From the NCBI GenBank assembly GCA_002683405.1, contig NYTH01000028.1, forward strand, positions 124,001 through 188,000: 64,000 nt of DNA. The letters run 5' to 3'. The notes beneath the pieces are model-generated. The model was not told the DNA's origin. It did no database searches and saw only the letters and a program-made list of their open reading frames with translations. Shown one piece after another: positions 1 through 64,000 of the stretch. The stretch's first letter is position 1. Each line of letters starts with the position of its first letter. The stretch is from Salinisphaeraceae bacterium (lineage in GTDB: Bacteria; Pseudomonadota; Gammaproteobacteria; Nevskiales; Salinisphaeraceae). A program made the translations under genes and the position numbers.

Positions 1-920
1 CGGTCGGCCTCCTCGGCGTCGAGCGTCAGCTGAATATTGGTCCGGGCAGCGGCCTTGGCGAGCTGCAGCAAACGCGGCGGCAGTTCGCTGCGCAGCCGCT
101 CGCGCTGGCGATAGTCGTAGCGTGGATGCAGCGCCGAAAGCTTGACCGAAATGCCCGGCGCGTCGACGGCATTCGCGTAAGGGCCCTCAGCCGCCAGGCA
201 GGCAAAGGCATGGGCATAGCTCTGCAAATAACCATCGGCGTCGGCGTCGGTCAGCGCCGCTTCGCCCAGCATGTCGAAGGAATAACGATATTGGGCGTTG
301 TCGCCCCGGCGCGAGCGCCGCAGTGCCTGCTCGATGGATTCACCCAGCACGAATTGGCGACCCATCAGACCCATGGCCGCACGCAGGGCCGAGCGGACAA
401 CCGGCTCGCCGGTCCGCCGCACCAGCGCCTGCAGCGGTCGGGTGAAGTCCCGCCGTGATTTCGGCGGCAGATTGATCATGCGCCCCGTGAGAATCAGGCC
501 CCAGGTAGAGGCGTTCACGAACAGGGATTCGCTATGGCCCAGGTGGGCCGCCCAGTCGGCGCCGCCGAGTTTATCGGCAATCAGCGCCTCGGCAGTGTGG
601 TCATCGGGTATGCGCAACAATCCCTCCGCCAGGCACATAAGTAAAACGCCCTCTTCCGACGACAGATCGTATTCCCCCATGAAGGCATCGATGCCGTGCG
701 CCCCGGCGCCGCTGGCGCGCACCCGGCGAATCCAGTCGATCGCGTTCCGTTCGACCCGTTGGCCCACGCCAGCGGGCACCCGGGCCTCGTCGATCCGTGC
801 CGCCACCGCCGCGCACTCCTCGGCCAGATAAGCCGCGCGCAACCGCGCTCCAGGCGCGTCGGCTGCCTGGCTCGCGGACCGTTCGCGGGGATCGCTCTGC
901 ATACCCTCAGCTTCGCTCAT
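1..920 (-). CDS. putA: Bifunctional proline dehydrogenase / P5C dehydrogenase PutA, 5' part (runs off the window)
   Basis: About 306 N-terminal residues are present; the frame continues past base 1. PutA oxidises proline to glutamate in two FAD- and NAD-dependent steps at the inner face of the membrane. Visible family motifs are RLRAAYLAEE near residue 27, then LMCLAEGLLRIPD and SLFVNASTWGLILTGRMI, then the start of the FAD-barrel domain with FVLGESIEQAL, YSFDMLGEAA and SVKLSALHPRYDYRQRERL. The LMCLAEGLLRIPD motif lies near residue 85, much earlier than in the autoregulatory E. coli protein, and there is no ribbon-helix-helix segment before it. This suggests a short, non-DNA-binding PutA. ATG at 920 is the first start; ATG at 902 is an in-frame alternative. 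It is divergent from the small gene at 1100. Confidence 0.93.
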   Translation of the reverse strand, partial: MSEAEGMQSDPRERSASQAADAPGARLRAAYLAEECAAVAARIDEARVPAGVGQRVERNAIDWIRRVRASGAGAHGIDAFMGEYDLSSEEGVLLMCLAEGLLRIPDDHTAEALIADKLGGADWAAHLGHSESLFVNASTWGLILTGRMINLPPKSRRDFTRPLQALVRRTGEPVVRSALRAAMGLMGRQFVLGESIEQALRRSRRGDNAQYRYSFDMLGEAALTDADADGYLQSYAHAFACLAAEGPYANAVDAPGISVKLSALHPRYDYRQRERLRSELPPRLLQLAKAAARTNIQLTLDAEEAD

Positions 921-1099
921 CCGGCCCACCGAGTGAAGCCAGGCCGTTCGACCCGCGTCGCGGCGGGGTTTGCCCACGGCTGCCCGGCAGAACGACTACA
1001 GCGATGTCGGATATTTCCTACAGGTATACCCTTGCGTAAAACTACCTAGCTCAATTAGGCTATTGATATCTTGCAAATCCCAAGCAATTGGAGAATTCA

Positions 1100-1309
1100 A
1101 TGTCGCAGTCCCGTAAATCCGCCGAATCGCCTCGCTTTCGCGGTACCGGACTGATCATCGCTGTTCTGGTGGCCTTGTTTTTCTACGTGGCGATGGGTTT
1201 CGGGCCGTTCGGGGCCGACGCCTACGACACCAAGGGCCAGCCCGTGCAGGTTCAGCAATTTGGCAGCACCGCCATGGGCAGCGCTGATTACCGCGTCGGT
1301 CAGCTCTAG
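1100..1309 (+). CDS. Small single-pass membrane protein, unknown function
   Basis: A 69-residue protein with a basic N-terminus (MSQSRKSAESPRFRG), one hydrophobic segment at about residues 17-36 (LIIAVLVALFFYVAMGFGPF) and a short polar tail. GGAG at 1090-1093 lies six bases before the ATG and supports this start over the in-frame TTG at 1088. No family is recognised. The reading frame, ribosome site and membrane segment are seen; any function would be a guess. It is transcribed away from putA. Confidence 0.6.
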   Translation: MSQSRKSAESPRFRGTGLIIAVLVALFFYVAMGFGPFGADAYDTKGQPVQVQQFGSTAMGSADYRVGQL

Positions 1310-1328
1310 GCCGACTCCCGTAGCCGCA

Positions 1329-1958
1329 TCAGGTCCCGGGCAGCCGGTACGGACGTAGCTGGTCGCGATACAGGGCTCTTGCCCAGGCCGGCAGACTGCG
1401 TTCCAGCTTGACCACCCGTCCGCGTACCAGCGTCATCAGCCATCGCGGCGGCCGGGCATAGCGCGAGCAGTCGTACACGCGGGTCACATCGGCCAGCAGC
1501 GTGGCTTCACGAATCAAGGCCTGATTCCGCGCATGGCGCTCACGCGTCTTCGCTTCGGGCACGGCATGACCGCCTTCCACCACCCGCTGCGCCACGCGCG
1601 CCACCGAGATGTCCGCGTTTCGGACATGCAGGTGATACAGATTGATGGTGTAGCCCGCCATGCGGGCCTGGCGGAGCAGATCAAGCTTGGAGGGGTGCGA
1701 AAACACCGTTTCCGCGACAAAGGATCGGCCCTCGCCAATCAGGGTATCGCGCTGCGCTGCCGCCCTCTGAGCCGCCACGTAGCTGTCCAGCGTCTCGCCT
1801 GCCTGTCGCGCGGCCCGCTCGATCTCGTCGGCGTTGATGAACGGCGCCTGGCTGCTGCGGGCCAGCAACTGGTAGTAGAACGTCGTCTTGCCGGCGCCAT
1901 TGGGGCCGACAATCAGGTGAAGTATCGGGTGCTTTTCCCCGCCCAGCGGATCATGCAT
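1329..1958 (-). CDS. Zeta-toxin family P-loop kinase (toxin of a type II TA pair)
   Basis: A 209-residue P-loop protein of the zeta-toxin/PezT type. The Walker A motif GPNGAGKTT is at about residues 18-26, followed by FINADEIERAARQ (the zeta substrate-side region) and FVAETVFSHPSKLDLLRQA. An Arg-rich stretch, RVAQRVVEGGHAVPEAKTRERH, corresponds to the family's Walker B/arginine region. Zeta toxins phosphorylate UDP-N-acetylglucosamine and so poison wall synthesis; chromosomal short forms like this one are less studied. It starts 11 bases after the stop of the ParD-like gene, as expected for the second gene of a toxin-antitoxin operon. The ribosome site is weak, which fits translational coupling to the antitoxin. 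Confidence 0.82.
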   Translation of the reverse strand: MHDPLGGEKHPILHLIVGPNGAGKTTFYYQLLARSSQAPFINADEIERAARQAGETLDSYVAAQRAAAQRDTLIGEGRSFVAETVFSHPSKLDLLRQARMAGYTINLYHLHVRNADISVARVAQRVVEGGHAVPEAKTRERHARNQALIREATLLADVTRVYDCSRYARPPRWLMTLVRGRVVKLERSLPAWARALYRDQLRPYRLPGT

Positions 1959-1969
1959 GCCCGAGCGCT

Positions 1970-2305
1970 TCAGTCACCCAGGTTTTTCGTATCCACGCCA
2001 TCCGCCTCATGACGGGCGCGCATGTCATCGAAAAAGCCGCCCATGACCGCCGCCGGGTTTTCCATGAGTTCGCCCTGTTCCACCAGATAGGCCTCCTGTT
2101 CCTCAGCGCTGAGATCGTCATAAGCGTATTCCGCCTGCAGCGCAGCGCGCACGCGTTCGTAGCTGAAGCCGGGCGATTTTTCGGCTATGCGGCCAATGCG
2201 AAGCCAGTGTTCAACCTGGCCCGCAATCGACCGGCTCATGGTGGCGGCCTCGCGCCGCACCTCCGCGATGAGTTCTTCTGATAAACGGACTGCCTGGCCT
2301 GCCAT
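1970..2305 (-). CDS. ParD-like antitoxin
   Basis: A 111-residue protein starting MAGQAVRLSEELIAEVRREA, matching the ParD-like antitoxin family. The N-terminal half has a beta strand plus helices of ribbon-helix-helix type, including SRSIAGQVEHWLRIGR, and is the likely DNA-binding and dimer part. The acidic C-terminal half (LSAEEQEAYLVEQGELMENP) would bind the toxin. The start at 2305 is set by GGAGAGG just upstream; the frame is open further upstream but without a ribosome site. It is the first gene of the pair with the zeta-type kinase and lies behind a perfect palindrome at 2346-2364. Confidence 0.8.
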   Translation of the reverse strand: MAGQAVRLSEELIAEVRREAATMSRSIAGQVEHWLRIGRIAEKSPGFSYERVRAALQAEYAYDDLSAEEQEAYLVEQGELMENPAAVMGGFFDDMRARHEADGVDTKNLGD

Positions 2306-2337
2306 GATCCTCTCCTTCTCTTGCCGGCTAAGGCTGC

Positions 2338-2364
2338 ATTGTATCGCGTTGCAATATGCAACGC
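2338..2364 (-). promoter_or_regulatory. Toxin-antitoxin promoter region with palindromic operator
   Basis: GCGTTGCA-ATA-TGCAACGC at 2346-2364 is a perfect palindrome with 8-base arms. A -10-like TACAAT reads on the minus strand at 2343-2338, directly beside it. The site lies about 40 bases upstream of the antitoxin start. This is the usual geometry for autorepression by an RHH antitoxin; binding is inferred. Confidence 0.6.
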
Positions 2365-2544
2365 AGCGTTCGTCACGCCACATGACCGTCCGTCGGCCAT
2401 GGTTCACGGGCCGCGGTTTTCAGCGGCGGATCGGCCGATAACGTATCGGGGGGAAGGCCGAATGACTGGACATAGGCGCGCGACGCGCCCGCTACGGCCT
2501 TTTGGCGAACGAAAGTCTTGCAAGACTGGCGGAACCGGCGGCTG

Positions 2545-3765
2545 ATGCTCGAGCACGAAAACAGACTCATCGAACAGCAGGTGGCCCGCGGCTTCCGGTG
2601 GCTGCGGTTTGACGCGCCCCTGGAACAGGCGTTTCGCCATTACCTGTTCGACACGGGCCGGTGGCTGCGCTTTTTCCTGGTGTTATCCAGCCTGGTGGTC
2701 CTGGTGCTCGTAACCCTGTTTGATCACGCGCTGCTCAACACACCGCCCAGGCTGGATGCCGTGGCGCATCCGCTGCAGCGCTGGGTCACCCTGCCTGCGC
2801 TGATCGTCGCGCTGCTGCTGACGCTACGGCCCGGGCACCGCCAGAAGTCCGATATCAGCCTGGTGATCACCGCCATCCTGCTGGTGGCCTCCGTGCTGAT
2901 CCAGCGCGCCGTGGGGGCGGGTTACGGCTTCGACGTGCCCATCGAATTCATCGCCACCACCATTGCCGCCATCTTCTTTCTGGGCCGGCTCCCCTTTCGC
3001 CGATTCTTCTTGTTCGCGCTGGTCCTGACGCTCGTCATGCTGTGGGTGGAATATGCCTTCGTCGAGCCGGAGCGGGACGGCTGGTACCGCGTCGGCGTGG
3101 CCTGCATGATGATTCTGCTGAGCTGCGTGGGCGGCTACTTCTTCGAGTACGTCATGCGCGATGCCTGGCTGCAGCGCAAGCTGCTGGAAAACCTGGCCAC
3201 GCGCGACCCGCTGACCGGCCTGGCCAACCGGCGCGCTTTCAACCTGCTGGCCGAGCGGGCCCTGCGCATGGCCCGCCGCGACCGTGAACCGCTGGCGCTG
3301 GCCATTCTTGACGTGGACGCCTTCAAGCCTTTCAACGACATCTACGGCCACACGGCCGGCGACAACTGTCTGCGCCGCATCGCGCGGACCATCGGCGCCG
3401 TCCCGCGCAGACCGCTGGACGTGTGCGGACGCTATGGCGGTGAGGAGTTCATTATCGCGCTGCACGGCGCAGGGGAAGCCGATGCGGCGGCGATGTTCCA
3501 GACCCTGTGCAGCAACATCGAGCAGCTACACATACCCAACAGCGGATCGACCAATGCGGCTTTCGTGACGGCGAGCATCGGTCTGGCCGTGGCGGATGAC
3601 CCGTCCATTGTCTCCATGCAGGAACTGATCGAGCTCGCGGATGAGGCGCTCTACCGCGCCAAAAGCCGCGGACGCAATCAGCTGTGCATTGCGGACACCC
3701 CCGCGGCGGCGGCCACCGCGCCTCTGCGCGTGGTCAGCAAGGCGTCCAGGGGTTCCCTGAACTAG
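2545..3765 (+). CDS. Membrane-bound diguanylate cyclase (GGDEF)
   Basis: A 406-residue protein. The N-terminal 220 residues hold about six hydrophobic membrane segments, beginning with WLRFFLVLSSLVVLVLVTLF. The C-terminal GGDEF domain begins at NLATRDPLTGLANRRAF. The active-site loop is GGEEF, a catalytically competent variant, and RPLD lies exactly five residues before it, so an inhibitory I-site (RxxD) appears intact. The enzyme should make cyclic di-GMP and be feedback-inhibited. The sensory domain is not one recognised here. TTG at 2518 is an in-frame alternative start. It converges on a hybrid histidine kinase. Confidence 0.9.
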   Translation: MLEHENRLIEQQVARGFRWLRFDAPLEQAFRHYLFDTGRWLRFFLVLSSLVVLVLVTLFDHALLNTPPRLDAVAHPLQRWVTLPALIVALLLTLRPGHRQKSDISLVITAILLVASVLIQRAVGAGYGFDVPIEFIATTIAAIFFLGRLPFRRFFLFALVLTLVMLWVEYAFVEPERDGWYRVGVACMMILLSCVGGYFFEYVMRDAWLQRKLLENLATRDPLTGLANRRAFNLLAERALRMARRDREPLALAILDVDAFKPFNDIYGHTAGDNCLRRIARTIGAVPRRPLDVCGRYGGEEFIIALHGAGEADAAAMFQTLCSNIEQLHIPNSGSTNAAFVTASIGLAVADDPSIVSMQELIELADEALYRAKSRGRNQLCIADTPAAAATAPLRVVSKASRGSLN

Positions 3766-3800
3766 GAAGCCGCCAAAATGCTCAGCATTTCAGCAGCCTC

Positions 3801-5834
3801 CTAGAGCCGAGCGCGCCGGCGCCGGGGGACAGGCGACCGGGCGGCACGCAGCAGCGACTCGATGTGGTCAAAGGCCACCGGCTTGGTGAGATAGTGATCC
3901 ACTCCCGCAGCGCGCCCCTGCTCCCGGTCTTCCGTGCGACCCCAGCCGCTGAGGGCGATCAGCAGCACCGCCTCGCCCCGCGGCAACTGCCGAATGCGTC
4001 GGGCAACCTCCAGACCGCTGATGTCGGGCAGGCCAATATCGAGAATGACCGCCTCGGGCTCGAAGCGCGGAAACAGCCCTAGCGCGGCTTCACCGTCGCC
4101 GACCCATCTGACCCGATGACCCATGATTTCCAGCACGCTCACCATGGCCTGCGCGACACTGCTGTTGTCTTCTACCAGCAGCACGCGCATGGGCGGTGCC
4201 GTCCGGGCGGCGCTGCCAGGCCCCTCATCCGCCGCCTCGGACTGGCGGGGCGCCTGGCGATCCAGCTGAACATCAAAGCGCGCGCCCGCGCCGCGGCCCG
4301 CGCTGTAAACCGAGATATGCCCGTCATGCGCCTCGACCAGCTGGCGCGAGAGCGCCAGTCCGATGCCCAGGCCGCCGTCGTGGCTGTTTGCGCCGCGATA
4401 GAAGAATTCGAAGATTCGCGGCTGATCGTCCGGCGCAATCCCGCAGCCGTTGTCCTCGATGCTCACCTGCAGCTGCTCCCCGCGTGGATAGGCAGTCAGT
4501 CGTACCTGACCCCGCTTGGGCGTGCAGAAGCGCACCGCGTTGCCGAGCAGGTTCAGAAACACCTGGTGCAGACGAATGGGGTCCGCCCAGGTCGGCATCG
4601 GCTGTTCCGATATATCGATCCGCAGCTCGCAGCCGCGTTCATCGTACAAATGCAAGGCGTCGCAAATGGCGGTGTTGAGCACCTGCTCGAGCTCCACGAC
4701 CTGCGGCTTGAGCCGGAAATTGGGCAGGGAGACGTAGGCGGTCTCCATGAGATCGTCCACCAGCCGGGTCAGGTGCTCCACCTGGCGACGCATGAGAACA
4801 TGATCACTACCCAGCGCGAGCGATGTGTGGCGGACCTCCACATGGCGGAGGGCTGCGGTCAGCGCGCTGAGCGGGTTGCGCAATTCATGGCTGAGAATCG
4901 AGATGAATTTCTCCTTCTCGGCCAGCGCACGCTCAAGCTGAAGTTCGACGCGCTTGCGGCCGTCGATATCCACGTTCATGCCCATCCATTTCAGCACCGC
5001 GCCGTCGCGGTCCCGGATGGCCACGGCGCGGGCACGGCTCCAGTGAGTCGCGCCATCCGGGTGCACCAGGCGGTATTCCGCATCGTAGGGCTGGCCGGTG
5101 GCCACCGAGCGATCCCATAGCTGCCGGACCCGGACCTGATCCTCGGGATGCAGCGCGTCAAGCCAGCCGACCCCGAGCATGTCGGGCGGCGTCTGGCCGG
5201 TCAGCTTCAGCCAGGTGTCGGAATCACTCTCGATCTGCCCCTCACCGTTTGCCTCCCAGAAGCTTTGCGCCGTGGCTTCCAGCAAAAAACGGAACTGCTG
5301 GCGGCGCTCCGCGAGCTGCTGCGCGTTGCGCACACTGTCGGTCACCTCGTGAAAGTCCACGCGCACGCCGGCTGGCGCGAGCCCGTCTGCGAACAGCGGG
5401 GTCAGCGTGTACCGAAAGAAACGCGGCGCGCGTTCGGGGTTGCCCTCCGCCGGGGTGATGAACTCGCCCTGCTCGCAAGGCTGACCGGCCAGTATTTCAT
5501 CCACCTCGGCTTGCAGGCGCGTGTTCTGATCGAACCAGAGTTGCGCCAGCGGCTGGCCCAGCAGCGTCTCGCGCGGGAAGGGGCCGTCCAGAAACGCCTG
5601 ATTGGCGCAGCAGACCAGCGGCTGCGCTTGACCCCAGGCCACCATCGCCGGCGAGGGCGCGCACAGCGCCGCGTTGACGGCGGCCCGTTGCGCGGTAGCC
5701 CAGCCATCGGCAGGGCCCAGTGCCGTGGTCTGCCAGTCGAATTGCTCGACCAGGCGTGCTGCGTTATCCAGGGTTGCAAGCAAGTCGGATGACCGTGTGT
5801 CGCTGAAGTCCTGCCTAGATAATCGCAGAAACAT
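3801..5834 (-). CDS. Hybrid sensor histidine kinase (PAS-HisKA-HATPase-REC)
   Basis: A 677-residue cytoplasmic signalling protein without clear membrane segments. It starts with a PAS-like region (about residues 30-150) and then a PAS_3-type domain ending in MGMNVDIDGRKR. The HisKA box is ILSHELRNPLSALTA, with the phospho-acceptor His. The ATPase domain has N box LLGNAVRF, G1 DNGCGIAPDD and G2 GLGIGLALSRQL. The C-terminal receiver domain begins MRVLLVEDN, with the phospho-acceptor Asp in VILDIGLPDISG and the conserved Lys in YLTKP. The lack of an output domain suggests a phosphorelay partner elsewhere. The ribosome site is poor, so the exact start is uncertain. Confidence 0.9.
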   Translation of the reverse strand: MFLRLSRQDFSDTRSSDLLATLDNAARLVEQFDWQTTALGPADGWATAQRAAVNAALCAPSPAMVAWGQAQPLVCCANQAFLDGPFPRETLLGQPLAQLWFDQNTRLQAEVDEILAGQPCEQGEFITPAEGNPERAPRFFRYTLTPLFADGLAPAGVRVDFHEVTDSVRNAQQLAERRQQFRFLLEATAQSFWEANGEGQIESDSDTWLKLTGQTPPDMLGVGWLDALHPEDQVRVRQLWDRSVATGQPYDAEYRLVHPDGATHWSRARAVAIRDRDGAVLKWMGMNVDIDGRKRVELQLERALAEKEKFISILSHELRNPLSALTAALRHVEVRHTSLALGSDHVLMRRQVEHLTRLVDDLMETAYVSLPNFRLKPQVVELEQVLNTAICDALHLYDERGCELRIDISEQPMPTWADPIRLHQVFLNLLGNAVRFCTPKRGQVRLTAYPRGEQLQVSIEDNGCGIAPDDQPRIFEFFYRGANSHDGGLGIGLALSRQLVEAHDGHISVYSAGRGAGARFDVQLDRQAPRQSEAADEGPGSAARTAPPMRVLLVEDNSSVAQAMVSVLEIMGHRVRWVGDGEAALGLFPRFEPEAVILDIGLPDISGLEVARRIRQLPRGEAVLLIALSGWGRTEDREQGRAAGVDHYLTKPVAFDHIESLLRAARSPVPRRRRARL

Positions 5835-5890
5835 GCGTTTTTCAACGCGTAGAATCCCTCGCCTGACGCTACGGCGCGATCAGCGGCGCA

Positions 5891-6283
5891 TCAGCCGGCC
5901 AGCTGGCGCCAGACGGCCCACGCGAAGAAACCGATGTTGGCGCACAGAAGGCAGAACACTGCAAAGGAACCCATATCCTTGCTCTGGCGAGCCATGTCGG
6001 ATACTTCGGGCGACACGCGATCTACGATCCGTTCGATCGCGGTGTTGAGCGATTCGACGGCGGCGAGCAACAAAAAGAGCAGACAAAACAGCCCGGTCTG
6101 CCAGCCGGGTACGCCGAGCAGGATCAGCACGCCCAGGCCCAGCATGAATCCCAGGAGCTCGTGCCGGAAGGCCAGCTCGCCCAGCAGGTCCCTGAACCCG
6201 TTCAGCGAATACCGCCCGGCTGCCACAATGTGGGCCAGACCCGTGACCTTTTCGCGCGGGTCACCGCTTGGTGGCTCGAACAT
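5891..6283 (-). CDS. dgkA: Diacylglycerol kinase DgkA
   Basis: A 130-residue integral membrane kinase that phosphorylates diacylglycerol to phosphatidate during turnover of membrane-derived oligosaccharides and LPS modification. The family signature ESLNTAIERIVDRVSPE is intact, as is the early RYSLNGFRDLLGELAFRHEL segment. Three hydrophobic helices are visible. ATG at 6283 is preferred over TTG at 6286 because GAGAGGA ends five bases upstream. Confidence 0.95.
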   Translation of the reverse strand: MFEPPSGDPREKVTGLAHIVAAGRYSLNGFRDLLGELAFRHELLGFMLGLGVLILLGVPGWQTGLFCLLFLLLAAVESLNTAIERIVDRVSPEVSDMARQSKDMGSFAVFCLLCANIGFFAWAVWRQLAG

Positions 6284-6294
6284 CAAATCCTCTC

Positions 6295-6567
6295 GACTGG
6301 CTGCGGGCGTAAATTCGCAGGGTCACAGCTCGATGCGTCAGCGCAATGACAGCGCCAGCACCGACATGCCGTTTGTCGGCCGCCAGCCATCGAGAAAACG
6401 TTGCTTATTGGAGACTTTTTTTACTCGTAACATCAGCAACATAAGAAATTGCTGCCGGGACTGCATGCCGATCACGGTCAATCCGGCGCGAGGCTGCCAA
6501 CCGGAAAAAGGCGAAAAAATCGGCTTTATTTTTATTAAAACAACAACTTAATTATCTTTTCAGAAGC
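6295..6567. other. Intergenic region, AT-rich, upstream of the EF-hand gene
   Basis: No coding sequence was found here. The last ~60 bases (6520-6560) are strongly AT-rich. Read on the minus strand, they contain a stretch matching the IHF consensus at all but one fixed position. Such a site between an enhancer and a sigma-54 promoter would be typical. Enhancer-binding sites were not identified. Confidence 0.4.
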
Positions 6568-6582
6568 TGGCACGCGCTTTGC
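6568..6582 (+). promoter_or_regulatory. Sigma-54 (RpoN) type -24/-12 promoter
   Basis: TGGCACGCGCTTTGC matches the -24 box TGGCACG and the -12 core TTGC. The GG (6569-6570) and GC (6581-6582) are separated by the required 10 bases. The start of transcription would fall about 24 bases upstream of the EF-hand gene's ATG at 6618. An AT-rich, IHF-like stretch lies just upstream. Confidence 0.7.
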
Positions 6583-6617
6583 GATAGAGACGGGCATCAA
6601 TAACAACAGAGCCCGCC

Positions 6618-6935
6618 ATGAAAAGTCTTTATGTGTCGGCCGTCGTGCTTGTGGCCGTGTATACCGGTGGCGCGACCCTCGCCAAGAATGCCCAGGCCAC
6701 CGGAATGGATGCTTTCGATCTGAATAACGACAATCGGGTCAGTCTGGAAGAGTCGGCCGGGGCCATCAGGCACTTTGACCGCTACGATGCGGACGGCAAC
6801 GGAAGCCTCAACGCGGCGGAGTTCGAGGCCGTGGTCGAACAGGTTCGCCCGAAGCCGGCGCAGGCGCGGCCTGCGTCATCCAGCGACGCCGAGCCTGCCA
6901 AAACCGAATCTGCCGACATCGAACCGAGCATTTAA
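6618..6935 (+). CDS. Secreted EF-hand calcium-binding protein
   Basis: A 105-residue protein with a signal-peptide-like N-terminus (MKSLYVSAVVLVAVYTGGATLAK). Two canonical EF-hand loops follow: DLNNDNRVSLEE at about residues 34-45 and DADGNGSLNAAE at about 57-68. Acidic residues occupy positions 1, 3, 5 and 12 with little deviation. The C-terminal 30 residues are Pro/Ala/Ser/Glu-rich and probably disordered. It is likely a small periplasmic Ca2+-binding protein; its partner is unknown. The upstream sigma-54-type promoter suggests conditional expression. Confidence 0.8.
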   Translation: MKSLYVSAVVLVAVYTGGATLAKNAQATGMDAFDLNNDNRVSLEESAGAIRHFDRYDADGNGSLNAAEFEAVVEQVRPKPAQARPASSSDAEPAKTESADIEPSI

Positions 6936-6985
6936 GGCTGCGGTAAGGCCGGAGGAGAAACGCCGGGTGGCGGCGCGGACAAGCT

Positions 6986-7244
6986 AGCCCGGATATTTCA
7001 CAAGGGCGATTGGCGCGGGCGTGTAAACTATTGATACGTATGAAGAAATATCCATATTTAGGGGTATTTTAGCCGGTACAGTTTGGATTCCGCGCCAATC
7101 TATCGCGGTGCCTTGAGCTTCTCGCGGCGTATCGCTTGTCTTTCACGCCAACCCTAGCTACGGCTAGGATTGGCACTCCAAGACTACGCGCTACTTGCTG
7201 TGAATTCGCAATTCACTCGCGATCCCTCCTGAAATATCCGGGCT
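6986..7244. mobile_element. Possible MITE or palindromic intergenic element
   Basis: Perfect 15-base inverted termini AGCCCGGATATTTCA lie at 6986-7000 and, inverted, at 7230-7244. Similarity continues outward imperfectly to about 6971 and 7259. Inside, GATTGGCGCGG (7008-7018) is repeated inverted at 7090-7100, and two further hairpins occur: 7148-7173 (10 of 11 pairs, TACG loop) and 7200-7216 (7 pairs). There is no transposase. Its right end covers the last codons of the DUF4345 gene. A target duplication could not be shown. Confidence 0.5.
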
Positions 7245-7704
7245 GGGCTTGCCGCGTCGTTTCCCCGGATTTCATGGCGCGCCCCAAAATGCGTTCGCGC
7301 GCAGTTATCCGCCAGTGCCACCAGAGCAGCAGCGGCATACCGACCAGCTCGATCAGCATGGCAAGCACCACGAATACAAGGCCCGTCGTCCCAGCGGGCC
7401 ATCCGGTTTGCGCGACGGCCAGCCCCCGCCCGATGCCGCCCAGAAAGATTACGAACAGCGTTCCCCGCAGCAGGTTGGGGTAGCGCCGCGGCCGCCAGGC
7501 GCACAGACACAGCAGCAGGCCCAGCCCGAACCAGCAGCTCGCAAGAAAGCGAAACTGGCTGTCGAGCACCGGATCCGCCAGGTCACTCGCAGGCACCTGC
7601 ACCCCCAGCGTGACCTGGCCGGTTACCCCCAGCAGCACGTCGGCCAGCCCCGTGACCAGGGGCAGCAGCGCGAACAGCGCCAGCGTAATTCGAAATACGT
7701 GCAT
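7213..7704 (-). CDS. DUF4345 family membrane protein
   Basis: A 163-residue protein with four hydrophobic segments: FRITLALFALLPLVTGLADVL, FRFLASCWFGLGLLLCLCAW, LLRGTLFVIFLGGIGRGLAVA and LVFVVLAMLIELVGMPLLLW. This is the usual DUF4345 topology; family members have no established function. The last ~15 residues (TTRQAQPGYFRRDRE) are encoded by the right terminus of the palindromic element, so the native C-terminus may have been replaced by insertion. It converges on the EF-hand gene. Confidence 0.75.
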   Translation of the reverse strand: MHVFRITLALFALLPLVTGLADVLLGVTGQVTLGVQVPASDLADPVLDSQFRFLASCWFGLGLLLCLCAWRPRRYPNLLRGTLFVIFLGGIGRGLAVAQTGWPAGTTGLVFVVLAMLIELVGMPLLLWWHWRITARERILGRAMKSGETTRQAQPGYFRRDRE

Positions 7705-7895
7705 ATGAATCAGGATGGTTCGGACGGGTAAGGACGGACGTCAGCATACCGTGCTCGCGGCCAGGCCGCGCCGGGGCGGCTCGACTGCTCACGCCGACCT
7801 GACGTTGCGGGGGCGCGCTGTCCCGACCGGCGCTATCATTGCGACCCACCGGCGCGCGACCGCCGCTTGACCCGCCCCCACTGAGAGATTCCGGA

Positions 7896-8441
7896 ATGAT
7901 TCACCGCATCGAAACACTGTGTCTGGCCATCCTGATGACGGCTGCCTCGCTGCCGGCCAGTGCCGGCATCGTCTCCGAGCTGCGCGGCGGCCTGCTGGAT
8001 CACGCCAGCACGCTGGTGAGCTCGGGGCGCGAAGACGGCGTCGACCTGAATCTGGAGGTCGTCTTCAACAGCGTGCCCTACACCCTGGGCGGTCATCCGC
8101 ACCTGGGAACGTCCTTCAATAATGATTCGAACAATACCGACCACGTCTACGCCGGCCTGACCTGGGACGGCCGGCCGGTCGGCGAGTTCCAGATTCGCTT
8201 CGCGCTGGGTGCGGCCTATCACAACGGCGAAAAGCTGCGCTTTTCCGACGAGGTTCGTGGCCTGGGGAACACGGTGCTGTTCCATTTCGGACTCGATCTG
8301 GGCTGGCGCTTCTCGCCGCGCTGGGACGTGAGCGTCTACGCGCAGCATATGTCCAACGGGCCGTTCGACGGTGAGCGCGGGGTCAATGACGGCCTGGACA
8401 ACATTGGCCTGCGTCTGGGCTACCACTTCAATCCGGAGTGA
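7896..8441 (+). CDS. PagL-like lipid A 3-O-deacylase (acyloxyacyl hydrolase)
   Basis: A 181-residue outer-membrane protein with a signal peptide ending near SLPASAG. Alternating beta strands fit an 8-strand barrel. The C-terminal part shows the PagL active-site pattern in VYAQHMSNG (His-x-Ser), followed by an acidic/Asn region and LRLGYHFNP at the end. PagL removes the 3-position acyl chain from lipid A at the outer leaflet, changing endotoxicity and envelope permeability. The start at 7896 is chosen because the signal peptide begins there; upstream codons lack a ribosome site. It is monocistronic between divergently oriented DNA and a regulatory region. Confidence 0.82.
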   Translation: MIHRIETLCLAILMTAASLPASAGIVSELRGGLLDHASTLVSSGREDGVDLNLEVVFNSVPYTLGGHPHLGTSFNNDSNNTDHVYAGLTWDGRPVGEFQIRFALGAAYHNGEKLRFSDEVRGLGNTVLFHFGLDLGWRFSPRWDVSVYAQHMSNGPFDGERGVNDGLDNIGLRLGYHFNPE

Positions 8442-8722
8442 CGCGAAAGTGCGCCCAATCGCTCGACAGCCAGGGCCTACATCCACAACAATACTTACAC
8501 AACAACGAACTCCGGAAAAATACTGAGGCATTATCCACAACAATATGTTGACAAAGTGGAAATCATGCGGCTTAATCCACCACATCACGTAGACAAACGG
8601 ACGACGTCAATCTTCCGGCATTACGAAAAGCCCATGCAGCGCAACACGGCCACAACTCGCACCCCATTCATTTGCGGCGCCCCCGCCCGCAGCGGGCTGC
8701 GGCGTCGGGCGGGTCGGGCGTG
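8442..8722. promoter_or_regulatory. Regulatory region with DnaA-box-like repeats and a sigma-70 promoter
   Basis: The 13-mer ATCCACAACAATA occurs at 8481-8493 and 8533-8545, 52 bases (about five helical turns) apart. A looser TTACACAACAA lies between them. The second copy is part of a perfect DnaA-box consensus, TTATCCACA, at 8531-8539. Immediately downstream are a perfect -35 TTGACA (8548-8553), 17 bases, and CTTAAT (8571-8576). The promoter points to the MerR-type gene, leaving a leader of about 140 bases. Confidence 0.55.
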
Positions 8723-9673
8723 ATGGCCACGGGCATGAACGGCTACAGCGTGTCCACGGTCTCGAAGTTGACCGGTATCAACGCCGCCACGCTGCGCATG
8801 TGGGAATCGCGCTATGCCGTAGTCGTGCCGGCCCGTCGCGAAAGCGGCCATCGCGTCTATTGCGATGCCGACGTGGGTCGTCTGAAGTTGCTGCAGCGCC
8901 TCGTCGATCACGGCGAGCGCATTGGCAACATTGCGCGGCTCAGCGAGCCGGAGCTCGTGGAGCGGCTGGCGAAGTTTGAACAATCGTTTGCCGACGCACC
9001 GACCACGCGGACGGGACATCCGTTTCTGGTGGTAAGCGAAGATGCCGACACGCTCGGCCGAACGCTGGTTTCAGCGGGCGTATCCAGCGCGGGCAGCGTG
9101 GCGAGTTTGAACAAGGCGCTGGACAGCAACCGCGCCGCGACAGCCGCCCACTGTGGATTGATCGTCGAACTCGACAGCGTAGCGGCCGAGGAAGCCGACA
9201 AGGTGCTGCAGATCGCAGAGCAATACGGCAGCGATCCGATAGTCGTTGTGGGTCGCTACATACCCGGTCGCGTGGCTCGACGGCTGGAGCAGTCCGGCGT
9301 GGTCATTCTCAAGAAGCCGCTGACTGCCGCCGTGATGCGCGACATGATTCGCGCCGTGTGCGCGCGGCGTGGGTCGAGCCCGGCAAACGCGGGCGAAACG
9401 CCGCCGGCGCCACCGGCTTTCGACAAATCCACGCTGCAGCGCATTGCGTCCATGCCGTCGGACATCGACTGCGAGTGTCCGCAGCACCTGGCGGAAATCG
9501 TCTCATCGCTGAGTACCTTCGAGGCCTATTCGGCGACCTGCGAGGACCGCAGCGACGAGGACGCCCGGGTGCATGCGCATCTGAGGCAGGTGACCGGCCG
9601 GGCCCGCGCGCTCATGGAGCAGGCGCTGGCCTACACGCTCAAGGCGGAGGGATTGAACCCGGCCGACCTGTAA
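8723..9673 (+). CDS. MerR-type regulator with a degenerate cobalamin-binding/receiver-like C-terminus
   Basis: A 316-residue protein. Residues ~6-75 form a MerR winged helix: SVSTVSKLTGINAATLRMWESRY, then RVYCDADVGRLKLLQRLV. Residues ~95-215 look like an alpha/beta Rossmann-type domain (PFLVVSEDADTLGRTLVSAG, DPIVVVGRYI, VVILKKPLTAAVMRDMI) similar in order to the B12-binding or receiver domains of CarH/LitR-like regulators. No DxHxxG cobalamin motif is visible, so light or B12 sensing is unlikely. The C-terminal ~80 residues are helical with two Cys (CECPQHLAEIV). ATG at 8723 is preferred; the frame opens further upstream without support. An intrinsic terminator follows. Confidence 0.75.
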   Translation: MATGMNGYSVSTVSKLTGINAATLRMWESRYAVVVPARRESGHRVYCDADVGRLKLLQRLVDHGERIGNIARLSEPELVERLAKFEQSFADAPTTRTGHPFLVVSEDADTLGRTLVSAGVSSAGSVASLNKALDSNRAATAAHCGLIVELDSVAAEEADKVLQIAEQYGSDPIVVVGRYIPGRVARRLEQSGVVILKKPLTAAVMRDMIRAVCARRGSSPANAGETPPAPPAFDKSTLQRIASMPSDIDCECPQHLAEIVSSLSTFEAYSATCEDRSDEDARVHAHLRQVTGRARALMEQALAYTLKAEGLNPADL

Positions 9674-9738
9674 CGAACCCCGAAAGGCGACTCGTCCATG
9701 TCTCCTCCCCAACCTGACATGAGTCGCCTAACCCCCCT

Positions 9739-9766
9739 GGCCGCCCCACCCCGGGCGGCCTTTTTT
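9739..9766 (+). terminator. Intrinsic terminator after the MerR-type gene
   Basis: GGCCGCCC (9739-9746) pairs with GGGCGGCC (9753-9760) around a six-base loop and is followed by six T (9761-9766). Confidence 0.9.
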
Positions 9767-9859
9767 ATGCGCGACTTTTATGCGCGACATTCGCCATCGC
9801 GAATACCAATGCTCCGGTATGCTGCGCGTCCTTGAGCCTTTTCCCGAGGAATTGACACC

Positions 9860-10531
9860 ATGAATGTCTCGGACGCCATTGATGCCCGCCGATCCATCCG
9901 GGCGTTTCTCGACAAGCCGGTGGATGGCGATCTGCTGCGGCAGCTGCTGACCCGCGCGGCCCGCGCACCCTCCGGCGGCAACCTGCAGCCCTGGCATCTG
10001 TATGTGCTGGGCGGCGACCGGATGGCGGCTTTCCGCAGCGAGGTGCGCACCGCCCTGCAGCGCGCGCCAGAAGGCGAGCCGATGGAATACGCCATTTACC
10101 CGCCCGAGCTGGACGCGCCCTACCGCGATCGTCGCTGGGAGAATGCGCAGGCGCTGTATGCGCAGCTGGGTATTCCGCGCGAGGACAAGCAGCAGCGCCG
10201 CGACTGGTTCGCCCGCAATTTCGATTTTTTCGGCGCGCCGGTGGGTTTGTTCTGTTTTGTCGACCGGCAAATGGGGCCGCCCCAGTGGTCCGATCTGGGC
10301 ATGTACCTGCAAACCCTCATGCTGCTGCTCAAGGACGCCGGTCTGGATAGCTGTCCGCAGGAATGCTGGGCCATGTACCCGGCGCTGGTACAGCAGTTCG
10401 TGGGCGCCCCGGACAACCTGATGCTGTTTACCGGCATGTCCATCGGCCATGCCGATCCGGCCGCCGTGGTGAACGAATTGCGCACTGACCGAGCCCCGCT
10501 GGAAGCGTTTGCCGAATTTCAGGGGCTGTAA
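9860..10531 (+). CDS. Nitroreductase family FMN oxidoreductase
   Basis: A 223-residue nitroreductase-fold enzyme. The FMN phosphate-binding motif RRSIRAFLDKPVDGDLL is at the N-terminus, SGGNLQPWHLYVL at about residues 37-49, and the C-terminal GMSIGHADP/NELRTDRAPLEAF pattern is typical. The family reduces nitroaromatics, quinones or enones with NAD(P)H; the natural substrate is not evident. It is a monocistronic cytoplasmic enzyme, preceded by a terminator and followed by a separate promoter region. Confidence 0.88.
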   Translation: MNVSDAIDARRSIRAFLDKPVDGDLLRQLLTRAARAPSGGNLQPWHLYVLGGDRMAAFRSEVRTALQRAPEGEPMEYAIYPPELDAPYRDRRWENAQALYAQLGIPREDKQQRRDWFARNFDFFGAPVGLFCFVDRQMGPPQWSDLGMYLQTLMLLLKDAGLDSCPQECWAMYPALVQQFVGAPDNLMLFTGMSIGHADPAAVVNELRTDRAPLEAFAEFQGL

Positions 10532-10647
10532 TCCGGCGCGGCGATTGTTCCGTTACCGCCCACAAGGGAAAGAAGTCTTGCCCGAATGGCTCAAGTCGGT
10601 AAAGTGCCACGTCATGATTCGCGCGAACGACTGACAAGGACATTGCG

Positions 10648-10878
10648 GTGAGCGACAAACTCAATGCGCTGAGAGCGGAAATCCCCCTGAACGGCGACGT
10701 GCAGGCCTTTTTCGACGAGCTGCCGGAGGCTGACAAGACACGGCTGGCCGGACTCGTTCTCGACGCGGCCGCGCAGCAGGAAGCGCAGATCGACGAAGCC
10801 GGCGAAGCCGCGCTCAAACTGGTGCCGGGCATTCTGCGCGGCCGCGTGAAAAGCATGCTGTTCGGAGGCAAGAGCTGA
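10648..10878 (+). CDS. Small protein of unknown function, first gene of a two-gene operon
   Basis: A 76-residue acidic helical protein (MSDKLNALRAEIPLNGDVQA...) ending in a basic LRGRVKSMLFGGKS. It starts with GTG; AAGGA lies seven bases upstream. It overlaps the next gene by one base (TGATG at 10876-10880), indicating translational coupling. No family is recognised. The likely role is as partner of the downstream solenoid protein. Confidence 0.65.
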   Translation: MSDKLNALRAEIPLNGDVQAFFDELPEADKTRLAGLVLDAAAQQEAQIDEAGEAALKLVPGILRGRVKSMLFGGKS

Positions 10879-12020
10879 TGTCCCGCCTGGCCGTTCGCGC
10901 CGAGTTGATCAAGCTCGCACGCACCCTGGACACCGACCCCGAGTCTCTGGATTTTCTCGCCGATCACGACGCTGAAAGCCTGACTCGCCTGCGTGAAGGC
11001 GTGTCCGACGGGTTGTTCAAGCGTCATGCCAGCAGCTTCCGGTTGCTGGCGAACCTCAGCGGCCTGCTGCCCACGATGCTGACAGCCAAGGTGGCCCAGT
11101 TCGCGCTAGGCGCCTTCCTGGCCGGGCGGGTCACCGGCGAAATGCAGCCGGACACCGCCGTCAGCGTGGCCAAAAAGCTCCCTGCCGAATTTCTGGCCGA
11201 TGTTTCCATGGCGATTGATCCCGCCCGGGCAGAGCCCGTGATCGCAGCCATGCCGACAAAAACCGTCGAGGCCGTGGCCGAAGTACTCACCGCGCGCGAG
11301 GAATACATCACCATGGGCCGGTTCGTGGGCGCCATCTCGGAACAGGCGCTGTACCGCGTTATCGACAATCTCGAAGATGCCGAACTGCTGCATATCGGGT
11401 TCTACGTCGAGGATGCCAGCCGGCTGGACAGCATTCTCGAATACCTGCCGGAAGACCGCCTGCGGAACATCGTGAACACCGCCACGCGTGAATCACTCTG
11501 GCCGGAGGCGCTGTCGTTTATCCAGATGGTGGGCGACGAGCAGAAGGGCCGGCTGGGTGATCTGACGGCTGGCGAGGATGACGCCGTGCTCGACTCCCTC
11601 ATACATGTCGCGCAGGAACAGTCGCTCTGGCCGGAGGTGCTGGTGGCCGCGGCCAGCATGCAGCCGGACAATCAGGCGCGAGTGGTCAACCTGCCCTCGC
11701 TCACCGATCGAAACGTGCTCGACTCGATCATTGCGGCCACTCACGCGCAGGATATGTGGGCGCTTGTGTTGCCGCTTGTGGCCCGGATGTCGCAGGCCAA
11801 TCAGACCGCGGCCATGGACGCGGCGCTGAGCCAGGATGACGAGGTCATCGCCGCCTGGCTGAATGCCGCGGGCGACGAGGCGCTGGCAGATCAAGCCGTG
11901 CCCGTGCTGGAGAACCTGCCCGAGGCGCAGCGAAGCGAGCTGCTCGAGAAGATGCGCCGCTTCGAAAAACACCAGACCGGCCCCGCACACGGCACGCTCA
12001 TGGCCGCGCTGGGCGGCTGA
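10878..12020 (+). CDS. Helical-repeat (MgtE N-domain-like) protein of unknown function
   Basis: A 380-residue soluble protein. The N-terminal half (FLADHDAESLTRLREGVSDGLFKR...) and the segment VSVAKKLPAEFLADVSMAIDPARAEPVIAAMP resemble the superhelical intracellular domains of MgtE-type proteins. From about residue 195 there are three tandem repeats of 42-44 residues, each with a [LM]W-[PA]-x-[AV]-L core (ESLWPEAL, QSLWPEVL, QDMWALVL). There is no membrane segment, so it is not a transporter itself. It is a likely protein-protein scaffold working with the coupled small protein upstream; the function is unknown. Confidence 0.65.
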   Translation: MSRLAVRAELIKLARTLDTDPESLDFLADHDAESLTRLREGVSDGLFKRHASSFRLLANLSGLLPTMLTAKVAQFALGAFLAGRVTGEMQPDTAVSVAKKLPAEFLADVSMAIDPARAEPVIAAMPTKTVEAVAEVLTAREEYITMGRFVGAISEQALYRVIDNLEDAELLHIGFYVEDASRLDSILEYLPEDRLRNIVNTATRESLWPEALSFIQMVGDEQKGRLGDLTAGEDDAVLDSLIHVAQEQSLWPEVLVAAASMQPDNQARVVNLPSLTDRNVLDSIIAATHAQDMWALVLPLVARMSQANQTAAMDAALSQDDEVIAAWLNAAGDEALADQAVPVLENLPEAQRSELLEKMRRFEKHQTGPAHGTLMAALGG

Positions 12021-12126
12021 TCAGCCCATCCCGGGACGGGCCACACCGGCGCGTCAGCAATTTCCTACACGCCAATGCGCCTCGCGCCGATGCAAGGCGG
12101 GTGTGCATGGCCGTTAGTCTGTGTAC

Positions 12127-12136
12127 TGTGTACACA
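12127..12136. promoter_or_regulatory. Short palindrome upstream of the low-complexity secreted protein
   Basis: TGTGTACACA is a perfect 10-base palindrome within a longer run of GTGTAC repeats, 36 bases before the ATG. It could be an operator half or chance; nothing else supports a regulator. Confidence 0.25.
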
Positions 12137-12172
12137 CAGCGCACAACCCGAAACGGAACTGGAGCACATCTG

Positions 12173-12814
12173 ATGAAACGGATTATCGCGACCGCCCTGA
12201 TCTCTCTTGGCACGACCGGCATGGCACAGGCGCAGGACCCCGCCGCCATTCTCGGTTCGGTGACCGGCATTGTGGGTAGCGCCACCCAGACGCTGACGAT
12301 GGGCGGCCCCGGCGGTATCGCCAATCCGGGCGGTCTGCTCTCGGGCCTGCCGGTTGTGGGCGGCGCCGAACTGCCCGTTCTCGGTAGTCTCCAGGGTCTG
12401 CCCCTGGCCGGCGGCCTGAACGGACTGCCGATCCTGGGCGACGCAGCCGGCGGCCTGCCGCTGGCCGGCGGACTGGATACGCTTCCGGTGATTGGCGGGC
12501 TGACCCGCGGCGCCCTGCCCCTGCCTGACGTGTCGGCCGTCCTGAATGGCCTGCCCGGCCTGGCCACCGGCGTCGCGAACAGCCTGACCAACCTGGACGG
12601 CAGCCTCAACGCCCTGCTCGGCACGGTCGGCAGCCTCGCTCAGACCCTGCCGGGTCTGGCGGTCAACCCGGTCGCCCCGGAACTGCCGATCATTGGCGGC
12701 ATCCCGCAGATTGGCGACGTCGTGGGCACGGTGACCGGCGTGGTTGGCGGCGCCCCCGGCGCGGGTCTGCCGGCTCTGCCCGGACTGCCGGCGCTGCCGG
12801 GTCTGGGCCTCTAA
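12173..12814 (+). CDS. Secreted low-complexity Gly/Leu/Pro-rich repeat protein
   Basis: A 213-residue protein with a clear signal peptide (MKRIIATALISLGTTGMAQAQ). The mature part is almost entirely G, L, P, V, A and I, with very few charged residues and no Cys. Degenerate repeats of 12-16 residues centre on LP(V/L/I)xGG and GLPxL: GLPVVGGAELPVLGSL, GLPLAGGLNGLPILGD, GLPLAGGLDTLPVIGGL. The extreme C-terminus repeats LPALPGLPALPGL. The composition suggests an extracellular or envelope structural, elastic or self-assembling protein; no family is recognised. GGAG at 12161-12164 supports the start. A strong terminator follows. Confidence 0.7.
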   Translation: MKRIIATALISLGTTGMAQAQDPAAILGSVTGIVGSATQTLTMGGPGGIANPGGLLSGLPVVGGAELPVLGSLQGLPLAGGLNGLPILGDAAGGLPLAGGLDTLPVIGGLTRGALPLPDVSAVLNGLPGLATGVANSLTNLDGSLNALLGTVGSLAQTLPGLAVNPVAPELPIIGGIPQIGDVVGTVTGVVGGAPGAGLPALPGLPALPGLGL

Positions 12815-12845
12815 ACGCCCGACACCCAATCCTCTCCTGGATTCT

Positions 12846-12880
12846 CCTCCCCATCCCGTTCGCGGATGGGGAGGTTTTTT
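12846..12880 (+). terminator. Strong intrinsic terminator
   Basis: A perfect 11-base stem, CCTCCCCATCC (12846-12856) with GGATGGGGAGG (12864-12874), a seven-base loop and six T. It ends the gene for the low-complexity protein. Confidence 0.95.
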
Positions 12881-12902
12881 GTATACGACAGGGCCCAGCT
12901 GC

Positions 12903-13862
12903 TCAGGCCGGGGTTTGCGATTCCGAAAGCCAGGCCGGCGGGGGGAGTTCACCCTCGGCCGTCAGACCGCGACGCAGAAAGTAATCCTGTACATCGGTGC
13001 CGTCGTGACGCCGCTCGTTCAGAAATCGGCGGACAATGGCGGCACATTCATTGGCCCGGGCGACCATGAACAGATGCCCCCCGCCGCGCATGACGTGCAG
13101 ATAGGATTTGGGAATCAGCCAGTACAGCAGCTTGATGTTGACCAGCGGAATAAGCGGATCGTCGTCACCGCCCATCACGAGCGTGGGCGCCTTGAGCCGA
13201 TACAGCCGATGCGCGCTCGACCAGCCCTGGATCGCCAGCAGCTGGTAGATATAGCCGCGCAGATTGGGGCGCCGCGTGAGAGACCCGTGGCGGGCAATCA
13301 GATCGGGCCGGCTGCGCATGAGCCCACCGTATATCTCGGGCGCTACGCGGGTCAGGAAACTGCGTGAAATGTAGCGCCGCGGAGTGATCATGCGGCGGAG
13401 TACCGCGGGCCGTGCCGGGACCGAAGGCAGGCCAGCCATGGTGGCAGCCAGAACCAGTCGGTTGGTGCGCTCCGGGAAATCCAGCGCAAACTGCTGCGCC
13501 ATCGCGCCGCCCCAGGACACACCGGCCACATCCACCGCCTCGCGATAACCCAGCCGGTCGAGCAGCCGGGCCGTGAAGCGCGCGAATCCGGCAAATCGGG
13601 TGGGACAGCGCAGGGTGTCCGATTCACCCGTGCCGGGCATGTCGAAAATGATGACTTCGTAGCCATCCATGGCGTCGATGAACGGCGTGACGATATCGAG
13701 GTTCGCGCCAATGCCGTTGAACACGAGCAGCGGTCGTCCCCGGCCGGCGCGTATGGCCACGCGCACCCTGACGCCATCCACCTCCATGAACTCCACCTGG
13801 AGCGGCGGACCGGCGTGGGCTGCGCCCGGGGCGCGAGCGGCTGACTGTTCCTGCTTTTCCAT
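12903..13862 (-). CDS. phaZ: Intracellular poly(3-hydroxyalkanoate) depolymerase PhaZ
   Basis: An alpha/beta hydrolase of about 319 residues, closely patterned on pseudomonad PhaZ: LLVFNGIGANLDIVTPFIDAM, FDMPGTGESDTLRCP, nucleophile elbow GVSWGGAMAQQFALDFPER, MITPRRYISRSF, acid in VMGGDDDPLIPLVNIKLL, and His in GGGHLFMVA. All three catalytic residues are present. It releases hydroxy acids from medium-chain PHA granules in the cytoplasm. It is the third gene of a minus-strand operon after the synthase and a PhaZ-like paralogue, with a gap of about 90 bases from the latter. ATG at 13862 has a weak ribosome site, so the first ~25 residues are uncertain. Confidence 0.88.
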   Translation of the reverse strand: MEKQEQSAARAPGAAHAGPPLQVEFMEVDGVRVRVAIRAGRGRPLLVFNGIGANLDIVTPFIDAMDGYEVIIFDMPGTGESDTLRCPTRFAGFARFTARLLDRLGYREAVDVAGVSWGGAMAQQFALDFPERTNRLVLAATMAGLPSVPARPAVLRRMITPRRYISRSFLTRVAPEIYGGLMRSRPDLIARHGSLTRRPNLRGYIYQLLAIQGWSSAHRLYRLKAPTLVMGGDDDPLIPLVNIKLLYWLIPKSYLHVMRGGGHLFMVARANECAAIVRRFLNERRHDGTDVQDYFLRRGLTAEGELPPPAWLSESQTPA

Positions 13863-13953
13863 CAATATTTCGTTCGCCGTGCAGGCCGCCGGCGCGGCCC
13901 TACAGGGTTATCGGCCGGCCCGGCATGGCCTGCAGCAGCGCAACGCCGGGGGT

Positions 13954-14784
13954 TCAGACGAAATCCTTGGCCGCCAGTTCGTCGCGTATATTCTTGCGCC
14001 GGCAGAAATTCTGCACGGCCCGGGCGGTCTCCGCGGCGCGTGTCACGGGGAACAGATGGCCTGCGCCGGCCAGCCGCACCAGGCGCGACTGCGGAATGAG
14101 GGCCTGGAGAATCCGCGCGTTCACCATGGGCACGATGGGATCGTCATCCCCCGCCAGAATCATGGTCGGGCGGTTGATCCGGTGCAGTGAAAACACGCTG
14201 CCCGGCCCGGCCGCCGCGGCCAGCTGCATGCTGTATCCGCGACGTGAGGGCATCTTGACGCGTACTGCATTGGCCCGAACCCGATCCGGCTCGTAGCGGG
14301 ACAATCCGCCATAGGTCCTGTGGGCGGTGCGTGCGAAATCGTCGGCAGACCGGAATCGGCCGCGCCAGCCCAGCTGGATCAGGCTCTTGAAGCGACCGGG
14401 CAGCATGACCTGCCCGGCCGAGGTACCGGCCAGTACCAGTCGGCGTACCCGCTGCGGCTGGTCCAGCACGTAGCACTGTACCAGCAGTCCGCCCCAGCCG
14501 ATCCCCATATAGTCCAGCTCGCCGGTATAGCCGAGCGTATCGACCAGGCGGGCGAGTAGCCGCGCGTAGGCGCCCATGCGCAGGCGCGCGCGATGGGCGG
14601 TGGATTCTCCGGCTCCGGGCGCATCGAACACCATCCAGGGCGTATCACCCAATGCGTCGAGCAGCGGCGTGAGCAACTCGATGTTGGCGCCGATTTCGTT
14701 GCAGATGACCAGCGGAACGCCATCGCCCCCGTGGCTGGCCACCCGGATGCGCTCACCCGCCATGTCGAGATAGCTGAAGTTCAT
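13954..14784 (-). CDS. PhaZ-like alpha/beta hydrolase with Gly replacing the nucleophile Ser
   Basis: A 276-residue paralogue of PhaZ with the same motif order: LVICNEIGANIELLTPLLDAL, FDAPGAGES, acid in LAGDDDPIVPMVNARIL and His in GAGHLFPVT. At the nucleophile elbow the sequence is MGIGWGG where PhaZ has GVSWGG. Codon 96 (14499-14497, minus strand) is GGC, Gly, so the canonical Ser is absent while the other two triad positions remain. It is either a non-hydrolytic granule-binding or regulatory protein, or uses another chemistry. Its ATG overlaps the stop of the PHA synthase by four bases (ATGA), so it is translationally coupled to it. Confidence 0.85.
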   Translation of the reverse strand: MNFSYLDMAGERIRVASHGGDGVPLVICNEIGANIELLTPLLDALGDTPWMVFDAPGAGESTAHRARLRMGAYARLLARLVDTLGYTGELDYMGIGWGGLLVQCYVLDQPQRVRRLVLAGTSAGQVMLPGRFKSLIQLGWRGRFRSADDFARTAHRTYGGLSRYEPDRVRANAVRVKMPSRRGYSMQLAAAAGPGSVFSLHRINRPTMILAGDDDPIVPMVNARILQALIPQSRLVRLAGAGHLFPVTRAAETARAVQNFCRRKNIRDELAAKDFV

Positions 14785-16538
14785 AGCTGATGAACGTAGC
14801 GGCCCGGCGCCGCCTCCAGCACGGTGTGGCGCTCGGAGCCGAGCGAAACGGGCGCCGCCGATCGTTTTCGCGACTGCGCGTTCACCCAGTCCAGCCACTC
14901 GTTCCACCAGCTGCCCTTGTGAATCTGCGCCCGCTGCAGCCACTGCTCGGCGGGCAGCGACGTGTCGCGGTGCTCGCGATACGTTCCGCGGCCGGCCCGC
15001 GGCGGGGTGACGATGGACTGGATATGCCCGGCGGCGCAGAGCAGAAACCGCTTGCGGCCGCCCAGCAGCGCCGCCGAGCGATAGCAGGCTTCCCACGGCG
15101 TGATGTGATCGGACTCGCCCGCCACGACAAAAACCGGGCAGGTCACGCTGTTCAGGTCGATCGTCTGCCCGAGAATCTTCATCCCGCCGGACCGGCGCAG
15201 CGGATTGCCGCGGAAGATCTGCAGCAGGTCGGCGTGAAATTGCGCCGGCAGCCGGGTGTTGTCGTTGTTCCAGAAGAGGATATCGAAGGCCGGTGGCGAC
15301 CGCCCGAGCACGTAGTTGTTGGTGTGGAATCGCCAGATCAGGTCATCCGGACGCAGCCAGGCGAAGGCGCGCGCCATCTCCCGGCCGTCCAGCACGCCGC
15401 GCTGGCGCGACTGCTCAAGCGCCTGGCGCACCGTGCGCTCGTCCGCAAACAGACCCACCAGCGTGCGGGCCCGGGTATCCAGAATGGTGACCAGCAGCGA
15501 CAGGCTGCGCACCTGACGGCCACGACCCTGCGCCTGCAGGCAGGCGGCCAGCACGGCGGCCGTCATGCCGCCGGCGCAGGCGGCCACCAGATGCGTCGAT
15601 TCGCTACCGGTAATTTCCAGCACGGCCTCCAGCGCCGCCTGGGCCGCGCTGACGTAGGTTTCCAGCCCCCAGTCCCGCTGCGCCGCCGTGGGGTTGCGCC
15701 AGGACACGCAGAACACCTGCTGACCCTGTTTGACGGCATGCTCGATGAAGCTGCGGCCGGGCGCCAGATCAATAATGTAGTACTTGTTGATCTGCGGCGG
15801 CAGGATAAGCACGGGCAGCGCATTGACGATCTCGGTCACCGGCGCGTACTGAATGACCTCGCATACGGTATTGCGGAAGACAACGGCGCCCGGCGTCGCA
15901 GCCAGATTGCGGCCGACCTCGAAGGCCTTCGCATCCACCTGCCGGGGCAGACCGCCGTTATCGCGCAGGTCGGTGAGCAGGTTTGTCAGGCCGGTCAGCA
16001 GCGAACCACCCCGCGTGGCCCACAGCCGGCGGGGGAACTCGGGGTGACCGCCGGGGAAATTCGTGGGCGCCGCCATCGCCACGATCTGGTGGACCAGAAA
16101 GCCGGCGCGCGCCTTGTCGCGGTCGCTCCCGGGCAATGCGTGCAGGAGCGCATCGAGGCTGTTTGACCACGCCAGATAGGCCTGCATGACGCGGCGGTAA
16201 TAGCGGCTGCGCTGCCACACGGGATCGGCAAAGCGAACATCGTCGGCGCGCGGCGCCAGGCGCGACAGGCCCAGCAGGATGCGGCCCTGCTCCAGCGCCA
16301 GCGATGCCTCGATGCGCGCGACCGTCAGCGGGCTGCGGGCCATCAGAAGCACAAGGCGACGGAGCGCGTCGATAATCTGCGGCTGAGACAGACCGACCAG
16401 GGGACTGGAGCCCAGCACCGCCTCGGCGGCCAGCCGCGCATCATCCACCGCGTGGCTGATACGGCCGGCGCGGGCGGCCAGACTGGGCTTGGGCGGCCGC
16501 GGTGCTGAGGGATGTCGGGGATCTTGCTGTGACGGCAT
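14781..16538 (-). CDS. phaC: Class II-type poly(3-hydroxyalkanoate) synthase PhaC
   Basis: A 585-residue PHA synthase that polymerises hydroxyacyl-CoA on the granule surface. The features are TNFPGGHPEFPRRLWATRGGS (the family's N-terminal region), FRNTVCEVIQYAPVTE, VLILPPQINKYYIIDLAPGRS, FCVSWRNPT, a lipase-like box AACAGG with the catalytic Cys, an Asp in VAGESDHITPW and a His in AAGHIQSIV. Class II enzymes usually have GACAGG; here the first Gly is Ala. ATG at 16538 with GAAGGG six bases upstream is preferred over an ATG at 16577. It is the first gene of the PHA operon and divergent from the YihY-family gene. Confidence 0.92.
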   Translation of the reverse strand: MPSQQDPRHPSAPRPPKPSLAARAGRISHAVDDARLAAEAVLGSSPLVGLSQPQIIDALRRLVLLMARSPLTVARIEASLALEQGRILLGLSRLAPRADDVRFADPVWQRSRYYRRVMQAYLAWSNSLDALLHALPGSDRDKARAGFLVHQIVAMAAPTNFPGGHPEFPRRLWATRGGSLLTGLTNLLTDLRDNGGLPRQVDAKAFEVGRNLAATPGAVVFRNTVCEVIQYAPVTEIVNALPVLILPPQINKYYIIDLAPGRSFIEHAVKQGQQVFCVSWRNPTAAQRDWGLETYVSAAQAALEAVLEITGSESTHLVAACAGGMTAAVLAACLQAQGRGRQVRSLSLLVTILDTRARTLVGLFADERTVRQALEQSRQRGVLDGREMARAFAWLRPDDLIWRFHTNNYVLGRSPPAFDILFWNNDNTRLPAQFHADLLQIFRGNPLRRSGGMKILGQTIDLNSVTCPVFVVAGESDHITPWEACYRSAALLGGRKRFLLCAAGHIQSIVTPPRAGRGTYREHRDTSLPAEQWLQRAQIHKGSWWNEWLDWVNAQSRKRSAAPVSLGSERHTVLEAAPGRYVHQL

Positions 16539-16722
16539 GCAGCGCCCTTCGGGGCGAATGACTCGGCGCGCTGACATGAACGTCAGCCTAGGGTTGAGGT
16601 TAGCAGCAGAATCCAACAGCCCACAATACGGCGTATTTCAAAGACTGGCCGACTGTCATCGAGCCAGCGGCGACCTGGCGTTACAATGCCGACTGGATTC
16701 TTCGGCGCACGGGAAGGCAGAG

Positions 16723-18078
16723 GTGGTAGTCACCGACTGGTGGGACAAGACACAGCACTGGCTGTGGGACAGGGATATCGAAACGCTGAGCGGCCGCGAA
16801 AAGATCGCGGTGACGGTGGCGCGGCTGTTCTACACGCTCGTCAGGGACATGGCGGACGGGCAGATCACGCTGCGCGCCATGAGTCTGGTCTACACCACCC
16901 TGCTGTCCATGGCGCCGCTGCTGGCGCTGGCCTTTTCGCTTCTGAAGGGGTTCGGCGTTCACAACGCGGTGGAGCCGCTGCTGCAGAACCTGCTCGCGCC
17001 CCTGGGCGATCAGGCCACGCAGATCACCGATCAGGTCATCGGTTTCGTGGAAAACATCCAGGTGGGTGTGCTCGGGGCCGTCGGTCTCGGGCTGCTCATC
17101 TACACCGTGATCTCACTGATTCAGAAGGTCGAGGCAGGCTGCAATTTCATCTGGCAGGTTCAGCGCCCGCGCAGCATGGGACGCCGCTTTTCCGAATATC
17201 TGAGCGTGCTGATTGTCGGCCCGCTGGTCATCCTGGCCGGCGCCAGCCTGACTGCATCGGCCACGAGCAACAGCCTGGTGCAGCAGATCACCGCCATCGA
17301 ACCCTTCGGCACCACGCTTTACTGGCTCAGCCGGCTGGTGCCGTATTTCCTCTACAGCGCCGGCTTTACCTTCCTGTTCATGTTCATGCCCAACACCCGG
17401 GTAAGGCCCTTGCCAGCGCTGGCGGGCGGCCTGTTTGCGGGCATATGCTGGCAGACGGCCAGCTTCGCCTTTGCCAACTTTGCCAGCAAGGCCGGCAACC
17501 TGAACGCGATCTACACCAGCTTCGCGATTCTCATTTTCCTGCTGATCTGGCTGTACGTGATCTGGCTGATCATGCTGCTGGGCTGTCGCGTGGCTTTCCT
17601 GCTGCAGAACCCCAACTATATGAGTCGCGGCCCCTATCCGCCCAGGCTGGGCGCCCTCGGCGAGGAGCGGCTGGCGCTGCTGATCATGACGCTGATCGGC
17701 AACAACTTCATGAACAAGCTGCCGCCGTGGAAGCTGGACCGGCTGTCGCGCTATCTGCACGCCGAGCCGGAGCACGTGTACAGCCTGGTCGAGCGGCTGG
17801 TGAAAACCGGCATCCTCGTGGAAACGGCCCAGGACGATCCGGTAGTACTGCCCCGGCGCGACCTCGGCGGCCTCGCCGTCACGGAGGTTCTGCTGGCCAT
17901 TCGCAAGGGCGAGTCCAACGCCTTTGAAAAGGACCGCGAAGACCGGCCGCATCGCGAAGTCCGGCAGTTGATGGACGAGTTGTCCGAGGCGCGCGAACAG
18001 GCCCTTGGCGACGTCAGCATTCGGGATCTGGTCCGAGGCCGCGACGCCGATTCCGACCAGGCGCCCGGCCCCGCCTGA
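16723..18078 (+). CDS. YihY/BrkB (UPF0761) family inner-membrane protein
   Basis: About 451 residues. Six hydrophobic helices lie between residues ~45 and 300 (e.g. LVYTTLLSMAPLLALAFSLL, VLGAVGLGLLIYTVISLIQ, FAILIFLLIWLYVIWLIMLL), with the family motif Y(T)TLLSMAPLLA and a conserved NAIYTSFA turn. The C-terminal ~130 residues are a cytoplasmic domain with a winged-helix-like region (RYLHAEPEHVYSLVERLVKTGILVE). Function in the family is unsettled; it is not an RNase, despite old naming. GTG at 16723 is the likeliest start; a hydrophilic upstream extension in frame has no support. It lies 49 bases before fadD. Confidence 0.85.
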   Translation: MVVTDWWDKTQHWLWDRDIETLSGREKIAVTVARLFYTLVRDMADGQITLRAMSLVYTTLLSMAPLLALAFSLLKGFGVHNAVEPLLQNLLAPLGDQATQITDQVIGFVENIQVGVLGAVGLGLLIYTVISLIQKVEAGCNFIWQVQRPRSMGRRFSEYLSVLIVGPLVILAGASLTASATSNSLVQQITAIEPFGTTLYWLSRLVPYFLYSAGFTFLFMFMPNTRVRPLPALAGGLFAGICWQTASFAFANFASKAGNLNAIYTSFAILIFLLIWLYVIWLIMLLGCRVAFLLQNPNYMSRGPYPPRLGALGEERLALLIMTLIGNNFMNKLPPWKLDRLSRYLHAEPEHVYSLVERLVKTGILVETAQDDPVVLPRRDLGGLAVTEVLLAIRKGESNAFEKDREDRPHREVRQLMDELSEAREQALGDVSIRDLVRGRDADSDQAPGPA

Positions 18079-18127
18079 CTGGCGGCCCACCCTTCTACCG
18101 ACGGCACACGCCCGGAGAACATCGCTC

Positions 18128-19783
18128 ATGCACAGACCCTGGCTGGATCAGTACCCGGCGGGTGTAGAGCCCCGGATCGACATGGACCGGTACGCCTCCG
18201 TTGCCGCAGTGCTGGAGGAAAGCTGCCAGCGCTTCGCGCCGCACTGCGCCTTCGAAAATCTTGGCAGCACGCTCAGCTACGCCGATCTGGACCGGCATTC
18301 ACGCCACTTCGCCGCCTACCTGCAGAGCGAACTCGGCCTGAAGAAGGGCGACCGGCTCGCGCTGATGATGCCCAACTGCCTGCAGCACGTGGTGGCCCTG
18401 TTTGCCGGCCTGCGATCGGGCCTGGTCATCGTCAGCGTAAATCCGCTCTACACGGCCCGCGAGCTGGAGTTTCAGCTGCAGGACAGCGGTGCGCGCGCCA
18501 TCGTCATCTTCGAGAATTTCGCCTGCACGCTGGAGAAGGTCGAGGACTCGGTTCCGGTCGAGCACATCGTCACCACGCGGATGGGGGACATGCTCGGCCC
18601 GGTCAAGGGCGCGGTGACCAACTTTTTCGCCAGGCGGGTGAAAAAAATGGTGCCGGAATGGGACCTGCCGGACCCGATCAGCTTTTCCGACGCGCTGACC
18701 CAGGGCGAGGGCCTGACCCTCGCGCCGGTGGCGCTGACCCATTCGGATGTAGCGCTGCTGCAGTACACGGGCGGCACCACCGGCCCGGCCCGCGGGGCCG
18801 TGCTGTCGCACGGCAACCTGGTGGCCAATATCCTGCAGACCATGAGCTGGTTTTCCGACTCGCTCGAGCCGGAGCGCGAAATCATCGTCACGGCGCTGCC
18901 GATCTATCACATATTCGCTCTCATGGTGAATGTGCTGATCTTCCTGCACATTGGCGGCCGCAACCTGCTGATCACCAACCCGGCCGACATGCCGGCCTTT
19001 GTCAAGGAACTGCGCCGACACCGCTTCACGGCCATTACCGGCGTCAACACGCTGTTCAACGGCCTGCTCAACACGCCGGGCTTCGAACAGATTGATTTCT
19101 CGGCGCTCAAGTTTGCCGTGGGCGGCGGCAGCGCCATCCGAAAAGCCGTTGCCGATCGCTGGCAGGCCGCCACCGGGCAGGCCATCATCGAGGGGTATGG
19201 CCTGTCGGAGACATCGCCGGTGGTTACCTGCAACCTGTTGAACTCGAAAGACTTCAACCACTCCATCGGGCTGCCGCTTCCGGCCACGGAAGTGGTCATC
19301 CGGGGTGAGGAAAATCAGGACCTGCCCGAGGGCGAGACGGGTGAACTCTGCGTCAAGGGCCCGCAGGTGATGCTCGGTTACTGGCAGGGCAATGCGTCTG
19401 ATTCCGACACATTCACCACCGATGGCTATCTGAAAACCGGCGACATGGCGCGCATGGACGAGTCGGGTTTCTTCTACCTGGTTGATCGGAAAAAGGACGT
19501 GATTCTGGTCTCGGGCTTCAACGTGTTTCCCAACGAAATCGAGGAAGTCATCGCCAGCCATGAGGCGGTACTCGAAGGCGCTGCGGTGGGCGTACCGGAC
19601 GAGAAGACCGGCGAAGCCGTCAAGCTGTTCGTGGTGCGCAAGGACGAGGCGCTGACCGCCGAGGAAGTCCGCGAGCATTGCCGCGCACATCTGACGGCAT
19701 ACAAGGTGCCCAAGCACATCGAGTTCATCCAGGAAATCCCCAAGTCGAACGTGGGGAAGGTGTTGCGCAAGGAACTGCGCTAG
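18128..19783 (+). CDS. fadD: Long-chain fatty-acid-CoA ligase
   Basis: A 551-residue ANL-superfamily enzyme that activates fatty acids to acyl-CoA with ATP at the inner membrane. The P-loop is YTGGTTGPARGAVLSHGN (Arg where Lys is commoner), then GYGLSETSPVVT, the adenine/hinge region YLKTGDMARMDESGFFYLVDRKKDVI, and the catalytic Lys near the C-terminus in KSNVGKVLRKEL. GGAGAA shortly before ATG 18128 sets the start. Together with the PHA genes and the FadE-like protein it points to active fatty-acid use. Confidence 0.93.
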   Translation: MHRPWLDQYPAGVEPRIDMDRYASVAAVLEESCQRFAPHCAFENLGSTLSYADLDRHSRHFAAYLQSELGLKKGDRLALMMPNCLQHVVALFAGLRSGLVIVSVNPLYTARELEFQLQDSGARAIVIFENFACTLEKVEDSVPVEHIVTTRMGDMLGPVKGAVTNFFARRVKKMVPEWDLPDPISFSDALTQGEGLTLAPVALTHSDVALLQYTGGTTGPARGAVLSHGNLVANILQTMSWFSDSLEPEREIIVTALPIYHIFALMVNVLIFLHIGGRNLLITNPADMPAFVKELRRHRFTAITGVNTLFNGLLNTPGFEQIDFSALKFAVGGGSAIRKAVADRWQAATGQAIIEGYGLSETSPVVTCNLLNSKDFNHSIGLPLPATEVVIRGEENQDLPEGETGELCVKGPQVMLGYWQGNASDSDTFTTDGYLKTGDMARMDESGFFYLVDRKKDVILVSGFNVFPNEIEEVIASHEAVLEGAAVGVPDEKTGEAVKLFVVRKDEALTAEEVREHCRAHLTAYKVPKHIEFIQEIPKSNVGKVLRKELR

Positions 19784-19798
19784 CGCGGGACCCGCCGG

Positions 19799-21022
19799 CT
19801 AACTCAGAAAATAGACTGCATAGCCCACAATCAGCGCCGGCACGCCGGTGTAGGCCGTTGCCAGAATCGCGGCGCGTGGCGCCAGCGCCAGCGCGGGGAA
19901 CAGGGCGTCACCATCATTACTGATGGCGTTGCCCAGCAGCGCCGCCATCGGAATCACCCCGGTCAGGTAGAGGGTTGTCACCACGATCTGCGGGCCGCAG
20001 CCGGGCAGGAAGCCGACCAGCACGGCAATCAGCGGCGTTACCGGCGCCCAGACGGCAAACCAGGACGCCAGATCGGCGCCTGAAAAGTACATGCCGAGTT
20101 CGTAACACAGGAAGGCCGCGATAACCCAGACGGTGACGAAGTTGGTATCGCTGATCACGCGTCGCGTGATCGGCGGCCGGCCCGGGCTCTTTTCCCGGTC
20201 GGCCGGATTGGCCAGCGTACCGACCGCATCGAACTCGTCACCGGGCGTGCCGCACAGCCGCGCTGACCACATCAGCAGCGCCAGCATGCCGCCGGCAAAT
20301 CCGAGCCAGGTAACCGGCTCGTAGGCCGCCAGCGGCCCGAACCAGCTGTTCGGGTCGACCTGGGCAGCGATGGGCACGGCCAGCACCACGCCCGGCAGCA
20401 TCAGCGCCAGCCAGAGCGGATGCAGACGCACCGCATCGGCCCGGCGCTGTTCGCGCAGACGCAACTGGCGCCGCGCCACGTCTGCCTGCGTCTGGGCGCG
20501 CATGAAATCGCGACCGTGAAAACCGTCCACCAGCCAGCCGCAGAGACTGCCCACACCCAGCCCCAGGGCGAATACCAGCAGGCCGGTCATGGGCTCGCGC
20601 GCCAGCAGCAGGAAGGCCGCGTCCCCCATGGTCGCCGTCAATACGGCGATCAGCGCCCCGAAACTCAGACGCCCGTTGACGTATTGCGTGACGACGACAA
20701 TCGCTCCGCCACACCCCGGCAGCGCGCCGAGAAAGGCCGCCAGCGGCACCTGGCTGCGCGGATAGCGGGCCAGCAGTTCGGCGCTGTCGACGTTGAACAG
20801 GCGTTCCAGGCCATACAGCAGGGCCAGCGTGGCCGCCACGAATACGCTGACCTGCAGGTAGGCCTCGCTGATGGTGTCGACGATGATTCGGCCGGCGGCC
20901 GGCGACGCCCAAGCCACCAGCCCCAGCAGCACGAGCGCGAGCACGCGTACCGACCACAGCGCGTGGGCGGTGTCGAACAGGTCGCTCAGGCCGCGTTTGG
21001 CGGCAAGTATCATCGTGCTCAT
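19799..21022 (-). CDS. Putative ten-TM heavy-metal (manganese) exporter family protein
   Basis: A 407-residue membrane protein with about ten helices in two related halves. Each half has an LPGCG motif in a helix break: GALPGCGGAIVVVTQYVNG near residue 100 and GFLPGCGPQIVVTTLYLTG near residue 340. Each is followed by a Gly-Asp containing helix (ATMGDAAFLLLA, SNDGDALFPALA). This is the pattern of the putative manganese/heavy-metal transporter family related to ArsP-type permeases. The metal is inferred from family naming only. Its promoter region contains the short palindrome AGCCAAGGCT near 21045. It converges on fadD, 15 bases apart. Confidence 0.75.
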   Translation of the reverse strand: MSTMILAAKRGLSDLFDTAHALWSVRVLALVLLGLVAWASPAAGRIIVDTISEAYLQVSVFVAATLALLYGLERLFNVDSAELLARYPRSQVPLAAFLGALPGCGGAIVVVTQYVNGRLSFGALIAVLTATMGDAAFLLLAREPMTGLLVFALGLGVGSLCGWLVDGFHGRDFMRAQTQADVARRQLRLREQRRADAVRLHPLWLALMLPGVVLAVPIAAQVDPNSWFGPLAAYEPVTWLGFAGGMLALLMWSARLCGTPGDEFDAVGTLANPADREKSPGRPPITRRVISDTNFVTVWVIAAFLCYELGMYFSGADLASWFAVWAPVTPLIAVLVGFLPGCGPQIVVTTLYLTGVIPMAALLGNAISNDGDALFPALALAPRAAILATAYTGVPALIVGYAVYFLS

Positions 21023-21203
21023 GTCAGGGCGGGCAAACTAGTTTAGCCAAGGCTTAGTTTGTGACTATAGGCTCTACCCGGACATCTTTCAAGCGATTAT
21101 TTCACGCGCGCGAAACTGCCTGCCGGGCCCGACGAGCCGACTTCTGCAAAGAGAGGGAATCAGGGCAGGACTGCCCCGAGGATTGACGTCAAGGACGGCG
21201 GGT
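21023..21203. other. Intergenic region between the exporter-like gene and the lipoprotein
   Basis: About 180 bases. A palindrome AGCC-AA-GGCT lies within the first 30 bases upstream of the exporter start and is a possible metal-regulator site. No gene or riboswitch is recognised; the yybP-ykoY manganese motif was looked for by eye and not seen. Confidence 0.3.
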
Positions 21204-21506
21204 TCAGCGCTGATCCGGCAGCTGGCGACACTCGCCCTCGTAGTAGAAGCCGTTGATCACGCCCTGATCACCGGTGACCCAGTAGTGGTTGCAGGTGGGG
21301 TCAACCTGTTCCAGATGATACTGATACACACGCATCCCATCCGATCGGACCCAGTTACGGTCCGGTTCGCCCCAGTGCTGGCGCACTTCGTCGATATGAT
21401 GCCCCACCCAGCTCTCGCCGATGCTGCTCCAGTGACGGGTCGCGCAGGCCGAGGCTGCGAGCGCCAGCAGCAGGATGCTGGACAGCCTGATTGCGTATGT
21501 ATTCAT
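21204..21506 (-). CDS. Small lipoprotein, BamE/SmpA-like fold suspected
   Basis: A 100-residue protein with a type II signal peptide and lipobox LAASAC (Cys about residue 21). The mature part, IGESWVGHHIDEVRQHWGEPDR followed by VYQYHLEQ, matches the start-of-fold pattern 'G.s.dEv...wG.P' seen in SmpA/BamE-like small lipoproteins. Two further Cys (TCNHYW, GECRQL) could form a disulfide. It is probably anchored to the inner leaflet of the outer membrane; the role is unknown. Confidence 0.7.
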   Translation of the reverse strand: MNTYAIRLSSILLLALAASACATRHWSSIGESWVGHHIDEVRQHWGEPDRNWVRSDGMRVYQYHLEQVDPTCNHYWVTGDQGVINGFYYEGECRQLPDQR

Positions 21507-21614
21507 GGGGACTCACCCGAATTGACCCGCGACCTTTATACGGCAGCTGCCCGAAAGCCGCCAGCGCCGGTCATCGCGCCGGTCTCGGATGATTATTAAA
21601 CAGTTCACTCAACA

Positions 21615-21755
21615 CGCGAAGTCCTTTCGCGCCTCATTCGACGTTTCAGGGGTGCCGCATTGGCCGGCGCATGTCCGGCCAATGCATTCGCGCCCTTACG
21701 GTCGCGGGCAGGCCATCCGCTACGCGGGCTAGCGTTGCTCGGGCCTGCATTTTTG
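21615..21755. repeat. Structured intergenic element with three hairpins
   Basis: Three nested-to-adjacent hairpins lie in a 296-base gene-free stretch: CGCGAA/TTCGCG at 21615-21631, a perfect 11-base stem GCATTGGCCGG/CCGGCCAATGC at 21657-21685, and GCAGGCC (21708-21714) with GGCCTGC (21742-21748) followed by ATTTTTG. It could be a small RNA, a REP-like dispersed element or a long-branched terminator. No protein frame fits. Confidence 0.4.
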
Positions 21756-21803
21756 ATCCGAGCAAATTTGTCCATTTAGGGCACGGCTCAATATTACGGC
21801 GCG

Positions 21804-22058
21804 CTATTTGTCCGGAACGGTGATGTTGAGCTCCAGCACTTCCAGATCACCATCGCGCTCGATCCCGATCTGCACGGCATCGTCGTCGACCTGAATATAC
21901 TTCTGCAGCACCTTGAGCAGGTCGCGCTGCAGATTGGGAAAGTATTCGGGATGATCGCCGCGGCTGGCCCGCCGATGGGCCACCACGACCTGCAGACGCT
22001 CCTTGGCCATCTGCGCCGAGCTTTTCTTCTCCGACCGGAAAATATTAAGCCAGCTCAT
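21804..22058 (-). CDS. minE: Cell division topological specificity factor MinE
   Basis: An 84-residue MinE. The N-terminal anti-MinCD helix/strand region (KSSAQMAKERLQVVVAHRR) and the C-terminal dimer domain (DLLKVLQKYIQVDDDAVQI, VLELNITVPD) are both present. MinE stimulates MinD ATPase and drives pole-to-pole oscillation. Its ATG overlaps the minD stop by one base (TGATG). Confidence 0.96.
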   Translation of the reverse strand: MSWLNIFRSEKKSSAQMAKERLQVVVAHRRASRGDHPEYFPNLQRDLLKVLQKYIQVDDDAVQIGIERDGDLEVLELNITVPDK

Positions 22059-22864
22059 CAGTGCCTCCCCAGCAGACGCCCGAACAGGCCACGCTTGGCG
22101 TCCACGAAGCGCAGCGGACGTTCCTCGCCGAGGAAGCGGGCCACCAGGTCCTCGTAGGCCAGACCGGCGTTCGAGTGCTCTTCGAGAATGACCGGCATGC
22201 CCGAGTTGGACGAATTGAGCACGGCTTCGGATTCCGGCACCACGCCGAGCAGCGGAATGGCCAGAATCTCGCCCACATCCTGCAGCGAGAGCATCTCGCC
22301 CTTGCCGACCCGGGACGGCGCGTAGCGCGTGACCACCAGATGCTCCTTGACGCTGCCACCCGACTCCGCCTTCTTGGTCTTGCTGCCAAGCATGCCCAGC
22401 ACGCGGTCGGAGTCTCGCACCGACGACACTTCCGGGTTGGTGACCACCAGGGCCTCGTCGGCAAAGCGCATCGCCATGAGCGCGCCCTTCTCGATACCTG
22501 CCGGCGAGTCGCAGACGATGTACTCGAAATCCTTGGCCATTTCGTTGAGCACGCGCTCGACACCCTCTTCATCCAGGGCATCCTTGTCGCGGGTTTGCGA
22601 GGCCGCCAGGATGTAGAGGTTCTCGACCCGCTTGTCGCGGATGAGCGCCTGCTTGAGGTTGGCCTCACCGCTGATCACGTTGACAAAATCAAACACCACC
22701 CGGCGCTCGCAGCCCATGATCAGGTCGAGATTGCGAAGACCCACGTCAAAGTCGATTACCGCGGTCTTGTGGCCGCGCTTCGCAAGCCCGGTCGCGAAGG
22801 ACGAGGCCGTGGTGGTCTTGCCCACGCCGCCCTTGCCGGAGGTCACTACAACGATTTTAGCCAC
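22058..22864 (-). CDS. minD: Septum site-determining ATPase MinD
   Basis: A 268-residue deviant-Walker ATPase: GKGGVGKTTTA near residue 10, DFDVGLRNLDLIMG, and a C-terminal amphipathic membrane helix (AKRGLFGRLLGRH). MinD recruits MinC to the membrane to block polar FtsZ rings. It is the middle gene of minCDE, three bases after minC. Confidence 0.97.
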   Translation of the reverse strand: MAKIVVVTSGKGGVGKTTTASSFATGLAKRGHKTAVIDFDVGLRNLDLIMGCERRVVFDFVNVISGEANLKQALIRDKRVENLYILAASQTRDKDALDEEGVERVLNEMAKDFEYIVCDSPAGIEKGALMAMRFADEALVVTNPEVSSVRDSDRVLGMLGSKTKKAESGGSVKEHLVVTRYAPSRVGKGEMLSLQDVGEILAIPLLGVVPESEAVLNSSNSGMPVILEEHSNAGLAYEDLVARFLGEERPLRFVDAKRGLFGRLLGRH

Positions 22865-22867
22865 GCG

Positions 22868-23602
22868 CTACTCCTGTACATCGATAATGAGACTTTCGCC
22901 ATCCAGCGATATTCGGACCGGCTTGCCGCGCACCGACGGATCGATATCGTCGGCGACCTTGTAACAACCGGCCACCGCCACAAGATCGGCTTCGAACTTG
23001 CGGCAGAAAATTCTTGCCTTGCTGTCCCCGCGGGCACCGGCAATCGCCCGGCCTCGCAGCGCACCATAAATGTGCACGTGCCCGTCGGCGATGACCTCCG
23101 CGCCCTCGCTGACCGGCGCGGTCACGATCAGATCGCCGCCGCGCGCGTACACCTGCTGGCCCGAGCGTACCGGTTTATCCACCAGCTTCGTGCCGCTGCC
23201 CGGCGGGGGTGCCTCCTCGGCGCCCCCGGCCGGCGCCGCGGCCTCGGTGTCGGTTTCGCCAGCATCATCGCCGTCAGGCTGATTCTCCGGCCGCATGTTG
23301 CGGGCATCCTTCAGCACGCCCAGCCCGGCGGCCACGGCGGCCTGCTCCTGTTCCGGACTGGGGGCAACCAGCCCCAGCGGCACCAGGCCCCGCGTCCGCA
23401 GGAACGCCACAAGCGCTGGCAGATCAATCTCTGCGGCGCGCGTGTGCAGCAGCAGCGGCATGTTCTCGAAAAAGCCGGGAGAGCGCTCAATCTGCCGGCT
23501 GACCTCGGCGGATACTTCTTCCAGGTCCGGCGAATTCACCTCGAGCACGCTCAGGGTCATCATCCGTCCCTTGAAGGTGACAGCGGCTGTGTTCGAGCTC
23601 AC
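22868..23602 (-). CDS. minC: Septum formation inhibitor MinC
   Basis: A 244-residue protein with an N-terminal MinC_N domain (VTFKGRMMTLSVLEVN..., VAFLRTRGLVPLGLV), an unusually long Ala/Glu/Pro-rich linker at about residues 108-145 (AGETDTEAAAPAGGAEEAPPP), and the C-terminal beta-helix with VRSGQQVYARGGDLIV and GHVHIYGALRGRAIAG. It inhibits FtsZ polymerisation away from midcell. It is the first gene of minCDE and divergent from the ATP-grasp gene. Confidence 0.95.
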   Translation of the reverse strand: MSSNTAAVTFKGRMMTLSVLEVNSPDLEEVSAEVSRQIERSPGFFENMPLLLHTRAAEIDLPALVAFLRTRGLVPLGLVAPSPEQEQAAVAAGLGVLKDARNMRPENQPDGDDAGETDTEAAAPAGGAEEAPPPGSGTKLVDKPVRSGQQVYARGGDLIVTAPVSEGAEVIADGHVHIYGALRGRAIAGARGDSKARIFCRKFEADLVAVAGCYKVADDIDPSVRGKPVRISLDGESLIIDVQE

Positions 23603-23753
23603 GGCTGGCGGGGATCCAGGTGCAAAACCATGGGCGCGGAGTCTACCACGCTTGCCAAGGCATCAACGCACGAAACAACGGAATCGGGATAACATCGGCT
23701 GGCGACCGATTCCCGCGGGACGGGCCTGAATCTTGCAGCAACGGACAAGCACA

Positions 23754-25238
23754 GTGGCACTGAAAGAACAGAGCAGGATTGCGACCATCGACTGGAAGAA
23801 TTACGCGCCGGCCCCCTACTACGACGAGCTGATCGGCGACGGCCAGAAACCGCGTGCCGGCGCCGAGGCGCTGACCCGGCATCTGGCCCGGCTGGGCAGC
23901 CGCGAACTGGCCGCTCGTCGCCTGGCGGCTGACCTGTCCATCAAATCGATGGGCATCACCTTCACCGTCTACAGCGAGGCCGGCATGATCGACCGCGCCT
24001 GGCCGTTCGATATCGTGCCGCGCGTCATCGCCGAGTCCGAATGGCGCCGCGTGGAGGCCGGGCTGGAGCAGCGCGTCACCGCGCTGAACATGTTCATCCA
24101 GGATCTCTACGGCAAGCAGAAGGTCATTGCGGACGGCGTGTTCCCCCGCTCGGTGCTCGAGCAGTCCGTCAATTTCCGGCCGCAGTGCATCGGCATGAAA
24201 CCCCGCGGCGGCGTATGGGCGCATATCTGCGGCTCCGACCTGGTGCGTGACGGCAGTGGCCAGTTCTACGTGCTGGAGGACAACCTGCGCGTGCCTTCGG
24301 GCGTGTCCTACATGCTCGAGAATCGCCAGGCGTCCAAGCGCATCTTCCCGGAGATGTTCGCGCAGGCCACGATCCTGCCGGTGGACGACTATCCGGGCGA
24401 GCTGATGGAAACGCTGTGCGCGCTGTCGCCGGGGCAGAGCAGCACGCCTAATGTTGTGGTGCTCACGCCCGGTATCTACAACTCGGCCTATTTCGAACAC
24501 GTCTGGCTGGCCAGCCAGATGGGGGCCGAGCTGGTGCAGGGGTCGGACCTGTACGTCAGCAACGACAACCGCGTATTCATGCGCACCATCTTCGGTCCGC
24601 AGCCGGTGGACGTCATCTATCGGCGGGTGGACGACATGTTTCTCGACCCGGAGGTGTTCAACCCGGATTCCATGCTGGGCGTGCCCGGCCTGATGCGCGC
24701 GTGGAAAGCCGGGCACGTGGCCATTGCCAACGCCCCCGGCGCCGGCGTGGCGGACGACAAGGTCGTTTACGCCTACGTGCCCAAACTGATCCGGTACTAC
24801 CTCGATCAGGACGCCATTATCCCCAATGTGCCGACCTACCTGTGCATGGAGCCCACGCAGCGGGAGCACGTGCTGGCCAATCTGGACAAGCTGGTCATCA
24901 AGCCGGCTAACGAATCGGGCGGCTACGGCATGCTGATCGGCCCGCGTGCCAGCCAGCGCGACCGCAAGCGCTTTGCCCGGCTGATCACCGAGAACCCGCG
25001 CAACTACATCGCCCAGCCCACGCTCAATCTGTCCACCTGCCCCACGCTGGTGGGCGGACGCATGCAGCCGCGGCATGTCGACCTGCGCCCCTTCATTATC
25101 AGCCGCAAGAAGCCGTACGTGACCATGGGCGGCCTCACGCGGGTGGCGCTGCGCAAGGGGTCTCTGGTGGTGAACAGCTCCCAGGGCGGCGGCAGCAAGG
25201 ACACCTGGATCGTCGCCGACGAGGGAGGTCAGAGCTGA
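23754..25238 (+). CDS. Circularly permuted ATP-grasp protein (DUF404/407 type)
   Basis: About 494 residues. The family pattern is complete: WKNYAPAPYYDEL at the N-terminus, SIKSMGITFTVYSEAG, NMFIQDLYGKQKVIADGVFP, ICGSDLVRDGSGQFYVLEDNLRVPSGVSY (permuted ATP-grasp Asp/Glu/Asn cluster), VLTPGIYNSAYFEH, DLYVSNDNRVFMRT, and VIKPANESGGYGMLIGP. Such proteins are predicted to ligate amino acids or peptides through acyl-phosphates. GTG at 23754 was chosen; TTG at 23733 is possible. It overlaps the alpha-E gene by one base. The usual transglutaminase partner is not next to it. Confidence 0.9.
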   Translation: MALKEQSRIATIDWKNYAPAPYYDELIGDGQKPRAGAEALTRHLARLGSRELAARRLAADLSIKSMGITFTVYSEAGMIDRAWPFDIVPRVIAESEWRRVEAGLEQRVTALNMFIQDLYGKQKVIADGVFPRSVLEQSVNFRPQCIGMKPRGGVWAHICGSDLVRDGSGQFYVLEDNLRVPSGVSYMLENRQASKRIFPEMFAQATILPVDDYPGELMETLCALSPGQSSTPNVVVLTPGIYNSAYFEHVWLASQMGAELVQGSDLYVSNDNRVFMRTIFGPQPVDVIYRRVDDMFLDPEVFNPDSMLGVPGLMRAWKAGHVAIANAPGAGVADDKVVYAYVPKLIRYYLDQDAIIPNVPTYLCMEPTQREHVLANLDKLVIKPANESGGYGMLIGPRASQRDRKRFARLITENPRNYIAQPTLNLSTCPTLVGGRMQPRHVDLRPFIISRKKPYVTMGGLTRVALRKGSLVVNSSQGGGSKDTWIVADEGGQS

Positions 25239-26164
25239 TGCTGTCCCGTCTGGCCAACAACCTCTACTGGGCCGGTCGCTACGTCGAGCGCGCCGAGAAT
25301 ACCGCGCGGCTGATGGGCGTGACGACCTATCTGCTGCTCGACCTGCCCAGGCAGACGCAGTTCGACTGGGCCCCGCTGGTGGAGATCACGGCCACCGAAC
25401 CTCTGTTCCGCGAGCGCAACAAGGAAGTCACCGAGCAGTCGGTGATCGAGTTTCTCACTCTAGACTGCGACAACCCCGGCGCGGTGATTTCTTCCCTGGC
25501 GTTCGCGCGCGAAAACCTGCGGGTCGCGCGTGACCTCGTGCCCCGTGAAGTCTGGGAGGAAGTCAACGGCCTGTACCACGCGCTGCGTGACCTGGACGGC
25601 CGGAGTCTGGAACGACGCAGCCGGCAGGCAATCGTCGAGCGCATCGTGCGCTCCGGGCGGCTGGTCGCCGGGCTGCTAGACAGCGGCATGAGCCGCGATG
25701 CCTCCTATCGATTCTTCAAGCTGGGCGAGTCGCTGGAACGCGCGGATATGACCACGCGCATTCTCGACGTGCGCTCCGAGGATCTGCTGACCACCACCAT
25801 GGACGGCCTGCGACCGTTCGAGACCATCCAGTGGATGAGTGTGCTCAAATCGCTGTCCGGCTATCAGATGTACCGGCGCCACGAACGCACCCGCGTGTCG
25901 GCCAAGGGCGTGCTGCGGTTTTTGCTGCAGAACGAGGATTTTCCGCGTGCCGTGCTCCACTGCCTAGACCGGTTCGACGAACAGCTCAAGCGGCTCCCGG
26001 AAAACGGCAGCTGCCGCCGCGGCGTGCGGGTGCTGCGGGGCAAGATCCAGTCAGCCGCCATCGCTGACCTGGTGGACAGCGGGATGAGCGAATTCATCGA
26101 CTGGATCCAGGGCGATCTGATCGAGCTGGACCAGCGCCTGCACGCCACCTATTTCGGCCGCTGA
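25238..26164 (+). CDS. Alpha-E domain protein (DUF403)
   Basis: A 308-residue all-helical protein with the family start MLSRLANNLYWAGRYVERAENTARL and conserved FYWLGEYLERA-like second copy FFKLGESLERADMTTRILDVR. Acidic helices dominate. It is nearly always next to a permuted ATP-grasp protein and is thought to act with it in peptide or amide synthesis or in recognising its product. GGAGGT lies just before the ATG and TGATG couples it to the upstream gene. Confidence 0.9.
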   Translation: MLSRLANNLYWAGRYVERAENTARLMGVTTYLLLDLPRQTQFDWAPLVEITATEPLFRERNKEVTEQSVIEFLTLDCDNPGAVISSLAFARENLRVARDLVPREVWEEVNGLYHALRDLDGRSLERRSRQAIVERIVRSGRLVAGLLDSGMSRDASYRFFKLGESLERADMTTRILDVRSEDLLTTTMDGLRPFETIQWMSVLKSLSGYQMYRRHERTRVSAKGVLRFLLQNEDFPRAVLHCLDRFDEQLKRLPENGSCRRGVRVLRGKIQSAAIADLVDSGMSEFIDWIQGDLIELDQRLHATYFGR

Positions 26165-26280
26165 GCGGCGGCGGCTGCCGGGGGTGAGGCGCGTCAGCGG
26201 GACCGCAGTCGCGGCGGAATCGAAAGTGGATTATCCGGCCTTCAGACCGCCGTGCGGCGGCGGCTGTCATCCGGAGTAAA

Positions 26281-27426
26281 ATGCGCGCCATGCGAAACTT
26301 CATCTGCGCCTGCGGCAACATCACCTTCTTCAGGAACACCCACTGCCTGGCCTGCGAGCGAGCGCTGGGCTACCTGCCTGACGACAACCGCATGGCCGCA
26401 CTTCACCAGGACAGCCAGGGCCGGCTGCACGCACTGGCGGGCCACGGCTCACCCGACCGCGCCGTGCGCAAATGCCGAAACTATACGGACCACGATGTCT
26501 GCAACTGGCTGATACCGGCCGAGGACGACAATCCCCTATGCCGGGCGTGCCGTCTGAACGTGACCATCCCCGATCTCGACAAGCCGCGGCACCGCGAGCT
26601 CTGGGTGAAGCTGGAAACCGCCAAGCGCCACATGCTGTACAGCATCTTCCAGCTCAATCTGCCGATCATCGATCGCCAGGAAGACCCCGAGCAGGGCCTG
26701 GCCTTTCGCTTCATGGCCGACGCCGAAGCGGAAAGCCGCTTCACCAAGCCCATCAAGGGCCAGAAGCGCGTGCTCACCGGCCACGCCAACGGCCTGATCA
26801 CGATCAACCTGGCGGAAGCCGATGACGTCGCGCGCACCCGCATGCGCGAGGCCATGGGCGAACGCTATCGCACCCTGCTGGGGCACTTCCGGCACGAAGT
26901 CGGTCACTATTTCTGGCAGACGCTGGTCGCTAACACCGACTATCTGGCGCCCTTCCGGACGCTGTTCGGGGACGAGCGGCAGGACTACGGCAAGGCCGTC
27001 AAGCGCCATTACGACCAGGGGCCGCCGAAGGGCTGGCGCGAGCGTTTCATCAGCGCCTACGCCTCCATGCATCCCTGGGAGGACTGGGCCGAATCCTGGG
27101 CACATTTCCTGCACATGGTGGACACGCTGGAAACGGGGCGCGAGTTCGGCTTCGTCGACATGCGCGTCAACGTGGACAAGGACGCCGACTTCGAAACCCT
27201 CATGTATTTCTGGACCACGCTGAGCACGGGCATGAATGCGGTCAACCGCAGCATGGGGCTGAGCGACTCCTATCCCTTCGTGCTGCACGCGCCGGCGCGC
27301 GAGAAGCTGCGTTTCGTGCACGATGTCATCATGGCCTTCGGCGAACAGCCGCTCGCCAGCATGGATCACCTGGCCGCAGCCGATCACTGGCCGCCCCGCA
27401 GCGGCCTGATGCCGAGCGGTTTCTAG
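26281..27426 (+). CDS. Zinc-binding metallopeptidase (Peptidase_Mx-like) with N-terminal zinc ribbon
   Basis: A 381-residue protein. A four-Cys zinc ribbon (CACGN...HCLAC) lies near residues 9-27 and a second Cys set (CRACRLN) near 95. The catalytic motif HEVGHYFW (HExxH) is near residue 205, with a downstream Glu/Asp-rich region PWEDWAESWAHFLH as the likely third ligand. This family often sits beside permuted ATP-grasp and alpha-E genes, and here it follows them by about 115 bases. It is a plausible protease that trims or removes the ligase's product. ATG at 26290 is an alternative start. Confidence 0.85.
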   Translation: MRAMRNFICACGNITFFRNTHCLACERALGYLPDDNRMAALHQDSQGRLHALAGHGSPDRAVRKCRNYTDHDVCNWLIPAEDDNPLCRACRLNVTIPDLDKPRHRELWVKLETAKRHMLYSIFQLNLPIIDRQEDPEQGLAFRFMADAEAESRFTKPIKGQKRVLTGHANGLITINLAEADDVARTRMREAMGERYRTLLGHFRHEVGHYFWQTLVANTDYLAPFRTLFGDERQDYGKAVKRHYDQGPPKGWRERFISAYASMHPWEDWAESWAHFLHMVDTLETGREFGFVDMRVNVDKDADFETLMYFWTTLSTGMNAVNRSMGLSDSYPFVLHAPAREKLRFVHDVIMAFGEQPLASMDHLAAADHWPPRSGLMPSGF

Positions 27427-27578
27427 CCGACTGGCCGCGCCCGGCTGCGTTCCCGGGCCTTGCCCGGCCCGCCCCAACACGCTAAAACGGCGCAGACTCC
27501 GGACGCCGCCAACCCTCATGGTGCGCGGGTCCGCGCGTTCCGGGGCCATCGATTTCCGCGCAACACGAGTACCGCAGC

Positions 27579-28190
27579 ATGGCAGACGCGCAGCCGCCCG
27601 TTGTCGAATTCTTCTGGGATCCGGGCAGCCCCTACACCTATCTGGCGTCAACGCGCATACAGGCCGTGACCCGGGATACCGGAGCGCAATTGCGCTGGCG
27701 GCCCTTTCTGCTGGGCGGCGTCTTTCAGGCCACCGGTAACAGCTCGCCCGTCAGCCTGCCCGCCAAGGCCCGCTACCTGCGCGAGGATCTTGCCGCCTGG
27801 GCCGACTACTACGGCGTGCCGCTGAACTGGCCCGAAGTCTTTCCGGGCAACAGCATGCTGGCGCTGCGTGCGGCGGTGGCGCTGGAGGAGGATCAGCTTG
27901 ACGCCGCTTTCGCCCGGGCCGTCATGCAGGTGCACTGGGACAAGGCGCTGGATATCGCCAGCGAAGCCGTCATCACCAATCTCGTCGGTCAGCTCGGCGC
28001 CGATGCGGCGGCCGTGATGAAGCGAGTCCAGTCGGAACCGGTTAAACGCCGCCTGCGCGCCTATACCGAGGAGGCCATCGAACGCGGCGCCTTCGGCGCG
28101 CCGACCTTCTTTGTGGGCGATAAGATGTTCTGGGGCAACGACCGCATCCCGCTCCTGCACGCCCACCTGAAGCAGATCAGGCCGGCTTGA
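27579..28190 (+). CDS. DsbA-fold 2-hydroxychromene-2-carboxylate isomerase-like protein
   Basis: A 203-residue thioredoxin-fold protein of the HCCA isomerase/kappa-GST group. VEFFWDPGSPYTYLA at the N-terminus (Ser/Pro where DsbA has CxxC), WRPFLLGGVFQATGN, and the C-terminal GAFGAPTFFVGDKMFWGNDRIPLL are characteristic. Members isomerise chromenes in naphthalene breakdown or conjugate glutathione; with no aromatic pathway here, the substrate is unknown. Its stop overlaps the TTG start of the next gene. Confidence 0.88.
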   Translation: MADAQPPVVEFFWDPGSPYTYLASTRIQAVTRDTGAQLRWRPFLLGGVFQATGNSSPVSLPAKARYLREDLAAWADYYGVPLNWPEVFPGNSMLALRAAVALEEDQLDAAFARAVMQVHWDKALDIASEAVITNLVGQLGADAAAVMKRVQSEPVKRRLRAYTEEAIERGAFGAPTFFVGDKMFWGNDRIPLLHAHLKQIRPA

Positions 28191-29086
28191 GCCGCTCTGC
28201 CCGCGGTTTCGAAACGCCCACCTGCCTGGCGCGCGGTCAGCGGCTGGACCTGCGCGGCGTGGACTACTTCATCCGCCAGACCGGGCAGACCCGGGGGCCG
28301 CTGCTGCTGTTGCTGCACGGTCTATTGGACACCGGCGAAAGCTATGCCCCGCTGTGCCACTGGCTGGACGACGGCTGGCGTATCGCGGCACCCGACTGGC
28401 GCGGCCATGGCGATACCGGCCATGCGCCCGCCGGCTACTGGTTCCCCGATTATGTGGCCGATCTGGACGCGCTCTGCGACCAGCTATCGCCCGAGGCCCC
28501 GGTGGCCATCATTGCGCACAGCATGGGCACCAACATCGCGGCACTGTATGCCGGGCTGCGACCGACGCGCGTGCAAGCGCTTGTCTGTCTGGATGGCCTG
28601 AACGTGCCCCATCGCCGCGCCGAAGACGTCCCCTCCCGCTACGCGCGGTGGCTGAAGGGCCAGCGTCGGCCGCGCCCGGAGCGGCACTACCGCTCGGTGG
28701 CCGCCCTGGCCCGACGCGTGGCCCTGCGCTACCCCGAACTCGACGCCGAGCGCGTGCGGTTTCTGGCGCATATCTGGTCGCGGCCGGTGGCCCAGGGCGT
28801 GCGGCTGGCCAATGACCCGGACCACCTGCTGCCCTCCCCCTACGGTTTTGACGCGGACGCGGCGATGGCCGTGTGGCGGCAGACTCAGGCGCGGGTATTC
28901 TGCCTGGATGGCGAGCGCTCGCCCGCGCGCGACTGGCTGTCGGCCGACCTGCAGCAGGCCCGCCGTGATGTCTTCCCCGATAGCCGCCACGAAAGCCTGC
29001 CCGGCACGGGCCATTTCCTCCATCTGGAGCAGCCCGATACCGTGGCCGAGCGCATCAACCCTTTCCTGTCGGCAGCGCGTTCATGA
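28187..29086 (+). CDS. Alpha/beta hydrolase
   Basis: A 299-residue alpha/beta hydrolase: oxyanion region LLLHGLLDTGESY, DWRGHGDTGHA, nucleophile elbow AHSMGTNIA with the catalytic Ser, and His in LPGTGHFLHLE. The start codon appears to be TTG in TTGA, overlapping the upstream stop (28187-28190); the first ATG lies far inside the domain. It in turn overlaps the next gene by ATGA. The substrate is unknown, but the operon context with a FadE-like protein suggests a thioester or ester of a fatty acyl group. Confidence 0.82.
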   Translation: MSRSARGFETPTCLARGQRLDLRGVDYFIRQTGQTRGPLLLLLHGLLDTGESYAPLCHWLDDGWRIAAPDWRGHGDTGHAPAGYWFPDYVADLDALCDQLSPEAPVAIIAHSMGTNIAALYAGLRPTRVQALVCLDGLNVPHRRAEDVPSRYARWLKGQRRPRPERHYRSVAALARRVALRYPELDAERVRFLAHIWSRPVAQGVRLANDPDHLLPSPYGFDADAAMAVWRQTQARVFCLDGERSPARDWLSADLQQARRDVFPDSRHESLPGTGHFLHLEQPDTVAERINPFLSAARS

Positions 29087-30951
29087 TCACCAGCCTGCTC
29101 ATCCTCATTGCCATCCTCCTGGCCGCCGGCCTGGCGTGGCGTGGCGCCCGCCTGGCCACCGCCGGTCTTTTGATCGGACTGCCGCTCGCCATCGCCGGAT
29201 ATCGGCTATTGCCCGCGGCAAGCTTCTGGCTACTGCTCATGTCGGCCGTCACGCTGCTGGTCCCGCTGTCCGTTCGCGACGTTCGACGGCCGTGGATTAC
29301 GCGCCAGCGGCTGACGCATTTTGCCAACGCGCTGGCGCAGCATGATCCCGGACTGCGCCGGTCCCGCCCGGGTCTGACCTTCTGGTGGGAACAGGAGCTG
29401 GCCGGGGGGCTGCCGCAATGGGACCGGTTTGCCGCCCTGCCGCCCCCGTCGCCCGCCGCGGACGGCCCCCTGAACCTGGCCGGGCCTGGCGACGAACACA
29501 AGGGCCAGCCGATCGCCGGACTGGCGCTGTCGCCGCGCCACGGGGGCGCCGGGCTGACCCACCTCGAGCTGGCCGACTGGATCTTCGCCGCCGCCAGGGC
29601 GGATCACCCCGCGAACGCTAACGCTGCCGGCATAACGGCAGCCATCGCGCTGGGGCCGGGCCCGGTGCTGCAGCGTTTCGGCACGCAGACCCAGCAGACG
29701 CGGTACCTGCCCGGCCTGACGCGCGGCGATTGTTCGCCGGCGCTGCTGCTGCCTGATGGATCGCTGAACCAGCCCGACGATCTGATCTGCGGGCGGGCGC
29801 TGCTGTGCCGCAACGAAGCCGCGGAGCAGCCGGGTGTGAGTCTGCACGTCAGCGTGCAGGGGCGGCTGGTCGTCAGCGGCCAGGCCGAAAGACGGCTGAC
29901 GCTGTGCTTCGTCAAGCTGCTCGATCCGGCCGGTTTGGGGCCAGAGGCCGGCCTGAAGGCGGGGCTGCACGCGCTCCTGCTCGAAACGCCGGCCGATGAC
30001 CCGACGCGCCGAGACTGGTCAATGGAAGCGCCCGATGTGCCGCTGACCCAGCTGGTCACCGGGCCCGGCGACGCACCGGCGGCCACAGCGGGAATCTCCC
30101 CCTTGCTGGACAGCGCGCTGACGCTGCATCAGCTGCTGGTGGCGCTGCCGCAGCAGGTCGCCCGGCAGTACGAAACAGATCCGGAACGGGGCGCGGCCGG
30201 GGTGCTGGCCTACCGCCTGGCCGCACACGCGCTGGACGTGGGGGAGTGCCCGGCGCTTTTATCACGGCTGGTGGCGCTGATCACGAGCCGAAGCGGCCGG
30301 TCCGGCGAAACGGACGACCTGTTCACCGTGCGGCTGCCCGCACCGGGACAGCCGACCGCTGCGCAGACCGGCGCCGATGACACGCTATTCACGCTGATCC
30401 GCCTCAACACGCCGCTGTTCGACTGCCTGCGGGCCGTCGACCGGGCGGACCACCATGCTGCGCTGGCGGCTTTCGATAGCGCCAGCAACACGCGCTGGCG
30501 CCGGCGGGTGCAACTCATCAGCCGTAACCTGCTGCTGAACGTCAGCGGCGAGCGGCTGCCGGTCGCGCAGGCCGCGACACTGTCCGGCCCGTTCACGCAG
30601 CGGCTGGCGGGGCTGTCGGCCCGCGCCGGGCTGGTGCTTGACCTGGGTCTGATGCGCTTTCCGCGCGAATGGCCCAACGGCCCGTTTGCGGCTGCCTTTG
30701 AGCGCATGCTGGCCTGGCAATATCTGCTGAGCGCCAGCCTCTGGCGCATGCCGGGTGACCTGCCGGTTCGCCTGGATCGCGACACGCTCGAGACGGTCCG
30801 GGCGCAGGCCATCGCGGCGTTTCACGCCGATCTGGGCGTGGCGGTGGACCAGCTTCGCCCCAGCGGCCTGCGCTGGACAGCGCGACTGTTGCTGGGGCCG
30901 CGGTACTGGCGCCGGCGCGGCGGGGTCAGTGAAGGCGGACCGTCTCGCTGA
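29083..30951 (+). CDS. Degenerate membrane acyl-CoA dehydrogenase FadE-like protein (pseudoenzyme)
   Basis: A 622-residue protein. The N-terminus has two membrane helices and then GLTFWWEQELAGGLPQWDRF, which matches the FadE motif 'TTWWEG.LF.G.PDW'. SPRHGGAGLTHLELA and VLQRFGTQTQQTRYLPGLTRGD match the FAD/substrate domain ('YGGLEFSA', 'YGT..Q...YLP.LA.G'). The C-terminus (LSARAGLVLDLGLMRF..LLSASLWRMPGDLP) matches the FadE-specific tail. The central catalytic region with the VEGAN-type motif and catalytic Glu is shortened or replaced, and the total is about 190 residues shorter than E. coli FadE. Catalysis is doubtful. It overlaps convergently with the LuxR-type gene by 26 bases. Confidence 0.72.
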   Translation: MITSLLILIAILLAAGLAWRGARLATAGLLIGLPLAIAGYRLLPAASFWLLLMSAVTLLVPLSVRDVRRPWITRQRLTHFANALAQHDPGLRRSRPGLTFWWEQELAGGLPQWDRFAALPPPSPAADGPLNLAGPGDEHKGQPIAGLALSPRHGGAGLTHLELADWIFAAARADHPANANAAGITAAIALGPGPVLQRFGTQTQQTRYLPGLTRGDCSPALLLPDGSLNQPDDLICGRALLCRNEAAEQPGVSLHVSVQGRLVVSGQAERRLTLCFVKLLDPAGLGPEAGLKAGLHALLLETPADDPTRRDWSMEAPDVPLTQLVTGPGDAPAATAGISPLLDSALTLHQLLVALPQQVARQYETDPERGAAGVLAYRLAAHALDVGECPALLSRLVALITSRSGRSGETDDLFTVRLPAPGQPTAAQTGADDTLFTLIRLNTPLFDCLRAVDRADHHAALAAFDSASNTRWRRRVQLISRNLLLNVSGERLPVAQAATLSGPFTQRLAGLSARAGLVLDLGLMRFPREWPNGPFAAAFERMLAWQYLLSASLWRMPGDLPVRLDRDTLETVRAQAIAAFHADLGVAVDQLRPSGLRWTARLLLGPRYWRRRGGVSEGGPSR

Positions 30952-31894
30952 CCAGCTTGGCCAGCTCGGTCCGGCTGGTGATGCCCAGCTTCTCGAAGAC
31001 CCGGTATAGATGATTGGACACGGTCGACGGCGCAATGCCCAGTGGCCGGGCCACTTCCTTGTAGGACAGCCCCCGGCAGACCGATACCACGATTTCCCGC
31101 TCGCGGGCGGTCAGGGTGTCCAGCGGGCCATTGCGCCAGGCGCTCAGATGTATCAGATCGCCCAGGGGCTCCTGCCGGAACCGCAGGCCCTCGCGGGCGA
31201 AACTCGTCTGGTCCCGGCGCTCGGGCAGATCGAACGGCAGCGGCCCGCCATCCCAGGCCGGAAAATGCTCTCGCATGAGCCTGCCGAAATCCCGGTCGAA
31301 ACCGTAATGAAAGCCCAGTGAGTCACACACCACGCTGCCGTGTCGCCCGTCGTTCCGGCTGTTCTTCTGCAGGTAGATGGACGTCGCCATGGCGCCGGCA
31401 TTCATCAGATGGAAGATAAGGTGGCTGATGATGCGGCGGTCGTCCTGCGTGAATGGCTGGCGCTGATCAAAACGGAACAGGCCCACCATGGCGTGCAGTC
31501 CTGACTCGGGCTGGCGGCGGGCCGACCCCACCAGCTGCCTGATGCCGAATGGCTGGCAGAGTCGCTCGAAAATGGGCGATGCATAGAAGTCGGCATCGGG
31601 CAGAATTTCCGCCTGAGGCCGGACCGTGGACGTCTGACGGTGTATGGCGGTGAGAATCGGGCGGGCATTGCGGTCATGCTGCAGGCGCTGCCCGAAGCCG
31701 TCATCCAGCCCCAGCAGGCTCAGGCTGTGGAAGCGGCCGCTGTATTCACTGCTGGTGGCCCACAGACCGGCATCGAAGCTGATCAGCTTCTGCACCTCCC
31801 GCAGCATGGCTGTCCGGTACTCCGGCAGGGATATGTCCAGCGTCGAGCGATAGAAATGCCCGACAAGCGCATTCACCTCGTCTGCATGAGTCAC
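30926..31894 (-). CDS. LuxR-type transcriptional regulator
   Basis: A 322-residue regulator. The C-terminal 60 residues are a GerE/LuxR HTH: LTAREREIVVSVCRGLSYKEVARPLGIAPSTVSNHLYRVFEKLGI. The N-terminal ~250 residues are a GAF/PAS-like sensor of unknown ligand with the start MTHADEVNALVGHFYRSTLD. It is divergent from the DUF1329/DUF1302 operon, which it probably controls, since palindromes lie in the shared intergenic region. Its 3' end overlaps the FadE-like gene on the other strand. Confidence 0.85.
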   Translation of the reverse strand: MTHADEVNALVGHFYRSTLDISLPEYRTAMLREVQKLISFDAGLWATSSEYSGRFHSLSLLGLDDGFGQRLQHDRNARPILTAIHRQTSTVRPQAEILPDADFYASPIFERLCQPFGIRQLVGSARRQPESGLHAMVGLFRFDQRQPFTQDDRRIISHLIFHLMNAGAMATSIYLQKNSRNDGRHGSVVCDSLGFHYGFDRDFGRLMREHFPAWDGGPLPFDLPERRDQTSFAREGLRFRQEPLGDLIHLSAWRNGPLDTLTAREREIVVSVCRGLSYKEVARPLGIAPSTVSNHLYRVFEKLGITSRTELAKLVSETVRLH

Positions 31895-31991
31895 GCCTGC
31901 TCCACCTCCGCACGGCCGGCCCGCGGCCGGCTCGAATCATCCGCTCTTGCGAGCTGTTCTTGTGCCCCGACAGTAGCACGTCCCGCCGCGG

Positions 31992-32059
31992 GCGGCTAAG
32001 CCGCGCGAATACCGGGTTAGGCGATTTTTACTATTGCTAGCAGATCGGCTGAGTAGCAA
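31992..32059. promoter_or_regulatory. Palindromes between the LuxR-type gene and the DUF1329 operon
   Basis: GCGGCT-A-AGCCGC at 31992-32004 is a perfect palindrome. TTGCTA at 32034-32039 recurs inverted as TAGCAA at 32054-32059. Both lie in the only gene-free stretch (31895-32156) between the divergent genes, so they are candidate operators for the regulator. No protein frame of note occurs here. Confidence 0.4.
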
Positions 32060-32156
32060 ATTCAGGCTTGAAAAACAGACGCCTGGGGGATTTCGTGACA
32101 AACCGCAGCATGGCGGCACCACGGGGGCTCTCCGGCTCGACCGACGGAGACTGATT

Positions 32157-33542
32157 ATGCTGCTGCGAACCCGCCCCATCCGGGCACTGCTTCTTGCCGG
32201 CACCTGTCTTCTGGCGCCACCCGCCCTGGCGGGCGTCAGCCAGGACATGGCCAACAAGCTTGGCGGCAGCGAGCTGCTGCCCAGTGGCGCGCAGCGCGCC
32301 GGCAACGCGGCCGGCACGATCCCGGCCTGGGACGGCGGTCTGCGCACGCAGCCTGCCGGCTTCACCGCGGGGCAGGATCGCTACATCGACCCGTTTGCCG
32401 ATGACAAACCGCAGTTCGTCATCACGGCCGCCAATGCCGATCAATACCGGGACAATCTCACCGATGGCCAGTACGCCCTGCTGAAGAAGTACCCCAACAG
32501 CTACAAGATGCCGGTGTACAAGACCCGGCGCAGCTACGCCATTCCCGACTGGGTGGCGGCCGCCATCAAGCGTAACGCGGTGAACAGCAAGCTGGTCGCC
32601 GACGGCGAAGGCATTGCAGGCGCAACGGGCGGCGTGCCCTTCCCGTTCATCGAGTCCACGCCCAACCCGGCGAAGGCGGCCATCTGGAATCACAAGCTGC
32701 GCTATCGCGGTGACGACGTGCGCTACACCAGCGCCCAGCTCATCACCACGCCCGGGGGCAGCGTGCGCGAGGGCAAGCTGCTGCTCGAGCTCAAGTACCC
32801 CTACAACCAGCAGAACATCGAGCCGGATGACCTGCACAACATTTCCATCTACTTCCTGCAGACCATCCTGGCGCCGCCGCGCAGCGCCGGCGGCATCCTG
32901 CTGGTCCACGAAACAATCGACCAGGTCGAGGAAACGCGACGCGCATGGATCTACAACCCCGGCCAGCGTCGCATTCGCCGCGCGCCCAGCGTGGCCTACG
33001 ACAACCCGGGTACCGATTCCGACGGCATGCGCACGAACGACCAGTTCGACATGTTCAACGGCGCCACCGACCGCTACAACTGGAAGCTGCTCGGCAAGAA
33101 GGAAATCTACATCCCCTACAACAGCTACAAGCTGCATAACGCCCCGAGCTATGACGACATCGTTGGCCCGCAACATACCAATCAGGACCTGATGCGCTAC
33201 GAGTTGCACCGGGTCTGGGTGGTGGAAGGCACCGTCAAGGACGGCACGTCCCACATCTATGCCAAGCGCCGTTTCTACATCGACGAGGACTCCTGGCACA
33301 TCGCGGCTGCCGATCAGTGGGACACGCGCGGCGGACTGTGGCGCGTGATGGAGGGCCATACGATTCAGCTGTATGACCAGCCCTACCCCGCGCCGGCCAT
33401 GGAGTCCTCCTACGATCTGGACGCCGGTCGCTATCTGCTGCTCTCGCTGAACAACGAGGAAGGCCGCGCCTTCAACAACGAGGTGGAGTACGACGACGAC
33501 TACTTCAACCCGCGCAATATCCAGCGGCGGGCCACCAAATGA
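32157..33542 (+). CDS. DUF1329 outer-membrane lipid-handling protein
   Basis: A 461-residue exported protein with a signal peptide (MLLRTRPIRALLLAGTCLLAPPALA). The mature protein shows the DUF1329 pattern: LGGSELLPSGAQRAGNAAGTIPAWDGGL, ITAANADQYRDNLTDGQYALLKKYP, YKMPVYKTRRS, WNHKLRYRGDDV, and RRIRRAPSVAYDNPGTDSDGMRT. The family has a LolB-like fold and is almost always paired with a DUF1302 barrel protein. GGAGA six bases before the ATG sets the start. Confidence 0.9.
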   Translation: MLLRTRPIRALLLAGTCLLAPPALAGVSQDMANKLGGSELLPSGAQRAGNAAGTIPAWDGGLRTQPAGFTAGQDRYIDPFADDKPQFVITAANADQYRDNLTDGQYALLKKYPNSYKMPVYKTRRSYAIPDWVAAAIKRNAVNSKLVADGEGIAGATGGVPFPFIESTPNPAKAAIWNHKLRYRGDDVRYTSAQLITTPGGSVREGKLLLELKYPYNQQNIEPDDLHNISIYFLQTILAPPRSAGGILLVHETIDQVEETRRAWIYNPGQRRIRRAPSVAYDNPGTDSDGMRTNDQFDMFNGATDRYNWKLLGKKEIYIPYNSYKLHNAPSYDDIVGPQHTNQDLMRYELHRVWVVEGTVKDGTSHIYAKRRFYIDEDSWHIAAADQWDTRGGLWRVMEGHTIQLYDQPYPAPAMESSYDLDAGRYLLLSLNNEEGRAFNNEVEYDDDYFNPRNIQRRATK

Positions 33543-33628
33543 GGCGGTCTGGCGATCACCGCGCGGCGACGCGCGCACACAAGCACAATCTGCGCCGCCT
33601 TGGGGGCGAGCACCGGGAGGGGAAGACA

Positions 33629-35626
33629 ATGTCCAACGGTAATTTTTGGCGGGCTGGCACCGCCGGGCTGCTCACCGCGGCTACACTGCTACCGGCCGGC
33701 CCGGCCTCGGCCCTGGGCTTTCAGCTGGGTGAATTCGATATCAGCCTTGAATCCAGCCTGACCGCAGGCCTGGCCATGCGCACCGAGGACGCAGACAAGG
33801 AACTGATCGGCAAATCCAACCTGGCCAACGCCGTGGACGTGGACTCCAGCTTCGTGGGCGCCTACTCCACCAACGGCGATGACGGCAATCAGGCCTTCAG
33901 CGACAGCGGCGACCTGTTTTTCGGTCAGATCAAGCTCAGCTCCGATCTGACGATCCAGGTGGGTGACTGGGGCGTCTTTGCCCGCGGCAACTACCGCTAC
34001 GACCCGATCGTGAAGAACGAGACGCTGTTCGACGACTTCGACTACGGTCCGAACCGGTCTCGCACTCAGGCAGACCGGCGTGCGCGGCAATCCGCGGCCG
34101 AGGACGCGGCGGGTGATGACGGCGAGCTGTTCGACCTGTATCTGTTCGGCAACTTCAAGATCGGCGACCGCGCTGCCTCCCTGCGCATCGGCCGCCAGGT
34201 ACTCAACTGGGGCGAGTCCACCTTCATTGCCAACGGCATCAACAGCATCGTGCCGGTTGACGCCCGCCAGGCGCGCGGCCCGGGCGCGGAGGTCAAGGAA
34301 ATCTTCCGCCCATTCGGCATGGTCTGGGGCAGCATGGAGCTGGTGCGGAACATCTCCATCGAGGCGTTCTACCAGTTCGGCTGGGAGGGCACGATCATCG
34401 ATCCGTCCGGCACCTATTTTTCCACGTCGGACTTCCTCGGCGCGGGCGCTGCAGACGTGCAGATCGGCTTTGGCCGATGCAACGAGAACATTCTGCCGAC
34501 TCTCGCAACCCAAGATGCACTACGTGACGCTACCGGAAACCCAAATTTAGATATCGGCGCTCGGGCTGGGGCACCCACCTGCGATGATGCCGCCGGCGGG
34601 ACCAACGTGCCCGAACTGGCCGCCAATGAACCCGAGGACGGCGGGCAGTACGGCGTGCGCCTGAACTTCTTCATCGAGGCGCTCAACAGCACCGACCTGT
34701 CGCTCTACGCCATCAACTATCACAGCCGACTGCCGCTGCTCAGTGGTGTGAACGTGGCCGCCCCGGGCGTGGCGGCATCGGGCGGCGGGTTTCTGCGCGA
34801 ATATCCCGAAGACATCGAGCTGTACGGCATCAGCTTCAACAGCTTTCTGGAGTTTGGCGAAATTGCGGTGCAGGGCGAATACAGCCTGCACAAGGATCAG
34901 CCGCTGCAGATCGACGACGTGGAGCTGTTGCTCTACTCGCTCGGTATCGAACAGGCCCTCGCGGGCGCTCTTGGCGGCCCGGTCAGCGCCACCACGGTGG
35001 ACGACATTCGCGGCCCCTTCGTACCAGGTGCCTACACGCAGGGCTACGAGCGCTTTGACTACCACCAGTGGAACCTGAGCTTCTCCAAGTTCATCGGCCC
35101 CAACTGGACCGGCTCGGACCAGATCGTGCTGCTCGGCGAATTTGCCGGCCAGATCATCGATGACCTGCCCGACCCGGATGAGTTGCCCTTCGAAGCGGCC
35201 GCCACCTACGTGCCCAACCAGGCCGAGGGCGCCGCAGCGCTCGGGCTGCCCGCACAGGATCGCGCCGGTTACGCCGACGATGCTGCCTGGGGCTACCGCC
35301 TGGTGGCCGCCTTCCGTTACCTGAACGTGCTCAACCGCTATAACCTGACGCCCAGCATCCGCTACTTTCACGACGTGAAGGGCAACAGCCCGGCACCGAT
35401 TTCCACCTTCCTGGAAGACCGCAAGCAGATCGTGCTGGGGGTCAACGCCGAGTTCCTGGACGCCTGGGAAGCCGGCCTGTCCTACACGATGTTTCTCGAC
35501 AGTCAGGACACCGCCGCCGCCCCCATCGACCCGGCCACGCAGGCAGGCCAGCGCATCAGCGGCTATTCCAGCAACGTGGTGGAGGACCGGGACTTCGTGA
35601 ACCTGTTCCTGCGCTACAACTTCTGA
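33629..35626 (+). CDS. DUF1302 outer-membrane beta-barrel protein
   Basis: A 665-residue outer-membrane protein with signal peptide (LTAATLLPAGPASALG). The mature N-terminus FQLGEFDISLESSLTAGLAMRT is typical of DUF1302, as are LRIGRQVLNWGESTFIANGIN and the C-terminal aromatic strand VNLFLRYNF. The partner DUF1329 gene lies just upstream with 86 bases between. The pair is usually linked to hydrophobic-compound or lipid use, and the nearby acyl-chain genes fit that. GGGAGGGG precedes the ATG. A strong terminator follows. Confidence 0.9.
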   Translation: MSNGNFWRAGTAGLLTAATLLPAGPASALGFQLGEFDISLESSLTAGLAMRTEDADKELIGKSNLANAVDVDSSFVGAYSTNGDDGNQAFSDSGDLFFGQIKLSSDLTIQVGDWGVFARGNYRYDPIVKNETLFDDFDYGPNRSRTQADRRARQSAAEDAAGDDGELFDLYLFGNFKIGDRAASLRIGRQVLNWGESTFIANGINSIVPVDARQARGPGAEVKEIFRPFGMVWGSMELVRNISIEAFYQFGWEGTIIDPSGTYFSTSDFLGAGAADVQIGFGRCNENILPTLATQDALRDATGNPNLDIGARAGAPTCDDAAGGTNVPELAANEPEDGGQYGVRLNFFIEALNSTDLSLYAINYHSRLPLLSGVNVAAPGVAASGGGFLREYPEDIELYGISFNSFLEFGEIAVQGEYSLHKDQPLQIDDVELLLYSLGIEQALAGALGGPVSATTVDDIRGPFVPGAYTQGYERFDYHQWNLSFSKFIGPNWTGSDQIVLLGEFAGQIIDDLPDPDELPFEAAATYVPNQAEGAAALGLPAQDRAGYADDAAWGYRLVAAFRYLNVLNRYNLTPSIRYFHDVKGNSPAPISTFLEDRKQIVLGVNAEFLDAWEAGLSYTMFLDSQDTAAAPIDPATQAGQRISGYSSNVVEDRDFVNLFLRYNF

Positions 35627-35648
35627 GGCCACCCGGCCAGCCCATCCA

Positions 35649-35676
35649 GCGCCGCGATCCCGCGGCGCTTTTTTTT
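35649..35676 (+). terminator. Strong intrinsic terminator after DUF1302
   Basis: A perfect eight-base stem, GCGCCGCG (35649-35656) with CGCGGCGC (35661-35668), a four-base loop and eight T. Confidence 0.95.
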
Positions 35677-35690
35677 GCGCGCAAAAGCCC

Positions 35691-36260
35691 GTAGGCCGGA
35701 TGCAGCAACGCGGAATCCGGCGCCCCGACAGGCCGGGCTTCGACAGGCTCAGCCCGAACGGGGAGTTATTGCCGCCGCGACCACCGGGAACGCGTGCGCC
35801 GCATCTCACCCCATGCCCCGTCCACCGTTCCCCTGAGCTCGTCGAAGGGAGCTCGTCGAAGGGAGCCTGTCGAATGGCATCAAGCAATCCATTGCCTCCG
35901 TTCGATTCGGACTTCGACGTAGCTCAGCCCGAACGGCGCCGATAAAAGCCCCCACCCCGTCCCAGCCCGTTCACCCTGAGCTTGTCGAAGCGAGCGTGTC
36001 GAATGGCACCAAGCAATCCATTGCCTCCATTCGGTTCGGACTTCGACGTAGCTCAGCCCGAACGGCGCCGATAAAAGCCCCACCCCGTCCCAGCCCGTTC
36101 ACCCTGAGCTTGTCGAAGAGCGCTGGCCAAAAGAATCGGGGCTGTAATCCGGCGCGAGTCAGGTCTTCCGAACTCGCCGGAATCCGCGCTGCGCGCTCCT
36201 TCCGGCCTACGGTGGTCGGTTGCATTTTCTTTGGCCGGATGCAGCGACGCGGGATCCGGC
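35691..36260. repeat. Block of two dispersed repeat families plus a 129-bp tandem duplication
   Basis: No gene is present. Family A has core TTCGACAGGCTCAGCCCGAACGG-like sequence in both orientations, with at least six copies between 35740 and 36120. Family B (core GTAGGCCGGAT, then CGGAATCCGGCG) is at 35691-35722, inverted at 36175-36210, and again at 36232-36260. A 129-base unit starting GTCGAATGGCA is tandemly duplicated: 35869-35997 and 35998-36123, differing at a few positions. Families like these are common scattered intergenic repeats in proteobacteria. Confidence 0.75.
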
Positions 36261-36292
36261 CGGCACGCCGGGCGTCACCACGCTAGACGGGT

Positions 36293-36946
36293 CTAGGGCT
36301 CGGGATCGTCCGACCCGAGGCTTCGCTTCTCGCCGAGTTCCTTCGGGTCCACAAATAGCACGTACAGATCCAGCACTGCCTTGCAGCGCGCCAGAAATTC
36401 ACGCGCCTCGGTGCGTAGCTGCTGGCGGCTATCCTCTTCCGGACGACTGTAGCCAACCACGTCCAGCCCGTAATGATTGGCAATGAAAACTGCGCGATAC
36501 AGGTGAAAACGCTGCGAGATCACGGTGAACCCCTCCAGACCGAATACCTTCTGCGCCCGCACGACGGAATCCAGCGTACGAAAACCCGCGTTGTCCCGGG
36601 TCATGGCCTCGGCGGGGACGCCCGCCTCGCGCAGCGCGTCGAACATGCGGGCGGGTTCATCGTAGGTCTTGTCGGGGTTGGCGCCCGACAGCAGCAGATG
36701 CTGCACCTTGCCGGCGCGGTACAGCTCGGCAGCCGCGAGAATCCGATGCCTGAACAGCTTGTTCTCGTGGCCTTCCCGGGTATAAGGGCTGGTGCCCAGC
36801 AGCACACCCACCTGCCGTTCGGGCAACTCGCCCACCACCGTATAGAGCTTGGAGCGGGTCGAGCCAACCACCCAGGCGTTCATGCCGAGCAGCAGCAGGC
36901 AGGCGACGGTCAGCAGGGTGACACCCGTGGTCAACAGCACACGCAT
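36293..36946 (-). CDS. sanA: SanA/ElyC/YdcF-type envelope protein
   Basis: A 217-residue protein with one N-terminal membrane anchor (LLTTGVTLLTVACLLLLGMNAWVV) and a DUF218 domain: RQVGVLLGTSPYTREGHENKLFRHRI, LLLSGANPDKTYDEPARMFDAL, and TVISQRFHLYRAVFIANHYGLDVVGY. SanA is linked to envelope permeability and vancomycin resistance at high temperature; the biochemical role is unknown. It has a minus-strand MAPEG neighbour upstream. Confidence 0.85.
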   Translation of the reverse strand: MRVLLTTGVTLLTVACLLLLGMNAWVVGSTRSKLYTVVGELPERQVGVLLGTSPYTREGHENKLFRHRILAAAELYRAGKVQHLLLSGANPDKTYDEPARMFDALREAGVPAEAMTRDNAGFRTLDSVVRAQKVFGLEGFTVISQRFHLYRAVFIANHYGLDVVGYSRPEEDSRQQLRTEAREFLARCKAVLDLYVLFVDPKELGEKRSLGSDDPEP

Positions 36947-36978
36947 TCAGCGAGTACCAGCTGGAGGCGCTTGCCGCA

Positions 36979-37407
36979 TCAGCCCTGGATCTGCCCGGCA
37001 AAGGCGAGGACCCACCAGACCAGCAGACCGAACTGGACAATAAAGGCCGGGAACCGGACAAAGAAGATCATCAGGTGATGCACCGAGATGATATGCGCCG
37101 CCGACTGCAGCACGCGTGCCGCCAGGAACAGCATGGCCAGACCGTTGGTTACGGCGCCGTCGCCCGCGGTCACCGAAATCAGAATGACGCCGCCAAAGAT
37201 CGGCAACATCTCGAGGCAGTTCAGATATGCGTCATGCACGCGTTTGAAGACCGGCAGATCGTCCATGCCGCGTCCGCGCGTCCAGGCATCCGCCTTCGAC
37301 TGCATCGACAGCACCTTGACGGAACGATAGGCAATAGTGGCGCCCAGCAGCAGCAGGACCCAGGCCACAAAGCCCAGCAGGGCAATCAGCGAAGCACTCA
37401 TGGACAT
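36979..37407 (-). CDS. MAPEG family membrane protein
   Basis: A 142-residue protein with four hydrophobic helices and the MAPEG-like motif FKRVHDAYLNCLEMLPIFGGVI (compare 'R..RA..N..E..P.F'), then AARVLQSAAHIISVH. Members include glutathione transferases and eicosanoid enzymes; bacterial ones are mostly uncharacterised. The conserved Asn-Glu pair is kept as NCLE. It may form a short transcription unit with sanA, 32 bases downstream. Confidence 0.82.
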   Translation of the reverse strand: MSMSASLIALLGFVAWVLLLLGATIAYRSVKVLSMQSKADAWTRGRGMDDLPVFKRVHDAYLNCLEMLPIFGGVILISVTAGDGAVTNGLAMLFLAARVLQSAAHIISVHHLMIFFVRFPAFIVQFGLLVWWVLAFAGQIQG

Positions 37408-37506
37408 CTCCCCCTAATCGGTTTTGTTATCAAGCAGATGGTGCGCGAGCACAGCTTAGGCCGGAGGCCACCATCCGACAAGCCGAGCAAACCGGGGAGG
37501 CAGGTT

Positions 37507-38691
37507 TCAGCGCGCGAGGGCGCGGGTGGCGTCGTCCAGGCCGGCGAGTGTCATGGGATACATGCGATCGCCGAGCAGCTCCTGCGTCAGCTTGATGGAC
37601 GGCGTGTAGTCCCAGTGCTTTTCAGGCTCGGGATTGAGCCAGGCGACGCGCGGATAGACATCGAGCAGCCGCTGCATCCACACGGCGCCGGCCTCCTCGT
37701 TCCAGTGTTCCACGCTGCCACCGGCATAGGCGATTTCGTAGGGGCTCATCGTGGCGTCACCCACGAAGATCACCTTGTAGTCGGTGGGGTATTTGTGCAG
37801 CACGTCGAACAGGGGAATCTTCTCCGAGTGCCGGCGGTAATTGTCCTTCCACACCGACTCGTAGACGAAGTTGTGGAAGTAGAAATACTCCAGGTGCTTG
37901 AACTCGGCCCGCGCGGCGGAAAACATTTCCTCGCACACGCGCACGTGGGGATCCATCGAGCCACCCACGTCAAAGAACAGCAGAATTTTCACGGCGTTAT
38001 GCCGTTCGGGACGCATTTTCAGATCAAGATAGCCGGCGTTGCGGGCCGTCGAGCGAATCGTATCGTCCAGGTCCAGTTCATCGACGGCGCCTTCGCGCGC
38101 AAACCGTCGCAGCTTGCGCAGAGCCATCTTGATATTGCGCGTGCCCAGTTCGCGGCTGTCGTCCAGATTGCGGTACTCGCGCTTGTCCCAGACCTTTACG
38201 GCAGAGCGATTGCGCGAGCCTTCCTGCCCGATGCGCACGCCCTCCGGGTTGTAGCCGTAGGCGCCGAAGGGCGACGTACCGGCCGTACCGATCCACTTGC
38301 TGCCGCCCTGGTGACGCTCTTTCTGCTCCTCGAAGCGCTTCTTGAGCGTTTCCATGAGCTTGTCCCAGCCGCCCATGGCCTCGATTTCGGCTTTCTGCTC
38401 ATCGGTGAGCTCCAGCTCGGCCATCTTGCGAAGCCACTCTTCGGGGATTTCATCCTTGCCGAACAGACCCTCGGTCGCGTCCTCTATGCCTTTGAAATAA
38501 TGGGAGAAGATGCGATCAAACCGGTCGAACTGGGTTTCATCCTTGACCAGCGTACAGCGCGACAGGTAGTAGAAATCCTCGATATTGCAGACGGCCACCT
38601 GACGATCAAGCGCTTCGATCAGCGTCAGATATTCGGTGACGGTCGGCTTCAGACCGTAATGGCGCAGCTCGTTGAAAAACTCGATAAGCAT
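37507..38691 (-). CDS. CoxE-like von Willebrand factor A (VWA) protein
   Basis: A 394-residue protein. The first ~200 residues are charged and helical (LRKMAELELTDEQKAEIEAMGGWDKL). The C-terminal VWA domain has a MIDAS motif FFDVGGSMDPH (DxGxS), with KVIFVGDATMSPYEI and AWLNPEPEKHW after it. Such proteins act as substrate adaptors or partners of MoxR-type AAA+ ATPases, in metal-cofactor insertion or protein remodelling. The MoxR partner is the next gene upstream on this strand, separated by a 172-base hairpin repeat. Confidence 0.9.
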   Translation of the reverse strand: MLIEFFNELRHYGLKPTVTEYLTLIEALDRQVAVCNIEDFYYLSRCTLVKDETQFDRFDRIFSHYFKGIEDATEGLFGKDEIPEEWLRKMAELELTDEQKAEIEAMGGWDKLMETLKKRFEEQKERHQGGSKWIGTAGTSPFGAYGYNPEGVRIGQEGSRNRSAVKVWDKREYRNLDDSRELGTRNIKMALRKLRRFAREGAVDELDLDDTIRSTARNAGYLDLKMRPERHNAVKILLFFDVGGSMDPHVRVCEEMFSAARAEFKHLEYFYFHNFVYESVWKDNYRRHSEKIPLFDVLHKYPTDYKVIFVGDATMSPYEIAYAGGSVEHWNEEAGAVWMQRLLDVYPRVAWLNPEPEKHWDYTPSIKLTQELLGDRMYPMTLAGLDDATRALAR

Positions 38692-38700
38692 AAGAGATCA

Positions 38701-38852
38701 ACCACGGAGAGGCAGAGGACACAGAGAAATTTGTCCAAAGAAAATACTAACCACCAAGGCACAAAGAACACAAAGGAGGAAGATCACATTGCTATTCTTT
38801 GTGCCCTTCGTGCCTTTGTGGTTCTAGAATTTCTTCCTCTGCGGCTCTTCGA
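38701..38852. repeat. Dispersed hairpin repeat between the MoxR and VWA genes
   Basis: An AT-richer palindromic element. The inner arms at 38749-38775 (ACCACCAAGGCACAAAG core) and 38797-38823 (CTTTGTGCCTTTGTGG-like core) are nearly perfect inverted copies around a ~20-base loop. Outer arms (GGAGAGGCAGAGGACACAGAG / CTTCCTCTGCGG) extend the hairpin. A related element lies at 39734-39900. The family, with ACCACAGAGACACAGAG-type cores, is a widely scattered intergenic repeat, not a CRISPR. Confidence 0.75.
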
Positions 38853-38863
38853 TCAAACTCGCG

Positions 38864-39703
38864 CTACTGGCGCCGCGCCATGAACGCCAGCCGCTCGAAC
38901 ATGTGCACGTCCTGCTCGTTCTTGAGCAGCGCGCCGTAAAGCGGCGGCAGCGATTTCTTCACGTCGGAGGAATGCAGCGTCTCGGCGGGAATATCCTCGG
39001 CCAGCAGCAGCTTAAGCCAGTCGAGCAGTTCCGAGGTGGACGGCTTTTTCTTCAGGCCGGGAATCTCGCGCAGCTCGAAGAACAGCTCCATGGCCTCGTT
39101 GAGCAGTTTCTTCTTGATGCCCGGAAAATGCACGTCGACGATCTGCTGCATCGTCTCCTTGTCGGGGAAGTTGATGTAGTGGAAGAAGCAGCGGCGCAGG
39201 AAGGCGTCCGGCAGCTCTTTCTCGTTGTTCGAGGTAATGATGATGATCGGTCGGTGAGTCGCCTTGATCGTCTTGCGCGTCTCGTAAACGTAGAACTCCA
39301 TGCGATCAAGTTCGCGCAGCATGTCGTTGGGAAACTCGATATCGGCCTTGTCGATCTCGTCGATCAGCAGCACCGGCTGGGTGTCCGACTCGAAACACTC
39401 CCAGAGCGGGCCCTTGAGAATGTAGTTGGAGATGTCGTGGACCTTGTCCTCACCCAGCTGCGAATCACGCAGCCGCGACACCGCGTCGTATTCGTATAGA
39501 CCCTGCTGGGCCTTGGTGGTGGACTTGATGTGCCATTCGAAAAACGGCATGCCCAGCGCCTGGGCCACTTCCTCGGCCAGCATCGTCTTGCCGGTACCGG
39601 GCTCGCCCTTGATGAGCAACGGCCGCTGCAGCGTGGCCGCCGCATTGACCGCCATCTTCAGGTCGTCGGCGGCCACATACTTGTCTGTCCCTTCGAATCG
39701 CAT
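38864..39703 (-). CDS. MoxR-type AAA+ ATPase
   Basis: A 279-residue AAA+ ATPase: Walker A IKGEPGTGKTMLAEEV, Walker B VLLIDEIDKADIEFPNDML, sensor 1 IIIITSNNEKELPDAFLRRCFF. MoxR ATPases work with VWA proteins as chaperones for enzyme maturation; the substrate is not visible here. ATG at 39703 is chosen over an upstream in-frame TTG at 39727 because homologous sequence begins at RFEGTDKYVA. It is bracketed on both sides by hairpin repeats. Confidence 0.92.
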   Translation of the reverse strand: MRFEGTDKYVAADDLKMAVNAAATLQRPLLIKGEPGTGKTMLAEEVAQALGMPFFEWHIKSTTKAQQGLYEYDAVSRLRDSQLGEDKVHDISNYILKGPLWECFESDTQPVLLIDEIDKADIEFPNDMLRELDRMEFYVYETRKTIKATHRPIIIITSNNEKELPDAFLRRCFFHYINFPDKETMQQIVDVHFPGIKKKLLNEAMELFFELREIPGLKKKPSTSELLDWLKLLLAEDIPAETLHSSDVKKSLPPLYGALLKNEQDVHMFERLAFMARRQ

Positions 39704-39733
39704 GCTATCCACTCGCAAAGAATTCAAGAATTT

Positions 39734-39900
39734 ACCGCAGAGACACGGAGAACAACGAGACCGTTGATCTCACGAACCACAAAGGCACCCAGTACACAAG
39801 GCTGAAGCACTATCCATCTCTTTCCTTGGGCTCTTCGTGTGCTTTGTAGTTAACCAATGAGTTGGTTTCTTTTCTCTGTGCCCTCTGCGTCTCTGTGGTT
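39734..39900. repeat. Second dispersed hairpin repeat, between pgk and the MoxR gene
   Basis: Outer arms at 39734-39755 (ACCGCAGAGACACGGAG core) and 39872-39900 (inverted, CTCTGCGTCTCTGTGGTT core); inner arms at 39775-39801 and 39824-39851. It has the same design as the element at 38701-38852. It separates pgk from the MoxR gene on the same strand. Confidence 0.75.
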
Positions 39901-39907
39901 CGGATCT

Positions 39908-41143
39908 TCAAATATCGGCGTCGGCTGCGCGTTGCTCCAGCACCGCAATCGCCGGCAGGGTCTTGCCCTCGAGAAACTCGAGAAACGCGCCGCCGCCAGT
40001 CGAGATATAGGACACGCGCGACTCGACCTTGTATTTCTCGATCGCCGCCAGCGTATCGCCGCCGCCGGCAATCGAGAATGCCTTGCTGTCAGCCACGGCG
40101 CGGGCCAGCACGTGGGTGCCCCCGCCGAACTGATCGATCTCGAACACGCCGACCGGGCCATTCCACAGGATGGTGCCGGCCTTTTTCAGAATGTCTGCAA
40201 ACTTGTCGCGGGTTTTCGGACCCACATCGAGAATCATCTCGTCGTCCTCGACCTCGTCGACGGGCCGGTATTCCGGATGGGCTTCAGGCGACAACTCGGT
40301 GGCCGCCACCACATCGACCGGCAGCGGGATCGAGCCGCCGCGCGCGCTCACGCTCTTCTGCACATGCCGCGCCGCGCCGAGCAGATCCCGCTCGTAGAGC
40401 GAAGCGCCAACGTTGTGTCCCTCGGCGGCGAGAAAGGTGTTGGCGATACCGCCGCCCAGGATCAGCTGATCGGCCACTTCGGCCAGGTTTTCCAGCAGTT
40501 CCAGCTTGGTGGAGACTTTCGATCCGCCGACGATCACGACCAGCGGCCGCTCCGGATTGGCGAGTGCGGCCTTCAATGCACGCACCTCGGCCGTCAGCAG
40601 CGGTCCGGCGCAGGCGACCGGCGCGTAACGAGCCACGCCTTCGGTTGACGCCTGCGCGCGATGCGCGGTGCCGAACGCGTCCATGACGTACACGTCACAC
40701 AGCGACGCCATCTTGCGCGACAACGCCTCGTCATTGGCTTTTTCGCCCTGGTTGAACCGGACGTTCTCGCACATGACGATCTTGCCCGGCTCCACGTGCA
40801 CGCCATCGAGCCAGTCCTTGACCAGCGGGACATCGCAGCGCAACAGACCGGACAGATACTTGGCCACCGGGGCCAGGCTGTGCTCGTCGTCGAGCTGGCC
40901 TTCCTTCGGCCGGCCCAGATGCGACATGACCATGACGCGGGCCCCGGCATCCAGCGCAGCGCGCAGGGTTGGCACCGAGGCCTTCAGGCGGCCAGCGGAG
41001 CTGACCTCACCATTTACGAAGGGCACATTCAGGTCCTGACGAATCAGCACCCGCTTGCCGGCCAGGTCGACATCCTGCATCTGCAGGAAGGGCAGGGTCT
41101 CCTGCCCGGGTACGCTTTCCTTTACGCCCGATTCGTTCTCCAT
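39908..41143 (-). CDS. pgk: Phosphoglycerate kinase
   Basis: A 411-residue enzyme making 3-phosphoglycerate and ATP in glycolysis. [12 protein letters not shown] near residue 30, [33 protein letters not shown], and the C-terminal nucleotide loop [14 protein letters not shown] followed by [21 protein letters not shown] are intact. The N-terminus has about 21 extra residues ([19 protein letters not shown]) before the usual start; an internal ATG at 41080 lacks a ribosome site. It lies nine bases after gapA. Confidence 0.96.
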
Positions 41144-41152
41144 GACTCGAAA

Positions 41153-42163
41153 CTACTGCGCGTTGGCCAGGGCCAGCGTGGTATCGAGCATACGGTTGGA
41201 GAAGCCCCACTCGTTGTCGTACCAGGAACAGACCTTCACCAGCCGCGTACCCATGACCTTGGTCAGCTCGGCATCGACGGTGGACGAGGCGGCATTGTGG
41301 TTGAAATCCATCGAGACCAGCGGCTCGTCCGAAAACGCCAGCACACCCTTGAGTTCGCCTTCCGCGGCGTTCTTGAGAATGCTGTTCACTTCCTCGGCCG
41401 TGGTGTCCTTGCCCACCGTCACGGTCAGATCGACCATGGATACGTTGATAGTCGGCACGCGTACGGCAAAACCGTCGAGCTTGCCGTTCAGGTCCGGCAG
41501 GACCAGACCGACGGCCGCGGCCGCACCGGTCTTCGTCGGAATCATGCTCTGCGTGGCCGAGCGGGCCCGGCGCAGGTCCGAGTGGTACACATCGGTGAGC
41601 ACCTGATCGTTGGTGTAGGCGTGGATGGTGTTCATCAGGCCATGCTCGACGCCGAGGTGATCACGCAGCGGCTTGACCAGCGGCGCCAGGCAGTTGGTGG
41701 TGCAGGAGGCGTTGGAGATGACCGTATCGCTTGCTTTCAGATCCTGATGGTTCACGCCGTACACGATGGTCGGCAGGTCCTTGCCGGCCGGCGCGGAAAT
41801 GACGACCTTCTTCGCGCCACCCTGCAGGTGCGCGGAGGCCTTGTCCTTGGAGGCGAACAGGCCGGTGCATTCCAGCACGACGTCAACGCCCAGCTCGCCC
41901 CAGGGCAGATCGGCCGGGTTGCGCTCGGCCAGCACGCGAATCTTGTCGCCGTTGACCACGAGGTGATCGCCATCCACGGACACTTCGCCGGGGAAGCGGC
42001 CGTGCGCCGTGTCGTACTGCGTGAGATGCGCGTTGGTCTTCGCGTCGCCCAGATCGTTGATGGCCACGATCTGAATCTCGTCGGTGCGTCCCGACTCGTA
42101 CAGTGCCCGCAGCACATTGCGGCCAATACGTCCGTAACCATTGATGCCTACTTTCAACGCCAT
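41153..42163 (-). CDS. gapA: Glyceraldehyde-3-phosphate dehydrogenase, type I
   Basis: A 336-residue enzyme: NAD-binding start [21 protein letters not shown], catalytic Cys in [29 protein letters not shown], and C-terminal [15 protein letters not shown]. It oxidises glyceraldehyde-3-phosphate in glycolysis/gluconeogenesis. ATG 42163 matches homologue starts; a GTG two codons upstream (42169) is also in reach of the GGAG at 42175-42178. Middle gene of tkt-gapA-pgk. Confidence 0.97.
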
Positions 42164-42217
42164 CTTCACTGAACTCCTGTCTTGTCTGATCTGTTCAAAA
42201 ATGCGGTGCGGGCGGCC

Positions 42218-44218
42218 TCAGGCGATCATGTCGCGCAACGCGTCCGCCACCGCTGATTCGGTAATGCCGAAATGCTCGAATACGTCGCCCGCCGGGGCCG
42301 ACTCGCCGTAGGTATCCAGCCCGATTACGCGGCCGGCCGTGCCGACATGGCGATACCAGAGGCTGGTCACGCCGGCCTCCACGGCCAGCCGGGCCGTGAT
42401 GGCATCCGGCAGCACGGATTGCCTGTAGGCCGAGTCCTGCGCCTCGAAGACTTCCACGCAGGGCATGGAAACCACGCGCACCGGCAGGCCCTCGGCCGCC
42501 AGCGTCTTGGCGGCGGCGGCCGCCAGCTCAAGTTCCGAGCCTGTCGCGATCACCAGCGCCTGCGGCTGGGTGTCCGGCTCCCAGAGCACATAGCCGCCTC
42601 GGGCAATAGCAGTGAGCGCCGCCTCGTCGCGGGACTGATGCCGCAGCGTCTGTCGCGAAAGCGCCAGCGCGACCGGACCGTCGCGCCGGGCCAGCGCGGC
42701 CTGCCAGGCCACGGCGGTTTCAACGTCGTCGCAGGGGCGCCAGACGTGCAGATTGGGAATCAGACGCAGGCTGGCAACGTGCTCCACGGACTGGTGGGTC
42801 GGACCGTCCTCGCCCAGGCCGATCGAGTCATGGGTGTAGACCAGTACGTTGCGCTGTTTCATCAGCGCGGCCATGCGCACCGCGTTGCGGGCGTAATCCG
42901 AAAACGTGAGAAAGGTGCCCACGAAGGGAATGAAGCCGCCATGCAGCGCCAGCCCGTTGGCAATGGCGGTCATGCCGAATTCGCGCACGCCGTAATAGAT
43001 GTAGTTGCCGCTGAGCTCACCCGGCGCCAGCGCCTGATGGCCCTTGAAGTCCGTGCCGTTCGAGCCGGACAGATCCGCCGAGCCACCGATCAGCTCGGGC
43101 AGATGCTCGGCGATGAAGCCGATGACGGCCTTGGAGGCTTTCCGGGTGGCGTCATCCTTCCCGCCGGACTGGGTATCGTGAATGAACTGGTCGATGGTCT
43201 GCGCCCAGTCATCGGGCAGATCACCGGCAATGCGGCGGTCGAATTCCGCAATGTCCTCGGGGAACTGCTCGGCGTACTGCGTGTGCACGGCGCGCCACTC
43301 CCGCTCGGCCATCTCGCCGTTGTCGCGCTTGTTCCAGGCGTCGTACACCGGCTGCGGCACGGCAAACGGCGTGGCGTCCGCCCAGCCCAGAGTCTTGCGC
43401 GCCAGCGCGATTTCCTCGTCGCCAAGCGCCGCCCCGTGAACGCCCTCGGTGCCCTGCTTGTTGGGTGCGCCCCAGCCGATCACGGTCTTGCAGCAGATCA
43501 GGGTCGGCTTGCCGGTTTCCGCGCGGGCGTCGGCAATGGCCTGATTGATGGCCTCGGCATCGTGGCCGTCCACATCGGCAATGACCTGCCAGCCGTAGGC
43601 CTCGAAACGACCCACGGTGTCGTCAGTAAACCAGCCGGCGACTTCGCCGTCGATGGAAATACCGTTGTCGTCGTAGAACACGATGAGCTTGCCCAGGCGC
43701 AGCGTGCCGGCCAGCGAACAGGCCTCGTGCGAAATGCCCTCCATCAGGCAGCCGTCACCGGTGAAACAGTAGGTGTGGTGATCGACCAGCGGCAGTCCTT
43801 CGCGGTTGTAGCGCGCGGCCAGCGCTGCTTCGGCTATCGCCATGCCGACCGCATTGGCCAGCCCCTGCCCCAGCGGCCCGGTGGTGGTTTCCACGCCCGG
43901 CGTGATGCCGAATTCAGGATGACCCGGCGTCCTGGAGTGCAGCTGGCGGAAATTGACCAGCTCCTGCAGCGGCAGGTCGTATCCCGTCAGGTGCAGCAGC
44001 GCGTAAAGCAGCATGGACCCGTGCCCGTTCGACACCACAAAGCGGTCACGATTGGGCCAGTCGGGATTGGCGGGGTTGGCGCGCAGGTGATCGTTCCAGA
44101 GCACCTCGGCGATATCGGCCATGCCCATGGGCATGCCGGGGTGACCTGAGTTTGCCTGCTGGACCGCGTCCATGGCGAGCACGCGAATAGCGTTAGCCAG
44201 CTCTCTTCTGGAGGGCAT
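42218..44218 (-). CDS. tkt: Transketolase
   Basis: A 666-residue thiamine-diphosphate enzyme of the pentose-phosphate pathway. [41 protein letters not shown] is the classic start; [22 protein letters not shown] (ThDP motif), [16 protein letters not shown], and the C-terminal TLRHQSR and [11 protein letters not shown] segments are all present. ATG 44218 is chosen; the frame opens upstream but without homology. First gene of the minus-strand tkt-gapA-pgk cluster and divergent from a MerR gene. Confidence 0.96.
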
Positions 44219-44460
44219 GAAATACCTGTAATTTGAGGAGGCGCCGAAGCTTTCAGGCGCGCAATTCTCGTAGATACGGCGCCTGCGGGCAAGTCCGGGG
44301 CCTTCGCCGGGCCCGCCATTCGCGCCGCATTCGCGACCCGGCCCATCGGCAACACGCCGCGCTTGTGGTGGCCGCCGGGCGCAGGCGTCAGGCCGAGGCG
44401 CCGGCCACGGCACAGCCGACAACGCTGGCCGGTGGCCGGGTCAGCGATTATCCTAGCCGG

Positions 44461-45243
44461 ATGTCCGCCGAATCTCATGCCTCGCACGGCAGCAGCCGTG
44501 AATACTCCATTGACGAGCTCGCCCGCATCGCCGGCAGCACTGTTCGCAATGTGCGCGCCTATCAGGACCGCGGCCTCATGCCGCCACCGGAACGCCGCGG
44601 GCGCAAGGGCATCTATAACGAAGATCACCTGTCGCGGCTGCGTATCATCAACCGGCTGCTGGAACGCGGCTATACGCTGTCGAATATCGATGAGCTGATC
44701 GCCAGTTGGGCCCAGGGCCGCGACATCGCCGACCTGCTGGGTCTGGAAACCGCCGTGGGCTCGCCGTGGTCGGACGAAGTACCCGACTATCTCACCATGA
44801 CCGAACTGGTCAGCCGGTTCGGCAGCGCCTTTTCCGGACAGGCCCTGAAGAAGGCCATTGCGCTGGACATCATCCAGCCGGACGGGCTGCGCTTTCGCGT
44901 GCCCAGCCCGCGCATTCTGTACGCCGGATCCGAACTGGTGAAGGCCGGCATTCCGCTCAACGCCATGCTGGACGTGGTGGCCGCGCTCAGAAAGAACGTC
45001 GAAGAAGCTGCCGATCAGATGGTGCAGCTGATCGACTCCCACGTGTTTGGCAAATACGGCGAACGCTTCCCGCCCGCCGGGGATATTCCGGAGCTGGCCG
45101 ATCTGATCTGGCGACTGCGGCCGCTGGTCGAGATGGCCGTGCTGCCCGAGGTGGCCCGAGCCATGGAAAAGGCAGCCAACCAGCATCTGGGCGATCGCCT
45201 GGCTGCCGTGCTGGAGCACATGCACGAGCAGCGTGGACGTTAG
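44461..45243 (+). CDS. MerR family transcriptional regulator
   Basis: A 260-residue regulator. The N-terminal winged helix is YSIDELARIAGSTVRNVRAYQDRGLMPPPERRGRKGIYNEDHLSRL. An effector/dimer region of ~170 residues follows, mostly helical, with no Cys-metal motif. It is divergent from tkt with about 240 bases between, so it may influence the tkt promoter; no palindromic MerR operator was clearly seen. Confidence 0.88.
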   Translation: MSAESHASHGSSREYSIDELARIAGSTVRNVRAYQDRGLMPPPERRGRKGIYNEDHLSRLRIINRLLERGYTLSNIDELIASWAQGRDIADLLGLETAVGSPWSDEVPDYLTMTELVSRFGSAFSGQALKKAIALDIIQPDGLRFRVPSPRILYAGSELVKAGIPLNAMLDVVAALRKNVEEAADQMVQLIDSHVFGKYGERFPPAGDIPELADLIWRLRPLVEMAVLPEVARAMEKAANQHLGDRLAAVLEHMHEQRGR

Positions 45244-45310
45244 CGGCCAGATTCCGCCGGCCGGTCAACCGTCTTGCGCCGACCCAGGCGTCACAACGTG
45301 ACGCACTACA

Positions 45311-45565
45311 CTAGAAACCCAGCAGCCGCTTGACCCAGTGGTAGATCGTCGGCAGCAGGCACAGCAACAGACCGAAAGCCACCACGCCCAGCGAGTTGCG
45401 CAGACGAATGCGCGCCGGAGGTCGCTTGTCGGGTAGGCCGTGGCGCATGACGTAGTCGAACTCGGCCTGCGACATCGTGTCCAGGTCCCAGTGCGGGGTA
45501 TGCCGCTCCTTGACCTCGTCGCGATAGATCTTCAGGCGTCGTCTGGCTGCTGAATCACCACTCAT
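45311..45565 (-). CDS. Small membrane protein of unknown function
   Basis: An 84-residue protein with a basic, charged N-terminus (SAARRRLKIYRDEVKERHTPHWDLD), MSQAEFDYVMRHGLPDKRPPA, and one hydrophobic helix near the C-terminus (NSLGVVAFGLLLCLLPTIYHW). No known family recognised. It is divergent from the EEP-phosphatase gene. Confidence 0.7.
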   Translation of the reverse strand: MSGDSAARRRLKIYRDEVKERHTPHWDLDTMSQAEFDYVMRHGLPDKRPPARIRLRNSLGVVAFGLLLCLLPTIYHWVKRLLGF

Positions 45566-45651
45566 GTTGCTGGGTAGTCCTCCGCTTACCCCGTGCCGGC
45601 GGGTCCGGTAGGCTGCAGTTCACTCCGCGTATTCGAGGGGGCTCACCCAGC

Positions 45652-46740
45652 ATGGCGTTTATCGACGCATATTTACAGTTCGGCCTTGCCTTCGCCGTGC
45701 TGCTGCTGGCCGGCGGCACGGCACTGAGCCTCTGGCAGCACCCGCACTGGGCGGTGCGCAGCTGGGACTTCCCGCGGGCGCAGATCGCCACCATGCTGAC
45801 GCTGTTCACGCTGGCCTATGCACTGATTTTCCATCAGGGCCGCTGGTTCGACTGGCTGGTGCTTGCGGCGGGCGCGGTAGCGCTTGCCTGGCAGGCCTAC
45901 CGAATCTATCCCTATACGAGGCTGGCGCCGCAGCGCATTCTGCGCGCCTCTGACGCGTCCTCGCCCTCGCGTCTGCGCGTGCTGTCCACGAACGTTCAGA
46001 TGGAAAACCGCGACTTCGACCGCTGGCTCGCCACCATCCGCCACGCCGACCCCGACGTGATTCTGGTGCTCGAACCGGATGACTGGTGGGTCCGCCAGAT
46101 GCAGGCGCTGCGTCCGGATTACGAGCCCGTGATGGAACAGCCGCAGGACAACTGCTACGGCATGGCCTGCTACAGCCGGCGGCCCTTCAGCCAGGTCGCG
46201 GTTCTGTACCGCATTCAGGAAGATATTCCCTCGCTGCGCTGCGAATTCGCGCTGGACAATAGGGAATCCGTGGTCTTCCACGGCGTCCATCCTCGCCCGC
46301 CCGAGCCGATTCGCGACGTGAGCGCGGCGCCGCGGGACGCCGAAGCGATCGCCATCGCGCGTGAAGTGGCCGATCGCAAGTCGCGGGACGACCCGCCCAC
46401 GATCGTAACCGGCGATTTCAATGATGTGGCCTGGTCCTATACCAGCGAGCTGTTCATGCGAATCAGCGGCCTGCTCGATCCGCGCATCGGCCGGGGGCTG
46501 TTCAGTACGTTTCCGGCCCACCTGCCGTATCTTCGTTTCCCGCTGGATCACTGCTTTCATTCCGACCATTTCAAGCTGGCCGATATCCGCCGTCTCGACC
46601 CCGTGGGCTCGGATCATCTGCCGCTTTTCATCGAGCTGGTGCGGGAACGGGGCGCGCCTGCCGCCCAGCCCGAGTTCGAGGCCGACGCCTCGCATCGCGA
46701 AGACGCTCGCGACCGGCTTGACAACCCGGCGGACGGCTGA
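45652..46740 (+). CDS. Membrane-anchored endonuclease/exonuclease/phosphatase (EEP) superfamily protein
   Basis: A 362-residue protein with three N-terminal membrane segments (e.g. FGLAFAVLLLAGGTALSLW) and a C-terminal EEP domain: RVLSTNVQMENRDFDRWL (Asn metal ligand), VILVLEPDDWW, GVHPRPPEP, TIVTGDFNDVAWSYTSELFM and GSDHLPLFIEL (catalytic Asp-His). Such enzymes hydrolyse phosphodiester or phosphate bonds, often in lipids or nucleic acids; the membrane anchor suggests a periplasmic or membrane-side substrate. Confidence 0.87.
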   Translation: MAFIDAYLQFGLAFAVLLLAGGTALSLWQHPHWAVRSWDFPRAQIATMLTLFTLAYALIFHQGRWFDWLVLAAGAVALAWQAYRIYPYTRLAPQRILRASDASSPSRLRVLSTNVQMENRDFDRWLATIRHADPDVILVLEPDDWWVRQMQALRPDYEPVMEQPQDNCYGMACYSRRPFSQVAVLYRIQEDIPSLRCEFALDNRESVVFHGVHPRPPEPIRDVSAAPRDAEAIAIAREVADRKSRDDPPTIVTGDFNDVAWSYTSELFMRISGLLDPRIGRGLFSTFPAHLPYLRFPLDHCFHSDHFKLADIRRLDPVGSDHLPLFIELVRERGAPAAQPEFEADASHREDARDRLDNPADG

Positions 46741-46741
46741 C

Positions 46742-47347
46742 TCAGTCGCGCCGCCAGACCAGGCAGCGGTTGTTGGCGGGCATTCCCTGATCCGCCGTCA
46801 GCCGCAGGCCCTGCCGTCTGGCCAACGCGTCTACGGCCTCGAAATCGCGAATACCCATGGCGGCATCCCGGGCCTTCAGGCTGGCGTCAAAGGCCGCATT
46901 GCTTTCGCTGGTGGGCCGCCCTTCATAGTGAAACGGCCCGTAGACGGCCACACGCGCGCCGGACTCCAGAACCCTGCCCAGACCCTCGAAAAAGGCTTCG
47001 ACCGCCGGCCACCCCATGATGTGGAGCGTGTTGGCCGTGAATACCGCATCGTAGGTCTGCGCCGGCCAGGCGCCCGTGACGTCGAGATCAATCGGCGGGC
47101 GCAGGTTCGAAAGCTGGGCATAGTCCAGCCACGCCTGAATGCCGGGATGATGCTCTGCGCGGTCGGAGGTTTGCCACACCAGATGCGGCATGTGCCGGGC
47201 GAAGTGCACGGCGTGCTCGCCGGTCCCGCTGCCGATCTCGAGCACGTGGCCCTGCCGGGCAAACACCGTCTGGAGAACGGCCAGAATGGGCGCCTTGTTG
47301 CGCTCGCAGGCCGGCGCACGGGGCCGGTCGGTCGGCGTTCTGATCAC
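46742..47347 (-). CDS. DUF938 SAM-dependent methyltransferase
   Basis: A 201-residue Class I methyltransferase: VLEIGSGTGEHAVHFARHMP (SAM loop), QTSDRAEHHPGIQAWL, FTANTLHIMGWPAVEAFF and AVYGPFHYEGRPTSESNAAFDASL are hallmarks of DUF938. GTG at 47347 overlaps the stop of the DUF427 gene as GTGA, so it is translationally coupled. An upstream extension into DUF427 is excluded by that overlap. The substrate is unknown. Confidence 0.88.
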   Translation of the reverse strand: MIRTPTDRPRAPACERNKAPILAVLQTVFARQGHVLEIGSGTGEHAVHFARHMPHLVWQTSDRAEHHPGIQAWLDYAQLSNLRPPIDLDVTGAWPAQTYDAVFTANTLHIMGWPAVEAFFEGLGRVLESGARVAVYGPFHYEGRPTSESNAAFDASLKARDAAMGIRDFEAVDALARRQGLRLTADQGMPANNRCLVWRRD

Positions 47348-47718
47348 GGCGATTCGACCTCGAAAGCCTCGGCATAGAAAGCCCGACAGTCCGCCAGCGC
47401 GGCGCACTCGTCATATGGCTCGGTATACGCCCAGATAGCGTCTTCCAGCCGCTCGTCTCCCACATCAACATGCCAGTAGCGGGCGCGCCCCTTGAAGGGG
47501 CAATAGGTCGTTGTGTCTGACGCCGTGAGCCGGCTGTGCTCGAAGGCGTCGGCCGGCAGGTAGTGACGCGGCGGATAGCCGGTTTCCTCGACGAGACGGG
47601 CGTGCTCGGTCCGGGCCAGGAGCACACCGCCGCGCCACAGGCGCAGTGAATGCACCGGCGGTCCGATGCTGACCACGTGTCGGGGATGTTGTGCGAATCC
47701 CGGGGCTGCGTTGGACAT
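47344..47718 (-). CDS. DUF427 domain protein
   Basis: A 124-residue protein matching DUF427: ARTEHARLVEETGYPPRHYLPADAF, TYCPFKGRARYWHVDVGDERLEDAIWAYTEPYDECAALADCRAFYAE. The family has a small beta-rich fold with no proven role. First gene of a two-gene operon with the DUF938 methyltransferase. Confidence 0.9.
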   Translation of the reverse strand: MSNAAPGFAQHPRHVVSIGPPVHSLRLWRGGVLLARTEHARLVEETGYPPRHYLPADAFEHSRLTASDTTTYCPFKGRARYWHVDVGDERLEDAIWAYTEPYDECAALADCRAFYAEAFEVESP

Positions 47719-47847
47719 GAGTCTGCCGCGTTGAAATATCCCTCATGCTAACCCAGCGGAGCGGCAATGGCGGCTGGTCCGATCCACCTAACGCACCGCA
47801 GCCTTTTGCTACCATGCGCCCACACAATCATGAGGAGCCCGTTCACC

Positions 47848-48855
47848 ATGAAAGCCATTCGTCTCAAAGCACCCGCCAGCCTCGACAATCTCACCGTGGC
47901 CGAGGCGGACAAGCCCACGCCGGGGGCGCATGAGATCCTCGTCAAGGCGGCTGCCAGCTCGCTCAATTTCCATGATTACATCGTGTGCGTCGGCGGCTTG
48001 CCCACGCCCGATGGCCGTATTCCCATGTCGGATGTGGCGGGCGAAGTGGTCGAAATCGGCAGCGGCGTCACCGAGTTTGCTGTGGGCGACAAGGTCATGG
48101 GCACATTCTTCCCGCAGTGGCTATCCGGCGAGCCGGATACCGCCATCACCTGGGGCAATATTCCCGGAGATTCGGCCGAAGGCTACGCCAGCGAATTCGT
48201 GTGCAATGCCGAAACGGCCTTCACGCACATCCCCGAGGGCTACAGCATGGACGAGGCGGCTACCCTGCCCTGCGCCGCGCTGACTGCCTGGAACGCGCTG
48301 TTTTCCGAGGGTAACCTGCAGCCCGGCGAAACCGTGCTGGTGCAGGGAACGGGGGGCGTGTCCATCTTTGCGCTGCAGTTTGCCAAGGCCGCCGGGGCAC
48401 GCGTCATCGCCACCTCCTCGAAGCCCGAGAAGATGGAAAAGCTCAAGGCGATGGGCGCCGACGAGGTTCTGAACTACAAGGAAGACGAAAAGTGGGGCAA
48501 GACCGCCGCGAAGCTGTGCACGCGCGAGGGGGTAGACCACGTCGTCGAAGTGGGCGGCCCGGGCACGCTGGCGCAGTCCATCAATGCCTGCCGGCCCAAC
48601 GGCCATATTGCGCTGATCGGCATCCTGACCGGCATGGCGGGCGAGGTTCCCACGGCGGGCCTGATGCAGAAGCAGATTCGGCTGAAGGGCATTACGGTGG
48701 GCAACCGCGAACAGCAGCAGGACATGGTGCGCGGCATCAACGCGATGGGTATCAAGCCGGTTATCGACAAGCGCTTTGCGCTGGACCAGATTGCCGAGGC
48801 TTTCCGTCATCAGGAATCGCAGCAGCACTTCGGCAAGATCTGCCTCACCTACTGA
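47848..48855 (+). CDS. Zinc-type alcohol dehydrogenase/quinone oxidoreductase family protein
   Basis: A 335-residue MDR-superfamily reductase. GroES-like N-terminus (MKAIRLKAPASLDNLTVAE, SSLNFHDYIVCVGG), then the Rossmann motif VLVQGTGGVSIFALQFAKAAGARVIATSS. The catalytic-zinc Cys at the start of ADHs is absent (SLNFHDY), so it is more likely an NADPH-dependent quinone or enoyl reductase. GAGGAG precedes the ATG. A terminator follows. Confidence 0.88.
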   Translation: MKAIRLKAPASLDNLTVAEADKPTPGAHEILVKAAASSLNFHDYIVCVGGLPTPDGRIPMSDVAGEVVEIGSGVTEFAVGDKVMGTFFPQWLSGEPDTAITWGNIPGDSAEGYASEFVCNAETAFTHIPEGYSMDEAATLPCAALTAWNALFSEGNLQPGETVLVQGTGGVSIFALQFAKAAGARVIATSSKPEKMEKLKAMGADEVLNYKEDEKWGKTAAKLCTREGVDHVVEVGGPGTLAQSINACRPNGHIALIGILTGMAGEVPTAGLMQKQIRLKGITVGNREQQQDMVRGINAMGIKPVIDKRFALDQIAEAFRHQESQQHFGKICLTY

Positions 48856-48882
48856 CGCGGCGGCCGAAGATCGCATCTGAAC

Positions 48883-48909
48883 AGCCCGGCTTCGGCCGGG
48901 CTTTCTGTT
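48883..48909 (+). terminator. Intrinsic terminator
   Basis: AGCCCGGC (48883-48890) pairs with GCCGGGCT (48895-48902) around a TTCG loop, followed by TTCTGTT. Confidence 0.85.
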
Positions 48910-48954
48910 GGGAGTCGTGACCTTTGGCCGTGTTCTCCGCGATCGTTTGCCCGC

Positions 48955-49869
48955 ATGATGGTAGCGGGTGGTAACAGGCGAACTGATAACGTGTCCAATA
49001 TTCTGCACGCCGCGCCGGATAAACTGCGTCAGCGGCTGTTCCAGATCATCTTCGAGTCCGACACGCCCGCGGCGAAGGGCTTTGATATAGCGCTTATCGC
49101 GGCCATTCTCGTCAGCGTGGCGGTGGTCCTGCTGGACAGCGTGCCGACCCTGCACGCGCGTTACGGTGCGCTGTTCTGGCATCTGGAGTGGGGCTTCACG
49201 CTGCTGTTCACGGTGGAATACCTGCTGCGGCTGATCTGCCTGCAGCGGCCTGTGCTGTATGCGCGCAGCTTCTACGGGGTCGTGGATTTTCTCTCCATTC
49301 TGCCGACCTGGCTGAGCCTCCTGCTGCCCGGCGGCCAGTCGCTGCTGGTCATCCGGGTGCTGCGAGTGCTGCGCCTGCTCCGCGTCTTTCGCCTTTGGGC
49401 TTACGTGGGCGAAGGCGAAATGCTATCGCGGGCACTGCTGCGCAGCCGCCGCAAGATCGTGCTGTTTCTGGTATCGGTGCTGATGATCGTCACCGTATTC
49501 GCGTCGGTGATCTATCTGGTCGAACCGCCGGAAGCCGGCTTTACCAGCATTCCGCGCGCCATGTACTGGGGCGTGGTCACGCTGACCACCGTGGGGTACG
49601 GCGATATTGCGCCGGTGACGCCGTTCGGCCAGTTCATTTCCGCCCTGATGATGATCCTGGGCTATTCCATCATCGCCGTGCCCACGGGCGTGTTCTCGGC
49701 AGAAGTGATTCGAGAGCTACAGCGCGAAGGGCAGTCCAGCGAGGCCTGCCCGGGCTGCGGCCGTGAAGGGCACGATCGAGACGCGCGCTACTGCAAGCAT
49801 TGTGGCGCCTGGCTTGACGAGGAAAAGCCCGACCCGCACGCCGACGAGCCGGACTCGAGCGCGTCCTGA
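48955..49869 (+). CDS. Voltage-gated-type potassium channel with C-terminal zinc ribbon
   Basis: A 304-residue six-helix channel. S1-S3 precede an Arg-rich S4 (LLVIRVLRVLRLLRVFRLW, Arg every third residue), then S5, the pore helix and selectivity filter TTVGYGDIAPVTPFG, and S6 (MMILGYSIIAVPTGVFSAEV). The cytoplasmic C-terminus carries a zinc ribbon, CPGCGREGHDRDARYCKHCGAWL (two CxxC). It probably passes K+ under voltage control, with the ribbon as a regulatory add-on. GTG at 48991 is an alternative start, since the first 12 residues look unlike the family. Confidence 0.9.
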   Translation: MMVAGGNRRTDNVSNILHAAPDKLRQRLFQIIFESDTPAAKGFDIALIAAILVSVAVVLLDSVPTLHARYGALFWHLEWGFTLLFTVEYLLRLICLQRPVLYARSFYGVVDFLSILPTWLSLLLPGGQSLLVIRVLRVLRLLRVFRLWAYVGEGEMLSRALLRSRRKIVLFLVSVLMIVTVFASVIYLVEPPEAGFTSIPRAMYWGVVTLTTVGYGDIAPVTPFGQFISALMMILGYSIIAVPTGVFSAEVIRELQREGQSSEACPGCGREGHDRDARYCKHCGAWLDEEKPDPHADEPDSSAS

Positions 49870-49881
49870 GTCCGCTCGCCG

Positions 49882-50274
49882 CTAGGATTCGGCGCGGGCG
49901 ATGGTCGCGCTGCTGGCGCGCAGGGCCAGGATTCGATCCACGATGGCGCCCTGGTCCTGTGCCTGGTCGAAAACCACCGAGTAGTGACTCTGCAGCCAGC
50001 CGCCAAACGCTTCGCTGTTGTCCTCGCGCATCAGCGCGGCGAAGGCATCGAGATGCTCGCCCTCGCCCGCGGCCGCGTCGCGCCGCAGCGCCACGTGCTG
50101 TGACCGCGCAAATTCGCGGGCCCGAGCGTAATCATTCTCGTTGGCTTCGTGCGTGGTCATGGCACTGGTGGCCGCGGTGCTTCCGGTGGTGACGAGATCG
50201 CCGGTGTCGGCGCAGCCGGTCATCACGGCCGCACCGGCGAGCAGCGGCAGGAGAGTCAGTCGATTGATGTTCAT
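49882..50274 (-). CDS. Hypothetical lipoprotein
   Basis: A 130-residue protein with a lipoprotein signal peptide ending in the lipobox MTGC (Cys about residue 21). The mature part is helical and charged (NENDYARAREFARSQHVALRRDAAAGEGEHLDAFAALM). No family recognised. Its stop lies near the 3' end of the channel gene, so the two are convergent. Confidence 0.65.
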   Translation of the reverse strand: MNINRLTLLPLLAGAAVMTGCADTGDLVTTGSTAATSAMTTHEANENDYARAREFARSQHVALRRDAAAGEGEHLDAFAALMREDNSEAFGGWLQSHYSVVFDQAQDQGAIVDRILALRASSATIARAES

Positions 50275-50337
50275 CTGCGTTTCACCCTTTCCAAAAGGTT
50301 GCTTGCGGTCCCGTGGCCAAAATTACTGGCCGTCGGG

Positions 50338-52380
<2,043 letters not shown>

Positions 52381-53106
52381 GTGCCCGAGAGATTTACCGA
52401 AACCGCCAGCGGCGAAGTCCGTGCCCGACTGACCTGGCGGGCCAATATCACCATCGCGCTGTTCGCCCTGGTCGCCGCGTCCTACATGTGGATCGTGCGG
52501 CTGACCTGCCGGTTCGAGGTGGTGGGCGATGACGGTCTGGTGGAGCAGGCCACCCGCGCCACCACCGTACTGCCCTGCGGCTGGCATCAGGGGCTGCTGA
52601 TCACGGGGCTGTTTCTGGCCGGCCTGAAACGCCGCGGCCTGCGCGCGGGATTCCTGATCAGCCCCTCCCGGGAAGGCGAGTTCATTGCTCGCGTCGCCCG
52701 GCTGCACGGCACCGCCGTGATGCGCGGATCGTCCACTCGCACCGGCTCGCAGGCCATCCGCGCGCTGATCAAGTCGCTGCGGGCCGGCGTCTCGCCCATG
52801 ATCTTCGCGGACGGGCCGCGCGGGCCGGCGCATCAGTTCAAGCCGGGCGCGGTGATCGTGTCGAACCGCACGGAGCACAAGATCTGGCTGCTGGGGGCCG
52901 CGGCCACGCGCTGCTGGCGCTTCGGCACCTGGGACGCCACCATCATTCCCAAGCCGTTCACGCGCATTACCGTGGCCGTCAGCCCGCTGATCCAGGCGCG
53001 TCTGCCCGAAGACGCCGGACCCGCCGGCGTGGACCAGCAATGCACCGACCTGGCGACGCAGCTGAATGAACTCACCCGGCAGGCCGAAGCGGCCGCTCGC
53101 CGCTAA
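52381..53106 (+). CDS. DUF374 lysophospholipid-acyltransferase-like protein
   Basis: A 241-residue protein with one N-terminal membrane segment (ANITIALFALVAASYMWIVRLTCRF). The PlsC-like active motif is HQGLLITGLFLAGL (HxxxxD-related position with modified residues), then LISPSREGEFIARVARLHGTAVMRGSS and FADGPRGPAHQFKPGAVIVS (the 'EG/GxRGP' motif). It probably transfers acyl chains to a lysolipid in the inner membrane. GTG 52381 is the start; upstream frame overlaps thiC antisense and is not used. Confidence 0.85.
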   Translation: MPERFTETASGEVRARLTWRANITIALFALVAASYMWIVRLTCRFEVVGDDGLVEQATRATTVLPCGWHQGLLITGLFLAGLKRRGLRAGFLISPSREGEFIARVARLHGTAVMRGSSTRTGSQAIRALIKSLRAGVSPMIFADGPRGPAHQFKPGAVIVSNRTEHKIWLLGAAATRCWRFGTWDATIIPKPFTRITVAVSPLIQARLPEDAGPAGVDQQCTDLATQLNELTRQAEAAARR

Positions 53107-53132
53107 CCGGCCGCGCAGGCCCGGCGCTCTGC

Positions 53133-53807
53133 GTGCACGAGCATTCTGAATCCGGTGCGACGCGCGAATCGTGGCCGGCCCTGGTGGTACACGCCGTGGT
53201 GGACCCCGCCATCGTCTCGACTCTGCGACTCGAGCTGCCGACGCTTCTGGAGCGAAGGCTGCGCCGCATGCACAGCGTCGAGGCGCAGGCACGCACGCTC
53301 ACCGGCTACTGGCTGCTATTGCAAGCCTGCCGCCTGCGCGGCCTGTCGCACCCGCCGCTCTCCGCCATCGAGATCAGCGCCGCAGGCCGGCCAGCCTGGC
53401 CGGACGGCCCGGCCTTCAACATTTCGCACAGCCAGCACCGGGCGGCCTGCATCGTGGCGCCCGACGGGCTGCTGGGGCTGGATGTGGAAAAGAGACGCCC
53501 GCTTCGGCTGACCCGGTTCAAGCGGTTTTTGACACACGCCGAATGGCGCCGGTGCGAAGAGGATCCGGAGGCCTTCTTCGAGGCCTGGACCACCCGCGAA
53601 GCGGTGGTGAAGGCCACCGGTCGGGTGGGTCTGTCACGCATTGCCCGGGTGGTGCCTGCGCCGGGGGGCGCCGATCTGGACGGGCAATGGCTGCATCTGC
53701 GGCATTTCGAGCTCGACGGCGGCTATACGCTTTGCGTGGCCAGCGACCGGGTATTGCCGGGCCTGCAGGTTCAGTCGCTTGATGCTTCCGCTACGCCCAG
53801 AAAATAA
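53133..53807 (+). CDS. 4'-phosphopantetheinyl transferase (Sfp type)
   Basis: A 224-residue enzyme that activates carrier proteins by adding phosphopantetheine. Motifs: PAFNISHSQHRAACIV (P1-like), GLLGLDVEKRRPL (metal-binding GxDxE), and FFEAWTTREAVVKATG (the 'W..KEA..K' motif, Arg in place of Lys). Start GTG 53133. It is cotranscribed with the DUF374 gene (27 bases apart) and its 3' end overlaps the Nudix gene convergently by 37 bases. It could serve fatty-acid or polyketide synthesis. Confidence 0.9.
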   Translation: MHEHSESGATRESWPALVVHAVVDPAIVSTLRLELPTLLERRLRRMHSVEAQARTLTGYWLLLQACRLRGLSHPPLSAIEISAAGRPAWPDGPAFNISHSQHRAACIVAPDGLLGLDVEKRRPLRLTRFKRFLTHAEWRRCEEDPEAFFEAWTTREAVVKATGRVGLSRIARVVPAPGGADLDGQWLHLRHFELDGGYTLCVASDRVLPGLQVQSLDASATPRK

Positions 53808-54307
53808 AGCGCCGCATAAACCCGATGATCGATCAGCCGACCCTCGTCAACGCGCGCCCGCAGCCAGGCCGGCACATCATCCAGCGGCACCTTCAGTACC
53901 GTGATGTTCTCGCCGTCCACGCCGCCGCCCGGCCCGACCTGATCCAGATCGCGCGCCCGCACCAGCGTAATGACTTCCGAAGATAGCCCCGGCGAAGACG
54001 GGCCGTGGTACAGGCGCTCGACGCGGGCAGGTTGATAGCCGGTCTCCTCGACCAGCTCCCGCGCGGCGGCCTTGTTCGCGCCTTCCGCCTCGCGTCCAGC
54101 CTCGTCACCGACGATGCCCGCGGGCAGCTCGATCACGCGCTGACCCACCGGAACCCGGTGCTGTTCGACCAGCAGCAGCTGACGATCAGGTGTGACCGCC
54201 ACGATATGCACCGCACCGCTGGCGCGCACGCGCTGCACATACTCCCAGGTACCGGTCTTGATCAGCCGCAGAAAGCGGCCTTCATGCAGGATGGTCTGTT
54301 CGGACAT
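53771..54307 (-). CDS. Nudix hydrolase, ADP-ribose pyrophosphatase-like
   Basis: A 178-residue Nudix protein. The Nudix box spans ELPAGIVGDEAGREAEGANKAAARELVEETGY, with a two-residue insertion before the RELxEExGY core, all key Glu present. YHGPSSPGLSSEV and HRVYAALYFLG follow. Like ADP-ribose/nucleoside diphosphate hydrolases it probably cleans nucleotide by-products. MSEQT at 54307 is preferred over an upstream extension. Confidence 0.88.
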   Translation of the reverse strand: MSEQTILHEGRFLRLIKTGTWEYVQRVRASGAVHIVAVTPDRQLLLVEQHRVPVGQRVIELPAGIVGDEAGREAEGANKAAARELVEETGYQPARVERLYHGPSSPGLSSEVITLVRARDLDQVGPGGGVDGENITVLKVPLDDVPAWLRARVDEGRLIDHRVYAALYFLGVAEASSD

Positions 54308-54395
54308 CGGAGTCTCGCCAGCTGATAACTGACGCAATTCTACGCAGACGAAGCGCAGCGCCCAATGGACCCCGGCCCCGTGGCGGATGACCCGG

Positions 54396-55235
54396 CTAGG
54401 CCGCGCGCACGCCCGGCCGGATGTCCCGGACCTTTTCGCTGGCCTGTTCAGCGGCCCAGTCGATCAGCTCCATACGGCCATCGTCGTGCTCGACCAGCGC
54501 GGTACAGGATTCCACCCAGTCACCGGTGTTGTAGTAGGTAACGCCGTCGATGTCCTTGATCTCGGCCTTGTGGATATGGCCGCAAACCACGCCGTCAAAC
54601 TGACGTCGGTGGGTTTCGTGCGCCACCGCCTGCTCGAACTCGGAAATGAAGTTCACCGCGCTCTTGACCTTGTGCTTGGCATAGGCCGAGAGCGACCAGT
54701 AGGGATAGCCCAGATGGCTGCGCGCCCAGTTCAGGTACCGGTTGGCGCGCAGCAGCGTGGTATAGGCCACGTCGCCCGCCAGGGCCACCCAGCGGTGGTA
54801 GCGGGTGACCACGTCAAACAGATCGCCATGGATAATCAGCAGCTTGCGGCCGTCAGCCGTTTCATGAACGGTGTTGTTGACCACATGGATATTGCCGATC
54901 TTGAGCTCGTACTCGACGAACTTGCGCAGAAAATCGTCGTGGTTACCGGTCACGTAGTACACCTGCGAGCCGCGCTTGGACAGCGTCAGCACCCGGCGAA
55001 TGACGTTGGTGTGCGCCTGCGGCCAGTAGAAGGTGTTCTTCAGCCGCCAGCCATCGATGATGTCGCCCACCAGGTAGAGCTGGTCGCATTCGTGCGCCTT
55101 GAGAAACGCCGTCAGCCGTTCCGCCTGGCAGCCCACCGAACCCAGATGCACGTCCGAGACCCAGATGGTGCGGTAGCGCTTCTTGCCCTTGCCGGCCGTC
55201 TTTTTCGCGTCCGACCTGATCGCTTGATCTTTCAT
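54396..55235 (-). CDS. UDP-2,3-diacylglucosamine diphosphatase-like metallophosphoesterase
   Basis: A 279-residue calcineurin-type phosphoesterase: WVSDVHLGSVGCQAERL (DxH), LVGDIIDGWRL (GDxxD), VTGNHDDFLRKF (GNHD), LIIHGDLFDVV, and CGHIHKAEI (GHxH). These match the LpxH-related group that acts in lipid A assembly; whether it is the primary LpxH is unclear. GAGGAAG precedes the ATG. It is divergent from purD by about 200 bases. Confidence 0.85.
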   Translation of the reverse strand: MKDQAIRSDAKKTAGKGKKRYRTIWVSDVHLGSVGCQAERLTAFLKAHECDQLYLVGDIIDGWRLKNTFYWPQAHTNVIRRVLTLSKRGSQVYYVTGNHDDFLRKFVEYELKIGNIHVVNNTVHETADGRKLLIIHGDLFDVVTRYHRWVALAGDVAYTTLLRANRYLNWARSHLGYPYWSLSAYAKHKVKSAVNFISEFEQAVAHETHRRQFDGVVCGHIHKAEIKDIDGVTYYNTGDWVESCTALVEHDDGRMELIDWAAEQASEKVRDIRPGVRAA

Positions 55236-55436
55236 GTCTGCTTCCTCATTCACGCTCGCAAGGCTATTCGGGGGCGTTAACAGCCATGTGACGTTCCGAT
55301 GACGATTGCGTGACGGTGGACGACGGCAACAGCGGCTGAATACCAACCATTCGAACTGCTACTATTCCGGCCGGTCGACCATGGGCCCGCCCGGCGTTCC
55401 GCGAGAAGCGCTTTTGCCCGTCAACAGCAGCAAGAC

Positions 55437-56732
55437 ATGTCCGATTACAAGGTTCTGATAGTGGGCGGCGGCGGCCGCGAGCACGCCATGGCGTGGAAAG
55501 TGGCGCAATCCCCGAAAGTGGCCGAGGTGCTCGTGGCCCCGGGCAACGCGGGCAGCGCACGCGAGCCAGGGGTGTCCAACCGCGCGGTTGCCGCGGACGA
55601 TATCGAGGGTCTGCTCGCCCTGGCGCGGCAGGAATGCATTGGACTGACCATCGTCGGCCCGGAGGCCCCGCTGGCCGGCGGCATCGTCGATCGCTTTGCC
55701 GAAGCCGGCCTGGCCTGCTTCGGGCCGAGCGCGGCCGCCGCGCAGCTGGAGTCGAGCAAGTCGTTCGCAAAGGATTTTCTGCAGCGCCACCGGATTCCCA
55801 CGGCCGCCTACGCGAGTTTCGAGGATCTGCAGGCGGCCGAGGACTACATCCGGCAGCAGGGCGCCCCCATTGTGGTGAAGGCCGACGGGCTGGCGGCCGG
55901 CAAGGGCGTGATACTCGCGCAAACCGAGGCCGAGGCGCTGGCCGCGGTGCGCGATATGCTCCAGGGCAACAGTTTCGGCGCGGCCGGCAACCGCGTCGTC
56001 ATCGAGGAATTTCTCGAGGGCGAGGAAGCCAGCTTTATCGCCATGGTCGATGGCGATCATGTGCTGCCGCTGGCCAGCAGCCAGGACCACAAGGCCGCGC
56101 TCGACGGCGATCGCGGGCCCAACACGGGCGGCATGGGCGCCTACTCCCCGGCGCCCGTCGTTACCGATTCACTGACGCAGGCCATTCTCGATCGCGTCAT
56201 GCAGCCGACCGTGGACGGCATGAGGGCGGAAGGCCACCGATTCACCGGCTTTCTCTACGCAGGGTTGATGATCGACGCGGCCGGCGAGCCGCGGGTGCTC
56301 GAATTCAACGCCCGCATGGGCGACCCGGAAACCCAGCCCATTCTCCTGCGTCTGCAGTCGGATTTCGTGGCGCTGGTCGAGGCCGCCCTCGCCGGCCGGC
56401 TCGACCGTACTTCTACGCAGTGGGACGAGCGCGCATCGCTGGGTGTGGTCATGGCGGCCGGCGGTTATCCGGGCCCCTATGAACGCGGCCGACCCATTCG
56501 AGGCCTGCCGGCGCCGGAAGCGGAAAACGGCGCCGTGAAGGTATTTCATGCCGGCACCCGCCTCGACCGCGAACAGGTGTTAACCGACGGGGGACGGGTG
56601 CTCTGTGTCTGCGCACTGGGCGATACCGTGGCTGCCGCGCAGGCTGCCGCTTATGACCAGGTAGAAAAAATAAGCTGGCCGGACCTGCACTTTCGCCGCG
56701 ATATCGGATACCGTGCGGTCGGGCGGGGATGA
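55437..56732 (+). CDS. purD: Phosphoribosylamine-glycine ligase PurD
   Basis: A 431-residue ATP-grasp enzyme of purine synthesis. MSDYKVLIVGGGGREHAMAWKVAQSPKV, VGPEAPLAGGIVDRF, SKSFAKDFLQRHRIPTAAY, VVKADGLAAGKGV, QDHKAALDGDRGPNTGGMGAYSPAP, FNARMGDPETQPIL (ATP-grasp catalytic residues) are intact. purH is not beside it, so the pur genes are scattered. It is followed after 43 bases by the retropepsin-like gene. Confidence 0.97.
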   Translation: MSDYKVLIVGGGGREHAMAWKVAQSPKVAEVLVAPGNAGSAREPGVSNRAVAADDIEGLLALARQECIGLTIVGPEAPLAGGIVDRFAEAGLACFGPSAAAAQLESSKSFAKDFLQRHRIPTAAYASFEDLQAAEDYIRQQGAPIVVKADGLAAGKGVILAQTEAEALAAVRDMLQGNSFGAAGNRVVIEEFLEGEEASFIAMVDGDHVLPLASSQDHKAALDGDRGPNTGGMGAYSPAPVVTDSLTQAILDRVMQPTVDGMRAEGHRFTGFLYAGLMIDAAGEPRVLEFNARMGDPETQPILLRLQSDFVALVEAALAGRLDRTSTQWDERASLGVVMAAGGYPGPYERGRPIRGLPAPEAENGAVKVFHAGTRLDREQVLTDGGRVLCVCALGDTVAAAQAAAYDQVEKISWPDLHFRRDIGYRAVGRG

Positions 56733-56775
56733 CTGGGCCGGGATCACACTGGGACAACTAGAACGGAACGATTTG

Positions 56776-57345
56776 ATGAAAAGCTCGGTTTTTGGCGCCG
56801 CACTGGGTGCAATCGCGATGCTGGCGGCCGGCACCACGCCTGTCTCCGCGCAGGACAAGGATGTGCTCGGCTGGGTGGAAATGACGCGAATCATGCCCTG
56901 GGGTATTCCGGTCAAGATGAAGCTGGATACCGGCGCGCTCACCTCCTCCATGCAGGGCGACAAGATCGAAACCTTCGACAAGGACGGCGAAAAGTGGGTG
57001 CGCTTTGAGGTCGAGCTCGAGAACGAGGACACCGGCAAGGTCGAAAAACGCAGCTTTGAGAAGCCGGTGTTCCGACGGGTGAAGCTACAGGGCGCGGGCG
57101 GCATCGACCGGCGCTACGTCGTGCTCATGAACGTGTGCGTGGGCGACACGATCTACGAAGAGCAGTTTTCCCTGCGCGATCGGGACAAGTTCAACTACCC
57201 GGTCCTGATCGGCCGCCGCTCCATCCAGCACTGGGGCCTGATTGACGTTACCAAGACGTTCCTGACCGAACCCGAGTGCGACGAGAACAGCATCCTGCGT
57301 CAGTACGAGGAACGCGACGAGGCGGACGAGGACATCGGCGCGTGA
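56776..57345 (+). CDS. Retropepsin-like 'ATP-dependent zinc protease' family protein
   Basis: A 189-residue exported protein with signal peptide (AIAMLAAGTTPVSAQ). VKMKLDTGALTSSMQ (Asp-Thr-Gly-Ala, retropepsin-like motif at about residues 55-60), then VRRVKLQGAGGIDRRYVV, and FNYPVLIGRRSIQHWGLIDV (hydrophobic-hydrophobic-Gly). It is a predicted periplasmic aspartic peptidase and always sits with an inactive transglutaminase-7TM protein and a RimK-like ligase. Its stop overlaps the next start as GTGA. Confidence 0.88.
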   Translation: MKSSVFGAALGAIAMLAAGTTPVSAQDKDVLGWVEMTRIMPWGIPVKMKLDTGALTSSMQGDKIETFDKDGEKWVRFEVELENEDTGKVEKRSFEKPVFRRVKLQGAGGIDRRYVVLMNVCVGDTIYEEQFSLRDRDKFNYPVLIGRRSIQHWGLIDVTKTFLTEPECDENSILRQYEERDEADEDIGA

Positions 57346-58877
57346 AGAACCTCCACCTGTACGTGCTGTCACTGATGCTGACAGTCGTCGGGGTCACACT
57401 GTGCGCGTACAAGGTGCAGCGGCTGGGCATGCCGTTATCGCCCACCGACCAGACCGAAGTCTGGACAGTGGAGGCCAGGATCAGTTTCAGCGGACGCAAC
57501 CGCGCCGCGAAGGTGGATTTCTTCTACCCGTCCGCGCCGCCCGGATTCGCGGTCATCGACGAGGATTTCGTCTCTTCCAAATTCGGGCTGGCCACGGAAA
57601 CGGAAGGCGTGAATCGCAAGGCTCTGTGGGCGGCGCGCAACGTGCGCGGCTCGCAAAGCCTGTACTACCGAATCGTGCTGGCCGAGGAGCGCAGCGCGAA
57701 CCGCACGCGTACCGAGCCCAAGCCGCGCTATCCCGAAGTCCCGGAGTTTCCGGAACCGGAGCGATCCGCCGTATTTTCGCTGCTGGACGATGTGCGGTCC
57801 GAATCAGCCGACATTGCCTCATTCACGCGGGAGCTGCTACAACGCTTCAACGACCCGACGCCGGACGAAGACGTCAGCGTGCTGCGGGAGGCCACGGACG
57901 ACACGCTGGGACGAGTACGCGAAATCCAGCAAATCCTCGCCGGAGCCCGCATTCCCAGCCGCGTCGTCCAGGTCCTCAGGCTTGAAGACGGCATGCGCCA
58001 GGGCACGCTGCAGCCCTGGCTGGAGGTCTATAACGGCAGCGAATGGCTGTCGTTCGACCCTGCCACCGGGGATGGCGGGTTTCCGGACAACTATCTGGTC
58101 TGGATGTCGGACGATAATCCGCTGGTATCGGTCGAGGGCGGCAACCCGGCCACGGTGGAATTTTCCGTCGCGCGCAGCAACCGGGAAGTCATGGGCGTGG
58201 CGCAGCAGCGGGCACGCCTGATCGACTCGAGCGTGCTCGAGTTTTCGCTATTCTCGCTGCCGCTGGCCACGCAGAACGTCTACAAGACGCTGCTGACCGT
58301 GCCGCTGGGCGCCTTCATGGTCGTGCTGCTGCGCAATTTCATCGGCGTGAAGACCTTCGGCACCTTCATGCCCATCCTCATCGCGCTGGCCTTCAGGGAA
58401 ACCGAATTGCTGTGGGGTATCGTGCTGTTCACCACCCTGGTGGCGCTAGGCCTGATCCTGCGGTTTTATCTGGAGCGATTGAAACTGCTCCTTGTGCCCA
58501 GATTGGCGTCGGTCCTGATTATTGTGATCCTGCTCATGGCGGGCGTCTCAGTGGTCAGCCACAAGCTGGGCCTGGAGAGCGGCCTGTCCATTGCGCTGTT
58601 CCCCATGGTCATCCTGGCCATGACGATCGAGCGCATGTCCATGACCTGGGACGAGTCGGGGGCCCACGAAGCGCTGATGGCCGGCCTGGGCAGCCTGTTC
58701 GTGGCGTCGCTGGGCTATCTCGTCATGAACAACGAATGGCTGAGCTACCTGATCTTCGTGTTCCCGGAGCTGCTGCTCGTCCTGCTGGCGCTATGCCTGC
58801 TGTCGGGACGCTACACGGGTTACCGTCTGTCCGAACTGCGTCGCTTCCGCTCTGCCAGCCTGCCCAAGCAGAACTAG
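57342..58877 (+). CDS. Inactive transglutaminase fused to a seven-TM domain
   Basis: A 511-residue membrane protein. The periplasmic N-terminal part resembles a transglutaminase core but lacks the triad: where active forms have HAWVEV-FDPT it has LQPWLEVYNGSEWLSFDPATG (His lost), and no Cys is in the nucleophile area. The C-terminus has about seven helices (LLTVPLGAFMVVLLRNF, FVASLGYLVMNNEWLSYLIF, LLLVLLALCLLSG). It is predicted to recognise or present a peptide for the adjacent ligase. GTG 57342 is coupled to the previous gene. Confidence 0.88.
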   Translation: MKNLHLYVLSLMLTVVGVTLCAYKVQRLGMPLSPTDQTEVWTVEARISFSGRNRAAKVDFFYPSAPPGFAVIDEDFVSSKFGLATETEGVNRKALWAARNVRGSQSLYYRIVLAEERSANRTRTEPKPRYPEVPEFPEPERSAVFSLLDDVRSESADIASFTRELLQRFNDPTPDEDVSVLREATDDTLGRVREIQQILAGARIPSRVVQVLRLEDGMRQGTLQPWLEVYNGSEWLSFDPATGDGGFPDNYLVWMSDDNPLVSVEGGNPATVEFSVARSNREVMGVAQQRARLIDSSVLEFSLFSLPLATQNVYKTLLTVPLGAFMVVLLRNFIGVKTFGTFMPILIALAFRETELLWGIVLFTTLVALGLILRFYLERLKLLLVPRLASVLIIVILLMAGVSVVSHKLGLESGLSIALFPMVILAMTIERMSMTWDESGAHEALMAGLGSLFVASLGYLVMNNEWLSYLIFVFPELLLVLLALCLLSGRYTGYRLSELRRFRSASLPKQN

Positions 58878-58892
58878 GGCCCCGCGCTGACC

Positions 58893-59900
58893 ATGCCTTC
58901 CAAACTGGCAGTCCGGCTACGCGCACTGGGGCGGTTTGCCAAGGGCAATCCGCCCATCGTGATGCCGTGGACGCTGCAGCGCATGGGGCTTTTGAACATG
59001 AATCGGCGCAACGCCGATTACATCATGCGCTACAACAAGCGCAAGTTCTATCCGCTGGTGGACGATAAGCTGCAGACCAAGCGCCTGGCCGTGGATGCCG
59101 GCATTGCCGTACCGGAACTGTACGGCGTGATCGAGATAGAACATCAGATCCGGGACCTGCCCGACATGCTGGAGGGGCGCACCGATTTCGTGATCAAACC
59201 CGCCCACGGGGCCGGCGGCGCCGGGATCATGGTCATCAGCGGGCGCCGCGGCAAGAAGTACATCCGAGCCTCCGGCGTGATCATTTCCGAGTCGGAGGTC
59301 AACCACTTCATCTCCAACATTCTCTCCGGCATGTACAGCCTGGGCGGCATGCCCGACAAGGCCATTCTGGAGTATCGCGTCAAGCCGCATTCCATCTTCG
59401 ACGCGGTGAGCTACCAGGGCGTGCCCGATATCCGCACCATCGTTTTCCGCGGCGTTCCGGTGGCCTGCATGGTTCGGCTGCCGTCACGCATGTCCGACGG
59501 CAAGGCCAACCTGCATCAGGGGGCTGTCGGCGCGGGCATCGATCTGGTGACCGGCAAGACCGTGGACGGTGTCTGGCTCGATCAGGTGCTGGATATGCAC
59601 CCGGACACCGGCAACCCCATCCGCGGCATCGAAATACCCGAATGGGACAAGCTGCTGGAACTGGCCGCCCGATCCTACGAGCTTACGCAGCTGGGTTATC
59701 TGGGCGTGGACGTCGTGCTGGACCGCGATCACGGCCCGCTGGTGCTGGAATACAACGCGCGGCCCGGGCTAAATATCCAGCTGGCGAACCAGATGGGGCT
59801 GCTCGGTCGTCTTCAGGCCGTGGAAAAGCTCGAGGAAATTCCCGAATCCGCTGAAGCGCGCGTGGAACTCGTCCGCCGGTTGTTCGGACAACCCGGATAA
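58893..59900 (+). CDS. RimK-like alpha-L-glutamate ligase homologue (ATP-grasp)
   Basis: A 335-residue ATP-grasp ligase: NRRNADYIMRYNKRKFYPLVDDKLQTKRLA, FVIKPAHGAGGAGIMVISGR (ATP loop), DAVSYQGVPDIRTIVFRGVPVACMVRLPS, YLGVDVVLDRDHGPLVLEYNARPGLNIQLAN (catalytic Asp/Glu/Asn). It probably adds amino acids to a peptide or protein in the cytoplasm. Third gene of the system, 15 bases after the 7TM gene. Confidence 0.9.
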   Translation: MPSKLAVRLRALGRFAKGNPPIVMPWTLQRMGLLNMNRRNADYIMRYNKRKFYPLVDDKLQTKRLAVDAGIAVPELYGVIEIEHQIRDLPDMLEGRTDFVIKPAHGAGGAGIMVISGRRGKKYIRASGVIISESEVNHFISNILSGMYSLGGMPDKAILEYRVKPHSIFDAVSYQGVPDIRTIVFRGVPVACMVRLPSRMSDGKANLHQGAVGAGIDLVTGKTVDGVWLDQVLDMHPDTGNPIRGIEIPEWDKLLELAARSYELTQLGYLGVDVVLDRDHGPLVLEYNARPGLNIQLANQMGLLGRLQAVEKLEEIPESAEARVELVRRLFGQPG

Positions 59901-59924
59901 GACGGGCCGCCCGCCTCGCCGGGG

Positions 59925-60197
59925 TCAGGCGTCAGGCCCCACCGCCGCCACTTCGATCCGGATCGCCGACGCAGGCGCTATTGCCGGCTGCACAGCAGGA
60001 CGGGAAGCAACGGGCGCGTTTGTAGTGTTGCCCTCGACACCGGCCGCGATCGGCTGTCGGCTGCTGAGGCTGGCCACCAGCGCGAGCAGGTAAATGGCGA
60101 CCACAGTGGTCAGCGCCAAGAAGAAGACCGTCCGAATACGGCGATCCGAATATCCATCCTGCTCAGGGGTAAAGTCCTGGCCGGTTGAGTGTTTCAT
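59925..60197 (-). CDS. Small single-pass membrane protein of unknown function
   Basis: A 90-residue protein: charged N-terminus, one helix (IRTVFFLALTTVVAIYLLALVASL), and a Pro/Ala/Thr-rich periplasmic tail. AGGA lies just upstream of ATG 60197. Its end is near the ligase gene's end (convergent). No family recognised. Confidence 0.6.
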   Translation of the reverse strand: MKHSTGQDFTPEQDGYSDRRIRTVFFLALTTVVAIYLLALVASLSSRQPIAAGVEGNTTNAPVASRPAVQPAIAPASAIRIEVAAVGPDA

Positions 60198-60502
60198 TGA
60201 TGTCCTGAAAGCGGGTAGAGCGGGACGCAAAGGGGACTCGCCATAATATAAAGCAAGTTTCGCGCCCGGATATTGCCAGTCGTTGATCACCGAATTATGA
60301 CGGGCGCCGACGGCCATATTCGCCCTGGCGGATGAACGGATCGGAGCGCCGAACAACCGGCGCCGCAATACCTGTCGGACCTGAATATTCGGGTCGGGGC
60401 GGGCCCTCTACCGCTAAGCGACTTGGCCGACGAGTCTCGCCACCAGCCGTCGATCCGGGCTTGCGGCACTGCAGCGGTGCGCCACGCGCACCGCCACGGG
60501 GC
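60198..60502. other. Intergenic region downstream of rho, with a perfect hairpin
   Basis: About 300 bases without a gene. A perfect nine-base stem GCGGTGCGC/GCGCACCGC at 60474-60494 (loop CAC) sits just downstream of the rho stop on the minus strand. No T run follows, so it is not a standard terminator and may protect the 3' end. Nothing else recognised. Confidence 0.4.
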
Positions 60503-62083
60503 CTACTGCCGCTTCATGGACTCGAAGAACTCGGCGTTGGTCTTGGTCTGTTTCATGCGGTCGATGAGCAGCTCCATGGCTGCCAGATCGTCCATACCGT
60601 GCAGAAGCTTGCGCAGCACCCACATGCGCTGCAGCTCGTCCGGCTCGACCAGCTTCTCTTCGCGCCGCGTACCCGAGCGGCTGATGTGAATGGCGGGGTA
60701 GATCCGTTTCTCGGCAATCCGGCGATCCAGGTGCACTTCCATGTTGCCGGTGCCCTTGAACTCCTCGTAGATGACCTCGTCCATCTTGGAGCCGGTCTCG
60801 ATGAGCGCCGTGGCCAGAATCGTGAGGCTGCCGCCCTCTTCCACGTTGCGGGCCGCGCCAAAGAAGCGCTTGGGCCGCTGCAGGGCGTTGGCGTCCACGC
60901 CGCCCGTGAGCACCTTGCCCGAAGACGGCGCCACGGTGTTGTAGGCGCGCGCGAGCCGGGTAATCGAATCCAGCAGGATGATCACGTCGCGCTTGTGCTC
61001 GACCAGACGCTTGGCCTTTTCGATGACCATATCCGCGACCTGAACGTGACGCGAGGCGGGCTCGTCGAAGGTCGAGGACACCACCTCACCACGCACGGAG
61101 CGCTCCATTTCGGTCACTTCCTCGGGCCGCTCGTCGATGAGCAGCACGATCAGGTAGCAATCCGGGTGGTTGTGCGCGATTGACTGAGCGATATTCTGCA
61201 GAATCATCGTCTTGCCGGCCTTGGGCGGCGACACGATGAGGCCGCGCTGACCCATGCCGAAGGGCGCCACCAGATCGATCGTTCGGGCCGTGATGTCCTC
61301 ACTGGCGCCATTGCCGATCTCCATCCCGAGACGATCCTCGGGAAACAGTGGCGTCAGGTTCTCGAACAGCACCTTGCCCCTGGATTTCTCCGGCGGGTCG
61401 TAGTTGATCTCGTCGACCTTCAGCAGCGCGAAATAGCGCTCGGAGTCCTTCGGCGGCCGGATTCGACCGGTGATGGTATCGCCGGTACGCAGGTTGAAGC
61501 GCCGGATCTGCGAGGGGGACACGTAGATGTCGTCCGGCCCCGCCATGTACGACGCATCCGCGCTGCGTAAAAAGCCGAAGCCGTCAGACAGGATTTCCAG
61601 CACGCCGTCGCCGTAGATCTGCTCGCCACGCTTCGCGTGGGCCTTGAGCATGGCAAAGATCAGGTCCTGCTTGCGCGTACGGGAGATGTTGTCGAGCTGC
61701 ATCTCCTGCGCCATCTCCATGAGCTCCGCGGCGGTCTTGCGCTTGAGCTCGGTGAGATTCATGACCGGGCGGTTCGGGTCGTACTCCTGCGTATCGTTTT
61801 CGTAGTACTCGTCGAACTCGTCGTCATCCACCGGCAGTCCGTCGTGACGGTTGCCGCTGGCGCGATTGCCGTTGTTGTTATTGTTGTTATTGCCGCGATT
61901 TCCGCGGTTGTTGCCGCCACCGCCGCCGCGGTTGTTGTTGCCTCGACGCCGGCCGCGGCCCTTGCCGCCCCCACCGCCGCGATTGTTGCCGCCGCCCTGG
62001 TTCTGAGGGCCGGCCTGCTGACCGCCATCGCCGCTGGCGTGGTCCTGTTGATCTGGACGATCTTCGAGCTTCTGGTCTGACAC
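60503..62083 (-). CDS. rho: Transcription termination factor Rho with disordered N-terminal extension
   Basis: A 526-residue Rho. From [21 protein letters not shown] on it matches canonical Rho throughout: RNA-binding [35 protein letters not shown], Walker [16 protein letters not shown]-loop [25 protein letters not shown] and R-loop [22 protein letters not shown]. Before that lies about 105 extra residues, rich in Gly, Asn and Arg ([19 protein letters not shown], then Asn runs), then an acidic stretch ([17 protein letters not shown]). GTG at 62083 with GGAAG upstream is the likely start; ATG 62104 is an alternative. The extension is in frame and probably real. Confidence 0.95.
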
Positions 62084-62190
62084 GAGCACTTCCGTAAGGT
62101 GCATGCAGCGGGAGACGCTGCGAGGAATGGAATTCGGAATCGGTTATTGGTTTTATCTGGTGATCTGGCTGACGCGAGCGTCAGCGCATA

Positions 62191-62229
62191 CGCAAGAAAC
62201 GGTGGCGGCACCCCGATGCGCCGCCACCG
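62191..62229 (-). terminator. Terminator-like hairpin between trxA and rho
   Basis: CGGTGGCGGC (62200-62209) pairs with GCCGCCACCG (62220-62229). Read on the minus strand it is followed by TTTCTT (62199-62194). A second palindrome, CTGACGC-GA-GCGTCAG, is at 62169-62183. It may attenuate trxA readthrough into rho. Confidence 0.55.
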
Positions 62230-62264
62230 CTGTCAACTTTCGGCTACCACGCGCCGCGTGATGC

Positions 62265-62591
62265 TCACACGTGGCCGTTCAGGAATTCGGTGAGCTGTGA
62301 CTTGGACAGCGAGCCCACCTTGGTGCCCGCGACTTCGCCGTTCTTGAACAGCATGAGTGTCGGAATCCCGCGGATGCCGTACTTGGGCGGCGTATCCTGG
62401 TTTTCGTCGATGTTCAGCTTCGCCACCTTGATCTTGCCGTCGAACTCATCGGCAATTTCGTCGAGCACCGGCGCGATCATCTTGCACGGACCGCACCACT
62501 CTGCCCAGTAGTCAACCAGAACGGGGGTGTCCGAGCCCAGCACGTCGGTATCGAAGCTGTCGTCGGTAACGGTAACGATATTTTCACTCAT
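62265..62591 (-). CDS. trxA: Thioredoxin
   Basis: A 108-residue thioredoxin with active site [21 protein letters not shown] and the cis-Pro loop [17 protein letters not shown]. It keeps cytoplasmic cysteines reduced. Start ATG 62591, four codons after an in-frame TTG. Placed just upstream of rho and divergent from rhlB, as in E. coli. Confidence 0.97.
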
Positions 62592-62987
62592 TTGTTCACT
62601 CAACTTTGGCGAGGTGGTCGGTATCGGATTGCGGTATGACGGGTGTCGGCGCCTGCCGGCCGACGATATATCCGGGGAACCGCAGCACGAGAACCGAGTA
62701 TTGGGCCGGCTTGGCCGGCAGACAACCTGTTATGATGTTTCCGCTAAACGGAAAAGGGGCTCGAAAACCGGATTCACGCTTGGGAAGAGCCGGAGCGCTC
62801 GCACAGCGCTTCACGAATTCTCTCGAAGCAGTGGCTGTATCAGCCAGGGAATTGGCCGAACTGGCCTTGACGCCTCGTATTTGAGCCCAAAAAAACCGAA
62901 CTTTCAACCCCACGGCGCAAATTATGCGTTTTGCAGCACGCAAAACCGCCGGGCGGCTTCATCTCCCCGTCAGAAGAATCAGCGAAC
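62592..62987. promoter_or_regulatory. trxA-rhlB intergenic region
   Basis: About 396 bases with divergent promoters expected. A -10-like TATGAT lies at 62731-62736, and a hairpin TTTCCG-CTAAA-CGGAAA at 62738-62754 follows directly, so it would start the rhlB leader. No coding frame of confidence is seen. Confidence 0.4.
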
Positions 62988-64000
62988 ATGAGCGAGCAGG
63001 AACTACTCACCAACACCCGCATGGACAGTCTCGGTCTGCACCCGGACCTGCAGCGAGGCCTGGACGAACTCGGCTTCAGCCACTGCACGCCCATTCAGGC
63101 TGACTGCATCCCCAAGGCCATGCACGGCGCCGACGTCGCCGGCCAGGCCCAGACCGGTACCGGCAAGACCGCTGCCTTCCTGCTGGCCACGATGCACCGC
63201 TTGCTTTCGAATCCGCCCGAGCCGTCCGAGCGCGCGCCTCAGGAAGCCAGCCAGCCGCGCGCCTTCATGCTCGCGCCCACGCGAGAGCTCGCCATTCAGA
63301 TTCACAAGGATGCCGAGCAACTCGGCCGCTATACCGGCCTGAAACAGGTGGTCTGCTATGGCGGCGCCGGCTACGAAAGCCAGCGTGAAGCCGTGGCCGC
63401 CGGCGTGGACATTCTCATCGGCACGCCCGGCCGCCTGATCGACTACTGGAAGCAGAAGGTCTACACGCTGAAGGCCGTTGAAGTGGCCGTTCTGGACGAA
63501 GCCGACCGCATGTTCGATCTGGGCTTCATCGACGACATCCGGTTTTTGTTCCGGCGCATGCCGCCCCCGCCCAATCGGGTCAACATGCTGTTCTCTGCCA
63601 CGCTGTCACATCGGGTCCTGGAGCTCGCCTACGAGCACATGAACGACCCGGAGCTCATCAAGACCGACAGCGACACGGTGAACGCCGACGCCATCCGCCA
63701 ACAGGTCTACCACGTGGCCAAGGAAGACAAGATTGCCCTGCTGCTGGGCCTGCTTCGAAGCATCGACCCGGCCCGTACGATGGTGTTCATCAACACCAAG
63801 CGCGAAGGCGAGCGGGTGGAGGATTACCTCAATGCCAACGGCCTGAAGGCGGCCGTGCTCTCGGGCGACGTGGCCCAGGGCAAGCGCATGCGCCTGCTGG
63901 AGGAATTTTCCGAGGGTGAGCTGCCCATTCTGGTCGCCACCGACGTCGCGGCGCGCGGGCTGCACATTCCGGACGTCTCGCACGTCATCAACTACGACCT
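62988..64000 (+). CDS. rhlB: DEAD-box RNA helicase RhlB, 5' part (runs off the window)
   Basis: At least 337 residues are present and the frame is open at the end of the window. All early helicase motifs are present: Q motif FSHCTPIQ, motif I AQTGTGKTAAF, Ia PTRELAIQ, GG region, TPGRLIDYW, DEAD in VLDEADRMFDLGF, SAT in LFSATLSHRV, and late motifs FINTKREGE, LSGDVAQGKRM and ATDVAARGLHIPDVSHVINYD. The adjacency to trxA-rho identifies RhlB, the RNA-degradosome helicase. Confidence 0.93.
   Translation, partial: MSEQELLTNTRMDSLGLHPDLQRGLDELGFSHCTPIQADCIPKAMHGADVAGQAQTGTGKTAAFLLATMHRLLSNPPEPSERAPQEASQPRAFMLAPTRELAIQIHKDAEQLGRYTGLKQVVCYGGAGYESQREAVAAGVDILIGTPGRLIDYWKQKVYTLKAVEVAVLDEADRMFDLGFIDDIRFLFRRMPPPPNRVNMLFSATLSHRVLELAYEHMNDPELIKTDSDTVNADAIRQQVYHVAKEDKIALLLGLLRSIDPARTMVFINTKREGERVEDYLNANGLKAAVLSGDVAQGKRMRLLEEFSEGELPILVATDVAARGLHIPDVSHVINYD

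Follow-up and report, generated by a model that had tools for sequence, protein, structure and literature searches.

The phaC-GLY-phaZ locus

The stretch of DNA analysed here (64,000 nucleotides; hereafter, the window) carries on its minus strand three PHA genes, in the order phaC, GLY and phaZ. The product of phaC (14781..16616; the start codon is uncertain and the longest frame is quoted) is a PHA synthase close to class II (TIGR01839, 662.9 bits; PF07167), with the lipase-box Cys, the Asp and the His intact. The phaZ gene (12903..13865, minus strand; an alternative ATG lies one codon inside, at 13862) codes for a Ser-bearing mcl-PHA depolymerase that matches PF00561, scores 296.4 bits on TIGR02240, over the curated cut-off of 250.6, and carries Ser117 (codon TCC at 13517-13515) within a GVSWGG elbow. 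Between the two lies the gene that we call GLY (13954..14784, minus strand), an uninterrupted open reading frame of 276 codons plus stop, which codes for a serine-less PhaZ paralogue with 41% identity to the neighbouring PhaZ over 264 amino acids. On the plus strand, 12101-12814 encodes a protein of 237 aa that is rich in Gly, Leu and Pro, has a signal-like N-terminus and gave no Pfam match.

GLY matches PF00561 (E 7.4e-21); the Pfam scan returned only Abhydrolase_1, Abhydrolase_6 and Hydrolase_4, and neither of the phasin domains PF09361 and PF05597. On TIGR02240 it reaches 188.6 bits, under the cut-off, and none of the GLY copies of the family passes this threshold. An AlphaFold2 model built with 28 aligned sequences (pLDDT 88.9 and pTM 0.90, weaker in the lid at about residues 121-150) predicts an alpha/beta-hydrolase fold with good confidence, and among solved PDB structures the model comes nearest to esterases and C-C hydrolases of the ordinary kind, with TM-scores reaching 0.85.

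The catalytic triad of the PhaZ of Pseudomonas putida KT2440 (hereafter KT, the source of our reference numbering) is formed by Ser102, Asp221 and His248, and its activity is abolished by deletion of loop 34-38 or by mutation of N35 (PMC12504323). The triad positions correspond to Gly96, Asp215 and His243 of GLY. Gly96 is encoded by GGC at 14499-14497 and the nucleophile elbow, G94-I95-G96-W97-G98-G99 (14488..14505, minus strand), thus has GIGWGG where the neighbouring PhaZ has GVSWGG, as the initial annotation had read it. That annotation also had the acid and the His retained, in the motifs DDDP (from residue 213) and GHLF (from residue 242), and both are invariant: Asp215 (14140..14142, minus strand) is found in the 14 GLY copies described below, in 58/58 Ser-bearing PhaZ and in 5/5 Ser-less PhaZ, and His243 (14056..14058, minus strand) in all 14 GLY copies. 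The loop N29-E30-I31-G32 (14689..14700, minus strand) is the equivalent of KT N35-G36-I37-G38, which, judging from the fold, would lie on the oxyanion side; in GLY an acid replaces its first Gly.

Conservation of the glycine and of the operon within the family

The family sample comprised 17 genomes, that of the window and 16 relatives. The phaC-GLY-phaZ order, which the initial annotation had suggested following into related genomes, recurs in 14 of them, i.e., in every one carrying the locus, and GLY thus has orthologues in 13 relatives; as two of the genomes (G008 and G012) are almost identical, the 14 loci represent about 13 independent samples. Neither a PhaC_N match nor GLY was found in G002 and G004, both small genomes, and G015, a genome 85% complete, gave only a weak PhaC_N match and no GLY. 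Genes for a BrkB/YihY-type membrane protein and an AMP-binding acyl-CoA ligase, divergent from phaC, are on the same side in 14/14 loci, and a triad alignment shows the Cys, Asp and His of PhaC to be kept in every family genome. Relatives within the order but outside the family have an ordinary PhaZ behind phaC. The coupling of GLY to the synthase through an ATGA, where the phaC stop and the GLY start overlap, is present as described (14781..14784, minus strand), and the two frames overlap in all 14 loci, by 4 bases in the window and by 17 bases in the 13 relatives, in which the GLY start sits within the final phaC codons, at CGCTATGTCCGC or close variants.

The nucleophile position is occupied by Gly in 14/14 GLY copies (codons GGC in 12, GGG in one and GGA in one) and by Ser in 49/49 PhaZ proteins from outside the family (members of the order, of the class and of the phylum, plus one from an actinobacterial MAG); there was no Gly copy among these 49. 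A class-wide protein search at E 1e-30 produced a single match outside the family, and it bears Ser. The initial annotation had considered that homologues in related species might have Ser at this position, as expected of a private mutation; every one of the 14 orthologues has Gly instead, and the presence of this residue in 14 genomes, through three Gly codons, rules out both a private mutation and a sequencing error. Invariant columns in the alignment of the 14 copies number 54 (20% of the protein), and the longest invariant block is the elbow itself, G94-x-G96-W97-G98-G99-L100-L101-x-Q103. The position of KT G36, which is Gly in 97% of the 58 Ser-bearing PhaZ, is D in 11, E in two and N in one of the GLY copies; within the same loop N35 is kept in 10/14, G38 in 3/14 and G36 in none. 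Since both the nucleophile and the N-G-I-G loop are lost, normal ester hydrolysis by GLY would be unlikely, and at the level of sequence the loss of ordinary Ser-hydrolase chemistry is strongly supported.

Two residues make the window GLY the odd member of its clade: residue 244, just after the catalytic His (14055-14053), is Leu in the window and Trp in the 13 relatives, and lid residue 166 (14289-14287) is Pro in the window and Cys in the 13 relatives. Cys166 was considered as a replacement nucleophile and dropped: it is found in 13/14 copies but not in the window gene.

Pairwise dN/dS values for GLY, which are approximate and all well below 1, range from 0.086 to 0.23 (Nei-Gojobori, pairs not near saturation), and the divergence of GLY relative to that of PhaC gives a ratio of 0.95-1.23. 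The open frames together with dN/dS rule out a pseudogene. The GLY copies form one clade (support 99/96) and the family PhaZ copies form a separate one (100/100), near Pseudomonas-type PhaZ (91/76); though the tree separates the two clades, the AU test leaves room for a shared origin (p-AU 0.193). The GLY/PhaZ duplication occurred no later than the divergence between the window's genus and the second operon-bearing genus.

Loss of the serine from family PhaZ copies

The initial annotation took the neighbouring PhaZ as the intact enzyme. This holds for the window, with its GVSWGG elbow, but not throughout the family, as Ser is present in only 9/14 copies; it is replaced by Ala in G005 (locus L047) and G013 (L042) and by Gly in G003 (L046), G014 (L048) and G016 (L045). 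Because G009 and G010, which lie between Ser-less copies on the tree, keep Ser, the residue was lost in at least two events. KT G36 is Thr in all five Ser-less PhaZ, three of which have also lost N35. The Ser-less pair from G003 and G016 has a dN/dS of 0.07, and the PhaZ/PhaC divergence ratio is 0.80 for Ser-less versus 0.56 for Ser-bearing copies, still slower than PhaC. That Ser-less PhaZ remains under constraint points to a Ser-independent role for the PhaZ fold in the operon. Moreover, the intact triad of PhaC, together with the loss of Ser from PhaZ, indicates that some lineages retain PHA synthesis and can do without the Ser of PhaZ. The loss of Ser from GLY is real and conserved, and the second copy, PhaZ, is on the same path. 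For annotation, several PhaZ genes of the family are without the nucleophile, and the gene name alone should not imply PHA degradation.

Another depolymerase could serve the Ser-less species. A PF06850 search of the family genomes found a depolymerase above the cut-off in the window's genome only, and the other 13 operon-bearing genomes have neither a second full-strength PhaC_N match nor a PF06850 match above the cut-off. Besides the synthase of the operon, the window's genome (G000) encodes two more, together with a PHB depolymerase of the PF06850 type, on contigs C57, C51 and C52 (loci L107, L108 and L104). At another locus (L060:5522-6295(+) / 7952-8629(-)), a third PhaZ-like hydrolase (GHSWGG) is separated by some 1.7 kb from a phasin whose tail is rich in Lys and Ala and resembles PhaF-type proteins. 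The C-terminal tail of the family PhaZ, N-E-R-R-x-D-G-T-D-x-x-D-Y (residues 283-295 of the window protein), is almost invariant and family-specific; it persists in the Ser-less family PhaZ and is missing from other PhaZ.

A putative pseudo-depolymerase and its known counterparts

We consider it probable, though by no means certain, that GLY is a pseudo-depolymerase which, like ABHD5/CGI-58 on lipid droplets, has a binding role at the granule, with the polymer, PhaZ or PhaC as its target. GLY would have arisen long ago by duplication of PhaZ, the intracellular mcl-PHA depolymerase; with the change of Ser to Gly and a rebuilt oxyanion-side loop, it would have lost its Ser-hydrolase chemistry and presumably become inactive, while keeping its fold and lid as well as the His and the Asp. 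The overlapping reading frames may tie its output to that of the PHA synthase in a fixed ratio, and the protein would probably sit on the nascent PHA granule, binding polymer chains or contacting PhaC or PhaZ; there it may set the amount of polymer that PhaZ reaches, as either a coactivator or a competitive blocker. We favour this reading because Gly is found in 14/14 copies, with synonymous codon changes, as opposed to Ser in 49/49 proteins outside the family; because the elbow is invariant, KT G36 is lost in 14/14 copies and dN/dS is 0.09-0.23; because the operon is kept in 14/14 loci with a single GLY clade, and GLY is absent from the two family genomes that have no PhaC_N match; because Ser-less PhaZ also stays constrained; and because there is a precedent in ABHD5, which has Asn in place of Ser and coactivates an active lipase on lipid droplets (PMC9694394). 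Against a pseudo-depolymerase, Asp215 and His243 are kept over deep divergence, which appears to be more than a pure binder needs, and in the five species without Ser in either copy GLY cannot regulate an active PhaZ from the operon.

Of the roles that the initial annotation had proposed for the Gly-bearing PhaZ (binding, granule shaping, regulation or non-Ser chemistry), none is singled out by the sequence, although the loss of normal Ser-hydrolase chemistry is well supported. A primary role as a granule coat protein is the less likely for the PF09361 phasin that every one of the 14 operon genomes carries (it is absent from G002 and G004). PF05597 phasins were found in none of the 14, which had looked promising for GLY as a phasin stand-in; the PF09361 phasin in 14/14 rules against it.

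The conserved acid and base also underlie a different proposal, that GLY catalyses a reaction without a Ser nucleophile, in which the His243-Asp215 dyad would act as a general base and the acid at residue 30 (KT 36), with the space left at Gly96, would form a new site. The presence of Asp and His in 14/14 copies, of an acidic residue 30 in 13/14 (Asn in one) and of an invariant elbow agrees with this proposal, and a published study of a cofactor-free dioxygenase with the alpha/beta-hydrolase fold describes a mechanism in which a His/Asp dyad can serve as the base (PMC3961685). However, there is no invariant alternative nucleophile among the copies (Cys166 in 13/14, Pro in the window), the loss of the oxyanion-side glycines speaks against ester hydrolysis, and the pocket is not uniform, the residue after the His being Leu in the window and Trp elsewhere. 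Such an enzyme is possible, but unlikely.

GLY could instead assist the PHA synthase, as a subunit or in a chaperone-like way, in a role like that of PhaE or PhaR in classes III and IV and with little tie to depolymerisation. Its start overlaps phaC in 14/14 loci, its place directly behind phaC is fixed, and its rate of divergence is close to that of PhaC (0.95-1.23); PhaC, however, is class II-like, and synthases of that class are not known to require a partner subunit, while the ordinary PhaZ behind phaC in the order relatives suggests that the position alone was inherited. We therefore regard a synthase partner as rather unlikely. Still less can be said for an ordinary or decaying duplicate (a residual hydrolase or an outgoing pseudogene) or a sequencing error: the nucleophile is absent and the TIGR02240 score is under the cut-off, as such a copy might have it, but the frames are open in 14 genomes with dN/dS of 0.09-0.23, Gly is in every copy and the coupling to phaC is conserved, so that this explanation is very improbable and, as far as the sequences tell, largely refuted. 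A bolder scheme, which we put forward as speculation and do not expect to hold, has the PhaZ fold turned twice into a non-hydrolytic granule part, as GLY in the ancestor and later as PhaZ itself, in two or more lineages; a serine PhaZ would then be missing from some PHA makers, and GLY may carry out His-Asp-acid chemistry on the polymer.

In the open-licence literature searched, we found no description of a serine-less member of the PhaZ family, nor of a pseudoenzyme together with polyhydroxyalkanoate. The natural series of Ser-bearing PhaZ, Ser-less PhaZ and GLY would allow hydrolysis to be told from binding in PhaZ function by experiment. The closest known system is the PhaZ of P. putida KT2440 (TIGR02240), which shares with GLY the fold, the length, the lid, the acid, the His and an adjoining class II-like phaC, with 37-40% identity between Pseudomonas-type PhaZ and GLY; unlike it, GLY has Gly for the nucleophile Ser, an altered N-G-I-G loop and a sub-cut-off TIGR02240 score, and falls in a separate clade. 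Phasins (PF09361 and PF05597) have a granule-side function, like that proposed for GLY, but no sequence relation to it. NDRG1-4 are non-enzymatic proteins of the alpha/beta-hydrolase fold (PMC7022630), as GLY may be, but in them the whole triad is replaced and the pocket is blocked, whereas GLY keeps the Asp and the His. ABHD5/CGI-58 is likewise an alpha/beta-hydrolase that has lost the nucleophile (Asn153 in ABHD5) and kept the Asp and the His; it differs in being eukaryotic and of another family, in having an N-terminal Trp-rich droplet anchor that is missing in GLY, and in that its lipase partner, ATGL, has a patatin fold rather than an alpha/beta-hydrolase fold. The likeness would thus be one of functional analogy only. 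In animals, pseudo-lipases that steer lipid-droplet breakdown are already known; a bacterial counterpart acting on bioplastic granules would, if true, mean that PHA turnover is controlled at a point not recognised before.
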